The notes below the pieces were generated by a model, which saw only the letters and a program-made list of their open reading frames with translations, was not told the origin of the DNA and did not search any database. Shown in pieces: positions 1-46,488 of a DNA stretch of 46,488 bases. Position 1 is the first letter of the stretch; the number at the start of each line of letters is the position of its first letter. The position numbers and the translations under genes were made by a program. The stretch is from Solobacterium sp. (GTDB taxonomy: Bacteria > Bacillota_I > Bacilli_A > Erysipelotrichales > Erysipelotrichaceae), in assembly GCA_017469885.1 (NCBI GenBank), contig JAFUFO010000035.1, positions 1-46,488 of the forward strand, written 5' to 3'.

Positions 1-2
1 TC

Positions 3-77
3 TTTTTAGTGCCGAACAAACAATTGGAACCTGAAGAATTAATGGAATTCACAGAGAACGGGAGGTGTCCCCCATAG
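3..77 (+). CDS. 3' end of an unidentified plus-strand gene (partial)
   Basis: A frame open from the window edge ends at TAG 75-77 and encodes about 24 residues ending in ELMEFTENGRCPP. It carries no recognisable motif. The stop codon lies inside the first of four short direct repeats (68-128), which would fit the tail of a transposase gene running into an insertion-sequence end. It could equally be a chance open frame; the upstream sequence would be needed to decide. Confidence 0.25.
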   Translation, partial: FLVPNKQLEPEELMEFTENGRCPP

Positions 78-128
78 ATTTTTTCACCGTTCCCCCATAG
101 TGGTCCCCCACAGATTAGTCCCCCATAG
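68..128. repeat. Four short direct repeats, TCCCCCAYAG
   Basis: The 10-base unit TCCCCCATAG occurs at 68-77, 91-100 and 119-128, with a variant TCCCCCACAG at 104-113. Read on the minus strand the unit is CTATGGGGGA. Clusters of short G-rich repeats of this kind are known at the ends of IS21-family elements, so this may be one terminus of an element lying to the left. That assignment is inference; the repeats themselves are seen directly. Confidence 0.55.
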
Positions 129-170
129 AATTTGGAGTACCCTATGGAGGTGGGATCATATCATTCAGGT

Positions 171-812
171 TCAGTGCTTTACTTTGGCTTCGTCAAATTT
201 TCCATAACGGCAGCTTCCCTCAAACGGGCAGCGTCCGCATTCCGGATTTCTGGCATGGCAGAGATATCGGCCGAAGAAAATCAGCTGATGGTGTGTTTTG
301 ATCCACCGGTTCTTCGGAATTTTCCGCTTCAGTTTGGTTTCCACCTCCAGCAGCGAATCCTCCGGTTTTGCAAGGCCAAGGCGCCGTGATACACGGCTTA
401 CATGAGTATCCACCGCAAGTGCAGGAAGTCCATAACATTCACTCATGATGACATTTGCACATTTGCGGCCGACACCAGGCAGTGATACAAGTTTCTCCAT
501 GGTATCCGGAACAGCCCCGTCAAATCGTTCCACCATGCCGCGCGCCATTCCCTGGATTGCCTTTGCTTTGTTGCGGTAAAGACCAAGGGAAGCGATACAG
601 CGCTCAATATCCTGAAGATCTGCCTGCGCAAGCGCAAAGGCATCCGGATATTGTTCAAACAGTGCCGGCGTTACGCGATTGACGGATGCGTCGGTCGTCT
701 GTGCCGAAAGCACAACAGCCACGGCCATCTGATAATTGTCCGCATGTTCCAGTTCACAATGTGCATCGGGAAACAGTTCATCCAGCGCTTCCAGTACGGT
801 TTGTGCCTTCAT
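171..812 (-). CDS. nth: Endonuclease III (DNA glycosylase/AP lyase)
   Basis: This base-excision repair enzyme removes oxidised pyrimidines and nicks the abasic site. The 213 residues match the family length. The helix-hairpin-helix LPGVGRK (111-117) contains the catalytic Lys117, and VDTH supplies catalytic Asp135. Four cysteines at 185, 192, 195 and 201 have the C-x6-C-x2-C-x5-C spacing of the [4Fe-4S] cluster loop. The ATG is preceded by GGAAAGG at a good distance. The gene overlaps the end of dnaD by 35 bases, the dnaD-nth order seen in many Bacillota, so the two are probably co-transcribed and translationally coupled. No clear intrinsic terminator is visible downstream, where the repeats at 68-128 lie. 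Confidence 0.95.
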   Translation of the reverse strand: MKAQTVLEALDELFPDAHCELEHADNYQMAVAVVLSAQTTDASVNRVTPALFEQYPDAFALAQADLQDIERCIASLGLYRNKAKAIQGMARGMVERFDGAVPDTMEKLVSLPGVGRKCANVIMSECYGLPALAVDTHVSRVSRRLGLAKPEDSLLEVETKLKRKIPKNRWIKTHHQLIFFGRYLCHARNPECGRCPFEGSCRYGKFDEAKVKH

Positions 813-1350
813 ATGCCACCTTTCCTTGTTCGATCATTTCAGATGTATAGTTCTTCTTCGTCCATTCCCGCAGAATACTGTCAATATATGGAATCGAAAC
901 TTTCTGATACATACTTGCCTCACGGAGTGCAAGGATAATCATGCGCTTCTCATAGGTACGGTTCCAGTCCGAAATTCGTTCCATATCCTTCTGTGTCAGC
1001 GGACGCTTCAGTTCACTTTCAAACAGGTCAAATACAGACCGGTCAATCATGCCGGCCTCCCGCGCCACTTCTGTATCATAGAGACCATCCAGCCGGAACG
1101 AAATCCGCTTTCCGGATGCACGGATATCAAGATACTTCTTCGCACAAAGCAGAGATACAGTTTCATCTACTTCCTTCGCGGGCATGCATGTTTTCTGTGC
1201 AAGGGCATCGATAGAAATCGGAATCCGATGTTCACTCATGAAATCAATCATAAGCACGATCATGAATTCCTTTTCAGACAGTCCCAGATATTCCTGATGT
1301 TCAATCACCCAGTCGCGGCGGCTTACAAACCGCTGTTCGTACCATTTCAT
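778..1350 (-). CDS. dnaD: DnaD-like replication initiation protein
   Basis: DnaD is a primosome component that helps load the replicative helicase at origins and stalled forks in low-GC Gram-positive bacteria. The 190-residue product has the N-terminal winged-helix region (SRRDWVIEHQEYLGLSEKEF onward) and a C-terminal DnaD domain with the helical segment DMERISDWNRTYEKRMI. A longer frame begins at a TTG at 1386, but ATG 1350 is preferred. It has GAGGA seven bases upstream, it matches where DnaD proteins normally begin, and a -10-like TACAAT lies at 1375-1380. Its location directly before nth supports the assignment. Confidence 0.88.
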   Translation of the reverse strand: MKWYEQRFVSRRDWVIEHQEYLGLSEKEFMIVLMIDFMSEHRIPISIDALAQKTCMPAKEVDETVSLLCAKKYLDIRASGKRISFRLDGLYDTEVAREAGMIDRSVFDLFESELKRPLTQKDMERISDWNRTYEKRMIILALREASMYQKVSIPYIDSILREWTKKNYTSEMIEQGKVAYEGTNRTGSAG

Positions 1351-1374
1351 ATAAAAATCCTCAGCAGTGTTTTC

Positions 1375-1405
1375 ATTGTACTCCAAAGAGCGGCTTTGTT
1401 ATAAT
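1375..1405 (+). promoter_or_regulatory. Divergent overlapping promoters (1423 gene / dnaD-nth)
   Basis: On the plus strand TTGTAC (1376-1381), an 18-base spacer and a perfect TATAAT (1400-1405) precede the gene at 1423. On the minus strand TACAAT (1375-1380) sits 24 bases before the chosen dnaD start and shares bases with the plus-strand -35. The two polymerases would therefore compete for the same DNA. The minus-strand -35 is poor. Confidence 0.6.
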
Positions 1406-1422
1406 TACGTAGGTTAAAAATC

Positions 1423-1962
1423 ATGATTAAACGTATTTTGATATCACTGCTTACAGTGATGCTTGTTTATTCGGCGGTCGTTATCGGCATCAAGCTGTTC
1501 GAACCGGATAAAACAGATATAGACAGCAGTACCTTCCAGCATACCGCAGCCCTTGACTATGAGACTCTGCGGGATTACACCATCAGCAGCGGTGTCGCTG
1601 CCACGCATTTTTACCTGTTCTCTTCCGTAGACAACAGTGACTGTATTTATGTAGAAAGCACCGTACTGAAAAATGCGGCAGCCGCAACTGGCATGAATCT
1701 CGATGACCTCATCGAAATCGTCGATATCACTGATCTCGAGCGTACGCTCTCGACCAACCGTCTGCGCGCTGACTGGGGTGTCCTCTCCTATCCGGCCTTT
1801 GTGGCATGTCATGTAGAGCGCGGAGAGATTGTCGTCGACAATACACTGGAATGGAATCCGGCGTCGCCGATTTCCACTGATGATGTGGAACGATGGCTGA
1901 AGCTGAATGGAGTCTATGAAGGCTATCAGGGCGCTGAGATCATCGAAACCCCAGCAGCCTGA
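1423..1962 (+). CDS. Membrane-anchored or exported protein, thioredoxin-like fold without CxxC
   Basis: I do not recognise a named family. The first 20 or so residues form a hydrophobic segment after a short basic start (MIKRILISLLTVMLVYSAVV), so the protein is probably anchored outside the membrane. The rest (about residues 55-170) reads like a thioredoxin-type fold: a strand HFYLFSS, a helix region, the strand LIEIVDITD, then WGVLSYPAFVA, where YP could be the cis-proline. A redox-active CxxC is absent; only isolated cysteines occur. A structural or adaptor role is possible. The gene stands alone between its own promoter and a terminator, divergent from dnaD. The fold assignment is inference. 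Confidence 0.7.
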   Translation: MIKRILISLLTVMLVYSAVVIGIKLFEPDKTDIDSSTFQHTAALDYETLRDYTISSGVAATHFYLFSSVDNSDCIYVESTVLKNAAAATGMNLDDLIEIVDITDLERTLSTNRLRADWGVLSYPAFVACHVERGEIVVDNTLEWNPASPISTDDVERWLKLNGVYEGYQGAEIIETPAA

Positions 1963-1979
1963 TTCACCTGCACACAATG

Positions 1980-2007
1980 AAGAAGCTGATCGTTCAGCTT
2001 CTTTTTC
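1980..2007 (+). terminator. Intrinsic terminator of the 1423 gene
   Basis: A 10-base stem, AAGAAGCTGA pairing with TCAGCTTCTT around a TCGT loop, runs into a T-rich tail on the plus strand. Confidence 0.8.
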
Positions 2008-2022
2008 TTATCGATCGCGCAG

Positions 2023-2049
2023 AAAAAAAGCAGTGCTTCCGCACCGCTT
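2023..2049 (-). terminator. Intrinsic terminator of the 2062 gene / parE operon
   Basis: On the minus strand AAGCGGTGC pairs with GCACTGCTT (one G-U wobble) around a GGAA tetraloop, followed by a run of T. It lies 13 bases after the stop codon. Confidence 0.85.
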
Positions 2050-2061
2050 TCCAATAGTTGA

Positions 2062-2466
2062 TTACGCAGGATTCTCGTCGATTGCGTCAGGAATGACATT
2101 CTTTTCGACATCATCGATCGTATCGCGGAATTCAACCGGCAGAATAACGGATAATGTTCCGACTGCCGGACGATATGTCAGCATCAGCTGCTGGCCGTGA
2201 TAGGAAAGAATCGAAGTGATACCGGACATTGCGGCATCCTTGAACGACTCCACGAATGCCTCCCGCTCGGGAACACCGGGAATTTCAATGACATCTCCCG
2301 GCCAGTCATTTTTGCCCTGCGGTGCTACAATGATCACACCGTTTGCGACGATGTCATCATCTGCCAGAATGTCTACGATGTAGCCAAGCATTTCCTCTTT
2401 GGAAAGATTGGTCTCTGTGTAGGTATAGGTAATGCAGTTCTTATCAATCCGTTCAAGTCTTTTCAT
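2062..2466 (-). CDS. Hypothetical protein, 134 residues, acidic
   Basis: I do not recognise this protein. It has no signal peptide, membrane segment or cysteine-rich site beyond a single Cys near the start. It mixes predicted strands (VANGVIIVAP, LMLTYRPAVGTLSVILP) with short helices and ends in an acidic tail, so it looks like a small soluble alpha/beta protein. The ATG at 2466 has AGGA seven bases upstream. It follows rsfS by 71 bases and has its own promoter (2507-2535), so it may be transcribed both from the parE operon and alone. The terminator at 2023 follows it. Confidence 0.72.
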   Translation of the reverse strand: MKRLERIDKNCITYTYTETNLSKEEMLGYIVDILADDDIVANGVIIVAPQGKNDWPGDVIEIPGVPEREAFVESFKDAAMSGITSILSYHGQQLMLTYRPAVGTLSVILPVEFRDTIDDVEKNVIPDAIDENPA

Positions 2467-2506
2467 AATATGATCCTGTCTCCTGTCCCCTTATTTTCTA
2501 TACTTA

Positions 2507-2535
2507 AGAATAGTACGTTCCGCGCACTTCTTCAA
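2507..2535 (-). promoter_or_regulatory. Promoter for the 2062 gene
   Basis: On the minus strand TTGAAG (2530-2535) and TATTCT (2507-2512) are separated by exactly 17 bases in the gap between rsfS and the downstream gene. The start codon lies about 40 bases further on. Confidence 0.55.
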
Positions 2536-2537
2536 CG

Positions 2538-2876
2538 CTAGTCTGTAATCTGCGTAATCGGAAGATCACCCCAGAGGTTCTCCAGTTTGTACTGATCCCG
2601 CGCTTCCGCAGTAAAGATATGTACAACGATATCATTGAGATCCGCAAGAATCCACGTGCTTCCTTCCGCACCTTCTCTGGTGCGCAGCGAAAAGCCGTTT
2701 TTCTCTGCTTCCTCAATCACATCATCCGCAAGACTTGCCGCGTGACGGACATTTCGGGCTGTCGCGATGACAAAGTAATCCGTGAAGGGATTTACCGATG
2801 CCATATCGATCACCGTAATATCCTCTGCAAGTTTTTCTTTCAGTTTCGCAATTGTAAGATCAAGCAGTTCAGCCAT
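2538..2876 (-). CDS. rsfS: Ribosome silencing factor RsfS (Iojap/YbeB family)
   Basis: RsfS binds ribosomal protein uL14 on the large subunit and blocks subunit joining when nutrients are short. The 112-residue product has the whole family core: an N-terminal helix, IDMASVNPFTDYFVIATARNV, EGAEGSTWILADLNDIVVHIF and a C-terminal YKLENLWGD. The frame extends further upstream, but ATG 2876 has AAAGGAG at an ideal distance and fits the family length. The start overlaps the end of yqeK by eight bases, in the conserved yqeK-rsfS order. Confidence 0.95.
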   Translation of the reverse strand: MAELLDLTIAKLKEKLAEDITVIDMASVNPFTDYFVIATARNVRHAASLADDVIEEAEKNGFSLRTREGAEGSTWILADLNDIVVHIFTAEARDQYKLENLWGDLPITQITD

Positions 2877-3678
2877 CCATTCTCCTTTCGCGGTATTCTT
2901 CCGCTTCCCGGTAAACCAGCGCAAAGGCCGCATCAAGGTCTTTCATCGCCAGTTCTGTTTCCTTACTTACATCATAACCTCTGGTCGGTTCGATTTTATC
3001 CGCAATATACAGAATCTTCGAAAGCGGACCCGTACAGTCCCCTAAGGTATGCTGGCGGATCGCATCCAGGATCTCGCGGTCCTCAATACCCATCACGGTC
3101 TTCAGAAATACCGGGCATGTAAAGCTGTGATAGACCGGCGGAGCAAGCGGAACCGCTTCCGGCGCATACACTTCCAGCAGCGCTCTGCCCTGTTCTTCGG
3201 ACCAGGCTTTCGTCACATCATGCAGCATCCCCATCTTCCACGCCTTGTCTTCATCAAGGCCATGCGCATTCGCCAGCGTGCGGCACAGATCTGCGACAGA
3301 GCGGCTGTGTGAAGCGCGGTGCGGTTTGCAATGGGCATCCACAACGGTCTCAAGATACAGCATTCCTTCCGCAAGCGTCTTCCGGATACCCGGAGCCGCT
3401 TTCCGGAATGCCCCTTCCCGTACAATCCGCTCCGAATCAATCAGCGCATCGTCAAGCCGGATTCCGCTGACATCACAGGCCGCAGCCGCATACATTCTGC
3501 GGTACGGACGCACCGCCTGTTTTACAAACTGCATGCGGACCGCAAAATCCGCAATACCGTCTTCCTCCACCGCAAGGATCACCGTTTTTACTTCCGGCTG
3601 TTTCAGCACTTTGGCAGCAGCCTGAAGTTCCGCTTCACTGATTGGGTCAAACGGTGCACGGAGCACAACCGTGCTCAT
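2869..3678 (-). CDS. yqeK: YqeK-type HD hydrolase with a decayed NadD-like N-terminal domain
   Basis: YqeK proteins hydrolyse diadenosine tetraphosphate. The HD domain fills roughly residues 105-269, with metal ligand candidates His124, His153-Asp154 (MLHDVTK), His184, His210 and Asp227 in YIADKIEPTRGYD. The first 90 residues resemble the start of nicotinate-nucleotide adenylyltransferase, but where NadD has FDPIHNGH this protein has FDPISEAE, so the nucleotidyl-transfer histidines are gone. In most Bacillota a separate nadD gene precedes yqeK; here that position is filled by the remnant fused in frame. The HD activity is probably intact, while the N-terminal part is likely non-catalytic. It overlaps yhbY and rsfS by a few bases. 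Confidence 0.88.
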   Translation of the reverse strand: MSTVVLRAPFDPISEAELQAAAKVLKQPEVKTVILAVEEDGIADFAVRMQFVKQAVRPYRRMYAAAACDVSGIRLDDALIDSERIVREGAFRKAAPGIRKTLAEGMLYLETVVDAHCKPHRASHSRSVADLCRTLANAHGLDEDKAWKMGMLHDVTKAWSEEQGRALLEVYAPEAVPLAPPVYHSFTCPVFLKTVMGIEDREILDAIRQHTLGDCTGPLSKILYIADKIEPTRGYDVSKETELAMKDLDAAFALVYREAEEYRERRMDG

Positions 3679-3962
3679 GGCAGAAGAATCACAGGTTCAT
3701 CCAGCGGACGATACAGAACGATCGTATGTCCGATGATCTGGACAACCTCACTGCCGGTATTCATCGCAAGATCAAATGCAAGTTCCTTCGCATCGACCGG
3801 ACAGGTCTTCAGCGCCTTGATCTTGATCAGCTCATGGGTATTGAATGCCTTCCCGACCGCTGTGATCAGATTGTCGCTGAGCGCATCCTTTCCGATCTGA
3901 AACATCGCCTGCTCATTTGAAGCCAGCGCCCGCAGGTGGCGCTTCTGTTTTCCTGTAAGCAT
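3675..3962 (-). CDS. yhbY: YhbY, CRM-domain RNA-binding protein
   Basis: The small CRM-domain protein YhbY associates with pre-50S ribosomal particles. The 95 residues begin LTGKQKRHLRALA and contain the GKDALSDNLITAVGKAFNTHELIKIK core with its basic RNA-binding surface. A longer frame runs upstream inside yqeH, but ATG 3962 fits the family and has AAAGG upstream. The start shares one base with the yqeH stop (TAATG), which indicates translational coupling. It overlaps yqeK by four bases. Confidence 0.93.
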   Translation of the reverse strand: MLTGKQKRHLRALASNEQAMFQIGKDALSDNLITAVGKAFNTHELIKIKALKTCPVDAKELAFDLAMNTGSEVVQIIGHTIVLYRPLDEPVILLP

Positions 3963-5011
3963 TACAGCATCGCCTTTCTGAATGTCACATTGACGTCCTT
4001 CGGAACACGAACCTTCACAACCGAGGCATCGCCGCTGATACAGCACCAGCCAAGTCCGTCAATACTGACGTCATTCTTTTCTTCATCTTTCCGGAATGTC
4101 CGGACAGTAAACGCATTGTTCTGCGGCACCGGCACCAGCAGTTTTCCATACTGCCGTTCCCACAGTTCATCCGCATCCCTCGTTTTGGAGCGATGCAGAT
4201 AAACGCTGTCGCTGAGATACCAGGTGACCGTTGCGGCACCTGCACAGCTCACGTCCACACGTGCCAGTCCGCCAACCGAGAAGGTCTGATCTTCATGGAT
4301 CTGAAAGACCTTCGGTTTTACGGTACGTACCGGCAGGATGGTTTTCAGTGCCTCTTCCGGAACCGCCATGATCATGGACTTTGAAATTTCAATGCCCGGT
4401 GTATCGATATAGGTGATTCCGTCCGCCTCAAGTTCATTGAACTCAAGCGTCGTGCCGGGATAACGCGAACTGGTAAGCACTGACGTTCCGGTCAGCGCAT
4501 TCAACAGTGTGCTCTTTCCGGAGTTTGCCCGGCCCATGACGACGACAGGACGTCCGTTGGAAATCTTCCGGACTGCCTCACGGACCTCCTCAACGCCTTC
4601 TTTTGTCGTTCCGGAAACCAGAACCAGTTCTTTGATCGAAATACCGTATTCCTTCAGCCGGCCGAATACAAAGCGGGCAATCTTATCGTGCGAAACCGTC
4701 TGCGGCAGAAGATCGCGCTTCGTGCATGCAAGCACGATATCCTTTCCGCCGATCTTCCGCTGCAGTCCGGGAATCATACCGGACTCAAAATCAAACAGAT
4801 CGCAGACATACAGTACCGCCGCATCCAGCGCTTCCGCTTCCGCAAATACCGCATCCGGATCGATGCCGGTCTTCATGGAGACGGTCAGATCATCATAATG
4901 AATCAGCCGGAAACAGCGCTGGCAGTAGTCACTGCCTTCTTTCGGAGTATATCCGGGTTTTGTGCGGTCAATGCTCTGAAGCACTGCACCGCAGCCTCTG
5001 CATTTTGTCAT
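3962..5011 (-). CDS. yqeH: YqeH, circularly permuted GTPase for 30S assembly
   Basis: YqeH is needed for maturation of the 30S subunit. A treble-clef zinc site is formed by Cys4, Cys7, Cys30 and Cys33. The GTPase motifs come in permuted order, typical of the family: TKRD (97-100, G4) precedes GRANSGKS (160-167, G1) and DTPG (203-206, G3). A C-terminal RNA-binding region follows. The 349 residues match the family length. The ATG overlaps the parC stop by four bases, so this ribosome gene is coupled to topoisomerase IV. The usual neighbours yqeG and aroE are missing from this cluster. Confidence 0.95.
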   Translation of the reverse strand: MTKCRGCGAVLQSIDRTKPGYTPKEGSDYCQRCFRLIHYDDLTVSMKTGIDPDAVFAEAEALDAAVLYVCDLFDFESGMIPGLQRKIGGKDIVLACTKRDLLPQTVSHDKIARFVFGRLKEYGISIKELVLVSGTTKEGVEEVREAVRKISNGRPVVVMGRANSGKSTLLNALTGTSVLTSSRYPGTTLEFNELEADGITYIDTPGIEISKSMIMAVPEEALKTILPVRTVKPKVFQIHEDQTFSVGGLARVDVSCAGAATVTWYLSDSVYLHRSKTRDADELWERQYGKLLVPVPQNNAFTVRTFRKDEEKNDVSIDGLGWCCISGDASVVKVRVPKDVNVTFRKAML

Positions 5012-7518
5012 TCGTCTCCCTCCGTTTCAAAGAGTGAGAGTTTCTCTACATCGTCATGTGCCTCTTCACTGTATCCCTCCGGAATATCGATGATCCGGCA
5101 CTCGCTGATACCCTTACGGCAATACCAGCCCGGCTGAAGCACGAGCGGTGCCGAGAAGGTATTGGCCACCGATTTGAGCGGAATCTCCGCTGCCCGGATC
5201 GTCTGGATCTCCGGATCACAGAAGACCAGCTCATCACCGGTCGAAATCGGTTCCGCATTCTGCAGGATGCTTGGATTCGATTTGATCCGCTTACAGATCA
5301 GGTTTCCCTTTGCCGGACGGTTGTTCTCCGGAATCTCTTCCAGCTTCACACGCTTCATCATGCCGTTTGTCGTTGTAAAGAGCACGGTCTGATCATTTTC
5401 CGAAAGTGCACATGCGGACGCAAGACTGTCTCCCTTTCCGTAATTCTGTGCTTTGACACCGCGGGTCTTGATTCCCATGGTCGGAATCTGATCCGCCGGA
5501 TAGATGTTCGCAAATCCATCCTTACTGAGCACGAGAATACGGTCGCCGTTATAGACGAGGAATGCCTTTACAAGTTCATCACCCTTTTTCATCGACATGG
5601 CAGGCATGACACGATTGTTCCGCTGGACCATAAAGTCGCTGACCCGGCTCTTCTTGATCTGGCCGGAGGCAGATACCGTAACGATCCAGGCCCAGGTTTC
5701 AAAGTTCTTCACCAGCACCGCGTTGCGGATCTTGTCATCTCCGTCAATGCGCACCGTCTTGTTCAGATGGGCACCGATTTCCTTCCACTTTCCGTCTTCA
5801 CACTGCCATACCGGCAGGAACGCATAGTTTCCCTTTGAGGTAAACAGCAGAAGCGTATCCAATGTATCGCACTCCAGAGAGCCGATCAGCTCATCCCCGG
5901 ACTTCAGACCGGTCGGTGTGCCTTCGCTTGCCTGATAGGAACGCATGCTGACCTTCTTGAGGTAGCCGTCGCGGCTGACCGTCACGACAACACGCTCATT
6001 TGCGACCATGCTGGTACGGTCAATTACCAGCTCGGATACTTCATCCTCAAGCCTGGTCCGGCGGGCATTGCCGTATTCTTCACGGATTGCCTTGAGTTCC
6101 TTTGTGATGACATGATTCATCACATTCGGGTTGTCGAGAATCGCCTGGGTCTCTTCAATCTTATTGGCGAGTTCCGCAAACTCTGCACGCAGCTGTGTGA
6201 TATCGGTATTGGTCAGACGGTAAAGACGCAATGTGACAATTGCCTCCGCCTGCGGTTCATCAAACCCGAATTCATTCATCAGGTTCTTCTTTGCGTCGCC
6301 CTTATCCTTTGACTTGCGGATGATCGCAATGACCTGATCAAGAATGGAAACTGCCTTCATCAGACCTTCAATGACGTGGCAGCGCGCTTCCATCTTCGCC
6401 AGTTCATAGCGGGAACGGCGTCCGACGACTTCCTTGCGGAAATCGATAAACGCATCAAGCAGGCCAAGCAGTCCGACCTGGACCGGGCGCTTGTTAATAA
6501 TCGTTACATTGTTGTAGTTGTAGTAGACCTGCAGATCCGTATTCTTATAGAAATAATTCAGGATCATATTGGCATCGCTGTCCTTGCGGATATCCGCAAC
6601 GATCCGCAGACCTTTGCGGTCGGATTCATCACGAACGTCAAGAATGCCGTCAATATCCTTGCCGAGGCGGATCTCATCCATCTGTTTGACAAGGTTGGAC
6701 TTGATTACTTCATACGGAACCTCGGTAATGATGATCTGATTACAGGTACGTCCTTCTTCGATCTCGGCTTTTCCGCGGACAACGATCCGTCCGTGTCCGG
6801 TCTCAAATGCGGATTTGATGCCTTCCGCACCCTGGACGATTCCGCCGGTCGGAAAGTCCGGGCCCGGAAGATATTCCATCACTTCTTCGAGGGTGCAGTT
6901 CGGGTTGTTCAGACGGTAGATCGCCGCATCGACTGATTCCTTCAGATTATGCGGCGGCATGTTTGTCGCATAACCTGCCGCAATACCGGTCGCACCGTTT
7001 ACCAGCATGACCGGAAACGGAACCGGAAGAACGGTCGGTTCATTTTCCGTGTCGTCAAAGTTCGGAGCCATCTCGACGGTATCCTTGTCGAGATCGTCCT
7101 CCATGACCTGGGTTACCTTGGCAAGCCGGACTTCGGTATATCGCATCGCCGCAGCCGGGTCATCATCGATGGAACCGTTGTTTCCATGCATGTCAATCAG
7201 CGGAAGACGGACCTTCCAGTCCTGTGACATACGGACCATCGCATCGTAGACAGAAGAATCACCGTGCGGATGGTAGTTACCGATGACAAGACCGACGGTC
7301 TTGGCGGATTTGCGGTATGCATGGTCCCAGGTATTGCCGTCATGATACATCGCGTAAAGAATACGGCGCTGTACCGGCTTCAGACCGTCTCTTGCGTCCG
7401 GGAGCGCACGCTCCTGAATGACATATTTGGCATAGCGGCCGAACCGGTCGCCCATGATATCTTCCAGCAGAGACGGAATATACGTCGTGCGGTCTTCAAA
7501 CTCTTTTTTCTTCGCCAT
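5008..7518 (-). CDS. parC: DNA topoisomerase IV subunit A
   Basis: ParC is the DNA cleavage and religation subunit that decatenates daughter chromosomes. The 836 residues contain the winged-helix breakage domain with catalytic Tyr127 in AAAMRYTE, followed by a coiled-coil gate and a C-terminal beta-pinwheel. The quinolone-resistance region reads HPHGDSSVYDAM, with Ser88 at the position that is serine in drug-sensitive enzymes. The start has a strong GGAGGAGG upstream. It lies three bases after parE and overlaps yqeH, so parE-parC-yqeH form one transcript. The partner's ParE-like motifs favour topoisomerase IV over gyrase. Confidence 0.95.
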   Translation of the reverse strand: MAKKKEFEDRTTYIPSLLEDIMGDRFGRYAKYVIQERALPDARDGLKPVQRRILYAMYHDGNTWDHAYRKSAKTVGLVIGNYHPHGDSSVYDAMVRMSQDWKVRLPLIDMHGNNGSIDDDPAAAMRYTEVRLAKVTQVMEDDLDKDTVEMAPNFDDTENEPTVLPVPFPVMLVNGATGIAAGYATNMPPHNLKESVDAAIYRLNNPNCTLEEVMEYLPGPDFPTGGIVQGAEGIKSAFETGHGRIVVRGKAEIEEGRTCNQIIITEVPYEVIKSNLVKQMDEIRLGKDIDGILDVRDESDRKGLRIVADIRKDSDANMILNYFYKNTDLQVYYNYNNVTIINKRPVQVGLLGLLDAFIDFRKEVVGRRSRYELAKMEARCHVIEGLMKAVSILDQVIAIIRKSKDKGDAKKNLMNEFGFDEPQAEAIVTLRLYRLTNTDITQLRAEFAELANKIEETQAILDNPNVMNHVITKELKAIREEYGNARRTRLEDEVSELVIDRTSMVANERVVVTVSRDGYLKKVSMRSYQASEGTPTGLKSGDELIGSLECDTLDTLLLFTSKGNYAFLPVWQCEDGKWKEIGAHLNKTVRIDGDDKIRNAVLVKNFETWAWIVTVSASGQIKKSRVSDFMVQRNNRVMPAMSMKKGDELVKAFLVYNGDRILVLSKDGFANIYPADQIPTMGIKTRGVKAQNYGKGDSLASACALSENDQTVLFTTTNGMMKRVKLEEIPENNRPAKGNLICKRIKSNPSILQNAEPISTGDELVFCDPEIQTIRAAEIPLKSVANTFSAPLVLQPGWYCRKGISECRIIDIPEGYSEEAHDDVEKLSLFETEGDE

Positions 7519-7521
7519 AGA

Positions 7522-9450
7522 TTACGCCTCCTCCACTTTAAAGGAATCTTCCAGTGTAAAGGAGATGTTGTCTTCGATCCAGCGCTTGCGCGGTTCTGCC
7601 TTTTCTCCCATCAGTACGGAGACACGCTTCTCCGCAAGCACGCCGTCATTGATGCCGACACGGATCAGTGAACGGCTGGAAGGATCCATGGTGGTTTCCC
7701 AGAGCTGGGTCGCATTCATTTCACCAAGTCCCTTGTACCGCTGTATCTCCACCTTGCCGAGCTTCTTCCGGAGTTCTTCCAGTTCATCGTCGGTATAGCA
7801 GTACTGACTGTTCTTTCCCTTGGTGACCTTATACAGCGGCGGCAGTGCGATATACACCATGCCGTGCTCGATCAGAGGACGCATATAGCGGTAGAAGAAC
7901 GTCAGAAGAAGGATCTGAATATGGGAACCATCGTCGTCGGCATCGGTCATGATGATGATCTTGTTGTAGTTGGAGGATTCCCAGTCAAACCCCGGACCTA
8001 CTCCGGCATCGATCGCATGAATCAGTGTATTGAGCTCCAGATTCTTTTCGATATCGGACATGGTGCACTTCTCCGTATTGAGCACCTTTCCGCGCAGCGG
8101 CAGGATTGCCTGGAAATGGGAATCCCTTCCCTGTTTTGCGGAGCCGCCGGCGGAGTCACCCTCGACCAGAAACAGTTCCTTGATTTTGGAATCGCGGGAG
8201 TTTGCGGGCGCAAGTTTTCCGGAAAGCAGTTTTTCACTCTTCGAAGACTTCTTTCCCTTGCGTGCTTCTTCCCGAGCCTTACGGGCAGCTTCACGGGCGA
8301 TATACGCCTTCATCATCTTTCGGACGAGAGAATCGGAAAGTTCCCGGTTCTCTTCGAGCCAGAAGTTCAGTTTTTCCGTCACGATGGAATCCACCGCCGG
8401 CTTTGCCTGCGGGGTACCCAGTTTTCCTTTGGTCTGTCCTTCAAACTGCAGGAGTTCTTCGGGAATCTCGACCGTGATGATACTGGTAAGACCTTCACGC
8501 ACATCCGCGCCTTCAAGATTTTTATCCTTCTCTTTTAACAGACCATACTTTCTTGCATAGTCATTGACCGCTTTGGTAAAGGCAGTCTTATAGCCGACCT
8601 CATGGCTTCCGCCGTCGCGGGTACGGACGAGATTGGCAAAACTGTAGGTGTTTTCGGAATAGTCATCCGTGTACTGGAAGGCACACTGAACCTTGATGCC
8701 GTTGGCCTCGCCTTCAAACTTGACCGGCTTCATGAGCACGGTCCTGTCTTCATGAAGATATTCCAGGAAGGAAATCAGACCGTCTTCATAACAGAAGGTC
8801 TCGGTCTGCGGTTTCTTTCCCCGGGCATCCTTTACCACGATGGAAATACCGGAAAGCAGGAATGCCTCTTCCCTTGCCCGCTCACATACCACATCAAACT
8901 TGAAGTCCGTGGTAGAGAAAATCTTCGGATCCGGTTTGAAGGTTATCTTCGAACCGGAGCGGTTTGTATTGCCGAGTGTTTCGAGCTTGCCGACTTTCTT
9001 GTCGCCGTGCTCAAACTTCATGCGGACAAGCTTGCCGTCATGGGCAACTTCTGCCACAAGCCACTCGGAAAGTGCGTTGACAACGGATGCGCCGACGCCG
9101 TGCAGACCGCCTGCGGTCTTGTAGCCGCCTTCGCTGGTGAATTTACCGCCCGCATGAAGCACGGTAAAAATTACCTCCAGCGTATTCTTCCCGCTGGCAT
9201 GTTTTCCAATCGGCATACCGCGGCCTTCATCTTCGACCGTACAGGAGCCGTCCTCATTGAGCGTGATCGAAATCTTCTTTCCGAATCCGTTCAGCGCCTC
9301 GTCCACGGCATTATCAACGATCTCCCAGATCAGGTGGTGAAGACCATGGGAGTCCGTGGAACCGATATACATACCCGGACGCTTCCGTACCGGGTCAAGT
9401 CCCTTTAAAATCTGTATACTGTCATCTTCGTATGCACGCTTTGTTGTCAT
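7522..9450 (-). CDS. parE: DNA topoisomerase IV subunit B
   Basis: ParE is the ATPase subunit of topoisomerase IV. Residues 1-220 form a GHKL ATPase with DNAVDEAL, DEGRGMP and GLHGVGASVVNAL. A transducer domain follows, then a TOPRIM domain with EGDSAGGSAKQGRD and DADDDGSHI. The segment YNKIIIMTDADDDGSHIQIL and the length of 642 residues are ParE-like rather than GyrB-like. AGAGG lies just before the ATG, with an extended -10 promoter close upstream (9476-9484). It is the first gene of the operon running to rsfS. Confidence 0.95.
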   Translation of the reverse strand: MTTKRAYEDDSIQILKGLDPVRKRPGMYIGSTDSHGLHHLIWEIVDNAVDEALNGFGKKISITLNEDGSCTVEDEGRGMPIGKHASGKNTLEVIFTVLHAGGKFTSEGGYKTAGGLHGVGASVVNALSEWLVAEVAHDGKLVRMKFEHGDKKVGKLETLGNTNRSGSKITFKPDPKIFSTTDFKFDVVCERAREEAFLLSGISIVVKDARGKKPQTETFCYEDGLISFLEYLHEDRTVLMKPVKFEGEANGIKVQCAFQYTDDYSENTYSFANLVRTRDGGSHEVGYKTAFTKAVNDYARKYGLLKEKDKNLEGADVREGLTSIITVEIPEELLQFEGQTKGKLGTPQAKPAVDSIVTEKLNFWLEENRELSDSLVRKMMKAYIAREAARKAREEARKGKKSSKSEKLLSGKLAPANSRDSKIKELFLVEGDSAGGSAKQGRDSHFQAILPLRGKVLNTEKCTMSDIEKNLELNTLIHAIDAGVGPGFDWESSNYNKIIIMTDADDDGSHIQILLLTFFYRYMRPLIEHGMVYIALPPLYKVTKGKNSQYCYTDDELEELRKKLGKVEIQRYKGLGEMNATQLWETTMDPSSRSLIRVGINDGVLAEKRVSVLMGEKAEPRKRWIEDNISFTLEDSFKVEEA

Positions 9451-9475
9451 TCATTACCTCTTTAACTAAGTGCTT

Positions 9476-9484
9476 ATTATATCA
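9476..9484 (-). promoter_or_regulatory. Extended -10 promoter of the parE operon
   Basis: On the minus strand TGATATAAT combines an extended -10 TG with a perfect TATAAT. The TGA is also the stop codon of the upstream ABC transporter gene, so the promoter begins inside that gene. No good -35 is visible, which is usual for extended -10 promoters. The bases after it (TATAATAAGCAC) are the same as in the sbcD promoter. Confidence 0.65.
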
Positions 9485-11230
9485 GATATTACTGCCATAC
9501 CCATCCGCCGGATCAAACTGGTAATGGTAAAGCCGGCTGAAAATGCCGTCACGGGCAAGCAGTTCCTCTTTCGTGCCTCGTTCCGCAATACCGTCGGGCG
9601 TCACAACAGCAATCTGAGAGACATTCCGCATGGTGCTGAGGCGATGCGCCACCACAATAACGGTGCGTCCCTTCGCAAGTTCATCCAGACTTTCCTGAAT
9701 CGACATTTCCGTCGCATTATCCAATGCGGAGGTCGCCTCATCGAGGATGAGGATCCGCGGATTTTTCAGGAATACACGGGCAATCGAGATGCGCTGCCGC
9801 TGTCCGCCGGACAGATGAACGCCGCGTTCGCCGACATTGGTGTCATAGCCTTCCGGCATGGCAAGGATATCCTCATGGATCCGGGCCATCTTTGCGGCTT
9901 CAACGATTTCCGCATCGGTTGCGTCCGGCCGGCCATAGGCAATATTCTCGCGTACCGTTCCATGGAACAGGAACACATCCTGGGCAACGATACCGATATT
10001 GCGCCGCAGCGAAGAACGCGTCATGTGACGGATATCTATGCCGTCGATCCGGATCGCGCCGCTGTCAATTTCATAGAAGCGCGGAATCAGGTTACAGATG
10101 GTGGTCTTCCCTCCGCCGCTCTGTCCGACCAGACCAAGGGTTTCCTGTTCGGGAACCTTCAGGTTCAGATGGCTGATAACCAGCGGTCCGTCGGTCTCAT
10201 GATTGCGGTAATGGAACGAGACATCGTCAAATTCGATTTCCCCTTTCAGTTCCCCGGCATCGACCGCATCCGGCGCATCCGCCTCCAGCGGAAGATCCAT
10301 GATTTCCTCGAACCGGCGCACACCGCTCATTCCCTCGATGATCTGTTCATAGGTTTCCACCAGTTTCTTGATCGGCGTCAGAAACATGGAGATATAAAGC
10401 AGATACGCCACAAAATCACCGCTGCTGATTTCGCCATGGAAGAACATCCGTCCGCCGAAGATCACAACAACGACATACATCAGGTCGGTAAACAGCGTCA
10501 TTCCGCCGCTGAACAGTGCCAGATAGCGGTAAGACCGGCTGCGGGCCGATACATACCGGCGGTTGGCACGGTCAAATTTTGCCTGTTCGAGTTCAATGCC
10601 GTCATAGGCGCGGGTGATCCGCACGCCGGCAATGCTCGTCTCGGTTTCACCGTTGATTGCGGCGATCTCCTTACGGTTGCGGGCAAATGCCTCCATCTGT
10701 CCTTTCCGTATGAGAATCATGAACAGAATAGCAAACGGCAGACAGCCGTAGACGATCAGCGTCAGTTTACCGTTGATCCGTCCCAGCATACAAGCGCTGA
10801 CTCCCAGCATCACACAGGACATGAAGAGGTTTTCCGGTCCGTGATGCGCCATTTCCGACACTTCCTGAAGATCATTGGTGATCCGGCTCATCAGAGATCC
10901 GGTCTTGTGGTCATCAAAATACGAAATCGGCAGCTGCTCGATATGCCGGAAGATATCCCTCCGCATATCCGCCTGGACACGGACGCCGAACACATGCCCC
11001 CAATAGGTAATGACCAGATTCAGCCCGAATTTGATCAGATAGATCACCAGCAGCGCAATACTCCAGCGCACCATCATGTCCCAGCTGCGGGAAGGCACAT
11101 ATTCATTGATCATATTCCGCACGATCAGCGGCATGAACTCATCGGACAATCCGACAAGAAATGCACAGACAAGATCAATCACAAACAGATTCATGTGCGG
11201 TTTGAAATAAGCAAATAATCGTTTAAACAC
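9482..11230 (-). CDS. ABC exporter, fused permease and ATPase (MsbA/BmrA type)
   Basis: This is a half-size ABC exporter expected to work as a homodimer, or as a heterodimer with a partner not in this window. Residues 1-310 form the six-helix transmembrane domain. The nucleotide-binding domain has Walker A GQSGGGKTT, the signature LSGGQRQR, Walker B ILILDEATSALD and the switch histidine in VVAHRLS. The start is GTG at 11230, with AGGAG seven bases upstream. Substrate cannot be told from sequence; drugs, lipids or peptides are all possible. It is a single gene with its own -10-like box, divergent from the esterase. Confidence 0.92.
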   Translation of the reverse strand: MFKRLFAYFKPHMNLFVIDLVCAFLVGLSDEFMPLIVRNMINEYVPSRSWDMMVRWSIALLVIYLIKFGLNLVITYWGHVFGVRVQADMRRDIFRHIEQLPISYFDDHKTGSLMSRITNDLQEVSEMAHHGPENLFMSCVMLGVSACMLGRINGKLTLIVYGCLPFAILFMILIRKGQMEAFARNRKEIAAINGETETSIAGVRITRAYDGIELEQAKFDRANRRYVSARSRSYRYLALFSGGMTLFTDLMYVVVVIFGGRMFFHGEISSGDFVAYLLYISMFLTPIKKLVETYEQIIEGMSGVRRFEEIMDLPLEADAPDAVDAGELKGEIEFDDVSFHYRNHETDGPLVISHLNLKVPEQETLGLVGQSGGGKTTICNLIPRFYEIDSGAIRIDGIDIRHMTRSSLRRNIGIVAQDVFLFHGTVRENIAYGRPDATDAEIVEAAKMARIHEDILAMPEGYDTNVGERGVHLSGGQRQRISIARVFLKNPRILILDEATSALDNATEMSIQESLDELAKGRTVIVVAHRLSTMRNVSQIAVVTPDGIAERGTKEELLARDGIFSRLYHYQFDPADGYGSNI

Positions 11231-11257
11231 AATACAGCTCCTGAATAACCGCTACTG

Positions 11258-11263
11258 ATTATA
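11258..11263 (-). promoter_or_regulatory. Probable -10 box for the ABC exporter
   Basis: A perfect TATAAT on the minus strand lies 27 bases before the GTG start. No convincing -35 is seen. Confidence 0.4.
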
Positions 11264-11324
11264 TCCGAGAAAACCGGTTTCAGGATGACGGATACACTCA
11301 ATTATTATTTATTGTGTTTCGGAG

Positions 11325-11330
11325 TATAAT
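11325..11330 (+). promoter_or_regulatory. Probable -10 box for the esterase gene
   Basis: A perfect TATAAT on the plus strand lies 38 bases before the ATG at 11369. A weak TTATTA lies 17 bases upstream of it. Confidence 0.45.
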
Positions 11331-11368
11331 ACATGTCTGTGAATTGAAGAAAATGGAGATCTGTACTG

Positions 11369-12145
11369 ATGGGAAGAATTGAAACATTCCGGCTTGGAAT
11401 TGCGCCTCTGAAACAGGGACCGCGTAAAATATTTGTCTATCTGCCGGATGATTATGATACCTCGGACCGCACATATCCGGTCCTCTATATGTTTGACGGA
11501 CATAACCTGTTTTCCGATGAGACAGCGACATATGGAAAATGCTGGGGAATCAGGGACTATCTGGATGCACATCATCTGCCGTTAGTCGTGATCGGTCAGG
11601 ACTGCAATCATACCGGCGACATGCGCCTGATGGAATACTGTCCCCTGCCGGTTGAAGGCGACACCTGGTTTCCGGAAGGAACGGTCTGCGGTGATATTAC
11701 GGCAGACTGGTTTGTGACAAAACTGAAACCGTATTGTGAGAAGCGCTACCGCATCCATTCCGACCGTGCCCATGTCGGCATTGCGGGCTCTTCCATGGGC
11801 GGTCTCATGTCCATGTACTGCATCGCAAAATACAATACGGTCTGGTCCAAGGCTGCCTGCCTTTCCTCGACGATGGATATCACACTGAACGGTCTGATTC
11901 GCACGATCGAAGAAAGCGACATTTCCCGTTCCACAAAGATCTATATGGATTTCGGCAGTATGGAGGTGCGCTCCAAGAAGCACTTTGCGGAAAGCGTGGA
12001 CCGGATGTTGATGATCAATCACGCCTTCCAGCAGAAGCACTGCAATACCTATCCGAATGTCGTGGTCGGCGGTCACCACAGTGAAGCTACCTGGGAAACG
12101 ATCGTTCCTGTGTTTCTGGAATACCTGTATCCGGAACTGTACTGA
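11369..12145 (+). CDS. Putative esterase, alpha/beta hydrolase
   Basis: The protein belongs to the putative esterase group related to enterochelin esterase and esterase D. It begins with a strand-rich region (RKIFVYLPDDYD, YPVLYMFDGHNLF) typical of the group. The nucleophile elbow is GSSMGG with Ser142, and a candidate catalytic histidine lies near the C-terminus in VVGGHHSEATWE. There is no signal peptide, so it acts in the cytoplasm. The 258 residues match the family. GGAG lies ten bases before the ATG. It stands alone, divergent from the ABC exporter and closed by a bidirectional terminator. The natural substrate is unknown. Confidence 0.88.
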   Translation: MGRIETFRLGIAPLKQGPRKIFVYLPDDYDTSDRTYPVLYMFDGHNLFSDETATYGKCWGIRDYLDAHHLPLVVIGQDCNHTGDMRLMEYCPLPVEGDTWFPEGTVCGDITADWFVTKLKPYCEKRYRIHSDRAHVGIAGSSMGGLMSMYCIAKYNTVWSKAACLSSTMDITLNGLIRTIEESDISRSTKIYMDFGSMEVRSKKHFAESVDRMLMINHAFQQKHCNTYPNVVVGGHHSEATWETIVPVFLEYLYPELY

Positions 12146-12165
12146 GCAGAAATTCGCATATCATC

Positions 12166-12203
12166 AAAAAAAATGATTGGATCAGTCAGATCCAATCATT
12201 TTT
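12166..12203. terminator. Bidirectional intrinsic terminator
   Basis: A perfect 12-base stem (AATGATTGGATC with GATCCAATCATT, loop AGTCA) has A residues before it and T residues after it, so it can end transcripts from the convergent esterase and aminopeptidase genes. Confidence 0.88.
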
Positions 12204-12214
12204 CATTCAGTTCT

Positions 12215-13585
12215 TCAGTTTCCGGCGCCGCTCAGGAATGCGCTGTAGGCACGGTATCCTTCATAGATATCCGCAACCGAAGCGATTTCGCTCGGGGAAT
12301 GCATGTTCAGCACGGCGATGCCGGCATCGATGACATCCATGTTCAGCTGCGCAAGGATGTAGGCAATCGTTCCTCCTCCGCCGGCGTCAACACGGCCGAG
12401 TTCTGCCGTCTGGAACATGACCTGTTTCTCATCCATGATCCGGCGGATCTCAGCGACGAATTCTGCATTTGCGTCATTGGAGCCGCTCTTTCCGCGAGCA
12501 CCGGTATATTTGTTAAAGACGATGCCGCCGCCGAGGAATGCGGAGTTCTTCATTTCAAAGACACTCTCATAATTCGGGTCCACACCGGCCGAAACATCCG
12601 ATGACAGCATCTTCGAAGCGGTCAGTGTACGGTTAAGTCCCGGCAGGGTTGCGGCGTTGCTGCGGTCAAGCAGGTTGACGATCACATTCTCGAACCAGCG
12701 GGAATGCATGCCGGTTGCGCCGATCGAACCGACCTCTTCCTTGTCGACGAGGATACAGCAGGACGTACGCTTCGGAATCTTCATATCGAGAATCGCACGC
12801 AGCGAGGTATAAGCGCAGATGCGGTCATCATGGCCGTATCCCATTACCATAGAGCGGTCAAGACCGAAGAAACGGGCATGTTCCGCCGGTACGACTTCGA
12901 TCTCCGCAGAGAGGAAATCATCCTCTTCGATGTTGTATTTCTCCTTGAGGAGCGCAAGCAGGTTTTTCTTGATCGGGTCTTTTTCCTCACCTTCGGCAGG
13001 AATGGAACCGACGATCAGATCGAGCGCTTCGCCTTCGACCACTTCGCTGCCCTTCTTCTCCATCTGCTTCGCCGCAAGATGGATCAGAATTTCGCTGACA
13101 CCGACAACCGGATCATCCGGGTCTTCGCCGACGCAGATATTGACGGAGGATCCGTCCTTGCGCACGACGATGCCGTGCAGTGCCATCGGACGTGCGGTCC
13201 ACTGATACTTCTTGATTCCGCCGTAGTAATGCGTGTCCATCAGCACAAAGCCGTCTTTTTCATACAGTGGCTTCTGCTTGAGATCCAGGCGCGGGCTGTC
13301 AATATGCGCGCCGAGGATGTTCATGCCTTTGGTCAGCGGCTGTTCGCCGATGACAAAGAGGCAGAGGTTCTTGTTGCGGTTGATCGCATACAGACGATCA
13401 CCGGGATTCAGTTCACCGACCGAATCATGGATATTGGTGAATCCTTCCCGTTCCGCAAGTGCAGATGCTTCCCTTACAAATTCGCGTTCCGTTTTGGTCG
13501 CGTTCAGAAATGTGCGGTACTCCTCCGCAAATGCCATTGCCGCATCACGCGTTTCCGCATTATAGGTTTCCCAAACTGTCTTCAT
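12215..13585 (-). CDS. M18-family zinc aminopeptidase
   Basis: This is a cytosolic metallo-aminopeptidase of the M18 (aspartyl aminopeptidase) family, which trims N-terminal residues from peptides. Two-metal site motifs are visible: GAHIDSPRLD, DKEEVGSIGATG, SSDVSAGVDP and the C-terminal MHSPSEIASVAD. The 456 residues match the family. A start four codons earlier (13597) is open, but ATG 13585 has GAGGA at a proper distance and is preferred. The gene overlaps the end of hflX by 26 bases and is the last of a four-gene operon. Confidence 0.92.
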   Translation of the reverse strand: MKTVWETYNAETRDAAMAFAEEYRTFLNATKTEREFVREASALAEREGFTNIHDSVGELNPGDRLYAINRNKNLCLFVIGEQPLTKGMNILGAHIDSPRLDLKQKPLYEKDGFVLMDTHYYGGIKKYQWTARPMALHGIVVRKDGSSVNICVGEDPDDPVVGVSEILIHLAAKQMEKKGSEVVEGEALDLIVGSIPAEGEEKDPIKKNLLALLKEKYNIEEDDFLSAEIEVVPAEHARFFGLDRSMVMGYGHDDRICAYTSLRAILDMKIPKRTSCCILVDKEEVGSIGATGMHSRWFENVIVNLLDRSNAATLPGLNRTLTASKMLSSDVSAGVDPNYESVFEMKNSAFLGGGIVFNKYTGARGKSGSNDANAEFVAEIRRIMDEKQVMFQTAELGRVDAGGGGTIAYILAQLNMDVIDAGIAVLNMHSPSEIASVADIYEGYRAYSAFLSGAGN

Positions 13586-14819
13586 CGTTTTCCTCATATC
13601 TTTCCAGCGGTTTCATCCGCACTGCAGGCCCGCATACGGTCGCATGGATGCCGTCTGCCTCTTCTCTGCGGTCCGTGATCTTCAGAACCTGACGCAGATC
13701 TTCCAGCAGCGGCGTGTCTGCGTAAGGCACACAGACCCGCATCGTTTTTTCCGGCGGATACAGGGTATCCAGAATGCGTTCCAGCAGAGAACCGATTCCC
13801 TGCCCGGTCACAGAAGACACCAGCATTCCTTCACTCAGCACTTCCCCGTTCAGCCTGTCCGCCTTAGTATATACCGAAATGACCGGGATATCATCTGCGC
13901 CGATCTCACGGAGCGTTTCCCGTGTCACGTCCGCTTTTTCTTCCCGGTCCGGATCCGAGACATCGATCACATGGATCAGAAGATCCGCCGAGCGGGCAGA
14001 GTCGAGTGTGCTGTGAAATGCCTCGATCAGTGTATGCGGCAGATCCGACACAAAGCCTACCGTATCGTATAGCAGAAACTTCCGCCCTTCCCAGCTGACG
14101 CTCCGTACGGAGGAGTCCAGCGTCGCAAACAGCATGTCATCCGCATACACCGCACGCTCCTGTTTCTGATTGCACGCAAGAATCGCATTCATCAGGGAAC
14201 TCTTTCCCGCGTTGGTATATCCCACCAGGGCGCACCGGGCAAGTTCCGACTTGCCGCGGCGGTGTTCTGCGGCCTGATAATCCTTTTCCTTTTCCGCCAG
14301 TTCCTTACGGATCCGGGCAATCCGTTTCCGTGCGGTCCTTCGAAATGCGGCAGTCCGTGTTTCACCCGAACCGCGGGTCCGAAACGATCCGCCTCTGGCA
14401 TGTTCTTCCGATTCAGTATCCGCCGCAAAGGACGGCAGATCATAGTTCAGCCGGGCCAGTTCAACCTGGAGCTTTGCCTGCCGGGAACGTGCCCGCCGGG
14501 AAAAAATATCCAGAATCAGTGCGGTGCGGTCGATCACTTCGATCCCGCACGCTTCCCGCAGACGGCTGATCATACCGAAGGAAAGTTCCTGCAGGAAGAC
14601 GATCAGATCCGCTTCACACTGCGCAGCCACTGCCGCAAGTTCCTGTACCTTTCCCATCCGGAATGCGGTATCGGGATCTAATGAGCGGGAATTCTGTGTT
14701 ACCGTGGCCGCCACTTCAATATTGCCGGCGGTACAGAGTGCCCTGCACTCTTCCATCCGCTGTTCAAACCGGAAGCGCTCTTCATTCAGGCAGACGCCTG
14801 CCAGCACTGCTTTTCTCAA
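13560..14819 (-). CDS. hflX: GTPase HflX, ribosome-splitting factor
   Basis: HflX binds 50S subunits and can split stalled ribosomes under stress. The N-terminal HflX domain fills residues 1-190, with the conserved glycine-rich segment here reading GGSFRTRGSGET. The G domain has G1 GYTNAGKSS (200-208), G3 DTVGF (252-256) and a G4 variant TKAD (318-321) in place of NKxD. A short C-terminal domain follows. The 419 residues are normal. The ATG overlaps the acetyltransferase stop by four bases. The GPGE-type motif is slightly altered to GSGE. Confidence 0.93.
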   Translation of the reverse strand: MRKAVLAGVCLNEERFRFEQRMEECRALCTAGNIEVAATVTQNSRSLDPDTAFRMGKVQELAAVAAQCEADLIVFLQELSFGMISRLREACGIEVIDRTALILDIFSRRARSRQAKLQVELARLNYDLPSFAADTESEEHARGGSFRTRGSGETRTAAFRRTARKRIARIRKELAEKEKDYQAAEHRRGKSELARCALVGYTNAGKSSLMNAILACNQKQERAVYADDMLFATLDSSVRSVSWEGRKFLLYDTVGFVSDLPHTLIEAFHSTLDSARSADLLIHVIDVSDPDREEKADVTRETLREIGADDIPVISVYTKADRLNGEVLSEGMLVSSVTGQGIGSLLERILDTLYPPEKTMRVCVPYADTPLLEDLRQVLKITDRREEADGIHATVCGPAVRMKPLERYEENDEDSLGNL

Positions 14820-15310
14820 TCTGCACCTCCGATATCCTTCATGTAATACGCAACCCCGATCCAGGTACCGAATTTATACCCGGTATCCTTCAGGACCGTC
14901 ATTTTTTTAAAACCCAAAGCCTTGTGCAGATGTTCACTGGCTTCATTTCCATCCGTCACAAGGGAAACCAGCTTGCGGATTCCCTGCTCTTTTGCCAGAA
15001 ATTCCAGTTCCTTCATCAGTTCAGTCCCGTATCCCTTGCCTCGTTCTTCCGGATCAAGGTATACGGTCACGTCTGCCGTATACCGGTAGGCACTGCGGGA
15101 ATTGAACGGACTGAGGTAGGCAAACCCCTTCAGTTCGCCGTTTTCCTCCAGAACGATCCACGGATAGCGCTCCGTCACATCGCGGACAAGTTTCCGATAG
15201 GATTCATGTGTCTCCGGCATTTCCTCAAAGGAAATGGTCGTATATTCGATATACCAGTTGTACCAGGAGAGGCAGGTATCGATATCGCGTTCTTCAATCG
15301 GCCGGATCAT
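14816..15310 (-). CDS. GNAT-family N-acetyltransferase (phosphinothricin/methionine-derivative type)
   Basis: The fold is GNAT: IRPIEERDID at the N-terminus, YPWIVLEENGELKGFAYLSPF, and the acetyl-CoA loop ERGKGYGTELM. The stretch from SAYRYTADVTVYLDPEERG resembles the phosphinothricin N-acetyltransferase (MddA/PAT) group, many members of which actually acetylate methionine sulfone or related compounds. The gene overlaps both neighbours by ATGA, so it is tightly coupled in the operon with the amidohydrolase and hflX. The true substrate is not known. Confidence 0.88.
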   Translation of the reverse strand: MIRPIEERDIDTCLSWYNWYIEYTTISFEEMPETHESYRKLVRDVTERYPWIVLEENGELKGFAYLSPFNSRSAYRYTADVTVYLDPEERGKGYGTELMKELEFLAKEQGIRKLVSLVTDGNEASEHLHKALGFKKMTVLKDTGYKFGTWIGVAYYMKDIGGAD

Positions 15311-16869
15311 CGTTCAAACACCGTTTCCCCGTTCATGACCGTCATCATGACCGGAATACTGCGGATTGATTCAGTCTCTGTATTTTCAATCGGGGTATCC
15401 AGTACCGCAAAGTCCGCATAGTAACCTTCCGCCAGTACACCAAAGCGGTCTTCGGCAGAGAAGATCCGTGCACCGCAGACAGTAAAGCTATCGATGGCCT
15501 GCTTGACCGTCAGGCATTCTTCCGGATTCATTCCGGCATCTTCGGACACTGACTGCCGCGTCACCGCAAGCTGAATGCCCTTGAGCACATCCGGTGTCTC
15601 AACCGGCGCATCACTGCCGTTTGCCGCAATGACTGACTCGGACAGAGATCTGAACGGATAACAGGACGCTGCGCGTTCATCTCCGACCCGCTTTGACAGG
15701 ATCGGCGCATCATCATCGATGAACAGCGACTGGAAATAACAGTCGATATGCATCGCCTTCACGCGGTTGATTTCTTCCGGAGACATGATCTGACAATGCA
15801 CAAGACCGTGATGGAGCGGATTGCCTGGCAGTACAACATCCTCATATACATCCAGTACGGTGGATACCGCAAGGTCGCCGATCGCATGGATGATGGACGG
15901 CATATTGTAATCCGCCGCAAGTTTTACCCAGGTGCGGATATCATCGCGGGACATGGTCATATATCCGCGTTTGGAAGGCTCATCGCTGTACGGTTCAAAC
16001 AGTGCCGCAGTGCGTGCACCAAGCGAACCGTCGGAAAGCAGCTTCAGCGGACCGATCCGGAAGAAGTCATCGCCGACATCCGTCGTATATCCATCGTCCA
16101 GGAATTTTGCGAACTCCTGAACCGTCGGAAATTCACACTGTTCATTGATTCTTACGGTAAGTTCCCCGCGGTATGCCATCTTTGACAGCACATTCAGCAC
16201 CAGCCGCCAGTCATCGGTCAGAGAGATGAAATCATCACTGCCTACTGCGGTAATACCGTAGCGGTTCATTTCCTTCTGTCCCTGCAGAATCGCCTTGCGG
16301 ATGGATTCCTCCGATTCTTTCGGCCATGCCGCCTGCAGGAGCGGAATCGCATTTTCTTCCAGGAAGCCGCGGTCCGTATCAATCGTTCCGCCTTCCACGG
16401 CCGTGCTTTCATCAATGCCCGCAAGTTCCAGCGCTTTGGAATTGACGACCATCTTATGCCCGCACATCCGGGTCACCGCGATCGGAATATCCCTGCTTAC
16501 GCGGTCCAGCCCTTCCCGGTCGGGAAGTTCCTTTACTTCAAATGTCTCTTCATTGAAGCCGCGTCCGATCAGCCATTCCCCCGGCACGAGTGTTTCCGTC
16601 CGGCGTTTCAGGCGGGCATAGAGTTCTTCGCTGCTGCGGCAGGAAGAAAGCTGCACGTTTTCCAGAAACCGTCCGAATCCAAGCAGATGGCAGTGCGAGT
16701 CAATAAAGCCCGGATAGACAGCCGCGCCGTTGAGATCAACGACCTCAGTATCCGGTGTGATCTGCGCAAGGATCTCATCCGTTGAGCCAAATGCCGCAAA
16801 CCTGTCATCCTGTACAAGAAATGCATCCTCGGAACGTTCATATAATTTTGCATGGATAAAAGCGCGCAT
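15307..16869 (-). CDS. YtcJ-like metal-dependent amidohydrolase
   Basis: This is a member of the amidohydrolase superfamily, YtcJ/exoenzyme-regulatory-protein branch. The N-terminal beta-sandwich leads to the metal-binding GFIDSHCHLLGFG; later metal-site candidates are in HAIGDLA and HCQIMS, with a C-terminal AANGSDAP. It is predicted to be cytosolic. The frame is open to 16965, but ATG 16869 has GGAGG eight bases upstream, and the longer version would run through the terminator at 16955-16988. The product has 520 residues. It is the first gene of the operon to the M18 aminopeptidase. The substrate is not predictable from sequence. Confidence 0.9.
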   Translation of the reverse strand: MRAFIHAKLYERSEDAFLVQDDRFAAFGSTDEILAQITPDTEVVDLNGAAVYPGFIDSHCHLLGFGRFLENVQLSSCRSSEELYARLKRRTETLVPGEWLIGRGFNEETFEVKELPDREGLDRVSRDIPIAVTRMCGHKMVVNSKALELAGIDESTAVEGGTIDTDRGFLEENAIPLLQAAWPKESEESIRKAILQGQKEMNRYGITAVGSDDFISLTDDWRLVLNVLSKMAYRGELTVRINEQCEFPTVQEFAKFLDDGYTTDVGDDFFRIGPLKLLSDGSLGARTAALFEPYSDEPSKRGYMTMSRDDIRTWVKLAADYNMPSIIHAIGDLAVSTVLDVYEDVVLPGNPLHHGLVHCQIMSPEEINRVKAMHIDCYFQSLFIDDDAPILSKRVGDERAASCYPFRSLSESVIAANGSDAPVETPDVLKGIQLAVTRQSVSEDAGMNPEECLTVKQAIDSFTVCGARIFSAEDRFGVLAEGYYADFAVLDTPIENTETESIRSIPVMMTVMNGETVFER

Positions 16870-16954
16870 AGTGAAAGCCTCCATCATTAATACCTGTTTT
16901 ATATTACCGTGTTTTCCGGTTTCGTACATCGGAAAGCTTCCGGGCAGAAAACCG

Positions 16955-16988
16955 AAAAAACACACGGCGGAATGGATCAGCCGTGTGT
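16955..16988 (-). terminator. Intrinsic terminator of the VTC-DUF4956 pair
   Basis: On the minus strand ACACACGGC pairs with GCCGTGTGT around an 11-base loop, followed by a T run. Confidence 0.85.
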
Positions 16989-17017
16989 TCGGATCGCTTA
17001 GTAATATGCAGAAGGTA

Positions 17018-17686
17018 TCAGAGTTCTGTCACAACCGGTGCCATCAGGCTGGAGACAACCGTCAGATTGCCGTTGCGGGTGCGGATCGCATCCAGCATCG
17101 CCTTCTCCTTCGCGTTGTCCCGCAGCTGCACTTCATAGCGCAGCTCATAGAGCGCACCGAGGTTGACAGTCTTCATTGAGGTAAGGGATGCGCCGTAAGT
17201 AAACTTTTTGAAGATATCCGCAAAGGCGTCCGCATAATCCAGATCTTCCGGAATCGTGATCGTAAGGTAACGATGGGATGCGTCCTGCGCGAAGATGCCG
17301 AGTTTTGAACATCCTGCCATAACTGCGCAGATCACAAGGCTTGCCAGTAACGCATATGCGACATACCCGGTGCCGCAGGCAAGACCGGCGGCCATTGCCA
17401 GAAATACCGCGGCGATATCGCTCGCCTTTCCAGGGAGCGACCGGAAGCGGACAAGCGAGAAGGATCCGGCGACTGCGACGCCGACGCCGAGGTTTCCGTT
17501 TACCATCATGATGACCATCATAACGATCACCGGCAGGATGACCAGAGTCACCGAGAAGGACCGGGACGGTGTCCCGACTGCTTTATAGCTTAATGCGATG
17601 ATCAGGCCGCAGAGGACTGCCGCGCCTGCGCAGATTGCGATTTCTGAAAGTGTCAGCTGTGCTGCTGTTAAGACTGTGCCAAACAT
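17018..17686 (-). CDS. DUF4956 membrane protein
   Basis: The N-terminal half has about four hydrophobic helices (residues 5-35, 43-63, 66-80 and 90-125), with the conserved GVAVAGSFSLVRFRS between them. The C-terminal 90 residues form a soluble domain (YLTITIPEDLDYADAFADIF and TSMKTVNLGALYELRYEVQL). This architecture is the DUF4956 family, which is commonly encoded beside VTC-type polyphosphate polymerases. The biochemical role is not established. A strong AAAGGAG lies before the ATG, and the start overlaps the end of the VTC gene by 19 bases, so the two are coupled. Confidence 0.9.
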   Translation of the reverse strand: MFGTVLTAAQLTLSEIAICAGAAVLCGLIIALSYKAVGTPSRSFSVTLVILPVIVMMVIMMVNGNLGVGVAVAGSFSLVRFRSLPGKASDIAAVFLAMAAGLACGTGYVAYALLASLVICAVMAGCSKLGIFAQDASHRYLTITIPEDLDYADAFADIFKKFTYGASLTSMKTVNLGALYELRYEVQLRDNAKEKAMLDAIRTRNGNLTVVSSLMAPVVTEL

Positions 17687-18465
17687 GTTACGTTCTCCTT
17701 TCGTGCCGCGGTATAAGCAGGATATCCTGCGGCGGCTGTTTTATGACTGGCGGTCCGGTTCACGGACGCTTTGAATAATTCAGAATAGATCGTGCCGTAC
17801 TTCGAGAAGTTTCTCCGGTACAGCTTCATTTCACTCAGGATCTGTGTGAGCCAGAGCGGATAACGGTCGCTCACCTTGATTTCCATCAGGACTTCATCGT
17901 CACCGGTGATCATGGTTTCCTCTCCGGTTTTATGAAGACTCAGATGATTCAGCCGATAACAGATATCAGTGTCAAACGTGATTCTCAGATCCGCCTCTTC
18001 AATGCCGGAGAATGCCTTGCGATGATAGGCAATGAACATCTTTTCTTCAAGGTTCCTTGACTCTGCCAGATACGTGATTTCCGAAGCGATCTGCGATTCG
18101 TCCTTCAGGGCCTTTCCATAACGGAAGTAGGCAGCGGCTTCCCGTTCGCCTATCGCGATGCGGCGCTTGACGCCGGTATCCCTGAATTTTTTCTTGATCT
18201 CCAGGAAACATGGCTTCTTATCATCCGGCTCTCCATAGGTTCTCAGCCGAAGCTTTTCCTTGTACTGAGGATGACCGAGACAATGGATGATCAGCGCATT
18301 GTCCGGAGTGTCGTAATAGATGTTGTGAAGATCATATTCCGGATACCTGTCCGGCTGAAGATGCGGCATCGCCTTGCGGAGAAATTCTTCCGCCTGTGCT
18401 TTTGTCAGCGGGAACTTGTGTTCCACCCGCATCATGGTTGCTTCAAATACTGCGCTGGTGTTCAT
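17668..18465 (-). CDS. VTC-domain polyphosphate polymerase-like protein
   Basis: The protein is a triphosphate-tunnel (TTM) fold of the VTC group, whose eukaryotic member makes polyphosphate from ATP. Tunnel motifs are visible: RVEHKFPL, KLRLRTYGE, FLEIKKKF followed by VKRRIAI, LMEIKVSDRYP and RRNFSKYGTIY. These supply the alternating basic and acidic residues that bind phosphate and metal. There is no membrane segment; it probably works with the DUF4956 membrane partner encoded next. In many gut Bacillota a CotH gene is also present, but not here. The ATG has GGGAGGT at an ideal distance. Enzymatic activity is inferred from the family. Confidence 0.88.
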   Translation of the reverse strand: MNTSAVFEATMMRVEHKFPLTKAQAEEFLRKAMPHLQPDRYPEYDLHNIYYDTPDNALIIHCLGHPQYKEKLRLRTYGEPDDKKPCFLEIKKKFRDTGVKRRIAIGEREAAAYFRYGKALKDESQIASEITYLAESRNLEEKMFIAYHRKAFSGIEEADLRITFDTDICYRLNHLSLHKTGEETMITGDDEVLMEIKVSDRYPLWLTQILSEMKLYRRNFSKYGTIYSELFKASVNRTASHKTAAAGYPAYTAARKENVTCLAQS

Positions 18466-18557
18466 GTGGATTACCTCCCTGCACCCGTAAGACTACCGGT
18501 TGAATCTGTGACAAATCTGATACCAATGTGAATTTTGTCTGAACAATGTCATGCATG

Positions 18558-18592
18558 AAAAAAACAGGCATCCGGTTGTTCTGAATGCCTGT
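18558..18592 (-). terminator. Intrinsic terminator of the TetR/coiled-coil pair
   Basis: On the minus strand ACAGGCAT pairs with ATGCCTGT around a 13-base loop and is followed by seven T. Confidence 0.85.
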
Positions 18593-18620
18593 TGCGAATT
18601 GCATATCTCTGATTTTCTGA

Positions 18621-18998
18621 TTATTTGCTCTTCTGTTCGAGATCGCGAAGCTGATCGTTCAGAAGCTCAACGAGGCGCCGCTTGGAATCAATGATCGTGA
18701 GCACATCGCTCATATCATCCATTTTCCGTCCGCTCTGCAGGGACTCATAATATGCTTCGCCAAGCCGGATATAGGACTTGTTCAGACTACGGGTATGTTC
18801 ACCGATCTGGGAACGCAGTTCAATCTTCTTCCGCTCCCGTGCGATGGTGTCAGACAGATCCTTTGTATTGTCGCGGACAAACTTTACGACCTTGTCACTT
18901 TCGCTGTCGACGTATTTCATCCAGTCGTTTGTTGATTTTTCAAAGCGGGTGCTGAACTTTTTCAGTTCCTGTTCAAGTTTCTTCATTTCATCTGCCAT
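18621..18998 (-). CDS. Coiled-coil protein of unknown function in a TetR operon
   Basis: The 125 residues are almost entirely helical and highly charged, with heptad-like segments at 3-30 (MKKLEQELKKFSTRFEKS) and 95-122 (SKRRLVELLNDQLRDLEQKS). A middle segment IGEHTRSLNKSYIRLGEAYYESL resembles small cytosolic proteins often annotated as zinc-ribbon or coiled-coil, but no cysteines are present. No signal peptide or membrane segment is seen. It starts three bases after the TetR stop, so the regulator and this protein are made from one autoregulated transcript. It is probably the main target of that regulator. Function unknown. Confidence 0.8.
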   Translation of the reverse strand: MADEMKKLEQELKKFSTRFEKSTNDWMKYVDSESDKVVKFVRDNTKDLSDTIARERKKIELRSQIGEHTRSLNKSYIRLGEAYYESLQSGRKMDDMSDVLTIIDSKRRLVELLNDQLRDLEQKSK

Positions 18999-19001
18999 TT
19001 G

Positions 19002-19568
19002 TTATTTTCCTGCCTTTCCGATCAGTTCATCGATCATGGTTTTGATTTCCTTAAGGTCGCTCCCTGCCTGTCCTGCAAGATCCGCGATCCCGCTGACGAT
19101 CAGTTTTGCGAAGTATTCCGGATTCGGAACACTCATCTTTTTCAGTTCATTTCCTTCTTTCAGAAGTTTTGACAGCGTTTCAGACGCCGTCTGCTTTGCC
19201 TCTTCCACACTGCGGGAAGACAGGATCGTCAGATCGATCGTATCGTTCTTCCCCTGCAGGTTGTCCCACATCGTACGGAATGAGGTAATGGTATTTTCCA
19301 GAAATCCGTTCAGCCGCTCGTCAAAGTCGTTGGCCGGGTCAAGCGAACGCTGAATTGCCTGGCGAAAATCCTTGTTGTATTTTTCGCTGATGGCATCAAT
19401 CACATCATCCTTTGATTTGAAATAGTAATAGAACAGTCCTTTTGCGACATCCAGTTCCCGGACGATGGAATTGACCGTTGTATCCACGATACCGTTTTCC
19501 CGGAACAGTTTTTCCGCTGCCTCTACAAACTCACTGCGGCGGACTTCCGTATCTTTCAGCTCTTTCAC
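19002..19568 (-). CDS. TetR-family transcriptional repressor
   Basis: The DNA-binding domain occupies the first 55 residues: RRSEFVEAAEKLFRENG, TTVNSIVRELDVAKGLFYYYFKSKDDVIDAI, a classic TetR helix-turn-helix. The remaining residues form the ligand-binding helical domain. ATG starts further upstream are open, but GTG 19568 is preferred because GGAGG lies eight bases before it; the ATG at 19583 forms part of that site and has no site of its own. The product is then 188 residues. A palindrome at 19601-19617, just upstream, is the likely operator. The inducer is unknown. Confidence 0.9.
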   Translation of the reverse strand: MKELKDTEVRRSEFVEAAEKLFRENGIVDTTVNSIVRELDVAKGLFYYYFKSKDDVIDAISEKYNKDFRQAIQRSLDPANDFDERLNGFLENTITSFRTMWDNLQGKNDTIDLTILSSRSVEEAKQTASETLSKLLKEGNELKKMSVPNPEYFAKLIVSGIADLAGQAGSDLKEIKTMIDELIGKAGK

Positions 19569-19600
19569 AGGTCTCACCTCCATAAATCCAATGTATATAC

Positions 19601-19617
19601 TGACTGACCGCCAGTCA
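19601..19617. promoter_or_regulatory. Palindromic TetR-type operator
   Basis: TGACTG and CAGTCA flank a 5-base centre (ACCGC). Read on the minus strand a TTGACT -35-like hexamer overlaps it, so the repressor would block its own promoter. TGACTGACC-type palindromes are common TetR-family operators. It lies between the divergent TetR and rlmA genes and could affect both. Confidence 0.75.
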
Positions 19618-19652
19618 ATAGCTTTGGGCAATTATGTGAAAACTGCGTATTT

Positions 19653-19661
19653 TGATAGAAT
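19653..19661 (+). promoter_or_regulatory. Extended -10 promoter of rlmA, close to the start codon
   Basis: TGATAGAAT (TG plus TAGAAT) ends seven bases before the ATG at 19669. Transcription would begin at or next to the start codon, and no ribosome binding site is seen, so the mRNA may be leaderless. Confidence 0.5.
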
Positions 19662-19668
19662 ATAAGTT

Positions 19669-20466
19669 ATGAAATTAATCTGTCCTATCTGCGGAAAACC
19701 GCTTGTAAAACAGGAACGCTCCGCGTTGTGTGAACAACGTCATTGTTTTGATTATGCAAAATCCGGATATCTGAACCTTCTGCGCTCTTCCGGCGGAGAA
19801 CATGGCGACAATGCGGCCATGGTTCAGGCGAGGACTGCCTTCCTGGAGACCGGCGCATATGCGTTTCTGCGGGAGACGATTGCCTCAGTTCTGAACGAGG
19901 AACCCGTTGATGTCTTTGCGGATCTTGGCTGCGGGGAAGGCTATTACACCGGAATGTGTCCCGGAAATGAAAAATACGGCTTTGATCTGTCGAAAGCCGC
20001 CGTCACCAGAGCCTCAAAAACGGATAAGACCACCCAATACGCGATTGCCTCGATCTTTCATCTTCCCCTGCCTGATGCGTCCGTTGACGCGGCGCTGACC
20101 TGTTTTGCGCCGGCTGCGGGAGAAGAACTCGACCGCATTCTGAAACCGGGCGGACGGTTTGTCTTTGTCCAGCCTGCCGCACGGCATCTTTATGAGCTGA
20201 AGGATGTGCTCTATGAGAGCCCTTATGAAAATGACGAAACGCCTCCGGCGCTTCCCGAATCGCTGCGTATGGAAAAGGAACGCATTATCACCCGCATGTT
20301 TCATGCGGACAACGCGTCCCTGATGAATCTCTTTCAGATGACTCCCTACGCCTATAAGACCGGAGCGGAAGGAACCGCACGTCTTGGTGAAGTTCCCTTC
20401 CTGGATATCACAGCCTCGTTTGTGATCCGGGTTTACCGGCGGGCCGGTTCATCCTCCATCTCGTAA
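19669..20466 (+). CDS. rlmA: 23S rRNA (guanine-N1) methyltransferase RlmA
   Basis: RlmA methylates G745 or G748 in helix 35 of 23S rRNA; Gram-positive members usually act on G748, and this can affect macrolide binding. The N-terminal zinc ribbon has CPIC (5-8) and a second pair in CEQRHCFD, followed by the family segment AKSGYLNLL. The SAM-binding motif is FADLGCGEGYYTG (about 83-95). The 265 residues match the family. The start must be here because the zinc ribbon begins immediately. Its 3' end overlaps the end of the convergent fumarase beta gene by 34 bases. Confidence 0.92.
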   Translation: MKLICPICGKPLVKQERSALCEQRHCFDYAKSGYLNLLRSSGGEHGDNAAMVQARTAFLETGAYAFLRETIASVLNEEPVDVFADLGCGEGYYTGMCPGNEKYGFDLSKAAVTRASKTDKTTQYAIASIFHLPLPDASVDAALTCFAPAAGEELDRILKPGGRFVFVQPAARHLYELKDVLYESPYENDETPPALPESLRMEKERIITRMFHADNASLMNLFQMTPYAYKTGAEGTARLGEVPFLDITASFVIRVYRRAGSSSIS

Positions 20467-20978
20467 ATATCGTTTCCCTCGCTGTCGATTCCGACAAAAC
20501 AGGGAAACTCTTTTAATGTGAGCTTTACAACCGCTTCCGCAAGCAGGTCTTCATACGCCACCGGCTCGGCATGAATGATGCAGTGGGAAAGCAGTGCGCC
20601 GGCGCCGCCGCAGGCGACAAAATACACGCCGTGATGTCTGCGGATACTGTCAATGACCTCCGGGCTTCTGCGGCCTTTTCCGATCATGACTCGCAGCCCC
20701 TCGTCCATCAGCTTCGGGGTATATTTATCCATCCGGCTGCTCGTCGTGGGACCGGCAGATCCGATTGCCCGTCCGTCGGATGCCGGTGTCGGACCGACAT
20801 AATAGACCGCCGCATTCTCAATTTCAAACGGCAGCGGTTCACCGCGCTCGAGCGCCTCGATCATCCGTTTATGCGCCGCATCGCGCGCCGTATATACCGT
20901 TCCGGAAAGCAGCACCCGGTCCCCTGCGTGCAGGGAAGTCAGGAGTGTTTCTTCTGCGGGAAGTGTAATGGTCTTCAT
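20433..20978 (-). CDS. Class I fumarate hydratase (or tartrate dehydratase), beta subunit
   Basis: This is the C-terminal subunit of the two-subunit Fe-S hydro-lyase family that interconverts fumarate and malate. The protein shows the family's swivelling domain: GDRVLLSGTVYTARDAAHKR, YYVGPTPA, GSAGPTTSSRMDKYTP and VYFVACGGAGALLS. The 181 residues fit the beta subunit. AAGGAGG lies seven bases before the ATG, and the start overlaps the alpha stop by ATGA. Fumarase is favoured over L-tartrate dehydratase because no tartrate genes are nearby, but sequence alone does not settle it. Confidence 0.9.
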   Translation of the reverse strand: MKTITLPAEETLLTSLHAGDRVLLSGTVYTARDAAHKRMIEALERGEPLPFEIENAAVYYVGPTPASDGRAIGSAGPTTSSRMDKYTPKLMDEGLRVMIGKGRRSPEVIDSIRRHHGVYFVACGGAGALLSHCIIHAEPVAYEDLLAEAVVKLTLKEFPCFVGIDSEGNDIYEMEDEPARR

Positions 20979-21823
20979 AATACAACCTCCTTATGCCGGC
21001 AGGCATGACAACAGATATTGACCGCACACGGCAGGCCTGCGATATGAGTCGGTGCTGTTTCAATCTTTACGGACAATGCGGTTGTGACGCCATGCAGCCC
21101 CATCGGGCCGATCATCAGCTGATTGGCGGCTTCAAGCAGTTCGTCTTCCAGCTTCCGGTACCGTTCATCCGCATTTCCGTCATCCAGCTTTCTGAGCAGT
21201 GCCCGCTTGGACAGATATGCACTGTAGTCAAAGGTACCGCCGATCCCGACACCGACGATCATCGGCGGGCAGGCATTCGGACCGGCAAGACGGATCGTCT
21301 CAATCACAAAGTCCTTTACCCCTTCCAGTCCTTCGGCCGGTTTCAGCATTTTGATCCGGCTCATGTTCTCAGAGCCGAATCCCTTTGCGGTAAGCTCAAT
21401 TCTGACCTGATCACCTTCCGTAATGTCAAAGTACACGACAGCCGGTGTATTGTCTTTTGTATTGACGCGGTCAAACAGCGGATCGCTGACAACCGAGGCG
21501 CGCAGATGGGATTCCGTATACGCCTGGCGCACGCCTTCCTGCACCGCATCCTTCACGGATCCTCCGGTGAAGTGCACCTCCTGTCCGGCATGGATCCATA
21601 CCGTCACAAGACCGGTGTCCTGACAGATCGGAATCCGCTCTTCGGACGCAATCTTCGCATTTTCTTCCAGCATTTCCATCGCTGCCTGAGACCGGATGCC
21701 CGGTTCGGCATCTTTTGCCTCGTGCAGCTTTTTCAGGATATCCGGGCTGTAGTCAAAGGCGATCTCCTGACAGGCGGCTTTTACCACTGCGGTAATATCG
21801 CTGATGTTCACCTCTCTGATCAT
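20975..21823 (-). CDS. Class I fumarate hydratase (or tartrate dehydratase), alpha subunit
   Basis: This is the [4Fe-4S]-binding subunit. The three expected cluster cysteines are visible in [18 protein letters not shown] and [10 protein letters not shown]. The product has 282 residues, the usual length for the separate alpha subunit. A longer frame begins with TTG at 21856, but ATG 21823 has AAGGA seven bases upstream and fits the family. The gene is coupled to the beta subunit by a four-base overlap. It is divergent from htpG, and a -10-like TATAAT lies at 21856-21861. Confidence 0.92.
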
Positions 21824-21855
21824 ATGCATTTCCTTCTTATCCGTTTTACGCACCA

Positions 21856-21861
21856 ATTATA
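21856..21861 (-). promoter_or_regulatory. Probable -10 box of the fumarase operon
   Basis: A perfect TATAAT on the minus strand lies 32 bases before the alpha-subunit ATG. The -35 is not clear. Confidence 0.45.
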
Positions 21862-21889
21862 TATTGTTTTGCGCAGAGAGCACCCCCAC

Positions 21890-21918
21890 TTGAAGAGTTT
21901 TGGACAGCGTGCTATATT
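21890..21918 (+). promoter_or_regulatory. Sigma-A type promoter of htpG
   Basis: TTGAAG (21890-21895) and TATATT (21913-21918) are separated by exactly 17 bases. The start point is expected near 21925, inside the CIRCE element. Confidence 0.75.
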
Positions 21919-21945
21919 TTAGCAGTCGGCACATAAGAGTGCTAA
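21919..21945 (+). promoter_or_regulatory. CIRCE element (HrcA operator)
   Basis: TTAGCAGTC, nine bases, GAGTGCTAA. The consensus is TTAGCACTC-N9-GAGTGCTAA, so there is one mismatch in the left arm and none in the right arm. It begins immediately after the -10 box, the usual position for repression by HrcA. hrcA itself is not in the window. Confidence 0.92.
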
Positions 21946-21977
21946 AACAACAAAACGTTACGGAGGTATTAAAAATC

Positions 21978-23915
21978 ATGGCAAAGAAACAGTTTAAGGC
22001 AGAATCCAGACGCCTGCTGGAGATGATGATCAACTCCATTTACACCAATCGTGAAATCTTCCTGCGGGAACTGATTTCCAACGCAAGCGATGCTCTGGAC
22101 AAGCGGTATTTTGAAGGACTGACCGACAAGTCCAAGAATGCATCGAAGAAAGATCTCTGGATCAAGATCACCCCGAATAAGGAAGCCCGGACACTGGTCA
22201 TTGAAGATACCGGTATCGGTATGAATGAGAAGGAACTGGAATCCAATCTCGGAACGATTGCCCGTTCCGGCTCTGCGGAATTCCGCGAAGCCCTTGAAAA
22301 GAACACATCCAAGATCGATATCATCGGTCAGTTCGGTGTCGGTTTCTACAGCGCCTTCATGGTCGCAAAGAAGGTAACCGTTGATTCCCGCCCGGCCGGC
22401 GGAGACAAGGCATACCGCTGGGTTTCTTCCGGTGAAGACGGCTATACCATCTCAGAAATTGAAAAGGATACCGTCGGCACCACCATCACCCTGGAACTCA
22501 AGGATGATACGGAAGATGAGAAGTTCGGTGAATTCCTGGAAGAATGGACGATCCGCAATCTCATCAAGAAGTACAGCGACTATGTCCGTTATCCGATCAA
22601 AATGGATGTGAAGAAGTCCATTCCCGATCCGACCGAAGAAGGAAAGACCATCGACACCATGGAAGAGGAAACCCTCAACTCCATGGTTCCGCTCTGGAAG
22701 AAAAACAAAAACAAGATCAGCGACGAGGACTATAACGAGTTCTACAAGAGCACCTTCTCCGACTGGGAGAACCCGCAGCGTCACCTGCATTACAACGTGG
22801 AAGGAAATGTCAGCTACACTGCCCTGCTATACATTCCGGGAAAGACCCCGTTCAACTTTTACAATACGGACTATGAATCCGGCCTGCGTCTTTATTCCAA
22901 AGGTGTCTTCATTCTCGACAATGCCAAGGACCTCCTTCCGGAGTGTTACCGGTTTGTGAAAGGTCTCGTGGACAGTGATGACCTGAACCTGAACATCTCC
23001 CGTGAGATTCTCCAGCAGGACCGCCAGGTCAAGGCACTCTCCAAGTCCATTGACAAGAAGATCACCGGCATGCTGGAAGATATGCTGGAGAAAGAGCGTG
23101 AAGAATATGAGAAGTTCTATGAGAACTTCGGTCTCAATCTGAAGTACAGCATCTACAAATCCTACGGTGCCCTCAAGGACAAACTCCAGGACTTCCTGCT
23201 GTACCGTTCCTCCAAAGACGGTGCGTACACTACCCTGAAGGAATATGTTTCCCGCATGAAGGAGGACCAGAAGGAAATCTATTACGCCTGCGGATCCACC
23301 ATTGACGATATCGAGAAACTTCCGGTTCTTTCCAAGGTAAGAAACAAGGAATATGAGATCCTCTACTTCACGGATTCCATCGATGAGTTTGTCATCCGGA
23401 TGATGATGAACTATGACGAAAAGCCGTTCCGTTCTGTCACGGAGGCAAGTCTTGACCTCGATACCGAAGAGGAAAAGAAGGCACGCGAAACTGCCGCGGA
23501 AGAAAACAAGGACATGCTGGAGGCGATGAAGAACGCCCTCGGCGAAAATGTCAGTGAAGTACGCATCTCCTCCCGTCTGACGGATGATCCGGTCTGTCTC
23601 GTCGCCGATCAGGGAATGTCCATCGAAATGGAGAAAGTACTTTCCCAGGATCCGATGAACCGCGGTCTCAAGGCAACCAAGATTCTTGAGATCAACCCGA
23701 ATCATCCGATCTTCGCAAAGCTGCAGGATGTCTTCCGCACCCAGCCGGATGCGATCAATGATTATGCGGACATTCTCTATGATCAGGCCCGCCTGATTGA
23801 AGGTCTGCCGATTGAAGACCCGGCAGAGTATGCACGCCGCATCGTTGATCTGATGGTCAATGCAGCACTGCCAAAAAAAGACGACTCCCCTGTTGAAGCG
23901 GAAATCGTCGAATAA
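21978..23915 (+). CDS. htpG: Molecular chaperone HtpG (Hsp90)
   Basis: HtpG is the bacterial Hsp90, an ATP-dependent dimeric chaperone. The GHKL ATPase has ELISNASDALDK, EDTGIGM and GQFGVGFYSAF. The middle domain contains SDDLNLNISREILQQ with the conserved catalytic arginine region, and a C-terminal dimerisation domain ends in an acidic tail. The product is 645 residues. The frame opens upstream at 21900, but ATG 21978 matches the family start and has GGAGG ten bases before it. The promoter and CIRCE element place it under HrcA heat-shock control. Confidence 0.96.
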   Translation: MAKKQFKAESRRLLEMMINSIYTNREIFLRELISNASDALDKRYFEGLTDKSKNASKKDLWIKITPNKEARTLVIEDTGIGMNEKELESNLGTIARSGSAEFREALEKNTSKIDIIGQFGVGFYSAFMVAKKVTVDSRPAGGDKAYRWVSSGEDGYTISEIEKDTVGTTITLELKDDTEDEKFGEFLEEWTIRNLIKKYSDYVRYPIKMDVKKSIPDPTEEGKTIDTMEEETLNSMVPLWKKNKNKISDEDYNEFYKSTFSDWENPQRHLHYNVEGNVSYTALLYIPGKTPFNFYNTDYESGLRLYSKGVFILDNAKDLLPECYRFVKGLVDSDDLNLNISREILQQDRQVKALSKSIDKKITGMLEDMLEKEREEYEKFYENFGLNLKYSIYKSYGALKDKLQDFLLYRSSKDGAYTTLKEYVSRMKEDQKEIYYACGSTIDDIEKLPVLSKVRNKEYEILYFTDSIDEFVIRMMMNYDEKPFRSVTEASLDLDTEEEKKARETAAEENKDMLEAMKNALGENVSEVRISSRLTDDPVCLVADQGMSIEMEKVLSQDPMNRGLKATKILEINPNHPIFAKLQDVFRTQPDAINDYADILYDQARLIEGLPIEDPAEYARRIVDLMVNAALPKKDDSPVEAEIVE

Positions 23916-23929
23916 CCGGATTCATTTCT

Positions 23930-23957
23930 GATCAGCTCCTGTGAGCTGATCTTTTTT
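23930..23957 (+). terminator. Intrinsic terminator of htpG
   Basis: GATCAGCTC pairs perfectly with GAGCTGATC around a CTGT loop and is followed by six T. It touches the last codons of the convergent DMT gene. Confidence 0.9.
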
Positions 23958-24831
23958 ATTGTTTCTGTGATAACAGTACTGCCGCAAACATCAGTGCACA
24001 GCCGCACAGTTCCCGAACCGACAGCACTTCATGCAGTAAGAGAAAACCGAATACCGCACTGAAGACTGACTCAAGGCTGAGCAGTACACTGGCGGCGGCC
24101 GGATCTGCATCCTTCTGGCCGATCGCCTGCAGGGTGTAGCCAAGACCGGCAGACAGAAGACCTGCATACAGAATCGGGACTGCCGCTTTCCGGATTCCCG
24201 CCGGATCGATGCGTTCAAACAGAACCGCACCGATCATTCCAAGAAGCCCTGCCGCAAGAAACTGAATGCCCGAGAACCGGATCGGATCAAGGTCTTTGAC
24301 AACCCGGTCAATCACCAGAATATGCATCGCAAACGCGGCTGCGCAAAGCAGTTCCAGCAGTTCTCCGATCCCGATGGAGCCGTTCTCAGCCCCGGAAAGC
24401 AGAAACAGCGCAATCACTGCCAGCACAGCGGAAACCCAGATATGCATCTTTACCTTCCGCCGCAGAAAGACGGCCGCAAATACCGGTACCAGCACCACAT
24501 ACAGCGAGGTAATAAACCCTGCCTTTCCGGCAGTTGTCCAGCGGATTCCTGCCTGTTGAAGCACACTTGCGATGATCAGAATCACACCACAGAGAATGCC
24601 TGTTTTAACAAGATCCTTATGATTGTTTCGTTTCGGCAGTGACAGCCAGCGTTCCAGCGGCTTTGCCAGTAACAGAATCTCCGCCCCGCCAAGCAGGAAC
24701 CGGATGCCGTTAAACGTCCAGGGACCGATGGAATCTGCCGCAACCGACTGCGCTGTAAACGCACAGCCCCAGATCATGGCCGCGCCAAGCAGAAACAGTG
24801 AGCCGCGCAGCTTCTTACTGACTTCGTTCAC
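23956..24831 (-). CDS. EamA/DMT-family transporter
   Basis: This is an inner-membrane exporter of the drug/metabolite transporter superfamily with about ten transmembrane helices in two EamA repeats. The first repeat begins LLGAAMIWGCAFTAQSVA, and the second contains LYAGLLSAGLGYTLQAIGQ and PAAASVLLSLESVFSAVFG, a typical EamA signature. A longer frame starts at ATG 24861, but GTG 24831 has AGGGG seven bases upstream and gives a normal 291-residue protein. It overlaps the CDF gene by 17 bases. The substrate is unknown; amino acids or related metabolites are common for the family. Confidence 0.9.
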   Translation of the reverse strand: MNEVSKKLRGSLFLLGAAMIWGCAFTAQSVAADSIGPWTFNGIRFLLGGAEILLLAKPLERWLSLPKRNNHKDLVKTGILCGVILIIASVLQQAGIRWTTAGKAGFITSLYVVLVPVFAAVFLRRKVKMHIWVSAVLAVIALFLLSGAENGSIGIGELLELLCAAAFAMHILVIDRVVKDLDPIRFSGIQFLAAGLLGMIGAVLFERIDPAGIRKAAVPILYAGLLSAGLGYTLQAIGQKDADPAAASVLLSLESVFSAVFGFLLLHEVLSVRELCGCALMFAAVLLSQKQ

Positions 24832-25996
24832 TGAAATACCCCTGTTCAAATGTGATTTCACAATGCGCTCTGATTCCAGCAGCCTGAAGCCGTTCTTCCA
24901 GCAGACGGCGGATCCCGTCCCGGTTCAGATTGCAGTCAAACGGGAGCGCCGCATCAAAGCGGAAGACCAGATTATCCTCATGTTCCGCAACCTGAAAGTC
25001 ATGGACCGCTGCGCCGGGAACGATTGCGCTCAGCAGTTCCTGCGTTTTCTTCTTGCGTTCCATGGTGAGCGAATCAACTGCCGCAGGATCGGGATGAATC
25101 GTAAGCCGGACATGAAGTTCCTGTTCCACACGATATTCACAGGCATCGATCACCTCATGCGCCTGACGCAGACTCATGTTCGCATCCACCTCCGCATGTA
25201 CGGTACCCATCCGGTTGCCGGCGCCATAGTCATGGATCACAAGATCATGCACACCGAGCACACCCGGTTCCTGCAGGAGAATCTTCTCAATCTTGCTGCG
25301 CAGTTCATCATCTGGTTCATCGCCAAGCAGTTTCCCGACGATCTCATGCATCAGCTGATATCCGCCGTAGAAAATATAGATTGCCACAAGCGCACCCATG
25401 ATGCCGTCAAACGGAATCTGCGGCACCAGCATTGCCAGCACGGACGATATCAGTGTCATCGCTGTCGCAAGCACATCGTTCATGGAATCGGCAGCCGCTG
25501 CTTTCATGCCCGGATGGTCCAGCTTGTCTCCAAGAGTCCGGTTGAACCGGCTCATCCAGAATTTCACAGCTATCGTTGCCGCAAGCACAATCCCCATCAC
25601 GGGCGTAAATGAGATCCCGGACGGATGAATGATCTTGCGGATGCCGTTGAGAAACAGTTCATAGGCCGCAGAGAAGATCAGCGCAGCCGCCGCAAGTGAA
25701 ACCACATATTCCATGCGTCCATGTCCGAACGGATGTTCATTGTCCGCAGGCCTGGATGCGATCTTGTTTCCGATGAGAGAAAGAATGCAGGAGACGCAGT
25801 CGGTCAGATTGTTTACGGCATCTGACAGGACCGCTGCCGAACCGGCCGCGATTCCGGTGACGAGTTTCACCGTAAACAGGATGATATTGCATAGGATTCC
25901 GACAATGCCGGACAGAAGACTATAGGAAAAACGCACATCAGGACGGTGCGTTTCCTCTGAATTCTTCACAAATTTCCGTATCAGCCACTGCGTCAT
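24815..25996 (-). CDS. Cation diffusion facilitator (CDF) metal exporter, Mn-type metal site
   Basis: A six-helix CDF transporter with a cytoplasmic ferredoxin-like C-terminal domain (GVLGVHDLVIHDYGAGN onward). The metal motif in helix 2 reads DAVNNLTD, with Asn62 where zinc CDFs have His and Asp66 after it. Helix 5 has DSMND, giving NxxxD/DxxxD instead of HxxxD/HxxxD. That pattern is associated with manganese-type CDFs, so Mn2+ efflux is the best guess. The family loop HPFGHGRMEY is present. At 393 residues it is longer than usual, with an extra C-terminal segment of about 90 residues. It sits five bases after a small membrane protein gene and before the DMT gene. Confidence 0.9.
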   Translation of the reverse strand: MTQWLIRKFVKNSEETHRPDVRFSYSLLSGIVGILCNIILFTVKLVTGIAAGSAAVLSDAVNNLTDCVSCILSLIGNKIASRPADNEHPFGHGRMEYVVSLAAAALIFSAAYELFLNGIRKIIHPSGISFTPVMGIVLAATIAVKFWMSRFNRTLGDKLDHPGMKAAAADSMNDVLATAMTLISSVLAMLVPQIPFDGIMGALVAIYIFYGGYQLMHEIVGKLLGDEPDDELRSKIEKILLQEPGVLGVHDLVIHDYGAGNRMGTVHAEVDANMSLRQAHEVIDACEYRVEQELHVRLTIHPDPAAVDSLTMERKKKTQELLSAIVPGAAVHDFQVAEHEDNLVFRFDAALPFDCNLNRDGIRRLLEERLQAAGIRAHCEITFEQGYFSERSQ

Positions 25997-26001
25997 AACA
26001 A

Positions 26002-26535
26002 CTACATATTATAGCCGGGAATCTTCCGAAGCCCCAATGATATGCGCCGGCGCTTTACGATTTTGAATGCATATCCGGCAAGCGGCGGAAGAAAGATCAT
26101 AAGGTTCATGACCAGAAGCGATCCGCGCGGTTCTGCGGTTCCCATCAGAAACCGGATTGCGCCGTCCGGCATCATTGCGGAAAGAACCAGGAATACCGGA
26201 AGACTTGCCGCAAGGATGCGGATCGTCGGCCGGACTGCCCGGCGAGAGCTTTCCATCCAGAGTGAGGATACGGCTGTATTGCAGAAGGCAGGCAGCACAG
26301 CCGCAATTCCTTTCTCCGGTGTGAGTGAGACGGAGACCACCAGAACCTGGATCAGCGTTGCCGCAAGAATCCTTGGAAGGTTGTTAAGAAAGCAGTTTCC
26401 AGAATGCCAGAATACCGCAAGAAAGATGCTGAAAATACCGAGTGCTGCGGACGCTGTGATATAACCGCTCGCCGCGTAGGCATATGAGAGAAGAAGAACC
26501 CCTTCATTCACCATGTATCTCATCCTGTAATCCAT
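26002..26535 (-). CDS. Small integral membrane protein, unknown function
   Basis: I do not recognise the family. Its 177 residues contain about five hydrophobic segments (near 11-45, 54-72, 77-92, 103-121 and 137-155) and a basic C-terminal tail (KIVKRRRISLGLRK), consistent with an inner-membrane protein with a cytoplasmic C-terminus. The ATG has GGAGGT six bases upstream. It is the first gene of a three-gene set with the CDF exporter and DMT transporter and may assist or regulate them, but that is only positional inference. Confidence 0.75.
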   Translation of the reverse strand: MDYRMRYMVNEGVLLLSYAYAASGYITASAALGIFSIFLAVFWHSGNCFLNNLPRILAATLIQVLVVSVSLTPEKGIAAVLPAFCNTAVSSLWMESSRRAVRPTIRILAASLPVFLVLSAMMPDGAIRFLMGTAEPRGSLLVMNLMIFLPPLAGYAFKIVKRRRISLGLRKIPGYNM

Positions 26536-26596
26536 TCTGTGTACCTCCGTTCCGTTATCATCCTAACCGGAGAACAAAGAATCACTGTCCCATTTA

Positions 26597-26605
26597 TGGT
26601 ACAAT
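26597..26605 (+). promoter_or_regulatory. Extended -10 promoter of the WYL gene, close to the start codon
   Basis: TGGTACAAT (TG plus TACAAT) ends six bases before the ATG at 26612. No ribosome binding site fits in between, so a leaderless transcript is likely. Confidence 0.5.
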
Positions 26606-26611
26606 GCAATT

Positions 26612-27583
26612 ATGAATGAAATTCGTGCCAATGCCGGACGGACACCGGCTCTTCTCCGCATCCTGCAGGAACACAGCGATCCTGCGCACCGCATCTCCAT
26701 GCCGGAGCTGATTTCTGTTCTCGAAGAGGAAGGCTTCCCGGCCGAGCGCAAGGCCGTCTACGCCTCCCTGCGTGCTCTTCAGGAAGCGGGATTTGATATC
26801 CGCTTCAGCCGCAGCGGCGGCAAACAGGGATACTGGATTCAGCGGACCTATACGCCGGCTGAAATTCTTCTGCTGCGGAATGCGGTATATGAATCGCCGT
26901 CCCTTTCTCCTTCCGCTTCGAAAACCCTGAGCGCAAAACTTCTGCAGGAGCTGAGCAGCTATCAGGCGGATGCCCTGCCCGAAGCAGCGATGTTCGCCGG
27001 GAAAACCGATAATGAAGCCGTACCTGAATCGGTCTCCCTTCTGCTGGATGCGATCAAAGAAAGCCGCTCCGTGCGGTTTCAGTACTACGACCTTACCGTC
27101 ACGAAACAGAAACGGTACCGCAGAAACAGACAGGCATATCACCTGCTTCCATGTTCGCTTCTTTCCTACAGCGGACGCATCTACTGTGTCTGCTGGTCGG
27201 ACACCCATCATTCCTTTGCCAATTACCGGGTCGATAAGATGTCTTCCCTTTTGGTGGATGACGTATGGGATCCGGTTCCCTTTGACGCGGAGCGATGGAT
27301 CGAGACCTCATTTATGATGTACCGCGGTGAGCCCGGTACGGTTACGCTGCGCTGTGACAACAGCCTCACCAACATCGTGTTTGATCAATTCGGAAAAGAT
27401 GTCATGATCTCCGCAATCACACCGGAAACCTTTACCGTCAGTATCCGGACCTCGGTTTCTCCGACACTGATTTCCTGGATTCTCATGTTTTATGATCGGA
27501 TTGAAGTGCTGCGTCCGGCTGATCTGATTGAAGAACTGCGGAAAATCGCAAAAACGGTTCTGAAAACCTATCCGGAAGACTAA
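26612..27583 (+). CDS. WYL-domain transcriptional regulator
   Basis: The N-terminal 75 residues form a winged helix-turn-helix (MPELISVLEEEGFPAERKAVYASLRALQEAGFDI). The middle and C-terminal parts form the WYL domain: SRSVRFQYYDLTVTKQKRYRRN, YHLLPCSLLSYSGRIYCVCWS and HHSFANYRVDKMSSL, followed by a WCX-like C-terminal extension (GTVTLRCDNSLTNIVFDQFG). WYL domains are thought to sense nucleotides or nucleic acids. The 323 residues fit the family. It is followed 25 bases later by a sirtuin gene, probably on the same transcript. Confidence 0.9.
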   Translation: MNEIRANAGRTPALLRILQEHSDPAHRISMPELISVLEEEGFPAERKAVYASLRALQEAGFDIRFSRSGGKQGYWIQRTYTPAEILLLRNAVYESPSLSPSASKTLSAKLLQELSSYQADALPEAAMFAGKTDNEAVPESVSLLLDAIKESRSVRFQYYDLTVTKQKRYRRNRQAYHLLPCSLLSYSGRIYCVCWSDTHHSFANYRVDKMSSLLVDDVWDPVPFDAERWIETSFMMYRGEPGTVTLRCDNSLTNIVFDQFGKDVMISAITPETFTVSIRTSVSPTLISWILMFYDRIEVLRPADLIEELRKIAKTVLKTYPED

Positions 27584-27608
27584 AATGAAAGTACAGGAGG
27601 CATTTGAA

Positions 27609-28343
27609 ATGGGCTCATTAGATGAAAAGATCAGTCAGCTTCAGGAAATCATTGACCAGGCAAAGCACATCGTCTTTTTCACCGGCGCCGGTGTCAGTAC
27701 CGACAGCGGTATTCCGGACTTCCGCTCGCAGGACGGCCTGTATCATCTCAAATACAAGTATCCGCCCGAAGAGATCGTTTCCCATCATTTCTTTGAACAG
27801 AAACCGGAAGAATTCTGGGAGTTCTACAAGGATAAGATGCTCAATCTGGATGCCGAGCCGAATCTGACACATAAGTTCATGGCAGAATGCGAAAAAGCCG
27901 GCAAATCACTTGGCGTCGTGACCCAGAATATCGACGGCCTTCATCAGAAAGCCGGTTCCAAACAGGTATATGAACTGCACGGCAGCGTTCTGCGCAACTA
28001 CTGCACTCGGTGCGGACAGTTCTATTCCGCTGAATATATCAAACAGTGCGAAGGTATTCCGCACTGTGAAAAGGACGGCGCCATCATCAAACCGGATGTG
28101 GTTCTGTACGAAGAAGGTCTGTCCGATCCGGTGATCCGCGGTGCAATTGCGGCGATCCGGAGCGCCGATGTCCTGATCGTGCTTGGCACCTCGCTGGTTG
28201 TCTATCCTGCCGCAGGACTCATCAACTACTTCAGTGGGAAACACCTTGTTCTGATCAACCGGGACGTCACGCCGTATGACCGCAATGCGGACCTCCTCAT
28301 TCAGGCAAGCTTCTCCGATGTCTTCCCGAAACTGCATGTCTGA
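27609..28343 (+). CDS. Sirtuin, NAD-dependent protein deacylase
   Basis: SIR2-family enzymes remove acyl groups from lysines using NAD. The Rossmann motif is GAGVSTDSGIPDFRS, followed by TQNIDGLHQKAG, the catalytic His in ELHGS and the NAD-binding GTSLVVYPA. The zinc site starts with CTRC; the second half reads CEGIPHCEKDG, where relatives usually have a CxxC after IPH or IPR, so one canonical cysteine seems replaced or shifted. The frame opens at 27585, but ATG 27609 has AGGAGG eight bases upstream. The product is 244 residues. It is co-transcribed with the WYL regulator and closed by a terminator. Confidence 0.92.
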   Translation: MGSLDEKISQLQEIIDQAKHIVFFTGAGVSTDSGIPDFRSQDGLYHLKYKYPPEEIVSHHFFEQKPEEFWEFYKDKMLNLDAEPNLTHKFMAECEKAGKSLGVVTQNIDGLHQKAGSKQVYELHGSVLRNYCTRCGQFYSAEYIKQCEGIPHCEKDGAIIKPDVVLYEEGLSDPVIRGAIAAIRSADVLIVLGTSLVVYPAAGLINYFSGKHLVLINRDVTPYDRNADLLIQASFSDVFPKLHV

Positions 28344-28349
28344 CCACTT

Positions 28350-28389
28350 AAAAAGCAATTGGTTCATCACACGAACGAATTGCTTTTTT
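28350..28389 (+). terminator. Intrinsic terminator of the WYL-sirtuin operon
   Basis: AAAAGCAATT pairs with AATTGCTTTT, with an inner GTTC/GAAC stem after one mismatch, followed by a T run. Confidence 0.82.
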
Positions 28390-28434
28390 ATGCAGTCTGA
28401 TAAATGAACTTCCGTTTCATGGTCAGGTTCAGGA

Positions 28435-28521
28435 TCATTCTTTTTTCGATTGTATTTCTCTCACTTCTTCCAGCGTCAGGAATTCAGACTGAGATAAAAA
28501 AGACATGCATGATCGTTTCAT
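28435..28521 (-). CDS. Possible 28-residue peptide gene
   Basis: In the otherwise gene-free stretch 28390-28644 a short minus-strand frame begins at ATG 28521 with AGGAG ten bases upstream and ends at TGA 28435. The peptide starts MKRSCMSFLSQSEFLTLEEV and is polar, without a membrane segment. Its EFLTLEEVREIQ part looks like the acidic helical leader of some secreted peptides, but no cleavage motif or core peptide follows. The gene may be real, a remnant, or chance. An inverted repeat (28531-28583) overlaps its ribosome binding site. Confidence 0.3.
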   Translation of the reverse strand: MKRSCMSFLSQSEFLTLEEVREIQSKKE

Positions 28522-28530
28522 AATATTAGA

Positions 28531-28583
28531 TCTCCTGAACTGAATACTTCTGATTTAAGTATATTCGTTCTTTATTCAGGAGA
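28531..28583. repeat. Inverted repeat over the ribosome binding site of the small ORF
   Basis: TCTCCTGAA (28531-28539) and TTCAGGAGA (28575-28583) are perfect inverted copies. On the minus strand the downstream copy contains the AGGAG used by the small ORF. Between them AAGTATTC can pair imperfectly with GAATATACTT. A -10-like TATACT (28558-28563, minus) lies inside, so it may be an operator over a promoter or an RNA hairpin hiding the ribosome site. Confidence 0.5.
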
Positions 28584-28644
28584 CAGCTGTTGCCAGTGAT
28601 CAATCCTGCCAACATACCCTTTCACAGCATCATACATGCTTCCG

Positions 28645-28675
28645 AAAAAAAAAACGAGCCGTTTTGATCAGCTCG
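28645..28675 (-). terminator. Intrinsic terminator overlapping the CarD stop codon
   Basis: On the minus strand CGAGC pairs with GCTCG, and ten T follow. The stop codon of the CarD gene begins within the hairpin. Confidence 0.75.
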
Positions 28676-29213
28676 CCTTCGCTTTGGTTTTTGCTTTTGT
28701 CTTTGCTTTTGCATTCCGCTTTTCGACCAGCGCCACTTCCTTTTCAAAAAACTCCTTGGACTCGTCATACGTCATATCCAGCGCAACCGACAGTTCTGAG
28801 TACAGAAGTTTTTCTGCCTTATTCAGATATTCTGCGTCAATGCTCGCAAGTTTCTTGTGATTTTTCATCCGCTCATCATTGCGGAGGTAGGATGTTTTGA
28901 TAATACAGATGAGATCCTCAAGAGAATCCCCTTTCATCAATGTCGCATACTGACTCTTCATATTGGCAGGTTTCGACTCCAGTGTCTCTATACCCGGCGC
29001 AGTCTGAATCAGTTCATCGATCTGATCTTTGGAAACAAGATCTCTGAGGTGGCCTGCTTTGTTGGAAACCGGTACCTGCATCGTGACGGAATTATCCGTA
29101 CTGTTATACGGTACAAGTACGTAGCACATTTCGCCAGTAAAGTCGCTCTTCTTTTTTCCGGTAATCCGGCATACATCACGCCGGTACACAACGACATCAT
29201 TTACTTTGTACAC
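28668..29213 (-). CDS. CarD/CdnL-family transcriptional regulator
   Basis: CarD-family proteins bind RNA polymerase beta through a Tudor-like domain and stabilise open complexes. The N-terminal domain reads YKVNDVVVYRRDVCRITG, CYVLVPYNSTDNSVTMQVPV and LRDLVSKDQIDELI, matching the RNA-polymerase interaction domain. A helical C-terminal domain follows (LEDLICIIKTSYLRN, LNKAEKLLYSELSVALDM). The protein ends with a lysine/alanine repeat tail. The frame opens at 29279, but GTG 29213 is preferred because GGAGG lies seven bases before it, giving 181 residues. A TATAAT lies just upstream. Confidence 0.88.
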   Translation of the reverse strand: MYKVNDVVVYRRDVCRITGKKKSDFTGEMCYVLVPYNSTDNSVTMQVPVSNKAGHLRDLVSKDQIDELIQTAPGIETLESKPANMKSQYATLMKGDSLEDLICIIKTSYLRNDERMKNHKKLASIDAEYLNKAEKLLYSELSVALDMTYDESKEFFEKEVALVEKRNAKAKTKAKTKAKAS

Positions 29214-29234
29214 GAGCTCACCTCCGTTACCTGC

Positions 29235-29240
29235 ATTATA
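29235..29240 (-). promoter_or_regulatory. Probable -10 box of the carD-like gene
   Basis: A perfect TATAAT on the minus strand lies 21 bases before the GTG start; no clear -35. The plus-strand sequence just beyond (29270-29310) has GTGAAATT repeats and a TTTCAC/GTGAAA hairpin of unknown meaning. Confidence 0.5.
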
Positions 29241-29324
29241 ACACAGAAAGCATGGTGAACTGTATGTGGCAGTTTTCACAATTAGTGAAATTACAGTGAA
29301 ATTTTTCAGTTTTCAAAGGGTACT

Positions 29325-30548
29325 TCAAACAATCTGCAGGATGTAGAATTTCAGATATTCGGTTTCCGGAACTGCCATAAGCACCGGATGATCCATCGCC
29401 GCATGCCTCTCTTCCACAATACGGACCGATACCCCGGCATTGTCAGCAGCCTCTTTCAGCATCGCCCTGAATTCCGCATTCGGCATGAAATGACTGCAGG
29501 AAGCCGTCGCAAGATAGCCGCCCCTTGGCAGCAGGCGCATCGCGGCCGCATTGATCTTCAAGTACCCGTTCCTTGCGGCGGAAAAGGTCCGGCGGCTCTT
29601 GGTAAATGCGGGCGGATCAAGGATGATCATGTCGTAGGTTTTCGGTGCTTTCCGCAGGTTTTCCAGCAGTTCAAAGACATCCGAACAGACAAAATCCATC
29701 CTACCAATCAGGCCGTTTTTCTCCGCGTTTCGCTTTGCCTGTTCCAGCGCAAATTCAGAAATATCCGATGCGGTCACATGTTTTGCGCCGGCTTTTGCGG
29801 CATTCATCGCAAAGCTTCCCGTATGTGTGCAGCAATCCAGTACCGTCCTTCCCTTCGCAATCGGCCAGATCGCACGGCGGTTATATTTCTGATCGAGAAA
29901 GAATCCGGTCTTCTGTCCGTTTTCGACATCGACTTCATAGAGAATTCCATTTTCATTAATTTCCGTGATCGCGGAATACGGAACCGGAAGGCCGATATCT
30001 GCCCAGCCTTTATACTGGGTCAGGCCTTCCTTCAGACGCAGTTCCCCTTCGTTGCGTTCATAGATGCCGATGATCGGTTCTCCGCGTTTTGAAAGATAGT
30101 CTGCCAGCGCATGGTAGATCACGTCCTTGCGCTGATCGATTCCGTAAGAGAGCACCTCACTGACCAGAATATCGTTGTAGCGGTCAACCGTAAGTCCCGG
30201 GAGTCCGTCTGCTTCGCCATGGATCAGACGGCAGGCATGTACATCTTCTCCCATTACGGTATAACGGTAATCCAGCGCATAGTTCACCCGGCGGATAAAA
30301 AACGCTTCGCCGAAGGTCTCATTCGCATTGCGGTCCAGAATCCGGATGCGGATCTTGGACTGTTCACTCCAGAGTCCGGTTCCAAGATAGGTTCCCTTCT
30401 CAGAGAACACATCGGTGAGACAGCCGTTCTCAAAGGTTCCTTCTGTTTTCTGAATCTCATCTTCGTAAATCCAGGGATGACCGCCTCTTACGGAACGTTC
30501 CTGTTTTTTTGTAATCCTCACTGACGGATAATTTCGTTTCTGTTTCAT
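29325..30548 (-). CDS. RlmI-like 23S rRNA (cytosine-C5) methyltransferase
   Basis: A class I SAM-dependent methyltransferase of the RlmI/RlmK group. The N-terminal PUA domain (SVRGGHPWIYEDEIQK) is followed by a linker with LIHGEADGLPGLTVDRY. The SAM-binding motif is VLDCCTHTGSFAMNAAKAGA, and the active-site motif is LDPPAFTKS, with a likely catalytic cysteine in ATASCSHFM. Family members methylate C1962 of E. coli 23S rRNA. The frame opens at 30602, but ATG 30548 fits the start of the PUA domain and gives 407 residues. It stands alone. Confidence 0.9.
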   Translation of the reverse strand: MKQKRNYPSVRITKKQERSVRGGHPWIYEDEIQKTEGTFENGCLTDVFSEKGTYLGTGLWSEQSKIRIRILDRNANETFGEAFFIRRVNYALDYRYTVMGEDVHACRLIHGEADGLPGLTVDRYNDILVSEVLSYGIDQRKDVIYHALADYLSKRGEPIIGIYERNEGELRLKEGLTQYKGWADIGLPVPYSAITEINENGILYEVDVENGQKTGFFLDQKYNRRAIWPIAKGRTVLDCCTHTGSFAMNAAKAGAKHVTASDISEFALEQAKRNAEKNGLIGRMDFVCSDVFELLENLRKAPKTYDMIILDPPAFTKSRRTFSAARNGYLKINAAAMRLLPRGGYLATASCSHFMPNAEFRAMLKEAADNAGVSVRIVEERHAAMDHPVLMAVPETEYLKFYILQIV

Positions 30549-30640
30549 AGTTTTTTCCGCTAAGCATCGTATCATTTCATTCCGCAAAACGAAAGCATTC
30601 ACTGCGGTGAGTTGTTCTGTTCTTTGTGATGCTTCTAATA

Positions 30641-30646
30641 TATAAT
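30641..30646 (+). promoter_or_regulatory. Probable -10 box of the MBOAT operon
   Basis: A perfect TATAAT lies 22 bases before the ATG at 30669. No convincing -35 or ribosome binding site is seen in the short leader. Confidence 0.5.
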
Positions 30647-30668
30647 AAGCCTCGGACTTGAAAACACT

Positions 30669-32066
30669 ATGGTATTCAGCAGCCTGACATTCTTATATGC
30701 ATATCTTCCGATCGTTCTTGCGGTCTATTTTCTTGTGCCGATGCGCTGGCGCAATTTTGTGCTTCTGATCGTAAGCCTGTTTTTCTACGGCTGGGGCGAA
30801 CCGGTCTATGTACTGATCATGATAGCCTCGATCATCATCAACTGGCTGTTCGGACGTGCCATCGGAAATACCCGGAAGGATCATCGCGATCAGGCAAAAC
30901 GATATCTGATCCTGTGCATGGTCTTCAACCTTACGCTGCTTGGCTTCTTCAAATACTGGGACTTCCTTGCGGAGAATCTCAATGCGCTTGGTCTCATGTT
31001 CATTCGTCCGCTTCACCTGGGGCTGCCGATTGGCATTTCGTTCTACACCTTCCAGACCATGTCCTATCCGATCGACCTCTACCGATTTGACACGGATCCC
31101 CAGGAAAGCCTTGTTTCCTTCGGTGCTTATGTATGCATGTTTCCGCAGCTGATTGCCGGACCGATCGTCCGCTATACGGATATCGCCCGTCAGCTCAATT
31201 CCCGCATCATCACCATGGATGGATTCTACGAAGGCATCCGCCGCTTCATGGCAGGCTTATGCAAGAAGGTATTGCTGGCAAACAATGCCGGTCAGGTATA
31301 TGAGGCGATTGCCGCACTGCCTGCCGCACAGCAGTCTGCCGCGACCGCATGGATCGGAGCCATCTGCTATACCTTCCAGATCTACTATGATTTCAGCGGA
31401 TATTCCGATATGGCCATTGGCATGGGAAAGATGCTGGGATTTGATTTCCTTGAAAACTTCAACTATCCGTACATTTCAAAAACGATCACCGAATTCTGGC
31501 GCCGCTGGCATATGTCCCTGTCCTTCTGGTTCCGGGATTATGTCTATATTCCCCTCGGCGGAAACCGCCATGGATTCCGGCGTCAGATCCTCAATATCAT
31601 GATCGTCTGGCTGCTTACAGGCTTCTGGCACGGTGCTTCCTGGAATTTTGTGCTGTGGGGTGTCTTCTACGGAATTGTGCTGATCCTCGAAAAGCTCTTC
31701 CTGTTGAAATGGCTGAAGAAAGCACCGGACTGGATTGGTCATGTTTATACCATGATTCTTGTCATCCTCAACTGGATGATCTTCGCAAATACCGATCTGG
31801 CAAAGGGATTTGCCTATATCGGTGCCATGTTCGGCGGCTGCGGACGGCTCGCGGACGGTCTTACGCTGTATTACCTGCGTGACAACCTTGTCCTGCTGGT
31901 GATCTGCGCCATCGCCGCAACGCCTATCGCAAAGACAAAATGGAACTTCCTGCGCAGTTCGAAAGGTGAATATCTCATGCCTCTGGTCACAGCCGCAGGA
32001 CTGATCGCATGCACGGCGTTTATCGTCGATGCGTCCTATAACCCGTTCCTTTACTTCAGGTTCTGA
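30669..32066 (+). CDS. MBOAT-family O-acyltransferase (AlgI/DltB-like)
   Basis: This polytopic membrane protein has about ten helices and moves acyl groups across the membrane for O-acetylation of extracellular polymers. Family motifs: LPIGISFYTFQTMSYPIDLYR, FPQLIAGPIVRY, FWRRWHMSLSFWFRDYVYIPLGG and the active-site histidine region WLLTGFWHGASWNFVLWG. The 465 residues match AlgI-type proteins. The start ATG follows a TATAAT but lacks a visible ribosome binding site. The next gene encodes a DHHW/AlgJ-like acetyltransferase one base downstream, so the two form the usual transfer pair. The acetylated polymer is unknown; no polysaccharide genes are nearby. Confidence 0.93.
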   Translation: MVFSSLTFLYAYLPIVLAVYFLVPMRWRNFVLLIVSLFFYGWGEPVYVLIMIASIIINWLFGRAIGNTRKDHRDQAKRYLILCMVFNLTLLGFFKYWDFLAENLNALGLMFIRPLHLGLPIGISFYTFQTMSYPIDLYRFDTDPQESLVSFGAYVCMFPQLIAGPIVRYTDIARQLNSRIITMDGFYEGIRRFMAGLCKKVLLANNAGQVYEAIAALPAAQQSAATAWIGAICYTFQIYYDFSGYSDMAIGMGKMLGFDFLENFNYPYISKTITEFWRRWHMSLSFWFRDYVYIPLGGNRHGFRRQILNIMIVWLLTGFWHGASWNFVLWGVFYGIVLILEKLFLLKWLKKAPDWIGHVYTMILVILNWMIFANTDLAKGFAYIGAMFGGCGRLADGLTLYYLRDNLVLLVICAIAATPIAKTKWNFLRSSKGEYLMPLVTAAGLIACTAFIVDASYNPFLYFRF

Positions 32067-32067
32067 T

Positions 32068-33177
32068 ATGCAGAAGAAAAAACGACTGATACAGATATCC
32101 ACGATACTGATCTTTACCGGTATTCTCGGTATCTTTTCGATATGGAATGCGCTGGCGCCGAAGGAAACCGTAAGCTGGAATGAAAACCGGACGCTGGCAC
32201 CGGCACCGGATCTGTCCCCTTCGCATATCTTCGGCGGCCGGTTCGACGATGACTTTGAGACATGGTTCAGTGACCACTACATGAACCGGGACTTCTGGAT
32301 CGAACTGAAATCCATGATCCGAAGAGGAATGCTGGCGATTGAAAACAACGATATCTACTACGCAAAGGAAGAGCGGCTCGTATCCCGGTTTGCCTCGGCA
32401 GATCAGACTGTACTTGATTCCAATGCGGAAACCATTCTCACCTTTGCGGAGGAACATAACGTGACTCCGAATATTCTGCTGGTGCCGACGGCTGCCTGGG
32501 GTGCTTCTTCCACCCTGCCGGCCGGACATTGGGACCTGGATCAGGAAGCGATGCTGGGAGAACTTGCGGATACGTTTGATGGAACCAATTACATTCCGAT
32601 CCTGAAGTATCTTCCGCAGGACCCTGCCCTTTACTTCCGGACCGACCATCACTGGAATGAGAAAGGCGCATGGCATGGCTATGAAGCGATCTGTGCAGAA
32701 GTACTTCATAAGGAACCGAATGCCTTCCGTTATGAAGACGCAAGCAGTTCCTTCTGCGGAACCATGTATTCCAAATCCGGTGCGTTCTGGACGAAGCCGG
32801 ACATGATCCGCACGATCATTCCGGAAACACCGGTATCAGCGGTCACAACGCTCGATGACGGCACAAAACTGGATGGGGTGTACAACCCTGCCCGCCTTGC
32901 GGAAAAAGATCAGTATACGTATTACATCGACGGCAACCATGCCCGGGAAGATATCCATACGGATGTAAATAACGGCAGAACCGCGGTCATTGTCAAGGAC
33001 AGCTACTCCCACATTCTTGTGCCGTATCTGAGCACGGAATATGAAGATCTCATTCTGATCGATCTGCGCTACTATCATGCGCCGGTATCGGATCTGCTTG
33101 GTTCGAACAGCGATCTGTATTTCATCTATTCGCTGGATAATTTTGCGTCCGATCCGAATCTTGCATTCCTGAGGTGA
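32068..33177 (+). CDS. DHHW-family (AlgJ/AlgX-like) O-acetyltransferase partner
   Basis: A signal-anchor near the N-terminus (about residues 8-27) places the remainder outside the membrane. The catalytic segment is FRTDHHWNEKGAW, giving the DHHW name, and a conserved serine occurs in VKDSYSHILVPYL, typical of the SGNH-like AlgJ/AlgX domain. The protein probably takes acetyl groups delivered by the upstream MBOAT and passes them to a surface polymer. The frame opens at 32029 inside the MBOAT gene, but ATG 32068 one base after the MBOAT stop is the natural start. The product is 369 residues. Confidence 0.88.
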   Translation: MQKKKRLIQISTILIFTGILGIFSIWNALAPKETVSWNENRTLAPAPDLSPSHIFGGRFDDDFETWFSDHYMNRDFWIELKSMIRRGMLAIENNDIYYAKEERLVSRFASADQTVLDSNAETILTFAEEHNVTPNILLVPTAAWGASSTLPAGHWDLDQEAMLGELADTFDGTNYIPILKYLPQDPALYFRTDHHWNEKGAWHGYEAICAEVLHKEPNAFRYEDASSSFCGTMYSKSGAFWTKPDMIRTIIPETPVSAVTTLDDGTKLDGVYNPARLAEKDQYTYYIDGNHAREDIHTDVNNGRTAVIVKDSYSHILVPYLSTEYEDLILIDLRYYHAPVSDLLGSNSDLYFIYSLDNFASDPNLAFLR

Positions 33178-33182
33178 ATCAA

Positions 33183-34553
33183 ATGAAACTCGATATTATC
33201 AAAACCGGAATCAACGGAGAAGGCATCGCCTATCTGGATCGCAGGCCGGTTTTCATTCCCGGCACCTTTCCGGGTGAAACCGCAGATGTTCTGATCACCG
33301 ACGAACAGGAACGCTTTCTGCGCGGCAAGGCCAGAAAAATCCTGAAGGCAAGCCCGGCTCGCCGTACATCGCCATGTTCCTGTTCCTCTTCCTGCGGCGG
33401 ATGCCCGCTGATCGAACTGAAATACAGCGAACAGCTTGTTCAGAAGCGCGCTCTGCTTACAGAAGCCCTGTGGAAATACGGTCATGTTAAAGATACCTTT
33501 GTCCGGGATATCCGCCCTTCTTCGAAAGAGTTCGGTTACCGGAGTGCACTGAAACTCCCGGTTCAGGACAAGGATGGGCTTGCGGTAACCGGAATGTATA
33601 AAACCGGCACCAATCATTTCACACCGATTGACCGCTGCCTGCTTCATGATCCGAAACTGGAAGCACTGCGGCAGACGGTCATGGCAATCATGCATGAAGA
33701 ACAGTTTCCGGCCTATGAAAACGGTCATGGACTCCGCTATCTGATCATGCGGCGCATCGAGCCGTCCGTCAGTATTGCCCTGATTACCGGAAAAGACACC
33801 CTGTCTCCGTCCCTCATTGAAAAACTCTCTGCCCTGCCTGGCGTTGCCTCGGTTGTGCAGTCGGTCAATACCGCACGTAACGCGGTGAATCTCTTTGGCA
33901 GTAAGTCTGTTGTCCTGTATGGAGAAGAGACGATTCCGGTGGAGTTCTGCGGATTTAAGATCCGTCTTTCTGCTGAGTCGTTCTTCCAGCTCAATCTTGA
34001 TCAGGCATCGGAGATCTATAAGACGGCAGTATCCAAAATCGATCCGTGCGATGTGCTTGCGGAGTGTTACTGCGGTGTCGGCGTCATGAGCATCATGGCA
34101 AAAGACAAAGCACGCAAAGTCTTTGGAATCGAATCGGTTCCGCAGGCAATCATCAACGCAAAGGAAAACGCACGGGAAAACCGTGTGCCGAATACCGAGT
34201 TCTTCTGTGCCGATGCGGCAGAAGGACTGAAGCAGCTGCTTGAAGAACGCAATGTCGACTGCCTGCTTGTGGATCCGCCGCGTTCCGGCATGGATGATGC
34301 GATGATCGATGTCATCCGGCATTCTTCCATTGCCAAGATCGTCTATGTATCGTGCAGCCCTTCCACACTCGGCAAGAATATCAGGGATCTAAAGCAGGAA
34401 TATGAAGTCCGCACGATCATTCCGTTCGACATGTTTCCGAATACCCCGCATGTGGAATCCGTTACGGTACTCACACGCCGCGGGACCAGTGACCGGAAAC
34501 AGCCGCAGCGGCATATCAAAAAGAAGAAAACAGCAGGCCGAAATGCCCGCTGA
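33183..34553 (+). CDS. rlmD: 23S rRNA (uracil-C5) methyltransferase, RlmD/RlmCD family
   Basis: The enzyme methylates U747 and/or U1939 in 23S rRNA. A short TRAM-like domain (INGEGIAYLDRRPVFIPGTFPG) is followed by iron-sulfur cysteines in PCSCSSSCGGCP and IDRCLLH. The SAM-binding site reads AECYCGVGVMSIMA, and the catalytic cysteine is in YVSCSPSTLGKN. A basic tail ends the protein. A GTG at 33174 is in frame, but ATG 33183 is preferred because GAGG lies at the right distance. The product is 456 residues. It follows the DHHW gene by five bases. Confidence 0.92.
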   Translation: MKLDIIKTGINGEGIAYLDRRPVFIPGTFPGETADVLITDEQERFLRGKARKILKASPARRTSPCSCSSSCGGCPLIELKYSEQLVQKRALLTEALWKYGHVKDTFVRDIRPSSKEFGYRSALKLPVQDKDGLAVTGMYKTGTNHFTPIDRCLLHDPKLEALRQTVMAIMHEEQFPAYENGHGLRYLIMRRIEPSVSIALITGKDTLSPSLIEKLSALPGVASVVQSVNTARNAVNLFGSKSVVLYGEETIPVEFCGFKIRLSAESFFQLNLDQASEIYKTAVSKIDPCDVLAECYCGVGVMSIMAKDKARKVFGIESVPQAIINAKENARENRVPNTEFFCADAAEGLKQLLEERNVDCLLVDPPRSGMDDAMIDVIRHSSIAKIVYVSCSPSTLGKNIRDLKQEYEVRTIIPFDMFPNTPHVESVTVLTRRGTSDRKQPQRHIKKKKTAGRNAR

Positions 34554-34564
34554 GGAGAACAGTT

Positions 34565-35461
34565 ATGAACGTTTCGTATGAACTCAAACCAGGCCGGCTC
34601 ATTCTCGACCTTCCGGCTGACGCAGAAGATATTTCCCTTGCGGAGTTTCTTCGTTCCTATCACATTTCCGGAAAGAAAAAGTATGAGCTCCTGCAGAAAC
34701 ATCAGATCACGATTAACCGGAATGATGCCTCCGGCAATGAAATCCTGCACGGAAAGGACCGCATCACCTTTGCCCTTCCTTCCCAGGAGATCGACTATCA
34801 GCCAGCAGAAACCGAATGCGAGATCGTATATGAAGATGACTTCGTCTATGTAGCACGTAAAGAGCCCGGCATCATCGTGCATGATCCGGACGATCCGGAA
34901 TGTCTTGCCTCAAAGGCTGCGGCATATCAGCGCAATCACGGCATTCAGTCACCCGTACGCTATATTCACCGGCTGGACAGAGAAACTACCGGCCTTGTGC
35001 TCTTCGTCAAGATTCCACTCCTGCAGGCGTGGTACGATGCCAAGCTGGAGGAAAAAGAGATTGAACGGGAATATCTTGCGATCACCGGCGGAAAAGGACA
35101 CGCCGGACAGCGCTTCACCTATAACCAGAACATCGGACGGGATCGTCACGTCAGCGGAAAGTACCGCTTCTCATCCACGGGAAAGGAAGCAATTACAAAA
35201 GCGGTCGTGCTTGACCGAAAACATGATCTGTTGTTAATGCGATGCCGCCTGCTTACCGGCCGTACCCATCAGATCCGCGTACATCTTTCCGGAAACCGGC
35301 ATCCGATCATCAACGATCCGCTTTACGGTATCCCTTCGTCGCAGTTTGAACATATGTGTCTCTGGGCGGATACGATCCGCTTCTCCGATCCGTTCACCGG
35401 TGAACAGCGAACGGTTCAGGATACCTTCAACGAAGATTTCGCAAAATTCAGTGCAAAATAA
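34565..35461 (+). CDS. RluA-family pseudouridine synthase
   Basis: This enzyme converts uridines in rRNA or tRNA to pseudouridine. An S4-like RNA-binding segment (AEFLRSYHISGKKKYELLQK) precedes the catalytic domain. The catalytic aspartate is Asp138 in HRLDRETTG, and the family motif GRTHQIRVHL follows. The 298 residues match the RluD-like group. GAGGAG lies before the ATG, 11 bases after the rlmD stop, so it is the last gene of the four-gene plus-strand operon. Which uridine is modified cannot be told from sequence. Confidence 0.93.
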   Translation: MNVSYELKPGRLILDLPADAEDISLAEFLRSYHISGKKKYELLQKHQITINRNDASGNEILHGKDRITFALPSQEIDYQPAETECEIVYEDDFVYVARKEPGIIVHDPDDPECLASKAAAYQRNHGIQSPVRYIHRLDRETTGLVLFVKIPLLQAWYDAKLEEKEIEREYLAITGGKGHAGQRFTYNQNIGRDRHVSGKYRFSSTGKEAITKAVVLDRKHDLLLMRCRLLTGRTHQIRVHLSGNRHPIINDPLYGIPSSQFEHMCLWADTIRFSDPFTGEQRTVQDTFNEDFAKFSAK

Positions 35462-35484
35462 AAACGCCTCACGGCGTTTTTTAT
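35461..35484. terminator. Bidirectional intrinsic terminator
   Basis: AAAACGCC pairs with GGCGTTTT around a TCAC loop. There are T residues after it and A residues before it, so it serves both the RluA-type gene and the convergent azlD. Confidence 0.88.
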
Positions 35485-35488
35485 TTTC

Positions 35489-35797
35489 TCAATGAATCAG
35501 AAAGAATTCCGAGATCAGAACAGTCAGACAGCAGGCCACTGCAGTCTTGGGAAGACTGGCATTGTTCCAGGTGAGGAACAGTCCGACTCCGAAGGCAAGA
35601 ATTCCGCTCCACAGGGAATTTGTCGCATAAATCATGGTCGGGAATGTCATGACCGCAAGGCTGACATACGGAACATAATACAGAAACGATCGGATGAACC
35701 TGTTTTTGATTGGCTTGCGGATCAGCGTCAGCGGCAGGATTCGTACGAGATACGTTACCGCCGTCATTACAATGATCTGTATGGTTACACGGCTCAT
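35489..35797 (-). CDS. azlD: AzlD, small subunit of branched-chain amino-acid exporter
   Basis: AzlD is the small membrane partner of AzlC. The 102 residues hold about four helices with the conserved N-terminal segment AVTYLVRILPLTLI, then SFLYYVPYVSLAVMTFP and a C-terminal helix. The ATG overlaps the azlC stop by four bases. Together AzlCD are thought to export branched-chain amino acids or analogues. Confidence 0.92.
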   Translation of the reverse strand: MSRVTIQIIVMTAVTYLVRILPLTLIRKPIKNRFIRSFLYYVPYVSLAVMTFPTMIYATNSLWSGILAFGVGLFLTWNNASLPKTAVACCLTVLISEFFLIH

Positions 35798-36531
35798 AAC
35801 TCATCCTCCTTCACCGGATTCAGCCAGGCGGCAGCCGAAGCGATCACGACGGTCAGGGTGATCATGCGCACGCCTTCCGATAAATCTTTGATGACCGGAA
35901 TCAGTGTGCAGAGGAAACTGCTCAGAAATCCGATCAGTACAACATTCCGGATGACCTTGTTTGTACGGGCAGGCGGAATAATGACTGCCAGAAACATTCC
36001 GAATAATGCGACCGAAAGCGCGCTGACGATGCGCGTCGGCAGCAGCGCCCCGAAGATAACACCAAACATCGTTCCAAATGCCCAGCCTGGCATGGCGACC
36101 GACATCATGCCGTAGTAATACTTCGGTTCGAGATATCCTTTCTGGCGGATTCCAAGCGCAAACAATTCATCGGTCAGCACAAAGCCGATGATCCAGCGAT
36201 GGATCATCGCAGTCTTTTCGCTGAACTTCTGCGAAAATGCCGTGCTCATTAACATATACCGCGCATTGGCCGCAATGACCATCAGCGCTGTTTCCAGATA
36301 TGATGCCTGTGCCGCAATCATCGCAACACCGGCATACTCACCGGCACTTGCGTTATTCAGAAGACTGATAAAAAATCCCTGAATCGGTGTCAGGCCGGCA
36401 TTCTTCATGGTAATTCCCAGGGCAAATGACACCGCAAAATAGCCAAGTCCGATCGGGACTGCGTCACGCTGTCCTTCCCGGAATTTTGCCCATCCCTGAT
36501 TTTCCTTAGTGTTTATCTCTGCTGTACTCAT
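35794..36531 (-). CDS. azlC: AzlC, large subunit of branched-chain amino-acid exporter
   Basis: AzlC is a membrane protein of the LIV-E/AzlC family. The family core starts at DAVPIGLGYFAVSFALGI and includes SGEYAGVAM-like NNASAGEYAGVAMIA, NARYMLMSTAFSQKF and the central FVLTDELFAL. The 245 residues contain about seven helices. Its start overlaps the stop of the upstream patatin gene by four bases, so translation is probably coupled; the ribosome binding site is not ideal. Confidence 0.92.
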   Translation of the reverse strand: MSTAEINTKENQGWAKFREGQRDAVPIGLGYFAVSFALGITMKNAGLTPIQGFFISLLNNASAGEYAGVAMIAAQASYLETALMVIAANARYMLMSTAFSQKFSEKTAMIHRWIIGFVLTDELFALGIRQKGYLEPKYYYGMMSVAMPGWAFGTMFGVIFGALLPTRIVSALSVALFGMFLAVIIPPARTNKVIRNVVLIGFLSSFLCTLIPVIKDLSEGVRMITLTVVIASAAAWLNPVKEDEL

Positions 36532-37433
36532 CCCTTCAGATATTCCTTCATGGCAGGAGCCGCGGCTTTGGCATCGTTGTATCCGAGCCAGTATAGCGCT
36601 CCGAGTTCTTCGACGTCTCCTTCAAACCGGGAGATCGTGACCGGACGGCTCGGCGCAAGCACGAAGAGCTTGCCGAGTTCCTCCAGCTGATCGATCCGGT
36701 TCAGCAGGATGTTGTAGTGCGCCGCTTCCTGATAAAGGTCCATCATCAGATTCGGATACTTTTTTCCGTATTCGAGTCTCGCAGCACGGCTCTTTGACCT
36801 GAGCGGTTTCCGGTAACTCCGGTCCCGCGTGCGGATGAGTATCTTTTTCTTTTCCGGCTGCGCCATCGCCCAGTCGAGCGGTATCTTCTCGGCGATACCG
36901 CCGTCAAGATAACGTTTTCCGTCGATTTCAACGGCTTCCGTAACATACGGTACGGAGGCACTGGCCTGAATGGCACGGAAGATATCAGGGCATTTTCCCT
37001 TCTCCATATATTCCGTTTCACCGGTTTCAATATTGGTGACCGTAGCGATGAATCTGCGCTTCGGATTGAAGAAACGCTCCGCATCAAGCGGAATCTCCTT
37101 TCCCAGTTCGAAGAAGAGATAGTTGAATCCGGTAACACCGTGTTCCTGCATAACAGCACGGCCTCCGGTATATCCCGAATCATGACGATGTCTGAGATTC
37201 AGTCTTGCGCTGCGTCCGATCTGACCGGACACATAGCTCATACCGGACATGGCACCGGCAGATGTGCCGATGGTCGCAGACAGGTTGATGTCTTCTTCCA
37301 TCAGGGCATCAAGCGCACCCTGGGTATACATTCCGCGCCAGGCACCGCCTTCCAGCACAAGCAGCCCTTCTGTAATATGATCACTCGCCGTTCCCTGCGG
37401 CAGATCGTCAATTCCGCTGTAAACTTTCGTCAT
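36528..37433 (-). CDS. Patatin-like phospholipase
   Basis: A cytosolic lipid acyl hydrolase with a Ser-Asp dyad. The oxyanion-hole motif is EGGAWRGMYTQG, the nucleophile is Ser58 in GTSAG and the catalytic aspartate is Asp177 in DGG. The 301 residues fit the bacterial patatin group (RssA/YjjU-like). The gene is followed without a gap by azlC, so a lipase and an amino-acid exporter share one transcript. An extended -10 promoter lies upstream. The lipid substrate is unknown. Confidence 0.92.
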   Translation of the reverse strand: MTKVYSGIDDLPQGTASDHITEGLLVLEGGAWRGMYTQGALDALMEEDINLSATIGTSAGAMSGMSYVSGQIGRSARLNLRHRHDSGYTGGRAVMQEHGVTGFNYLFFELGKEIPLDAERFFNPKRRFIATVTNIETGETEYMEKGKCPDIFRAIQASASVPYVTEAVEIDGKRYLDGGIAEKIPLDWAMAQPEKKKILIRTRDRSYRKPLRSKSRAARLEYGKKYPNLMMDLYQEAAHYNILLNRIDQLEELGKLFVLAPSRPVTISRFEGDVEELGALYWLGYNDAKAAAPAMKEYLKG

Positions 37434-37467
37434 ATATCCTCACATTAACTCTCGAAACAACAAGGCT

Positions 37468-37476
37468 ATTTTAGCA
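37468..37476 (-). promoter_or_regulatory. Extended -10 promoter of the patatin-azlCD operon
   Basis: On the minus strand TGCTAAAAT gives an extended -10 (TG plus TAAAAT) 35 bases before the ATG. The -35 is AT-rich and poor. Confidence 0.45.
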
Positions 37477-37504
37477 AATCTCAAAAATATATAAATATAC
37501 AGAA

Positions 37505-37891
37505 TCAACGCAGTGATTCGGATACGATTGCGGCCGCATTCCGCACACAGTCATCGCAGGAACAGATCATCGTCCCCGTATCAATTCCCTTGAGATCCCG
37601 GCAGATAGATGCGCCGCAGCGGGAGGTGAATTCCGCATGAATCGCTGCGGCATCTTTCAGGATCGGTTTTCCTTCATATTTCATCAGCCCCAGCAGCATC
37701 TCTGCCGCACATAAGGCGCCGCAGGTCGCATTCATTGCGCCCATGCCGGCGCAGAATGCCGCCCCGAGTCTTTTCAGGGTCTCTTCATCCAGCCTGCTCT
37801 CCTTAGCAAATGCACATAGTACAGACTGGGCGCAGTTATAGCCGCTGTGTTTCAGGATAACCGCACGTTCACTTCTGTTCTGTTCACTCAT
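37505..37891 (-). CDS. C_GCAxxG_C_C family redox-type protein
   Basis: The 128 residues carry the cysteine pattern of the C_GCAxxG_C_C family: GYNCAQSVLCAF near the start, a central FCAGMGAMNATCGALCAAEM, and CGASICRDL followed by CSCDDCVRNAA. Members are thought to bind a metal or act in redox reactions, but the function is unproven. It has its own promoter (37918-37946) and precedes the patatin operon by 71 bases without an obvious terminator, so some read-through is possible. Confidence 0.9.
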   Translation of the reverse strand: MSEQNRSERAVILKHSGYNCAQSVLCAFAKESRLDEETLKRLGAAFCAGMGAMNATCGALCAAEMLLGLMKYEGKPILKDAAAIHAEFTSRCGASICRDLKGIDTGTMICSCDDCVRNAAAIVSESLR

Positions 37892-37917
37892 AAACTGACT
37901 CCGTTTTTTTCTGTCTT

Positions 37918-37946
37918 ATTGTATGTGCAGAAAGGTACCGGTTCAA
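37918..37946 (-). promoter_or_regulatory. Promoter of the C_GCAxxG_C_C gene
   Basis: TTGAAC (37941-37946) and TACAAT (37918-37923) on the minus strand are separated by exactly 17 bases, 27 bases before the ATG. Confidence 0.7.
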
Positions 37947-37958
37947 CCGGAATAATCT

Positions 37959-37994
37959 AAAAAAACTCTCCCGGATCGAAGTGATCCGGAAGAG
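37959..37994 (-). terminator. Intrinsic terminator of the cysteine-type ABC operon
   Basis: A 12-base stem on the minus strand (CTCTTCCGGATC with GATCCGGGAGAG, one wobble) is followed by seven T, 13 bases after the binding-protein stop. Confidence 0.92.
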
Positions 37995-38007
37995 CACGAT
38001 CATTAAA

Positions 38008-38880
38008 TCAGTCGATAACGCCGCCCTCAACGACAAGATCATCCGCATTGGAATCTGCGCCATATACTTCACGCAGGGTTGCCTCATAATCCGCATGGAA
38101 GAACTGTTCTTCTCCGAGCGTCTTGATCTCATCATTCAGCCAGTTCAGCAGCGTTTCATTTTCCTTGGCAACTGCCGGTGCGATGGAATCAACATCACCG
38201 AGTGCCGCAACATTAACGACAAAGCCCGGATTGACGGAAGCCCATGCGAGCACTTCAGTGTTGTCCGTAGAGAGACCTGCGCCGCGGCCATCGAGCAGTG
38301 CGTTGTATGCGTCCGCATACGCATCATACTTCTGCAGTGTCACATCCGGATGATTGGATTCGAAATAGGTTTCTGCGGTTGTTCCCTTGGCAATGATCAG
38401 TTCCTTGCCGGTGCCTTCGAGATCACTGACATCATTGATCGGGTCTTTTTCAGACGAAACGATACCGAGCTGTACCTTCATGTACGGCAGTGCGAAGTCC
38501 ACCTTCTCTGCACGTTCCGGCGTCACGGTGAAGTTGGCAAGAACGATGTCCACCTTTCCGGTCTCCGCAAATTCGACACGGTTTGCCGGATCCAGGGAAA
38601 CATATTCCACCTTCGTACCAAGATCCTGTCCGATGCGTTCTGCGAAGTAAACATCGTAGCCGGCATAGTTTCCGTTTTCATCGACATAGCCAAACGGAGC
38701 CTTGTCGGAGAAGACGCCGATTTTTACCGTTCCGCTTTCCCTGATTTCATCCAGCGTGCGGTAAACGGTCTTTCCGGCAGATTCGCCGGAGCCGGAAGCA
38801 GTGCTGCCGGAGGATGCACCGCATCCTGCGGTAAGTGTGAGTGCAAGGATTGTCAGAAACAGTGATTTTACGTTTTTCAT
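38008..38880 (-). CDS. Amino-acid (probably cysteine) ABC transporter binding lipoprotein
   Basis: The lipobox LTAGC places lipidated Cys20 after a 19-residue signal peptide, so the protein is anchored outside the membrane. The solute-binding domain is family 3 (polar amino acids): FGYVDENGNYAGYDVYFAERI, DPANRVEFAETGKVDIVLANFTVTPERAEKVDFALPYMKV. The stretch around NRVEF and ANFTVTPER closely resembles CjaA/Cj0982-type cysteine-binding receptors. The cysteine-codon leader at the start of the operon supports the same substrate. It is the last gene, before a strong terminator. Substrate assignment is inference from two independent hints. Confidence 0.93.
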   Translation of the reverse strand: MKNVKSLFLTILALTLTAGCGASSGSTASGSGESAGKTVYRTLDEIRESGTVKIGVFSDKAPFGYVDENGNYAGYDVYFAERIGQDLGTKVEYVSLDPANRVEFAETGKVDIVLANFTVTPERAEKVDFALPYMKVQLGIVSSEKDPINDVSDLEGTGKELIIAKGTTAETYFESNHPDVTLQKYDAYADAYNALLDGRGAGLSTDNTEVLAWASVNPGFVVNVAALGDVDSIAPAVAKENETLLNWLNDEIKTLGEEQFFHADYEATLREVYGADSNADDLVVEGGVID

Positions 38881-38904
38881 GATTTTCTTTCCCCCAAAGC
38901 CTGA

Positions 38905-39660
38905 TCAGGCTTTTTTCTCAAACGTGAATGTCTTGAGGAACTGCTTTGCACGTTCCGTTGATGGATGTTCGAAGAAGGTTTCCGGATCGGTTTCCTCGAC
39001 GATGACACCGCCGTCAATAAAGACGATACGGTCTGCGACAGCACGGGCAAAGTTCATTTCATGGGTGACGATTACCATCGTCATCCCCTGTTCTGCCAGC
39101 GTCAGCATGACATCAAGAACTTCCCGTACCATTTCCGGGTCAAGCGCAGCGGTCACTTCATCAAACAGCATGACCTCCGGATGCATGGCCAGCGCCCGCA
39201 CAATGGCGACACGCTGTTTCTGTCCGCCGCTGAGCTGCCGGGGATATGCGGTCCGCTTATCCAGCAGTCCGACACGTTCCAGCAGTCGTTCCGCTTCGGC
39301 CTGTGCCTGTTCCTTCGGAACCTTCTGGACCTGAACCGGCGCCAGTGTGATGTTGTCCTGAATCGTAAGGTGCGGAAACAGTTCATAGCTCTGGAATACC
39401 ATGCCGATGCGCTGACGGAGCGCCGTCATATTCGCGCCGTTCTTTGTGATTTTCTCTCCGTCGAGTGTAATGGATCCGCTCTGGTATTCTTCCAGGCCGT
39501 TCATACATCGAAGCAGTGTGGACTTTCCGCATCCGGATGGTCCAAGCACCACGACCACCTCCCCTTTATGGATATCCAGAGAGATTCCGTTGAGCACTTC
39601 GGATGTGCCCTCATAGGATTTCACAAGATCCTTTACGGAAAGCAGAATTTCATCTGTCAT
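38905..39660 (-). CDS. Amino-acid ABC transporter ATPase (GlnQ type)
   Basis: The cytoplasmic ATPase subunit of the importer. Walker A is GPSGCGKST, the signature is [16 protein letters not shown], Walker B is [14 protein letters not shown] and the switch histidine is in VTHEMNFA. The 251 residues match polar amino-acid ATPases. GGAGG lies nine bases before the ATG. It is encoded between the second permease (six-base gap) and the binding protein (24-base gap). Confidence 0.95.
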
Positions 39661-39666
39661 CTTCCG

Positions 39667-40341
39667 TTACCTCCATTTCCGTTCCAGTCGGCCGGCAAGT
39701 GTTGAAATCGGCCAGCATACCAGAAAGTAAAGAACAAATACAGCACCGTACACCCAGAGGGCTCCGGTCGGATACTGCATGCGGTTGGCATCGATGATCT
39801 GCTGGCCTGTCTTCAGCACTTCCACCATTCCGATGATTTCGACAAGCGAGGTTGTCTTGATCATACGGGTAATCAGATTGATCGACGGAGCGATCAGACG
39901 GCGAACCGTCTGCGGCAGAATGACGAACCGGAAGATCTGCTGTTTTGTCATGCCAAGCGCTGCAGCGCTTTCATACTGGTGATTGGGAATCGAGACGATT
40001 GCGCCTCTTACCAGATCACCCATCTCTGCCGTTCCCCAGAGCGTAAAGACGATGATTGCGCTCGACCAGGCGGACAGCGAGATCTGCCATTGCCGTGTGA
40101 CACCGAAGTAAACGAGAAACAGAAGCACCAGCTGCGGCATGATCCGGATGAAATTCAGATACAGCCAGCAGAATGCCTGTACGAAACGGTTCTTGACCGT
40201 CATCAGCATTCCGAACAGTGTTCCGAAGATAAATGAAAGTCCGACCGAGATCAGGGAAATCTGAAGCGTTACCCAGAGTCCCTGCAGTAAGCGCAGAAAG
40301 TTGATTCCGCGGAACAGAATGCTAAGCCCCGTATCCTGCAT
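39667..40341 (-). CDS. Amino-acid ABC transporter permease (second)
   Basis: A HisM/GlnP-type permease with about five helices. The family EAA-like loop is visible as YESAAALGMTKQQIFRFVILPQTVRRLIAP. The frame opens at 40362, but ATG 40341 has AAAGGAGG seven bases upstream, giving 224 residues. It overlaps the preceding permease by 20 bases. Two different permeases in one operon suggest a heterodimeric membrane channel. Confidence 0.93.
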   Translation of the reverse strand: MQDTGLSILFRGINFLRLLQGLWVTLQISLISVGLSFIFGTLFGMLMTVKNRFVQAFCWLYLNFIRIMPQLVLLFLVYFGVTRQWQISLSAWSSAIIVFTLWGTAEMGDLVRGAIVSIPNHQYESAAALGMTKQQIFRFVILPQTVRRLIAPSINLITRMIKTTSLVEIIGMVEVLKTGQQIIDANRMQYPTGALWVYGAVFVLYFLVCWPISTLAGRLERKWR

Positions 40342-40981
40342 AACGGATCCTCCTTTCCGCATACGATGCCAGTAAGGACACCGGCAGAAGAATCAGAAGA
40401 TAGAAGACCACCAGCATGAACAGCGCTTCACTGGTGTTGTAATCATTGCCGATCAGATCCTTGGCCACATACATCAGATCTGCCAGGGCGATTGCGGAGA
40501 CAACCGACGTTTCCTTGATCAGGAAGACGACGTTTGCGGCAATTGCGGGAAGCGCAACGGCCATCGCCTGTGGAAATACCACGAACCGCATTACCTGGAA
40601 GCGGTTCATGCCGAGGCTTATCGCAGATTCGGTCTGGATCACATCCACCGCTTCAAGACCGGAGCGCATCGCTTCTGCCATATAGCTTCCGCCAAGGAAT
40701 ACCAGTGCCGCAACAGCACATACTTCCCGGCTCCAGGACAGGCCGATTTTCGGCAGTCCGAAGTAGATGAAGAACAGCTGTACCAGCATCGGTGTATTCC
40801 GGCTGAGCTCAATATATCCTTTTGCGATCTGACGCAGTACCGGTACCCGGTAATACTGCACATAGCTGCACACCAGCCCGACCAGCAGGGACAGAATGAT
40901 TCCCGCCAGACTGATCTTTATCGTGACCAGTGCTCCCTGCACAAACAGCGGAAGATATTCCAGCAATATATCTACGGACAA
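40322..40981 (-). CDS. Amino-acid ABC transporter permease (first)
   Basis: A second HisM-type permease of 219 residues, with SLGMNRFQVMRFVVFPQAMAVALPAI as the ATPase-contact loop and GYIELSRNTPMLVQLFFIYFG near the N-terminal half. The start is TTG at 40981, supported by AAAGGAG eight bases upstream; the nearby ATG in another frame stops after five codons. It is the first structural gene after the attenuator leader, whose terminator ends about 30 bases before it. Confidence 0.92.
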   Translation of the reverse strand: MSVDILLEYLPLFVQGALVTIKISLAGIILSLLVGLVCSYVQYYRVPVLRQIAKGYIELSRNTPMLVQLFFIYFGLPKIGLSWSREVCAVAALVFLGGSYMAEAMRSGLEAVDVIQTESAISLGMNRFQVMRFVVFPQAMAVALPAIAANVVFLIKETSVVSAIALADLMYVAKDLIGNDYNTSEALFMLVVFYLLILLPVSLLASYAERRIRYAGYGA

Positions 40982-41010
40982 AGCGCCATCTCCTTTCCAA
41001 AAATCACTTC

Positions 41011-41038
41011 AAAATAAAACGGGCACACATGCGCCCGT
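41011..41038 (-). terminator. Leader terminator (attenuator) before the ABC operon
   Basis: On the minus strand ACGGGC pairs with GCCCGT around GCATGTGT, followed by TTTTATTTT. It lies between the promoter and the first transporter gene, so it must be passed for expression. It overlaps the CGCATG segment used in the proposed antiterminator. Confidence 0.82.
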
Positions 41039-41085
41039 AACTCTCAGTTCCAAACCGTTGAGGTTCAGTTTGTTCCGACCGCATG
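41028..41085 (-). promoter_or_regulatory. Proposed antiterminator pairing
   Basis: CATGCG (minus 41085-41080, inside leader codons 22-23) can pair with CGCATG (minus 41033-41028) in the terminator hairpin. Inside this, AACC (41065-41062) can pair with GGTT (41056-41053). The pairing removes bases from the 5' side and loop of the terminator. A ribosome at the leader stop codon would cover the CATGCG segment and prevent it. The pairings are visible in the sequence; the mechanism is inference. Confidence 0.5.
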
Positions 41086-41148
41086 GAAAACAGACTCATT
41101 TCGAATCATAGAACAGCAGGAACAGATACAACTGTTAATGTGTCTCAT
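41065..41148 (-). CDS. Cysteine-rich 27-residue leader peptide
   Basis: The frame starts at ATG 41148 with AAGGGAG five bases upstream and ends at TGA 41065. The peptide begins MRHINSCICSCCSM, with cysteines at 7, 9, 11 and 12, then becomes ordinary. It lies about 20 bases after the predicted transcription start and is followed by an intrinsic terminator 27 bases later, with no other gene before the ABC importer. This is the layout of a ribosome-mediated attenuator, in which scarcity of charged tRNA-Cys stalls the ribosome on the Cys codons. The peptide itself probably has no other function. Confidence 0.72.
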   Translation of the reverse strand: MRHINSCICSCCSMIRNESVFHAVGTN

Positions 41149-41173
41149 ACGGTCTCCCTTTTCTATAAAAAAT

Positions 41174-41203
41174 GTTTTATCACCGCCCTGCGTGCAGTGT
41201 CAA
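41174..41203 (-). promoter_or_regulatory. Promoter of the cysteine-type ABC operon
   Basis: A perfect TTGACA (41198-41203), an 18-base spacer and TAAAAC with an extended TG (TGATAAAAC, 41174-41182) on the minus strand. The start point is expected near 41167. Confidence 0.75.
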
Positions 41204-41223
41204 GAATAATGATAGCTGTTCGA

Positions 41224-41919
41224 TCAGAGTTCAAGCCACTTCCGCGCCTCCGCAAAGCTTCCGTGCGGTACCGGAAGTGCATCTTCCGTACCGTTTTCCA
41301 GGCAGTCGGTAATCAGAAATACCTGTATTCCGGTCTCTGCCGCAGCGATATCTTCCACCGCATCATTTCCGATCAGCACGCATTTTTTCGGAACGATATC
41401 CGCCTTCCGGCAAAGCTCCCGGAAATATTCCGGATTCGGCTTGCATGTATTCATCATTTCATAGGTGGTGATCATGCGGAAGTCATCCGGTGACAGTCCT
41501 GCCCAGGTAATCCGGCGCAGTGTGGCAGTGCGTGGGAACAGCGGATTGGTCGCAAGGATCAGATCATCACCGCGTGCGTTCAGATCGCAGATCAGTTTCC
41601 CCGCTTCCGGATTAAACCCGCAGACTTCCTTCACCTTGTCAAATTCAGTTTCATAAAATGACAGAAACAGTTTTCGGTCCGCTTCGCTTCCGCGGCCGGT
41701 CAATGCATGGAATACCTGCCAGAAGCGCTCCTCATTTGTCATTGTGCCGTCATTTGCGACCATTGCGGCGGTGCCCTTCCAGATATCTTTCACCAGCTGT
41801 TCCGGATCAAACCCGTAAGGTGCGCAGTATTTCGCCATTCGCCGGAAATAATCATTCACAAAGACATTCTGATTCATCGGCAGTAATGTGCCGTCCAGAT
41901 CAAACAGTATCGTTCTCAT
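41224..41919 (-). CDS. HAD-family hydrolase
   Basis: A cytosolic phosphatase of the haloacid dehalogenase superfamily. Motif I is FDLDGTLL with nucleophile and acid Asp residues, motif II is in ILATNP, the motif III lysine is in TCKPNPEYF and motif IV is IGNDAVEDIAAA. A helical cap lies between motifs I and II. The frame opens at 41952, but ATG 41919 has AAGGA eight bases upstream, giving 231 residues. It stands upstream of the cysteine operon promoter. The substrate is unknown. Confidence 0.9.
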   Translation of the reverse strand: MRTILFDLDGTLLPMNQNVFVNDYFRRMAKYCAPYGFDPEQLVKDIWKGTAAMVANDGTMTNEERFWQVFHALTGRGSEADRKLFLSFYETEFDKVKEVCGFNPEAGKLICDLNARGDDLILATNPLFPRTATLRRITWAGLSPDDFRMITTYEMMNTCKPNPEYFRELCRKADIVPKKCVLIGNDAVEDIAAAETGIQVFLITDCLENGTEDALPVPHGSFAEARKWLEL

Positions 41920-42010
41920 AAGGTCATTCCTTTTCCGGAGTAAGTGTACCATCTGTTTGTTTCTGCCGCATTGATGATGATCATACGTTTCCGTTCAGAA
42001 TCCCGGATAA

Positions 42011-42040
42011 GGAAAACCCTTCGAAGTGTTTTCGAAGGGT
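42011..42040 (-). terminator. Intrinsic terminator of the sbcDC-DUF1294 operon
   Basis: ACCCTTCGAA pairs with TTCGAAGGGT around a five-base loop on the minus strand, followed by TTTCCTT. The hairpin starts at the DUF1294 stop codon. Confidence 0.82.
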
Positions 42041-42315
42041 CATATCACGTGATTTGCGAATGCGTACGCAAGCACCGCATATTCTGCCAGCGCAACCAGC
42101 GGTACACCGAAGGCAAACAGCGGTTTGCGCGTTTTGTGATGAAATATACGCATGCCAAGATATGCGCCGATTCCGCCGCCGCATATCGCAGTGAGAATCA
42201 ATACCGATTCCGGGATGCGCCACTTTCCATGCACTGCCTTCTGTTTATCAATGCCAAAGAGTACAAACGCAATGAGGTTAACACATCCAAGCAGCGCGAT
42301 CAGCGCATTATACAT
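42040..42315 (-). CDS. DUF1294 small membrane protein
   Basis: The 91-residue product has three or so hydrophobic helices, with the family signature FGIDKQKAVHGKWRIPESVLIL and GGGIGAYLGMRIFHHKTRKPLF. Function is unknown. The frame is open far upstream inside sbcC, but ATG 42315 fits the family start. It overlaps the sbcC end by eight bases and has only a weak ribosome binding site, so translation probably depends on sbcC. Confidence 0.88.
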   Translation of the reverse strand: MYNALIALLGCVNLIAFVLFGIDKQKAVHGKWRIPESVLILTAICGGGIGAYLGMRIFHHKTRKPLFAFGVPLVALAEYAVLAYAFANHVI

Positions 42316-45127
42316 GCCGGATCTCAACCTTACTGCCGGATAGTGATCCGTCTTCGCGCAGTTCCTTCGTGACAAGAATCTGGTTGCGGATCCGCTCACG
42401 AAGTTCTTCCACATGCGAGATGATGCCGACCAGACGATGATCACCGGAGAGACGTTCCAGTACACGGATCGCAGTCCTGATCGTTTCGGAGTCCAGTGTA
42501 CCGAAACCTTCATCGACAAACATCGTATCGATTTCAATACCGGTCTGACTCTGTACTTCGTCACTGAGACCAAGGGCCAGCGCGAGAGATGCCAGGAAGG
42601 ATTCTCCCCCCGACAGCGAACGCACGCTGCGCTCCTTGCCTGTATAACGGTCGGAAACATTCAGTTCCAGTGCGTCATGGGATTCTGCACTCTGTCCGCG
42701 CGAACGAATCAGGGCATACTGTCCGTCTGACAGGAAGTGAAGACGCTGGTTTGCCCGGTCAATGATCCGGTCAAAGTATGCGGTCTGTACATATTCCTCA
42801 AGGGTAAGCTTCTCCTTGTTGGTATAGCCGGAGTCTGCCGTATCCGCGAGTTTTGCGATCCATTCCCTTCTTGCGACGGAATCCTGAAGATCCTGTGCAA
42901 GGCTGTTCAGCGTATTGAGCGAAGTACGGTTCAGGCCAAGACGCAGGATCAGTTCTTCTTTTTCCTTGCGCAGACTGGTGAGACCCTTTCTTGCCTTAAG
43001 AAGTTCCGAACGAAGTGCGTTCAGCTCGCGTTCCTTTTCAGACTGTGTGGTCGCGCCGCTTTCATGAAGCGTCTGAAGCACTTCATCACGGCCGGCTTCT
43101 GCTTTTTCCAGTTCCTTCTGGTCACCTTCAAATTTTGCCTTACGCTCCGCGACCTTCCGGTCATATTCCGCAATCTGTTCTTTCATGGCTTTCAGCTGAA
43201 TCCGTGCGGTCTCTTCCTTTTCAAACGGGAAGTCCTTCCGCATACGTTCTGCCGTGCCGTATTCATAGGTTGCTTTCTGACGCAGGGATGCCGCCTTCTG
43301 ACGGCAGTCATTCTGTTCACTGACGAGCGCTTCGATCTCTCTGCGCGTCTTCGGCATCCGGGCATTCAGCGCTTCCAGCTGTTTTGCCTTTTCTCCGAAA
43401 TCCGCTATTACTGCCTCCGATTCATCGCAAGCCATCTTTAACAGATTGATTCTGGAGTTAAGAATATTGATTGCATCATCCGTGAGACCGGGCATCTGTG
43501 CATCTTTAAATGCCGTTTCCGCTTCCCGCTTCTCCAGCTCCGCCTTTTCCTTGGCAGCATGTGCGTGACGGGCACCGAGTTCTGCGGCGTCACGGGCGTT
43601 GTTCATAATTGCCTCTGCCTCGCGGACACGGTCTTCCGTCGGGGTTCCGACCGACTTCACCGCGCGCTTTGGATGATGTACCGAACCGCAGACCGGACAC
43701 GGACGTCCTTCGATCAGTGTTTCCGCAAGAATTCCTGCCTGTCCGGCAAGATAGGCGCCGAGGATCGCATGATATTCCTCGGATACACGGTTGAACCGCG
43801 TATTCTCCTGTTTGAGCGCTTCCACCATGTTTTCATAGCTTTTTTCCGCCGCACGCCAGCTTTGGTAACGATCTCTTGCGCGGTTATAGGTGACGATACC
43901 ACGACGTACTTCCCGCAGTTTTTCTTCTTCCTTCTGCAGGGTTCCGTCTGATCCGCGAAGACTTTCCGCCTCCACGATATCGTTATGCAGGTTCCCCTGA
44001 AGATGGGTGATTTTTCCGGTAAGCGCTTCTGCCTTGGCTTCAAATTCCTCTGCCTCTTTCGTGCTCTGTTCGGCAAGCTGTTCCATACGGTTCAGTTCAA
44101 GAAACTTTGACATGGAACGTTCTGTATCATCCACCTTCTTGCGCAGGATGTTCATCCGCGTCACTTCCACATGTGTGGTCAGTTCTTCCAGAGACGCTTT
44201 GGACTTATCCTTCTGGCCGCTGAGTTCAGGGATCTTTGCGGATGCCTTTTCCAGATGATCAAAGATCTCAAGCACCTGTTCACCGCGGGAGATCCGGGAG
44301 TTCAGGCGGGCAATGGTCTCATCCCCCTCTTTTACTTCCCTGTCCTTTCGCTCCAGCAGCATCGTATCCTCATTGATGATGCGCTGTGCGACAAGAATAC
44401 TTTGGGAAGGATCAGCGCTGTCGCCGAATTCCTTCAGTTCAGCAAGTGCCTTTGCATAGCGGCTTTCTTCCCCGCAGGAAAGCTGTGCCACAGCACGTCC
44501 GGCGTCATGCCGGCGTTCTTTGATTCGATGCGTCAGCCGCTGTTCTTCCTTACGCAGATGTTCTTCGATCTTCCGGTATGGTTCGGTCTGAAACAGCTGC
44601 CGGAAGATCCGGCTGCGCGATTCGGTATCAGCAGTCAGAAGTTCCTGGAATCTGCCCTGAGCGATCATGACGATCTGGGTAAACTGACGGGCATCCAGAC
44701 CCATCAGTTCATAGATTGCACGGTTTGTCTCTTCAACCCCGGTGATCCGGAATCCGTCCGGACCGGTCAGTTCCGCTTCGGCAGGATGATGCACAACACG
44801 TACGGTCTCATTTTCATTGACCTGTTCATAGTCATATGCCGGATTGCGGACAATGCGGTATTTTGTGCCGCGGAATTCAAATTCCAGCGCAACATATGTC
44901 TGCTCGGTCTCCTTGGCATACTGACTTCTCAGCATATCCTGGCTTCTGCCCTGCGTACTGGCTTCTCCATACAGCGCAAACGTAATCGCGTCAAAAATCG
45001 CAGTCTTACCCGCACCGGTATCACCGGTCACAAGATAAAGACCATGATTCCCGAATTTCGAGAAATCAATCTCAGTCGGCACGGAATAGGATCCGAATGC
45101 CGATATGCTCAGTCTGATCGGTCTCAT
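42308..45127 (-). CDS. sbcC: Exonuclease subunit SbcC (Rad50-like)
   Basis: SbcC is the SMC-like ATPase of the SbcCD complex, which cleaves DNA hairpins and blocked ends. Walker A is GDTGAGKTAIFDAI near residue 40. Long coiled coils flank a zinc hook, CPVC, at about residue 480. The C-terminal lobe has SLSGGESFLASLALALGLS and FVDEGFGTLD. The 939 residues are typical of the family. The ATG overlaps the sbcD stop by four bases. Confidence 0.95.
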   Translation of the reverse strand: MRPIRLSISAFGSYSVPTEIDFSKFGNHGLYLVTGDTGAGKTAIFDAITFALYGEASTQGRSQDMLRSQYAKETEQTYVALEFEFRGTKYRIVRNPAYDYEQVNENETVRVVHHPAEAELTGPDGFRITGVEETNRAIYELMGLDARQFTQIVMIAQGRFQELLTADTESRSRIFRQLFQTEPYRKIEEHLRKEEQRLTHRIKERRHDAGRAVAQLSCGEESRYAKALAELKEFGDSADPSQSILVAQRIINEDTMLLERKDREVKEGDETIARLNSRISRGEQVLEIFDHLEKASAKIPELSGQKDKSKASLEELTTHVEVTRMNILRKKVDDTERSMSKFLELNRMEQLAEQSTKEAEEFEAKAEALTGKITHLQGNLHNDIVEAESLRGSDGTLQKEEEKLREVRRGIVTYNRARDRYQSWRAAEKSYENMVEALKQENTRFNRVSEEYHAILGAYLAGQAGILAETLIEGRPCPVCGSVHHPKRAVKSVGTPTEDRVREAEAIMNNARDAAELGARHAHAAKEKAELEKREAETAFKDAQMPGLTDDAINILNSRINLLKMACDESEAVIADFGEKAKQLEALNARMPKTRREIEALVSEQNDCRQKAASLRQKATYEYGTAERMRKDFPFEKEETARIQLKAMKEQIAEYDRKVAERKAKFEGDQKELEKAEAGRDEVLQTLHESGATTQSEKERELNALRSELLKARKGLTSLRKEKEELILRLGLNRTSLNTLNSLAQDLQDSVARREWIAKLADTADSGYTNKEKLTLEEYVQTAYFDRIIDRANQRLHFLSDGQYALIRSRGQSAESHDALELNVSDRYTGKERSVRSLSGGESFLASLALALGLSDEVQSQTGIEIDTMFVDEGFGTLDSETIRTAIRVLERLSGDHRLVGIISHVEELRERIRNQILVTKELREDGSLSGSKVEIRHV

Positions 45128-46302
45128 TCCGTACCTCCAAATGTCTCTGCGATGAGTTCAGCCATGTACTGTTTCTGCTCATCGTTCATCGGCTCCTTGT
45201 TTCTGAACTCATAGAAATCTGAGAACAGTGCATTCGGTTCCTTCAGTTTCAGCTGACGGATTGCGGTCAGGACGCCGTCCCGCACTTCGGTATGAACCTC
45301 GGTTGTTCCTTCAAGACGGATTCGTCCGTCCGCATAGGCAACGCCCATGACATACGGATATTTGTCTTTCAGAACACGGATAACATCCGGGATATCCTTG
45401 GTTTCCTTCAGAATAATATTTACGTACATGTCTTTATACGCGTTGATCATATCGGGATTGAGAAGCTCCCGGAATGTACCGATGAGATTCTTCATTTCCC
45501 GTTCCGGAGCCAGCTCAATCGTACTGATACGATATGTTCCCTTATCCTCCAGGTTTACCAGTGTAAAGGAACGTTCCGCGCCGATTTCCGCGGTAGAGTA
45601 AATCAGCGGTGCACCACTGTAGCGGACCGTATCGATTCCAACAGACTGTGCGGTATGTACATGTCCAAGCGCAACATAGTCAAATCCGGCAAGCACAGAG
45701 ACATCAACGATCTCGCTTCCAAGGGAAAGATAGTCTTCCGATCCACCTGCCGGCACAACTGCGCCGTCAAAATACTGATGCGCGATCAGGACATTGCGTT
45801 CATTCATATCCAGTTTTGCCTTACTGAGCGCATACGCCACCGCATCCGTAAAGGTCTCGCATTCCGGCTCACCTTCTGCCTTAAAGCGATTGACGACAGT
45901 AGGTGTAATGTAAGGAAGACACCAGACATGAAGCGGACCGTATTTGTCCAGCATGTCAATGCATTCCATCTTTCCGGTCCAGGTGCCGCATACATGAATG
46001 TTCATCTCTTCCAGAAGTGCCGCACCATAGTTGATCAGATCTCCCCGATCATGGTTTCCGGCAATCATAAAGACATCGATGTCTTCATCCTTCAATGCGC
46101 AGAGAAACTCATTCAGAACTTCCATCGCATCCGCTTCCGGCACCTGGGAATCATAAATATCGCCGGCAAGAATAACGGCATCGACCTCTCTCTTTACTGC
46201 TTTTTCTACGACCTGCTTAAGAACACTCCGCTGATTATCAATCATCGAGTAGCTGTTCACCTTCCTGCCGAGGTGCAGGTCTGCCAAATGTGCAAATCTC
46301 AT
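45124..46302 (-). CDS. sbcD: Exonuclease subunit SbcD (Mre11-like)
   Basis: SbcD is the metallophosphoesterase nuclease of the SbcCD complex. Metal-site motifs are HLADLHLG, GDIYD, AGNHDRGD, HQYFDG and ALGHVH in the first 230 residues; a capping and C-terminal domain follows. The 392 residues are normal. The ATG is only six bases after a perfect TATAAT and has no ribosome binding site, so the operon mRNA may be leaderless. It is the first gene of sbcD-sbcC-DUF1294. Confidence 0.95.
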   Translation of the reverse strand: MRFAHLADLHLGRKVNSYSMIDNQRSVLKQVVEKAVKREVDAVILAGDIYDSQVPEADAMEVLNEFLCALKDEDIDVFMIAGNHDRGDLINYGAALLEEMNIHVCGTWTGKMECIDMLDKYGPLHVWCLPYITPTVVNRFKAEGEPECETFTDAVAYALSKAKLDMNERNVLIAHQYFDGAVVPAGGSEDYLSLGSEIVDVSVLAGFDYVALGHVHTAQSVGIDTVRYSGAPLIYSTAEIGAERSFTLVNLEDKGTYRISTIELAPEREMKNLIGTFRELLNPDMINAYKDMYVNIILKETKDIPDVIRVLKDKYPYVMGVAYADGRIRLEGTTEVHTEVRDGVLTAIRQLKLKEPNALFSDFYEFRNKEPMNDEQKQYMAELIAETFGGTE

Positions 46303-46308
46303 GTGCTT

Positions 46309-46314
46309 ATTATA
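46309..46314 (-). promoter_or_regulatory. -10 box of the sbcD operon, close to the start codon
   Basis: A perfect TATAAT on the minus strand is followed by AAGCAC and then the ATG. The same TATAATAAGCAC occurs at the parE promoter. No clear -35 is seen. Confidence 0.55.
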
Positions 46315-46357
46315 ACGCGAATCTTATTCCTGTTTTCGTGATGTGCGCAATAAATAT

Positions 46358-46454
46358 CCACCAGCTGAGCTGGTGGTTTTTCACAATACGGGCATAGCCC
46401 TCATTTTACTGGCAGCGCCCTGAGGCGCATGTGCGGCCTGACACACGCAAACTC
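46358..46454 (-). mobile_element. Nested hairpins resembling an IS200/IS605-type element end
   Basis: Three compact hairpins lie in a row: CCACCAGC/GCTGGTGG (46358-46376), GGGC/GCCC (46390-46400) and GCGCC/GGCGC (46415-46428), beside a possible gene end at 46455. Subterminal hairpins with a CCACCAGC-type stem after the transposon-borne nuclease gene are known from IS200/IS605 elements, where the same region forms the scaffold of the guide RNA for TnpB. The first hairpin also looks like a plus-strand terminator, but no plus-strand gene would use it. The element assignment is inference because the body lies outside the window. Confidence 0.4.
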
Positions 46455-46487
46455 CTACTTTTTCCCGTTAAACGGATCGCCAAGATC
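46455..46487 (-). CDS. Possible 3' end of a gene entering from the right (partial)
   Basis: On the minus strand a frame open from the window edge ends DLGDPFNGKK at TAG 46455-46457. Ten residues are too few to identify. Its position directly before the hairpins would suit a transposon-encoded TnpB-like gene. Confidence 0.25.
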   Translation of the reverse strand, partial: DLGDPFNGKK

Positions 46488-46488
46488 A

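Follow-up and report, generated by a model that had tools for sequence, protein, structure and literature searches.

The leader upstream of an amino-acid ABC importer operon in Solobacterium sp. very probably acts as a transcription attenuator of the classical, ribosome-mediated type, one that senses the charging of Cys-tRNA and controls the import of L-cysteine, as judged from sequence comparison and RNA folding models. The leader lies in a stretch of 46,488 nucleotides, hereafter called the window. A first-pass annotation of this DNA had already interpreted the region as a cysteine attenuator, an interpretation supported by the conservation of the Cys codons, the pairing between leader and terminator across lineages, and the lack of a T-box.

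The whole device runs on the minus strand, from position 41203 to position 41011 of the window, a strand that the first-pass annotation had not given; on re-reading of the sequence, the positions and codon numbers that it gives are all correct, as are its complementary hexamers. The device comprises (i) a promoter (41174-41203) with a TTGACA box (41203-41198), an 18-nt spacer, and the extended -10 element TGATAAAAC, in which the -10 box TAAAAC (41179-41174) is preceded by a TG extension (TG-n-TAAAAC); (ii) a ribosome binding site, AAGGGAG (41154-41160), located 5 nt 5' of the ATG; (iii) a leader ORF of 27 codons, MRHINSCICSCCSMIRNESVFHAVGTN (41065-41148), with Cys codons at positions 7, 9, 11, and 12 and a TGA stop codon at 41067-41065; and (iv) an intrinsic terminator, ACGGGCGC-ATGT-GTGCCCGT (41038-41019; 41011-41038 including the T-rich tail). 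The promoter and the frame with its four Cys codons thus stand where they had been annotated, as does the terminator between the leader and the first importer gene. A promoter of the same TTGACA and TG-N-TAAAAC-like type is also present in L009, L002, L010, and L011. One terminator was found at the leader against 0.3 expected from shuffled sequences, and the overall folding energy of the whole leader is not unusual (z about -1.2). Folding of the plus strand of the region was uninformative.

Three short segments of this leader, all on the minus strand, are capable of alternative pairing. Element 1, GACCGTATG (41146-41154), overlaps the leader start codon and forms 9 bp with element 2, CATGCGGTC (41077-41085), which spans codons 22-24, is invariant in the close leaders, and would serve as the antiterminator strand; its partner, element 3 (CGCATG, 41028-41033), occupies the upper 5' arm and the loop of the terminator. 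Codons 22-23 contain CATGCG and the terminator contains CGCATG; their complementarity, already noticed by the first-pass annotation, holds, the duplex between the leader and the terminator 5' arm reaching -17.5 kcal/mol compared with -9.8 kcal/mol in shuffles (p=0.003). The element 1:2 duplex, GACCGUAUG:CAUGCGGUC, comprises 9 bp at -12.9 kcal/mol, with no difference among the five closest leaders. The competing pairing proposed earlier, TGTTCC with GGAACA, can indeed form in L009 and L002 as well as in the window; it is weaker (-6.3 kcal/mol) and less conserved than the pairing at the start codon.

According to the proposed mechanism, transcription would start about 20 nt before the leader ORF. 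As long as cysteine is plentiful, the leading ribosome would pass the four Cys codons and reach the stop codon, covering element 2 (CAUGCGGUC in the RNA) and leaving element 3 free, so that the terminator would form. When Cys-tRNA is short, the ribosome would halt at the Cys codons with element 2 exposed, and the pairing of element 2 with element 3 (CGCAUG, at the top of the terminator) would delay the terminator and let the polymerase enter the importer genes. Element 1 may take element 2 instead and, being transcribed first, might capture it first, an event that would probably restore termination on an untranslated leader. The trp, his, and leu attenuators of Proteobacteria combine leader codons, competing hairpins, and a terminator, with the position of the ribosome deciding the outcome; the proposed device follows the same four-part logic but differs in that element 1 of the window overlaps the leader start codon, not the regulatory codons. 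The predicted element 1 of L071 and L022 does include Cys codons.

The pairing between leader and terminator extends well beyond the window. It is lengthened to 7 bp in L002 (element 2:3) and comprises 10 consecutive pairs in L012, 16 in L003 (with G-U pairs), and 11 in both L022 and L075, the sequences being unrelated between groups. Over 18 lineages, picked to drop close duplicates and not fully independent, the complementarity between leader and terminator gives a Fisher combined p of 6e-7, and the rival duplex between the upstream part and this same region gives 2e-5; a simple duplex test disclosed no significant leader-terminator pairing in L015, L037, L089, and L023. For covariation, one of the checks suggested with the original proposal, the outcome is favourable in that the pairing is kept by differing sequences across lineages; little covariation appears within the close clade, because the pairing elements are nearly invariant in its five leaders.

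Folding models in which the ribosome position is varied agree with the mechanism on the nascent RNA. When the RNA is folded up to the terminator loop, the probability of the element 2:3 pairing, P(2:3), is 0.82-0.99 for a ribosome halted on any of the Cys codons and drops to 0.00 once it sits at the stop codon, the latter in line with the annotated idea that a terminating ribosome covers CATGCG and lets the terminator form. Folding of the nascent RNA without a ribosome also favours the 2:3 pairing, which renders the untranslated state ambiguous. Sequestration of the terminator 5' arm, expressed as Cys stall minus stop, is 0.29 versus 0.09 in shuffles across the 18 partly dependent lineages (Fisher 6e-5); for the window by itself, the nascent model falls short of significance (p=0.164). 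At equilibrium, the complete terminator of the window has a probability of 0.93-0.97 in every ribosome state, and of 0.96-0.97 in a second folding model. The annotated idea that a stall at the Cys codons leaves CATGCG free to break the terminator is in line with the nascent folding, but at equilibrium the complete terminator wins regardless, so antitermination in the window would have to be kinetic. Equilibrium shifts with ribosome position are predicted in L002, L011, L012, L003, L022, L075, L058, L094, and L037 when only the downstream RNA is folded, and the shift in L002 is absent once the upstream RNA may also pair.

The recurrence of the leader was assessed in homologous loci gathered through the permease, not through the leader, and divided into two sets, 13 at the level of the Erysipelotrichaceae and 77 others. 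A uniform criterion was applied to both, namely an ORF of 8-45 codons led by a ribosome binding site, containing 4 or more Cys within 8 residues, and located in the 400 nt upstream of the permease. Such Cys-cluster leaders precede the orthologous permease in 8/13 loci of the first set and 11/77 of the second, compared with 0.07 expected in each set from dinucleotide shuffles and 0 on the opposite strand; other residues show no comparable excess, the runner-up being Ile (9 vs 1.43 in the 77-locus set). Inspection by eye, with shorter Cys runs admitted, raises the number to 10 of the 13 Erysipelotrichaceae-level loci and leaves L016, L004, and L017 without a Cys leader. The nearest named relative of the locus, L018, a Solobacterium MAG from cattle duodenum (Erysipelotrichaceae), carries a permease 96% identical to that of the window. 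Cys leaders are also found upstream of the permease in many Lachnospiraceae and other Clostridia, and in L076 and L084 they stand before operons in which the gene of the substrate-binding protein (SBP) comes first. The leader and flanks of L072, a MAG labelled Paenibacillaceae, are near-identical to those of Lacrimispora xylanisolvens (L067), which makes a mislabelling probable. The conservation of the leader in relatives, the accompanying statistics, and the placement of the frame after a promoter and before the first gene leave a negligible probability that a random Cys-rich frame happens to lie beside the terminator of the upstream HAD-family gene, common as terminators are after upstream genes.

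The terminator recurs together with the ORF. A uniform scan of 1.59 Mb around the loci found 34 qualifying ORFs, 20 of which lie at most 420 nt 5' of the permease, and a terminator follows the ORF in 20/20 of these permease-proximal cases; seven of the remaining ORFs are also followed by a terminator, six of them farther 5' of the importer and in its orientation. Separately, among 25 leaders examined at these loci, all 25 display an intrinsic terminator with a T-rich tail, 11-68 nt beyond the stop codon. This regularity, together with a complementarity to the leader that exceeds shuffles, makes it very unlikely that the hairpin is incidental and that the leader acts by translation coupling or Rho-dependent termination, as mycobacterial poly-Cys leaders do or are proposed to do (PMC1262725, PMC13236596). 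An ordinary small Cys-rich gene with its own terminator, encoding a metal-binding or RiPP-like peptide unrelated to importer control, would also place a terminator directly 3' of the ORF, and Cys-rich small peptides exist; nevertheless, ten leader peptides tested gave no Pfam or NCBIfam match of note, and position, Cys enrichment, and pairing recur before the same operon in distant families and also before cysK and metY, which makes such a gene extremely unlikely.

Comparison of the leaders themselves indicates what is conserved in the proposed attenuator. In the five closest leaders, the peptides diverge between the start and the tail except for Cys, but three RNA blocks stay constant: one at the start codon (GACCGTATG), one shortly before the ORF ends (CATGCGGTCGGAA), and one within the terminator (ACGGG(C/T)GCATG). 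Distant leaders, such as MTAYRMIHNTCSNACCCCCEKSSASLCCAHCLL (L012), MKKFLMSCCCGCCCEMYDGTSLCSALIRRN (L014), and MTFRSNRNMNTCCCCCCCMACHRASLMCVEFHPGR (L077), are unrelated in peptide save for Cys, and the Cys cluster differs among lineages both in size, with 2 to 7 or more codons, and in position. The Cys codons, whose loss from homologous leaders would have spoken against the first-pass annotation, are thus kept while the remaining peptide is not, and selection appears to act on these codons rather than on the peptide sequence, a pattern more readily explained by a sensor of tRNA charging than by an arrest peptide acting on its own ribosome. An arrest of the latter kind, in which a leader peptide with bound thiol or cysteine stalls the ribosome in the manner of TnaC or SpeFL, could draw on the short HAVG tail common to the five close leaders; the tail, however, coincides with the RNA pairing element, the peptides share nothing but Cys across lineages, and the Cys clusters vary in length and position, making such an arrest very improbable.

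The operon downstream of the leader, annotated earlier as an amino-acid ABC importer, is confirmed as such, with cysteine as its most likely substrate. On the minus strand, it comprises (i) an amino-acid ABC permease (BPD_transp_1) with a TTG start as the first structural gene (40322-40981); (ii) a second ABC permease (39667-40362); (iii) a TcyN/GlnQ-like ABC ATPase (38905-39660); and (iv) a family 3 substrate-binding protein (38008-38880). The closest solved relatives of the binding protein are the L-cysteine receptors 1xt8 (4e-75), which we take to be the Campylobacter protein, and 2yjp (3e-71), with the next structure far behind (5.5e-36). Binding proteins of similar kind from Campylobacter jejuni and Neisseria gonorrhoeae copurify with cysteine and bind it selectively (PMC7373191), and 2YJP corresponds to NGO2014, an L-cysteine receptor (PMC7170509). 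The importer substrate is therefore most likely cysteine itself, a reading drawn from these matches since the importer proteins reach no NCBIfam equivalog cut-off. A gene for a redox-type protein with a C_GCAxxG_C_C motif lies 3' of the importer operon on the same strand (37505-37891).

T-boxes are the textbook mode of regulation in Bacillota, as is CymR where cysteine is concerned; to our knowledge, leader-peptide attenuators in this phylum are rare in the literature. The absence of a T-box motif from the leader, as annotated, was confirmed by an Rfam search of the window, which disclosed no T-box or other regulatory RNA at the operon, either at the gathering threshold or up to E=1, and the same holds for the importer operon in the 33 related loci scanned. 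The genome of the window (2.66 Mb, 49 contigs, 95.7% complete) carries 22 T-box matches elsewhere, one of them before another amino-acid ABC importer (L098, C20:60293-60505), so one genome would regulate related importers by a T-box in one case and by a leader peptide in the other; no T-box was found at cysS or directly before cysK. No CymR-type (Rrf2) protein exceeds the cut-off in this 95.7% complete assembly, and the ACCTA-n-TAGGT palindrome is absent from the window promoter. In L012, L003, L022, and L075, this palindrome (ACCTATTGACA-n-TAGGT) lies on the -35 box, resembling an Rrf2-type operator, and a repressor may act there in addition; it is also present in the promoters of L136 and L137.

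Attenuators based on Cys codons are already known, although the open-licence papers searched yielded none described for cysteine in Bacillota or ahead of an L-cysteine importer. A close parallel is the uORFC-8-2 motif preceding cysS in Rhodobacterales, in which an intrinsic terminator follows a short uORF carrying tandem Cys codons, and for which ribosome-mediated attenuation by Cys-tRNA has been proposed (PMC8632094). It differs in phylum, in the gene (cysteinyl-tRNA synthetase), and in having two Cys codons within a conserved RNA structure; the Bacillota leaders, compared by description, contain 2-7 or more Cys codons and precede importer, cysK, and metY genes. The cys/cbs operons of Actinobacteria carry poly-Cys leaders with no conserved or obvious terminator (PMC1262725), and mycobacteria reportedly use leaderless poly-Cys ORFs for translation attenuation (Canestrari 2020, PMC8764745, cited in PMC13236596). 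These leaders share with the Solobacterium leader a run of Cys codons in a short leader ORF and, as proposed for the latter, cysteine-responsive attenuation; the Solobacterium leader, by contrast, is an ORF led by a ribosome binding site with an intrinsic terminator and an antiterminator. In bacilli, histidine leader peptides precede hisS*/hisZ (PMC2965389), likewise a regular leader peptide replacing a T-box in Firmicutes, with a different amino acid and different genes. A recurrent cysteine attenuator in gut anaerobes would explain the control of cysteine uptake without CymR and would make it easy to read the charging of Cys-tRNA inside the cell; the named genomes with the leader include Anaerocolumna, Lacrimispora, Clostridium porci, and Gemmiger. 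With one logic realized in so many versions, the rules by which attenuators evolve can be put to the test.

Leaders sensing Cys-tRNA are likely a widespread device of the cysteine regulon in anaerobic Bacillota, including Erysipelotrichaceae, Lachnospiraceae, Oscillospiraceae, and others, where they would control L-cysteine import together with cysK and metY, preserving the antiterminator logic while the sequences change and operating partly alongside an Rrf2-type operator in the promoter. A Cys leader with a terminator stands before cysK in L024 (3340-5000), where the next gene is of Rrf2 type (CymR-like), and before metY, encoding O-acetylhomoserine sulfhydrylase, in L035 (3461-4964) and L026 (2251-3865), all identified by reading translations; the device may thus serve a wider cysteine regulon. 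In the genome of the window, no Cys leader precedes cysS or stands directly before cysK, and metY has one weak Cys-ended ORF upstream, without a strong terminator (L118, 2495-2560). The upstream regions of metY were compared in L134, L135, L136, L137, L118, L121, L122, L126, L128, L129, and L130. Within the genus, some of these leaders carry a CCRMLxSRA-like motif, mostly with a terminator-like hairpin, and those nearer the genome of the window have short upstream ORFs ending in RM or CRMCRC with no strong terminator. The hexamer CGAATG recurs upstream of the metY genes of the same genus.
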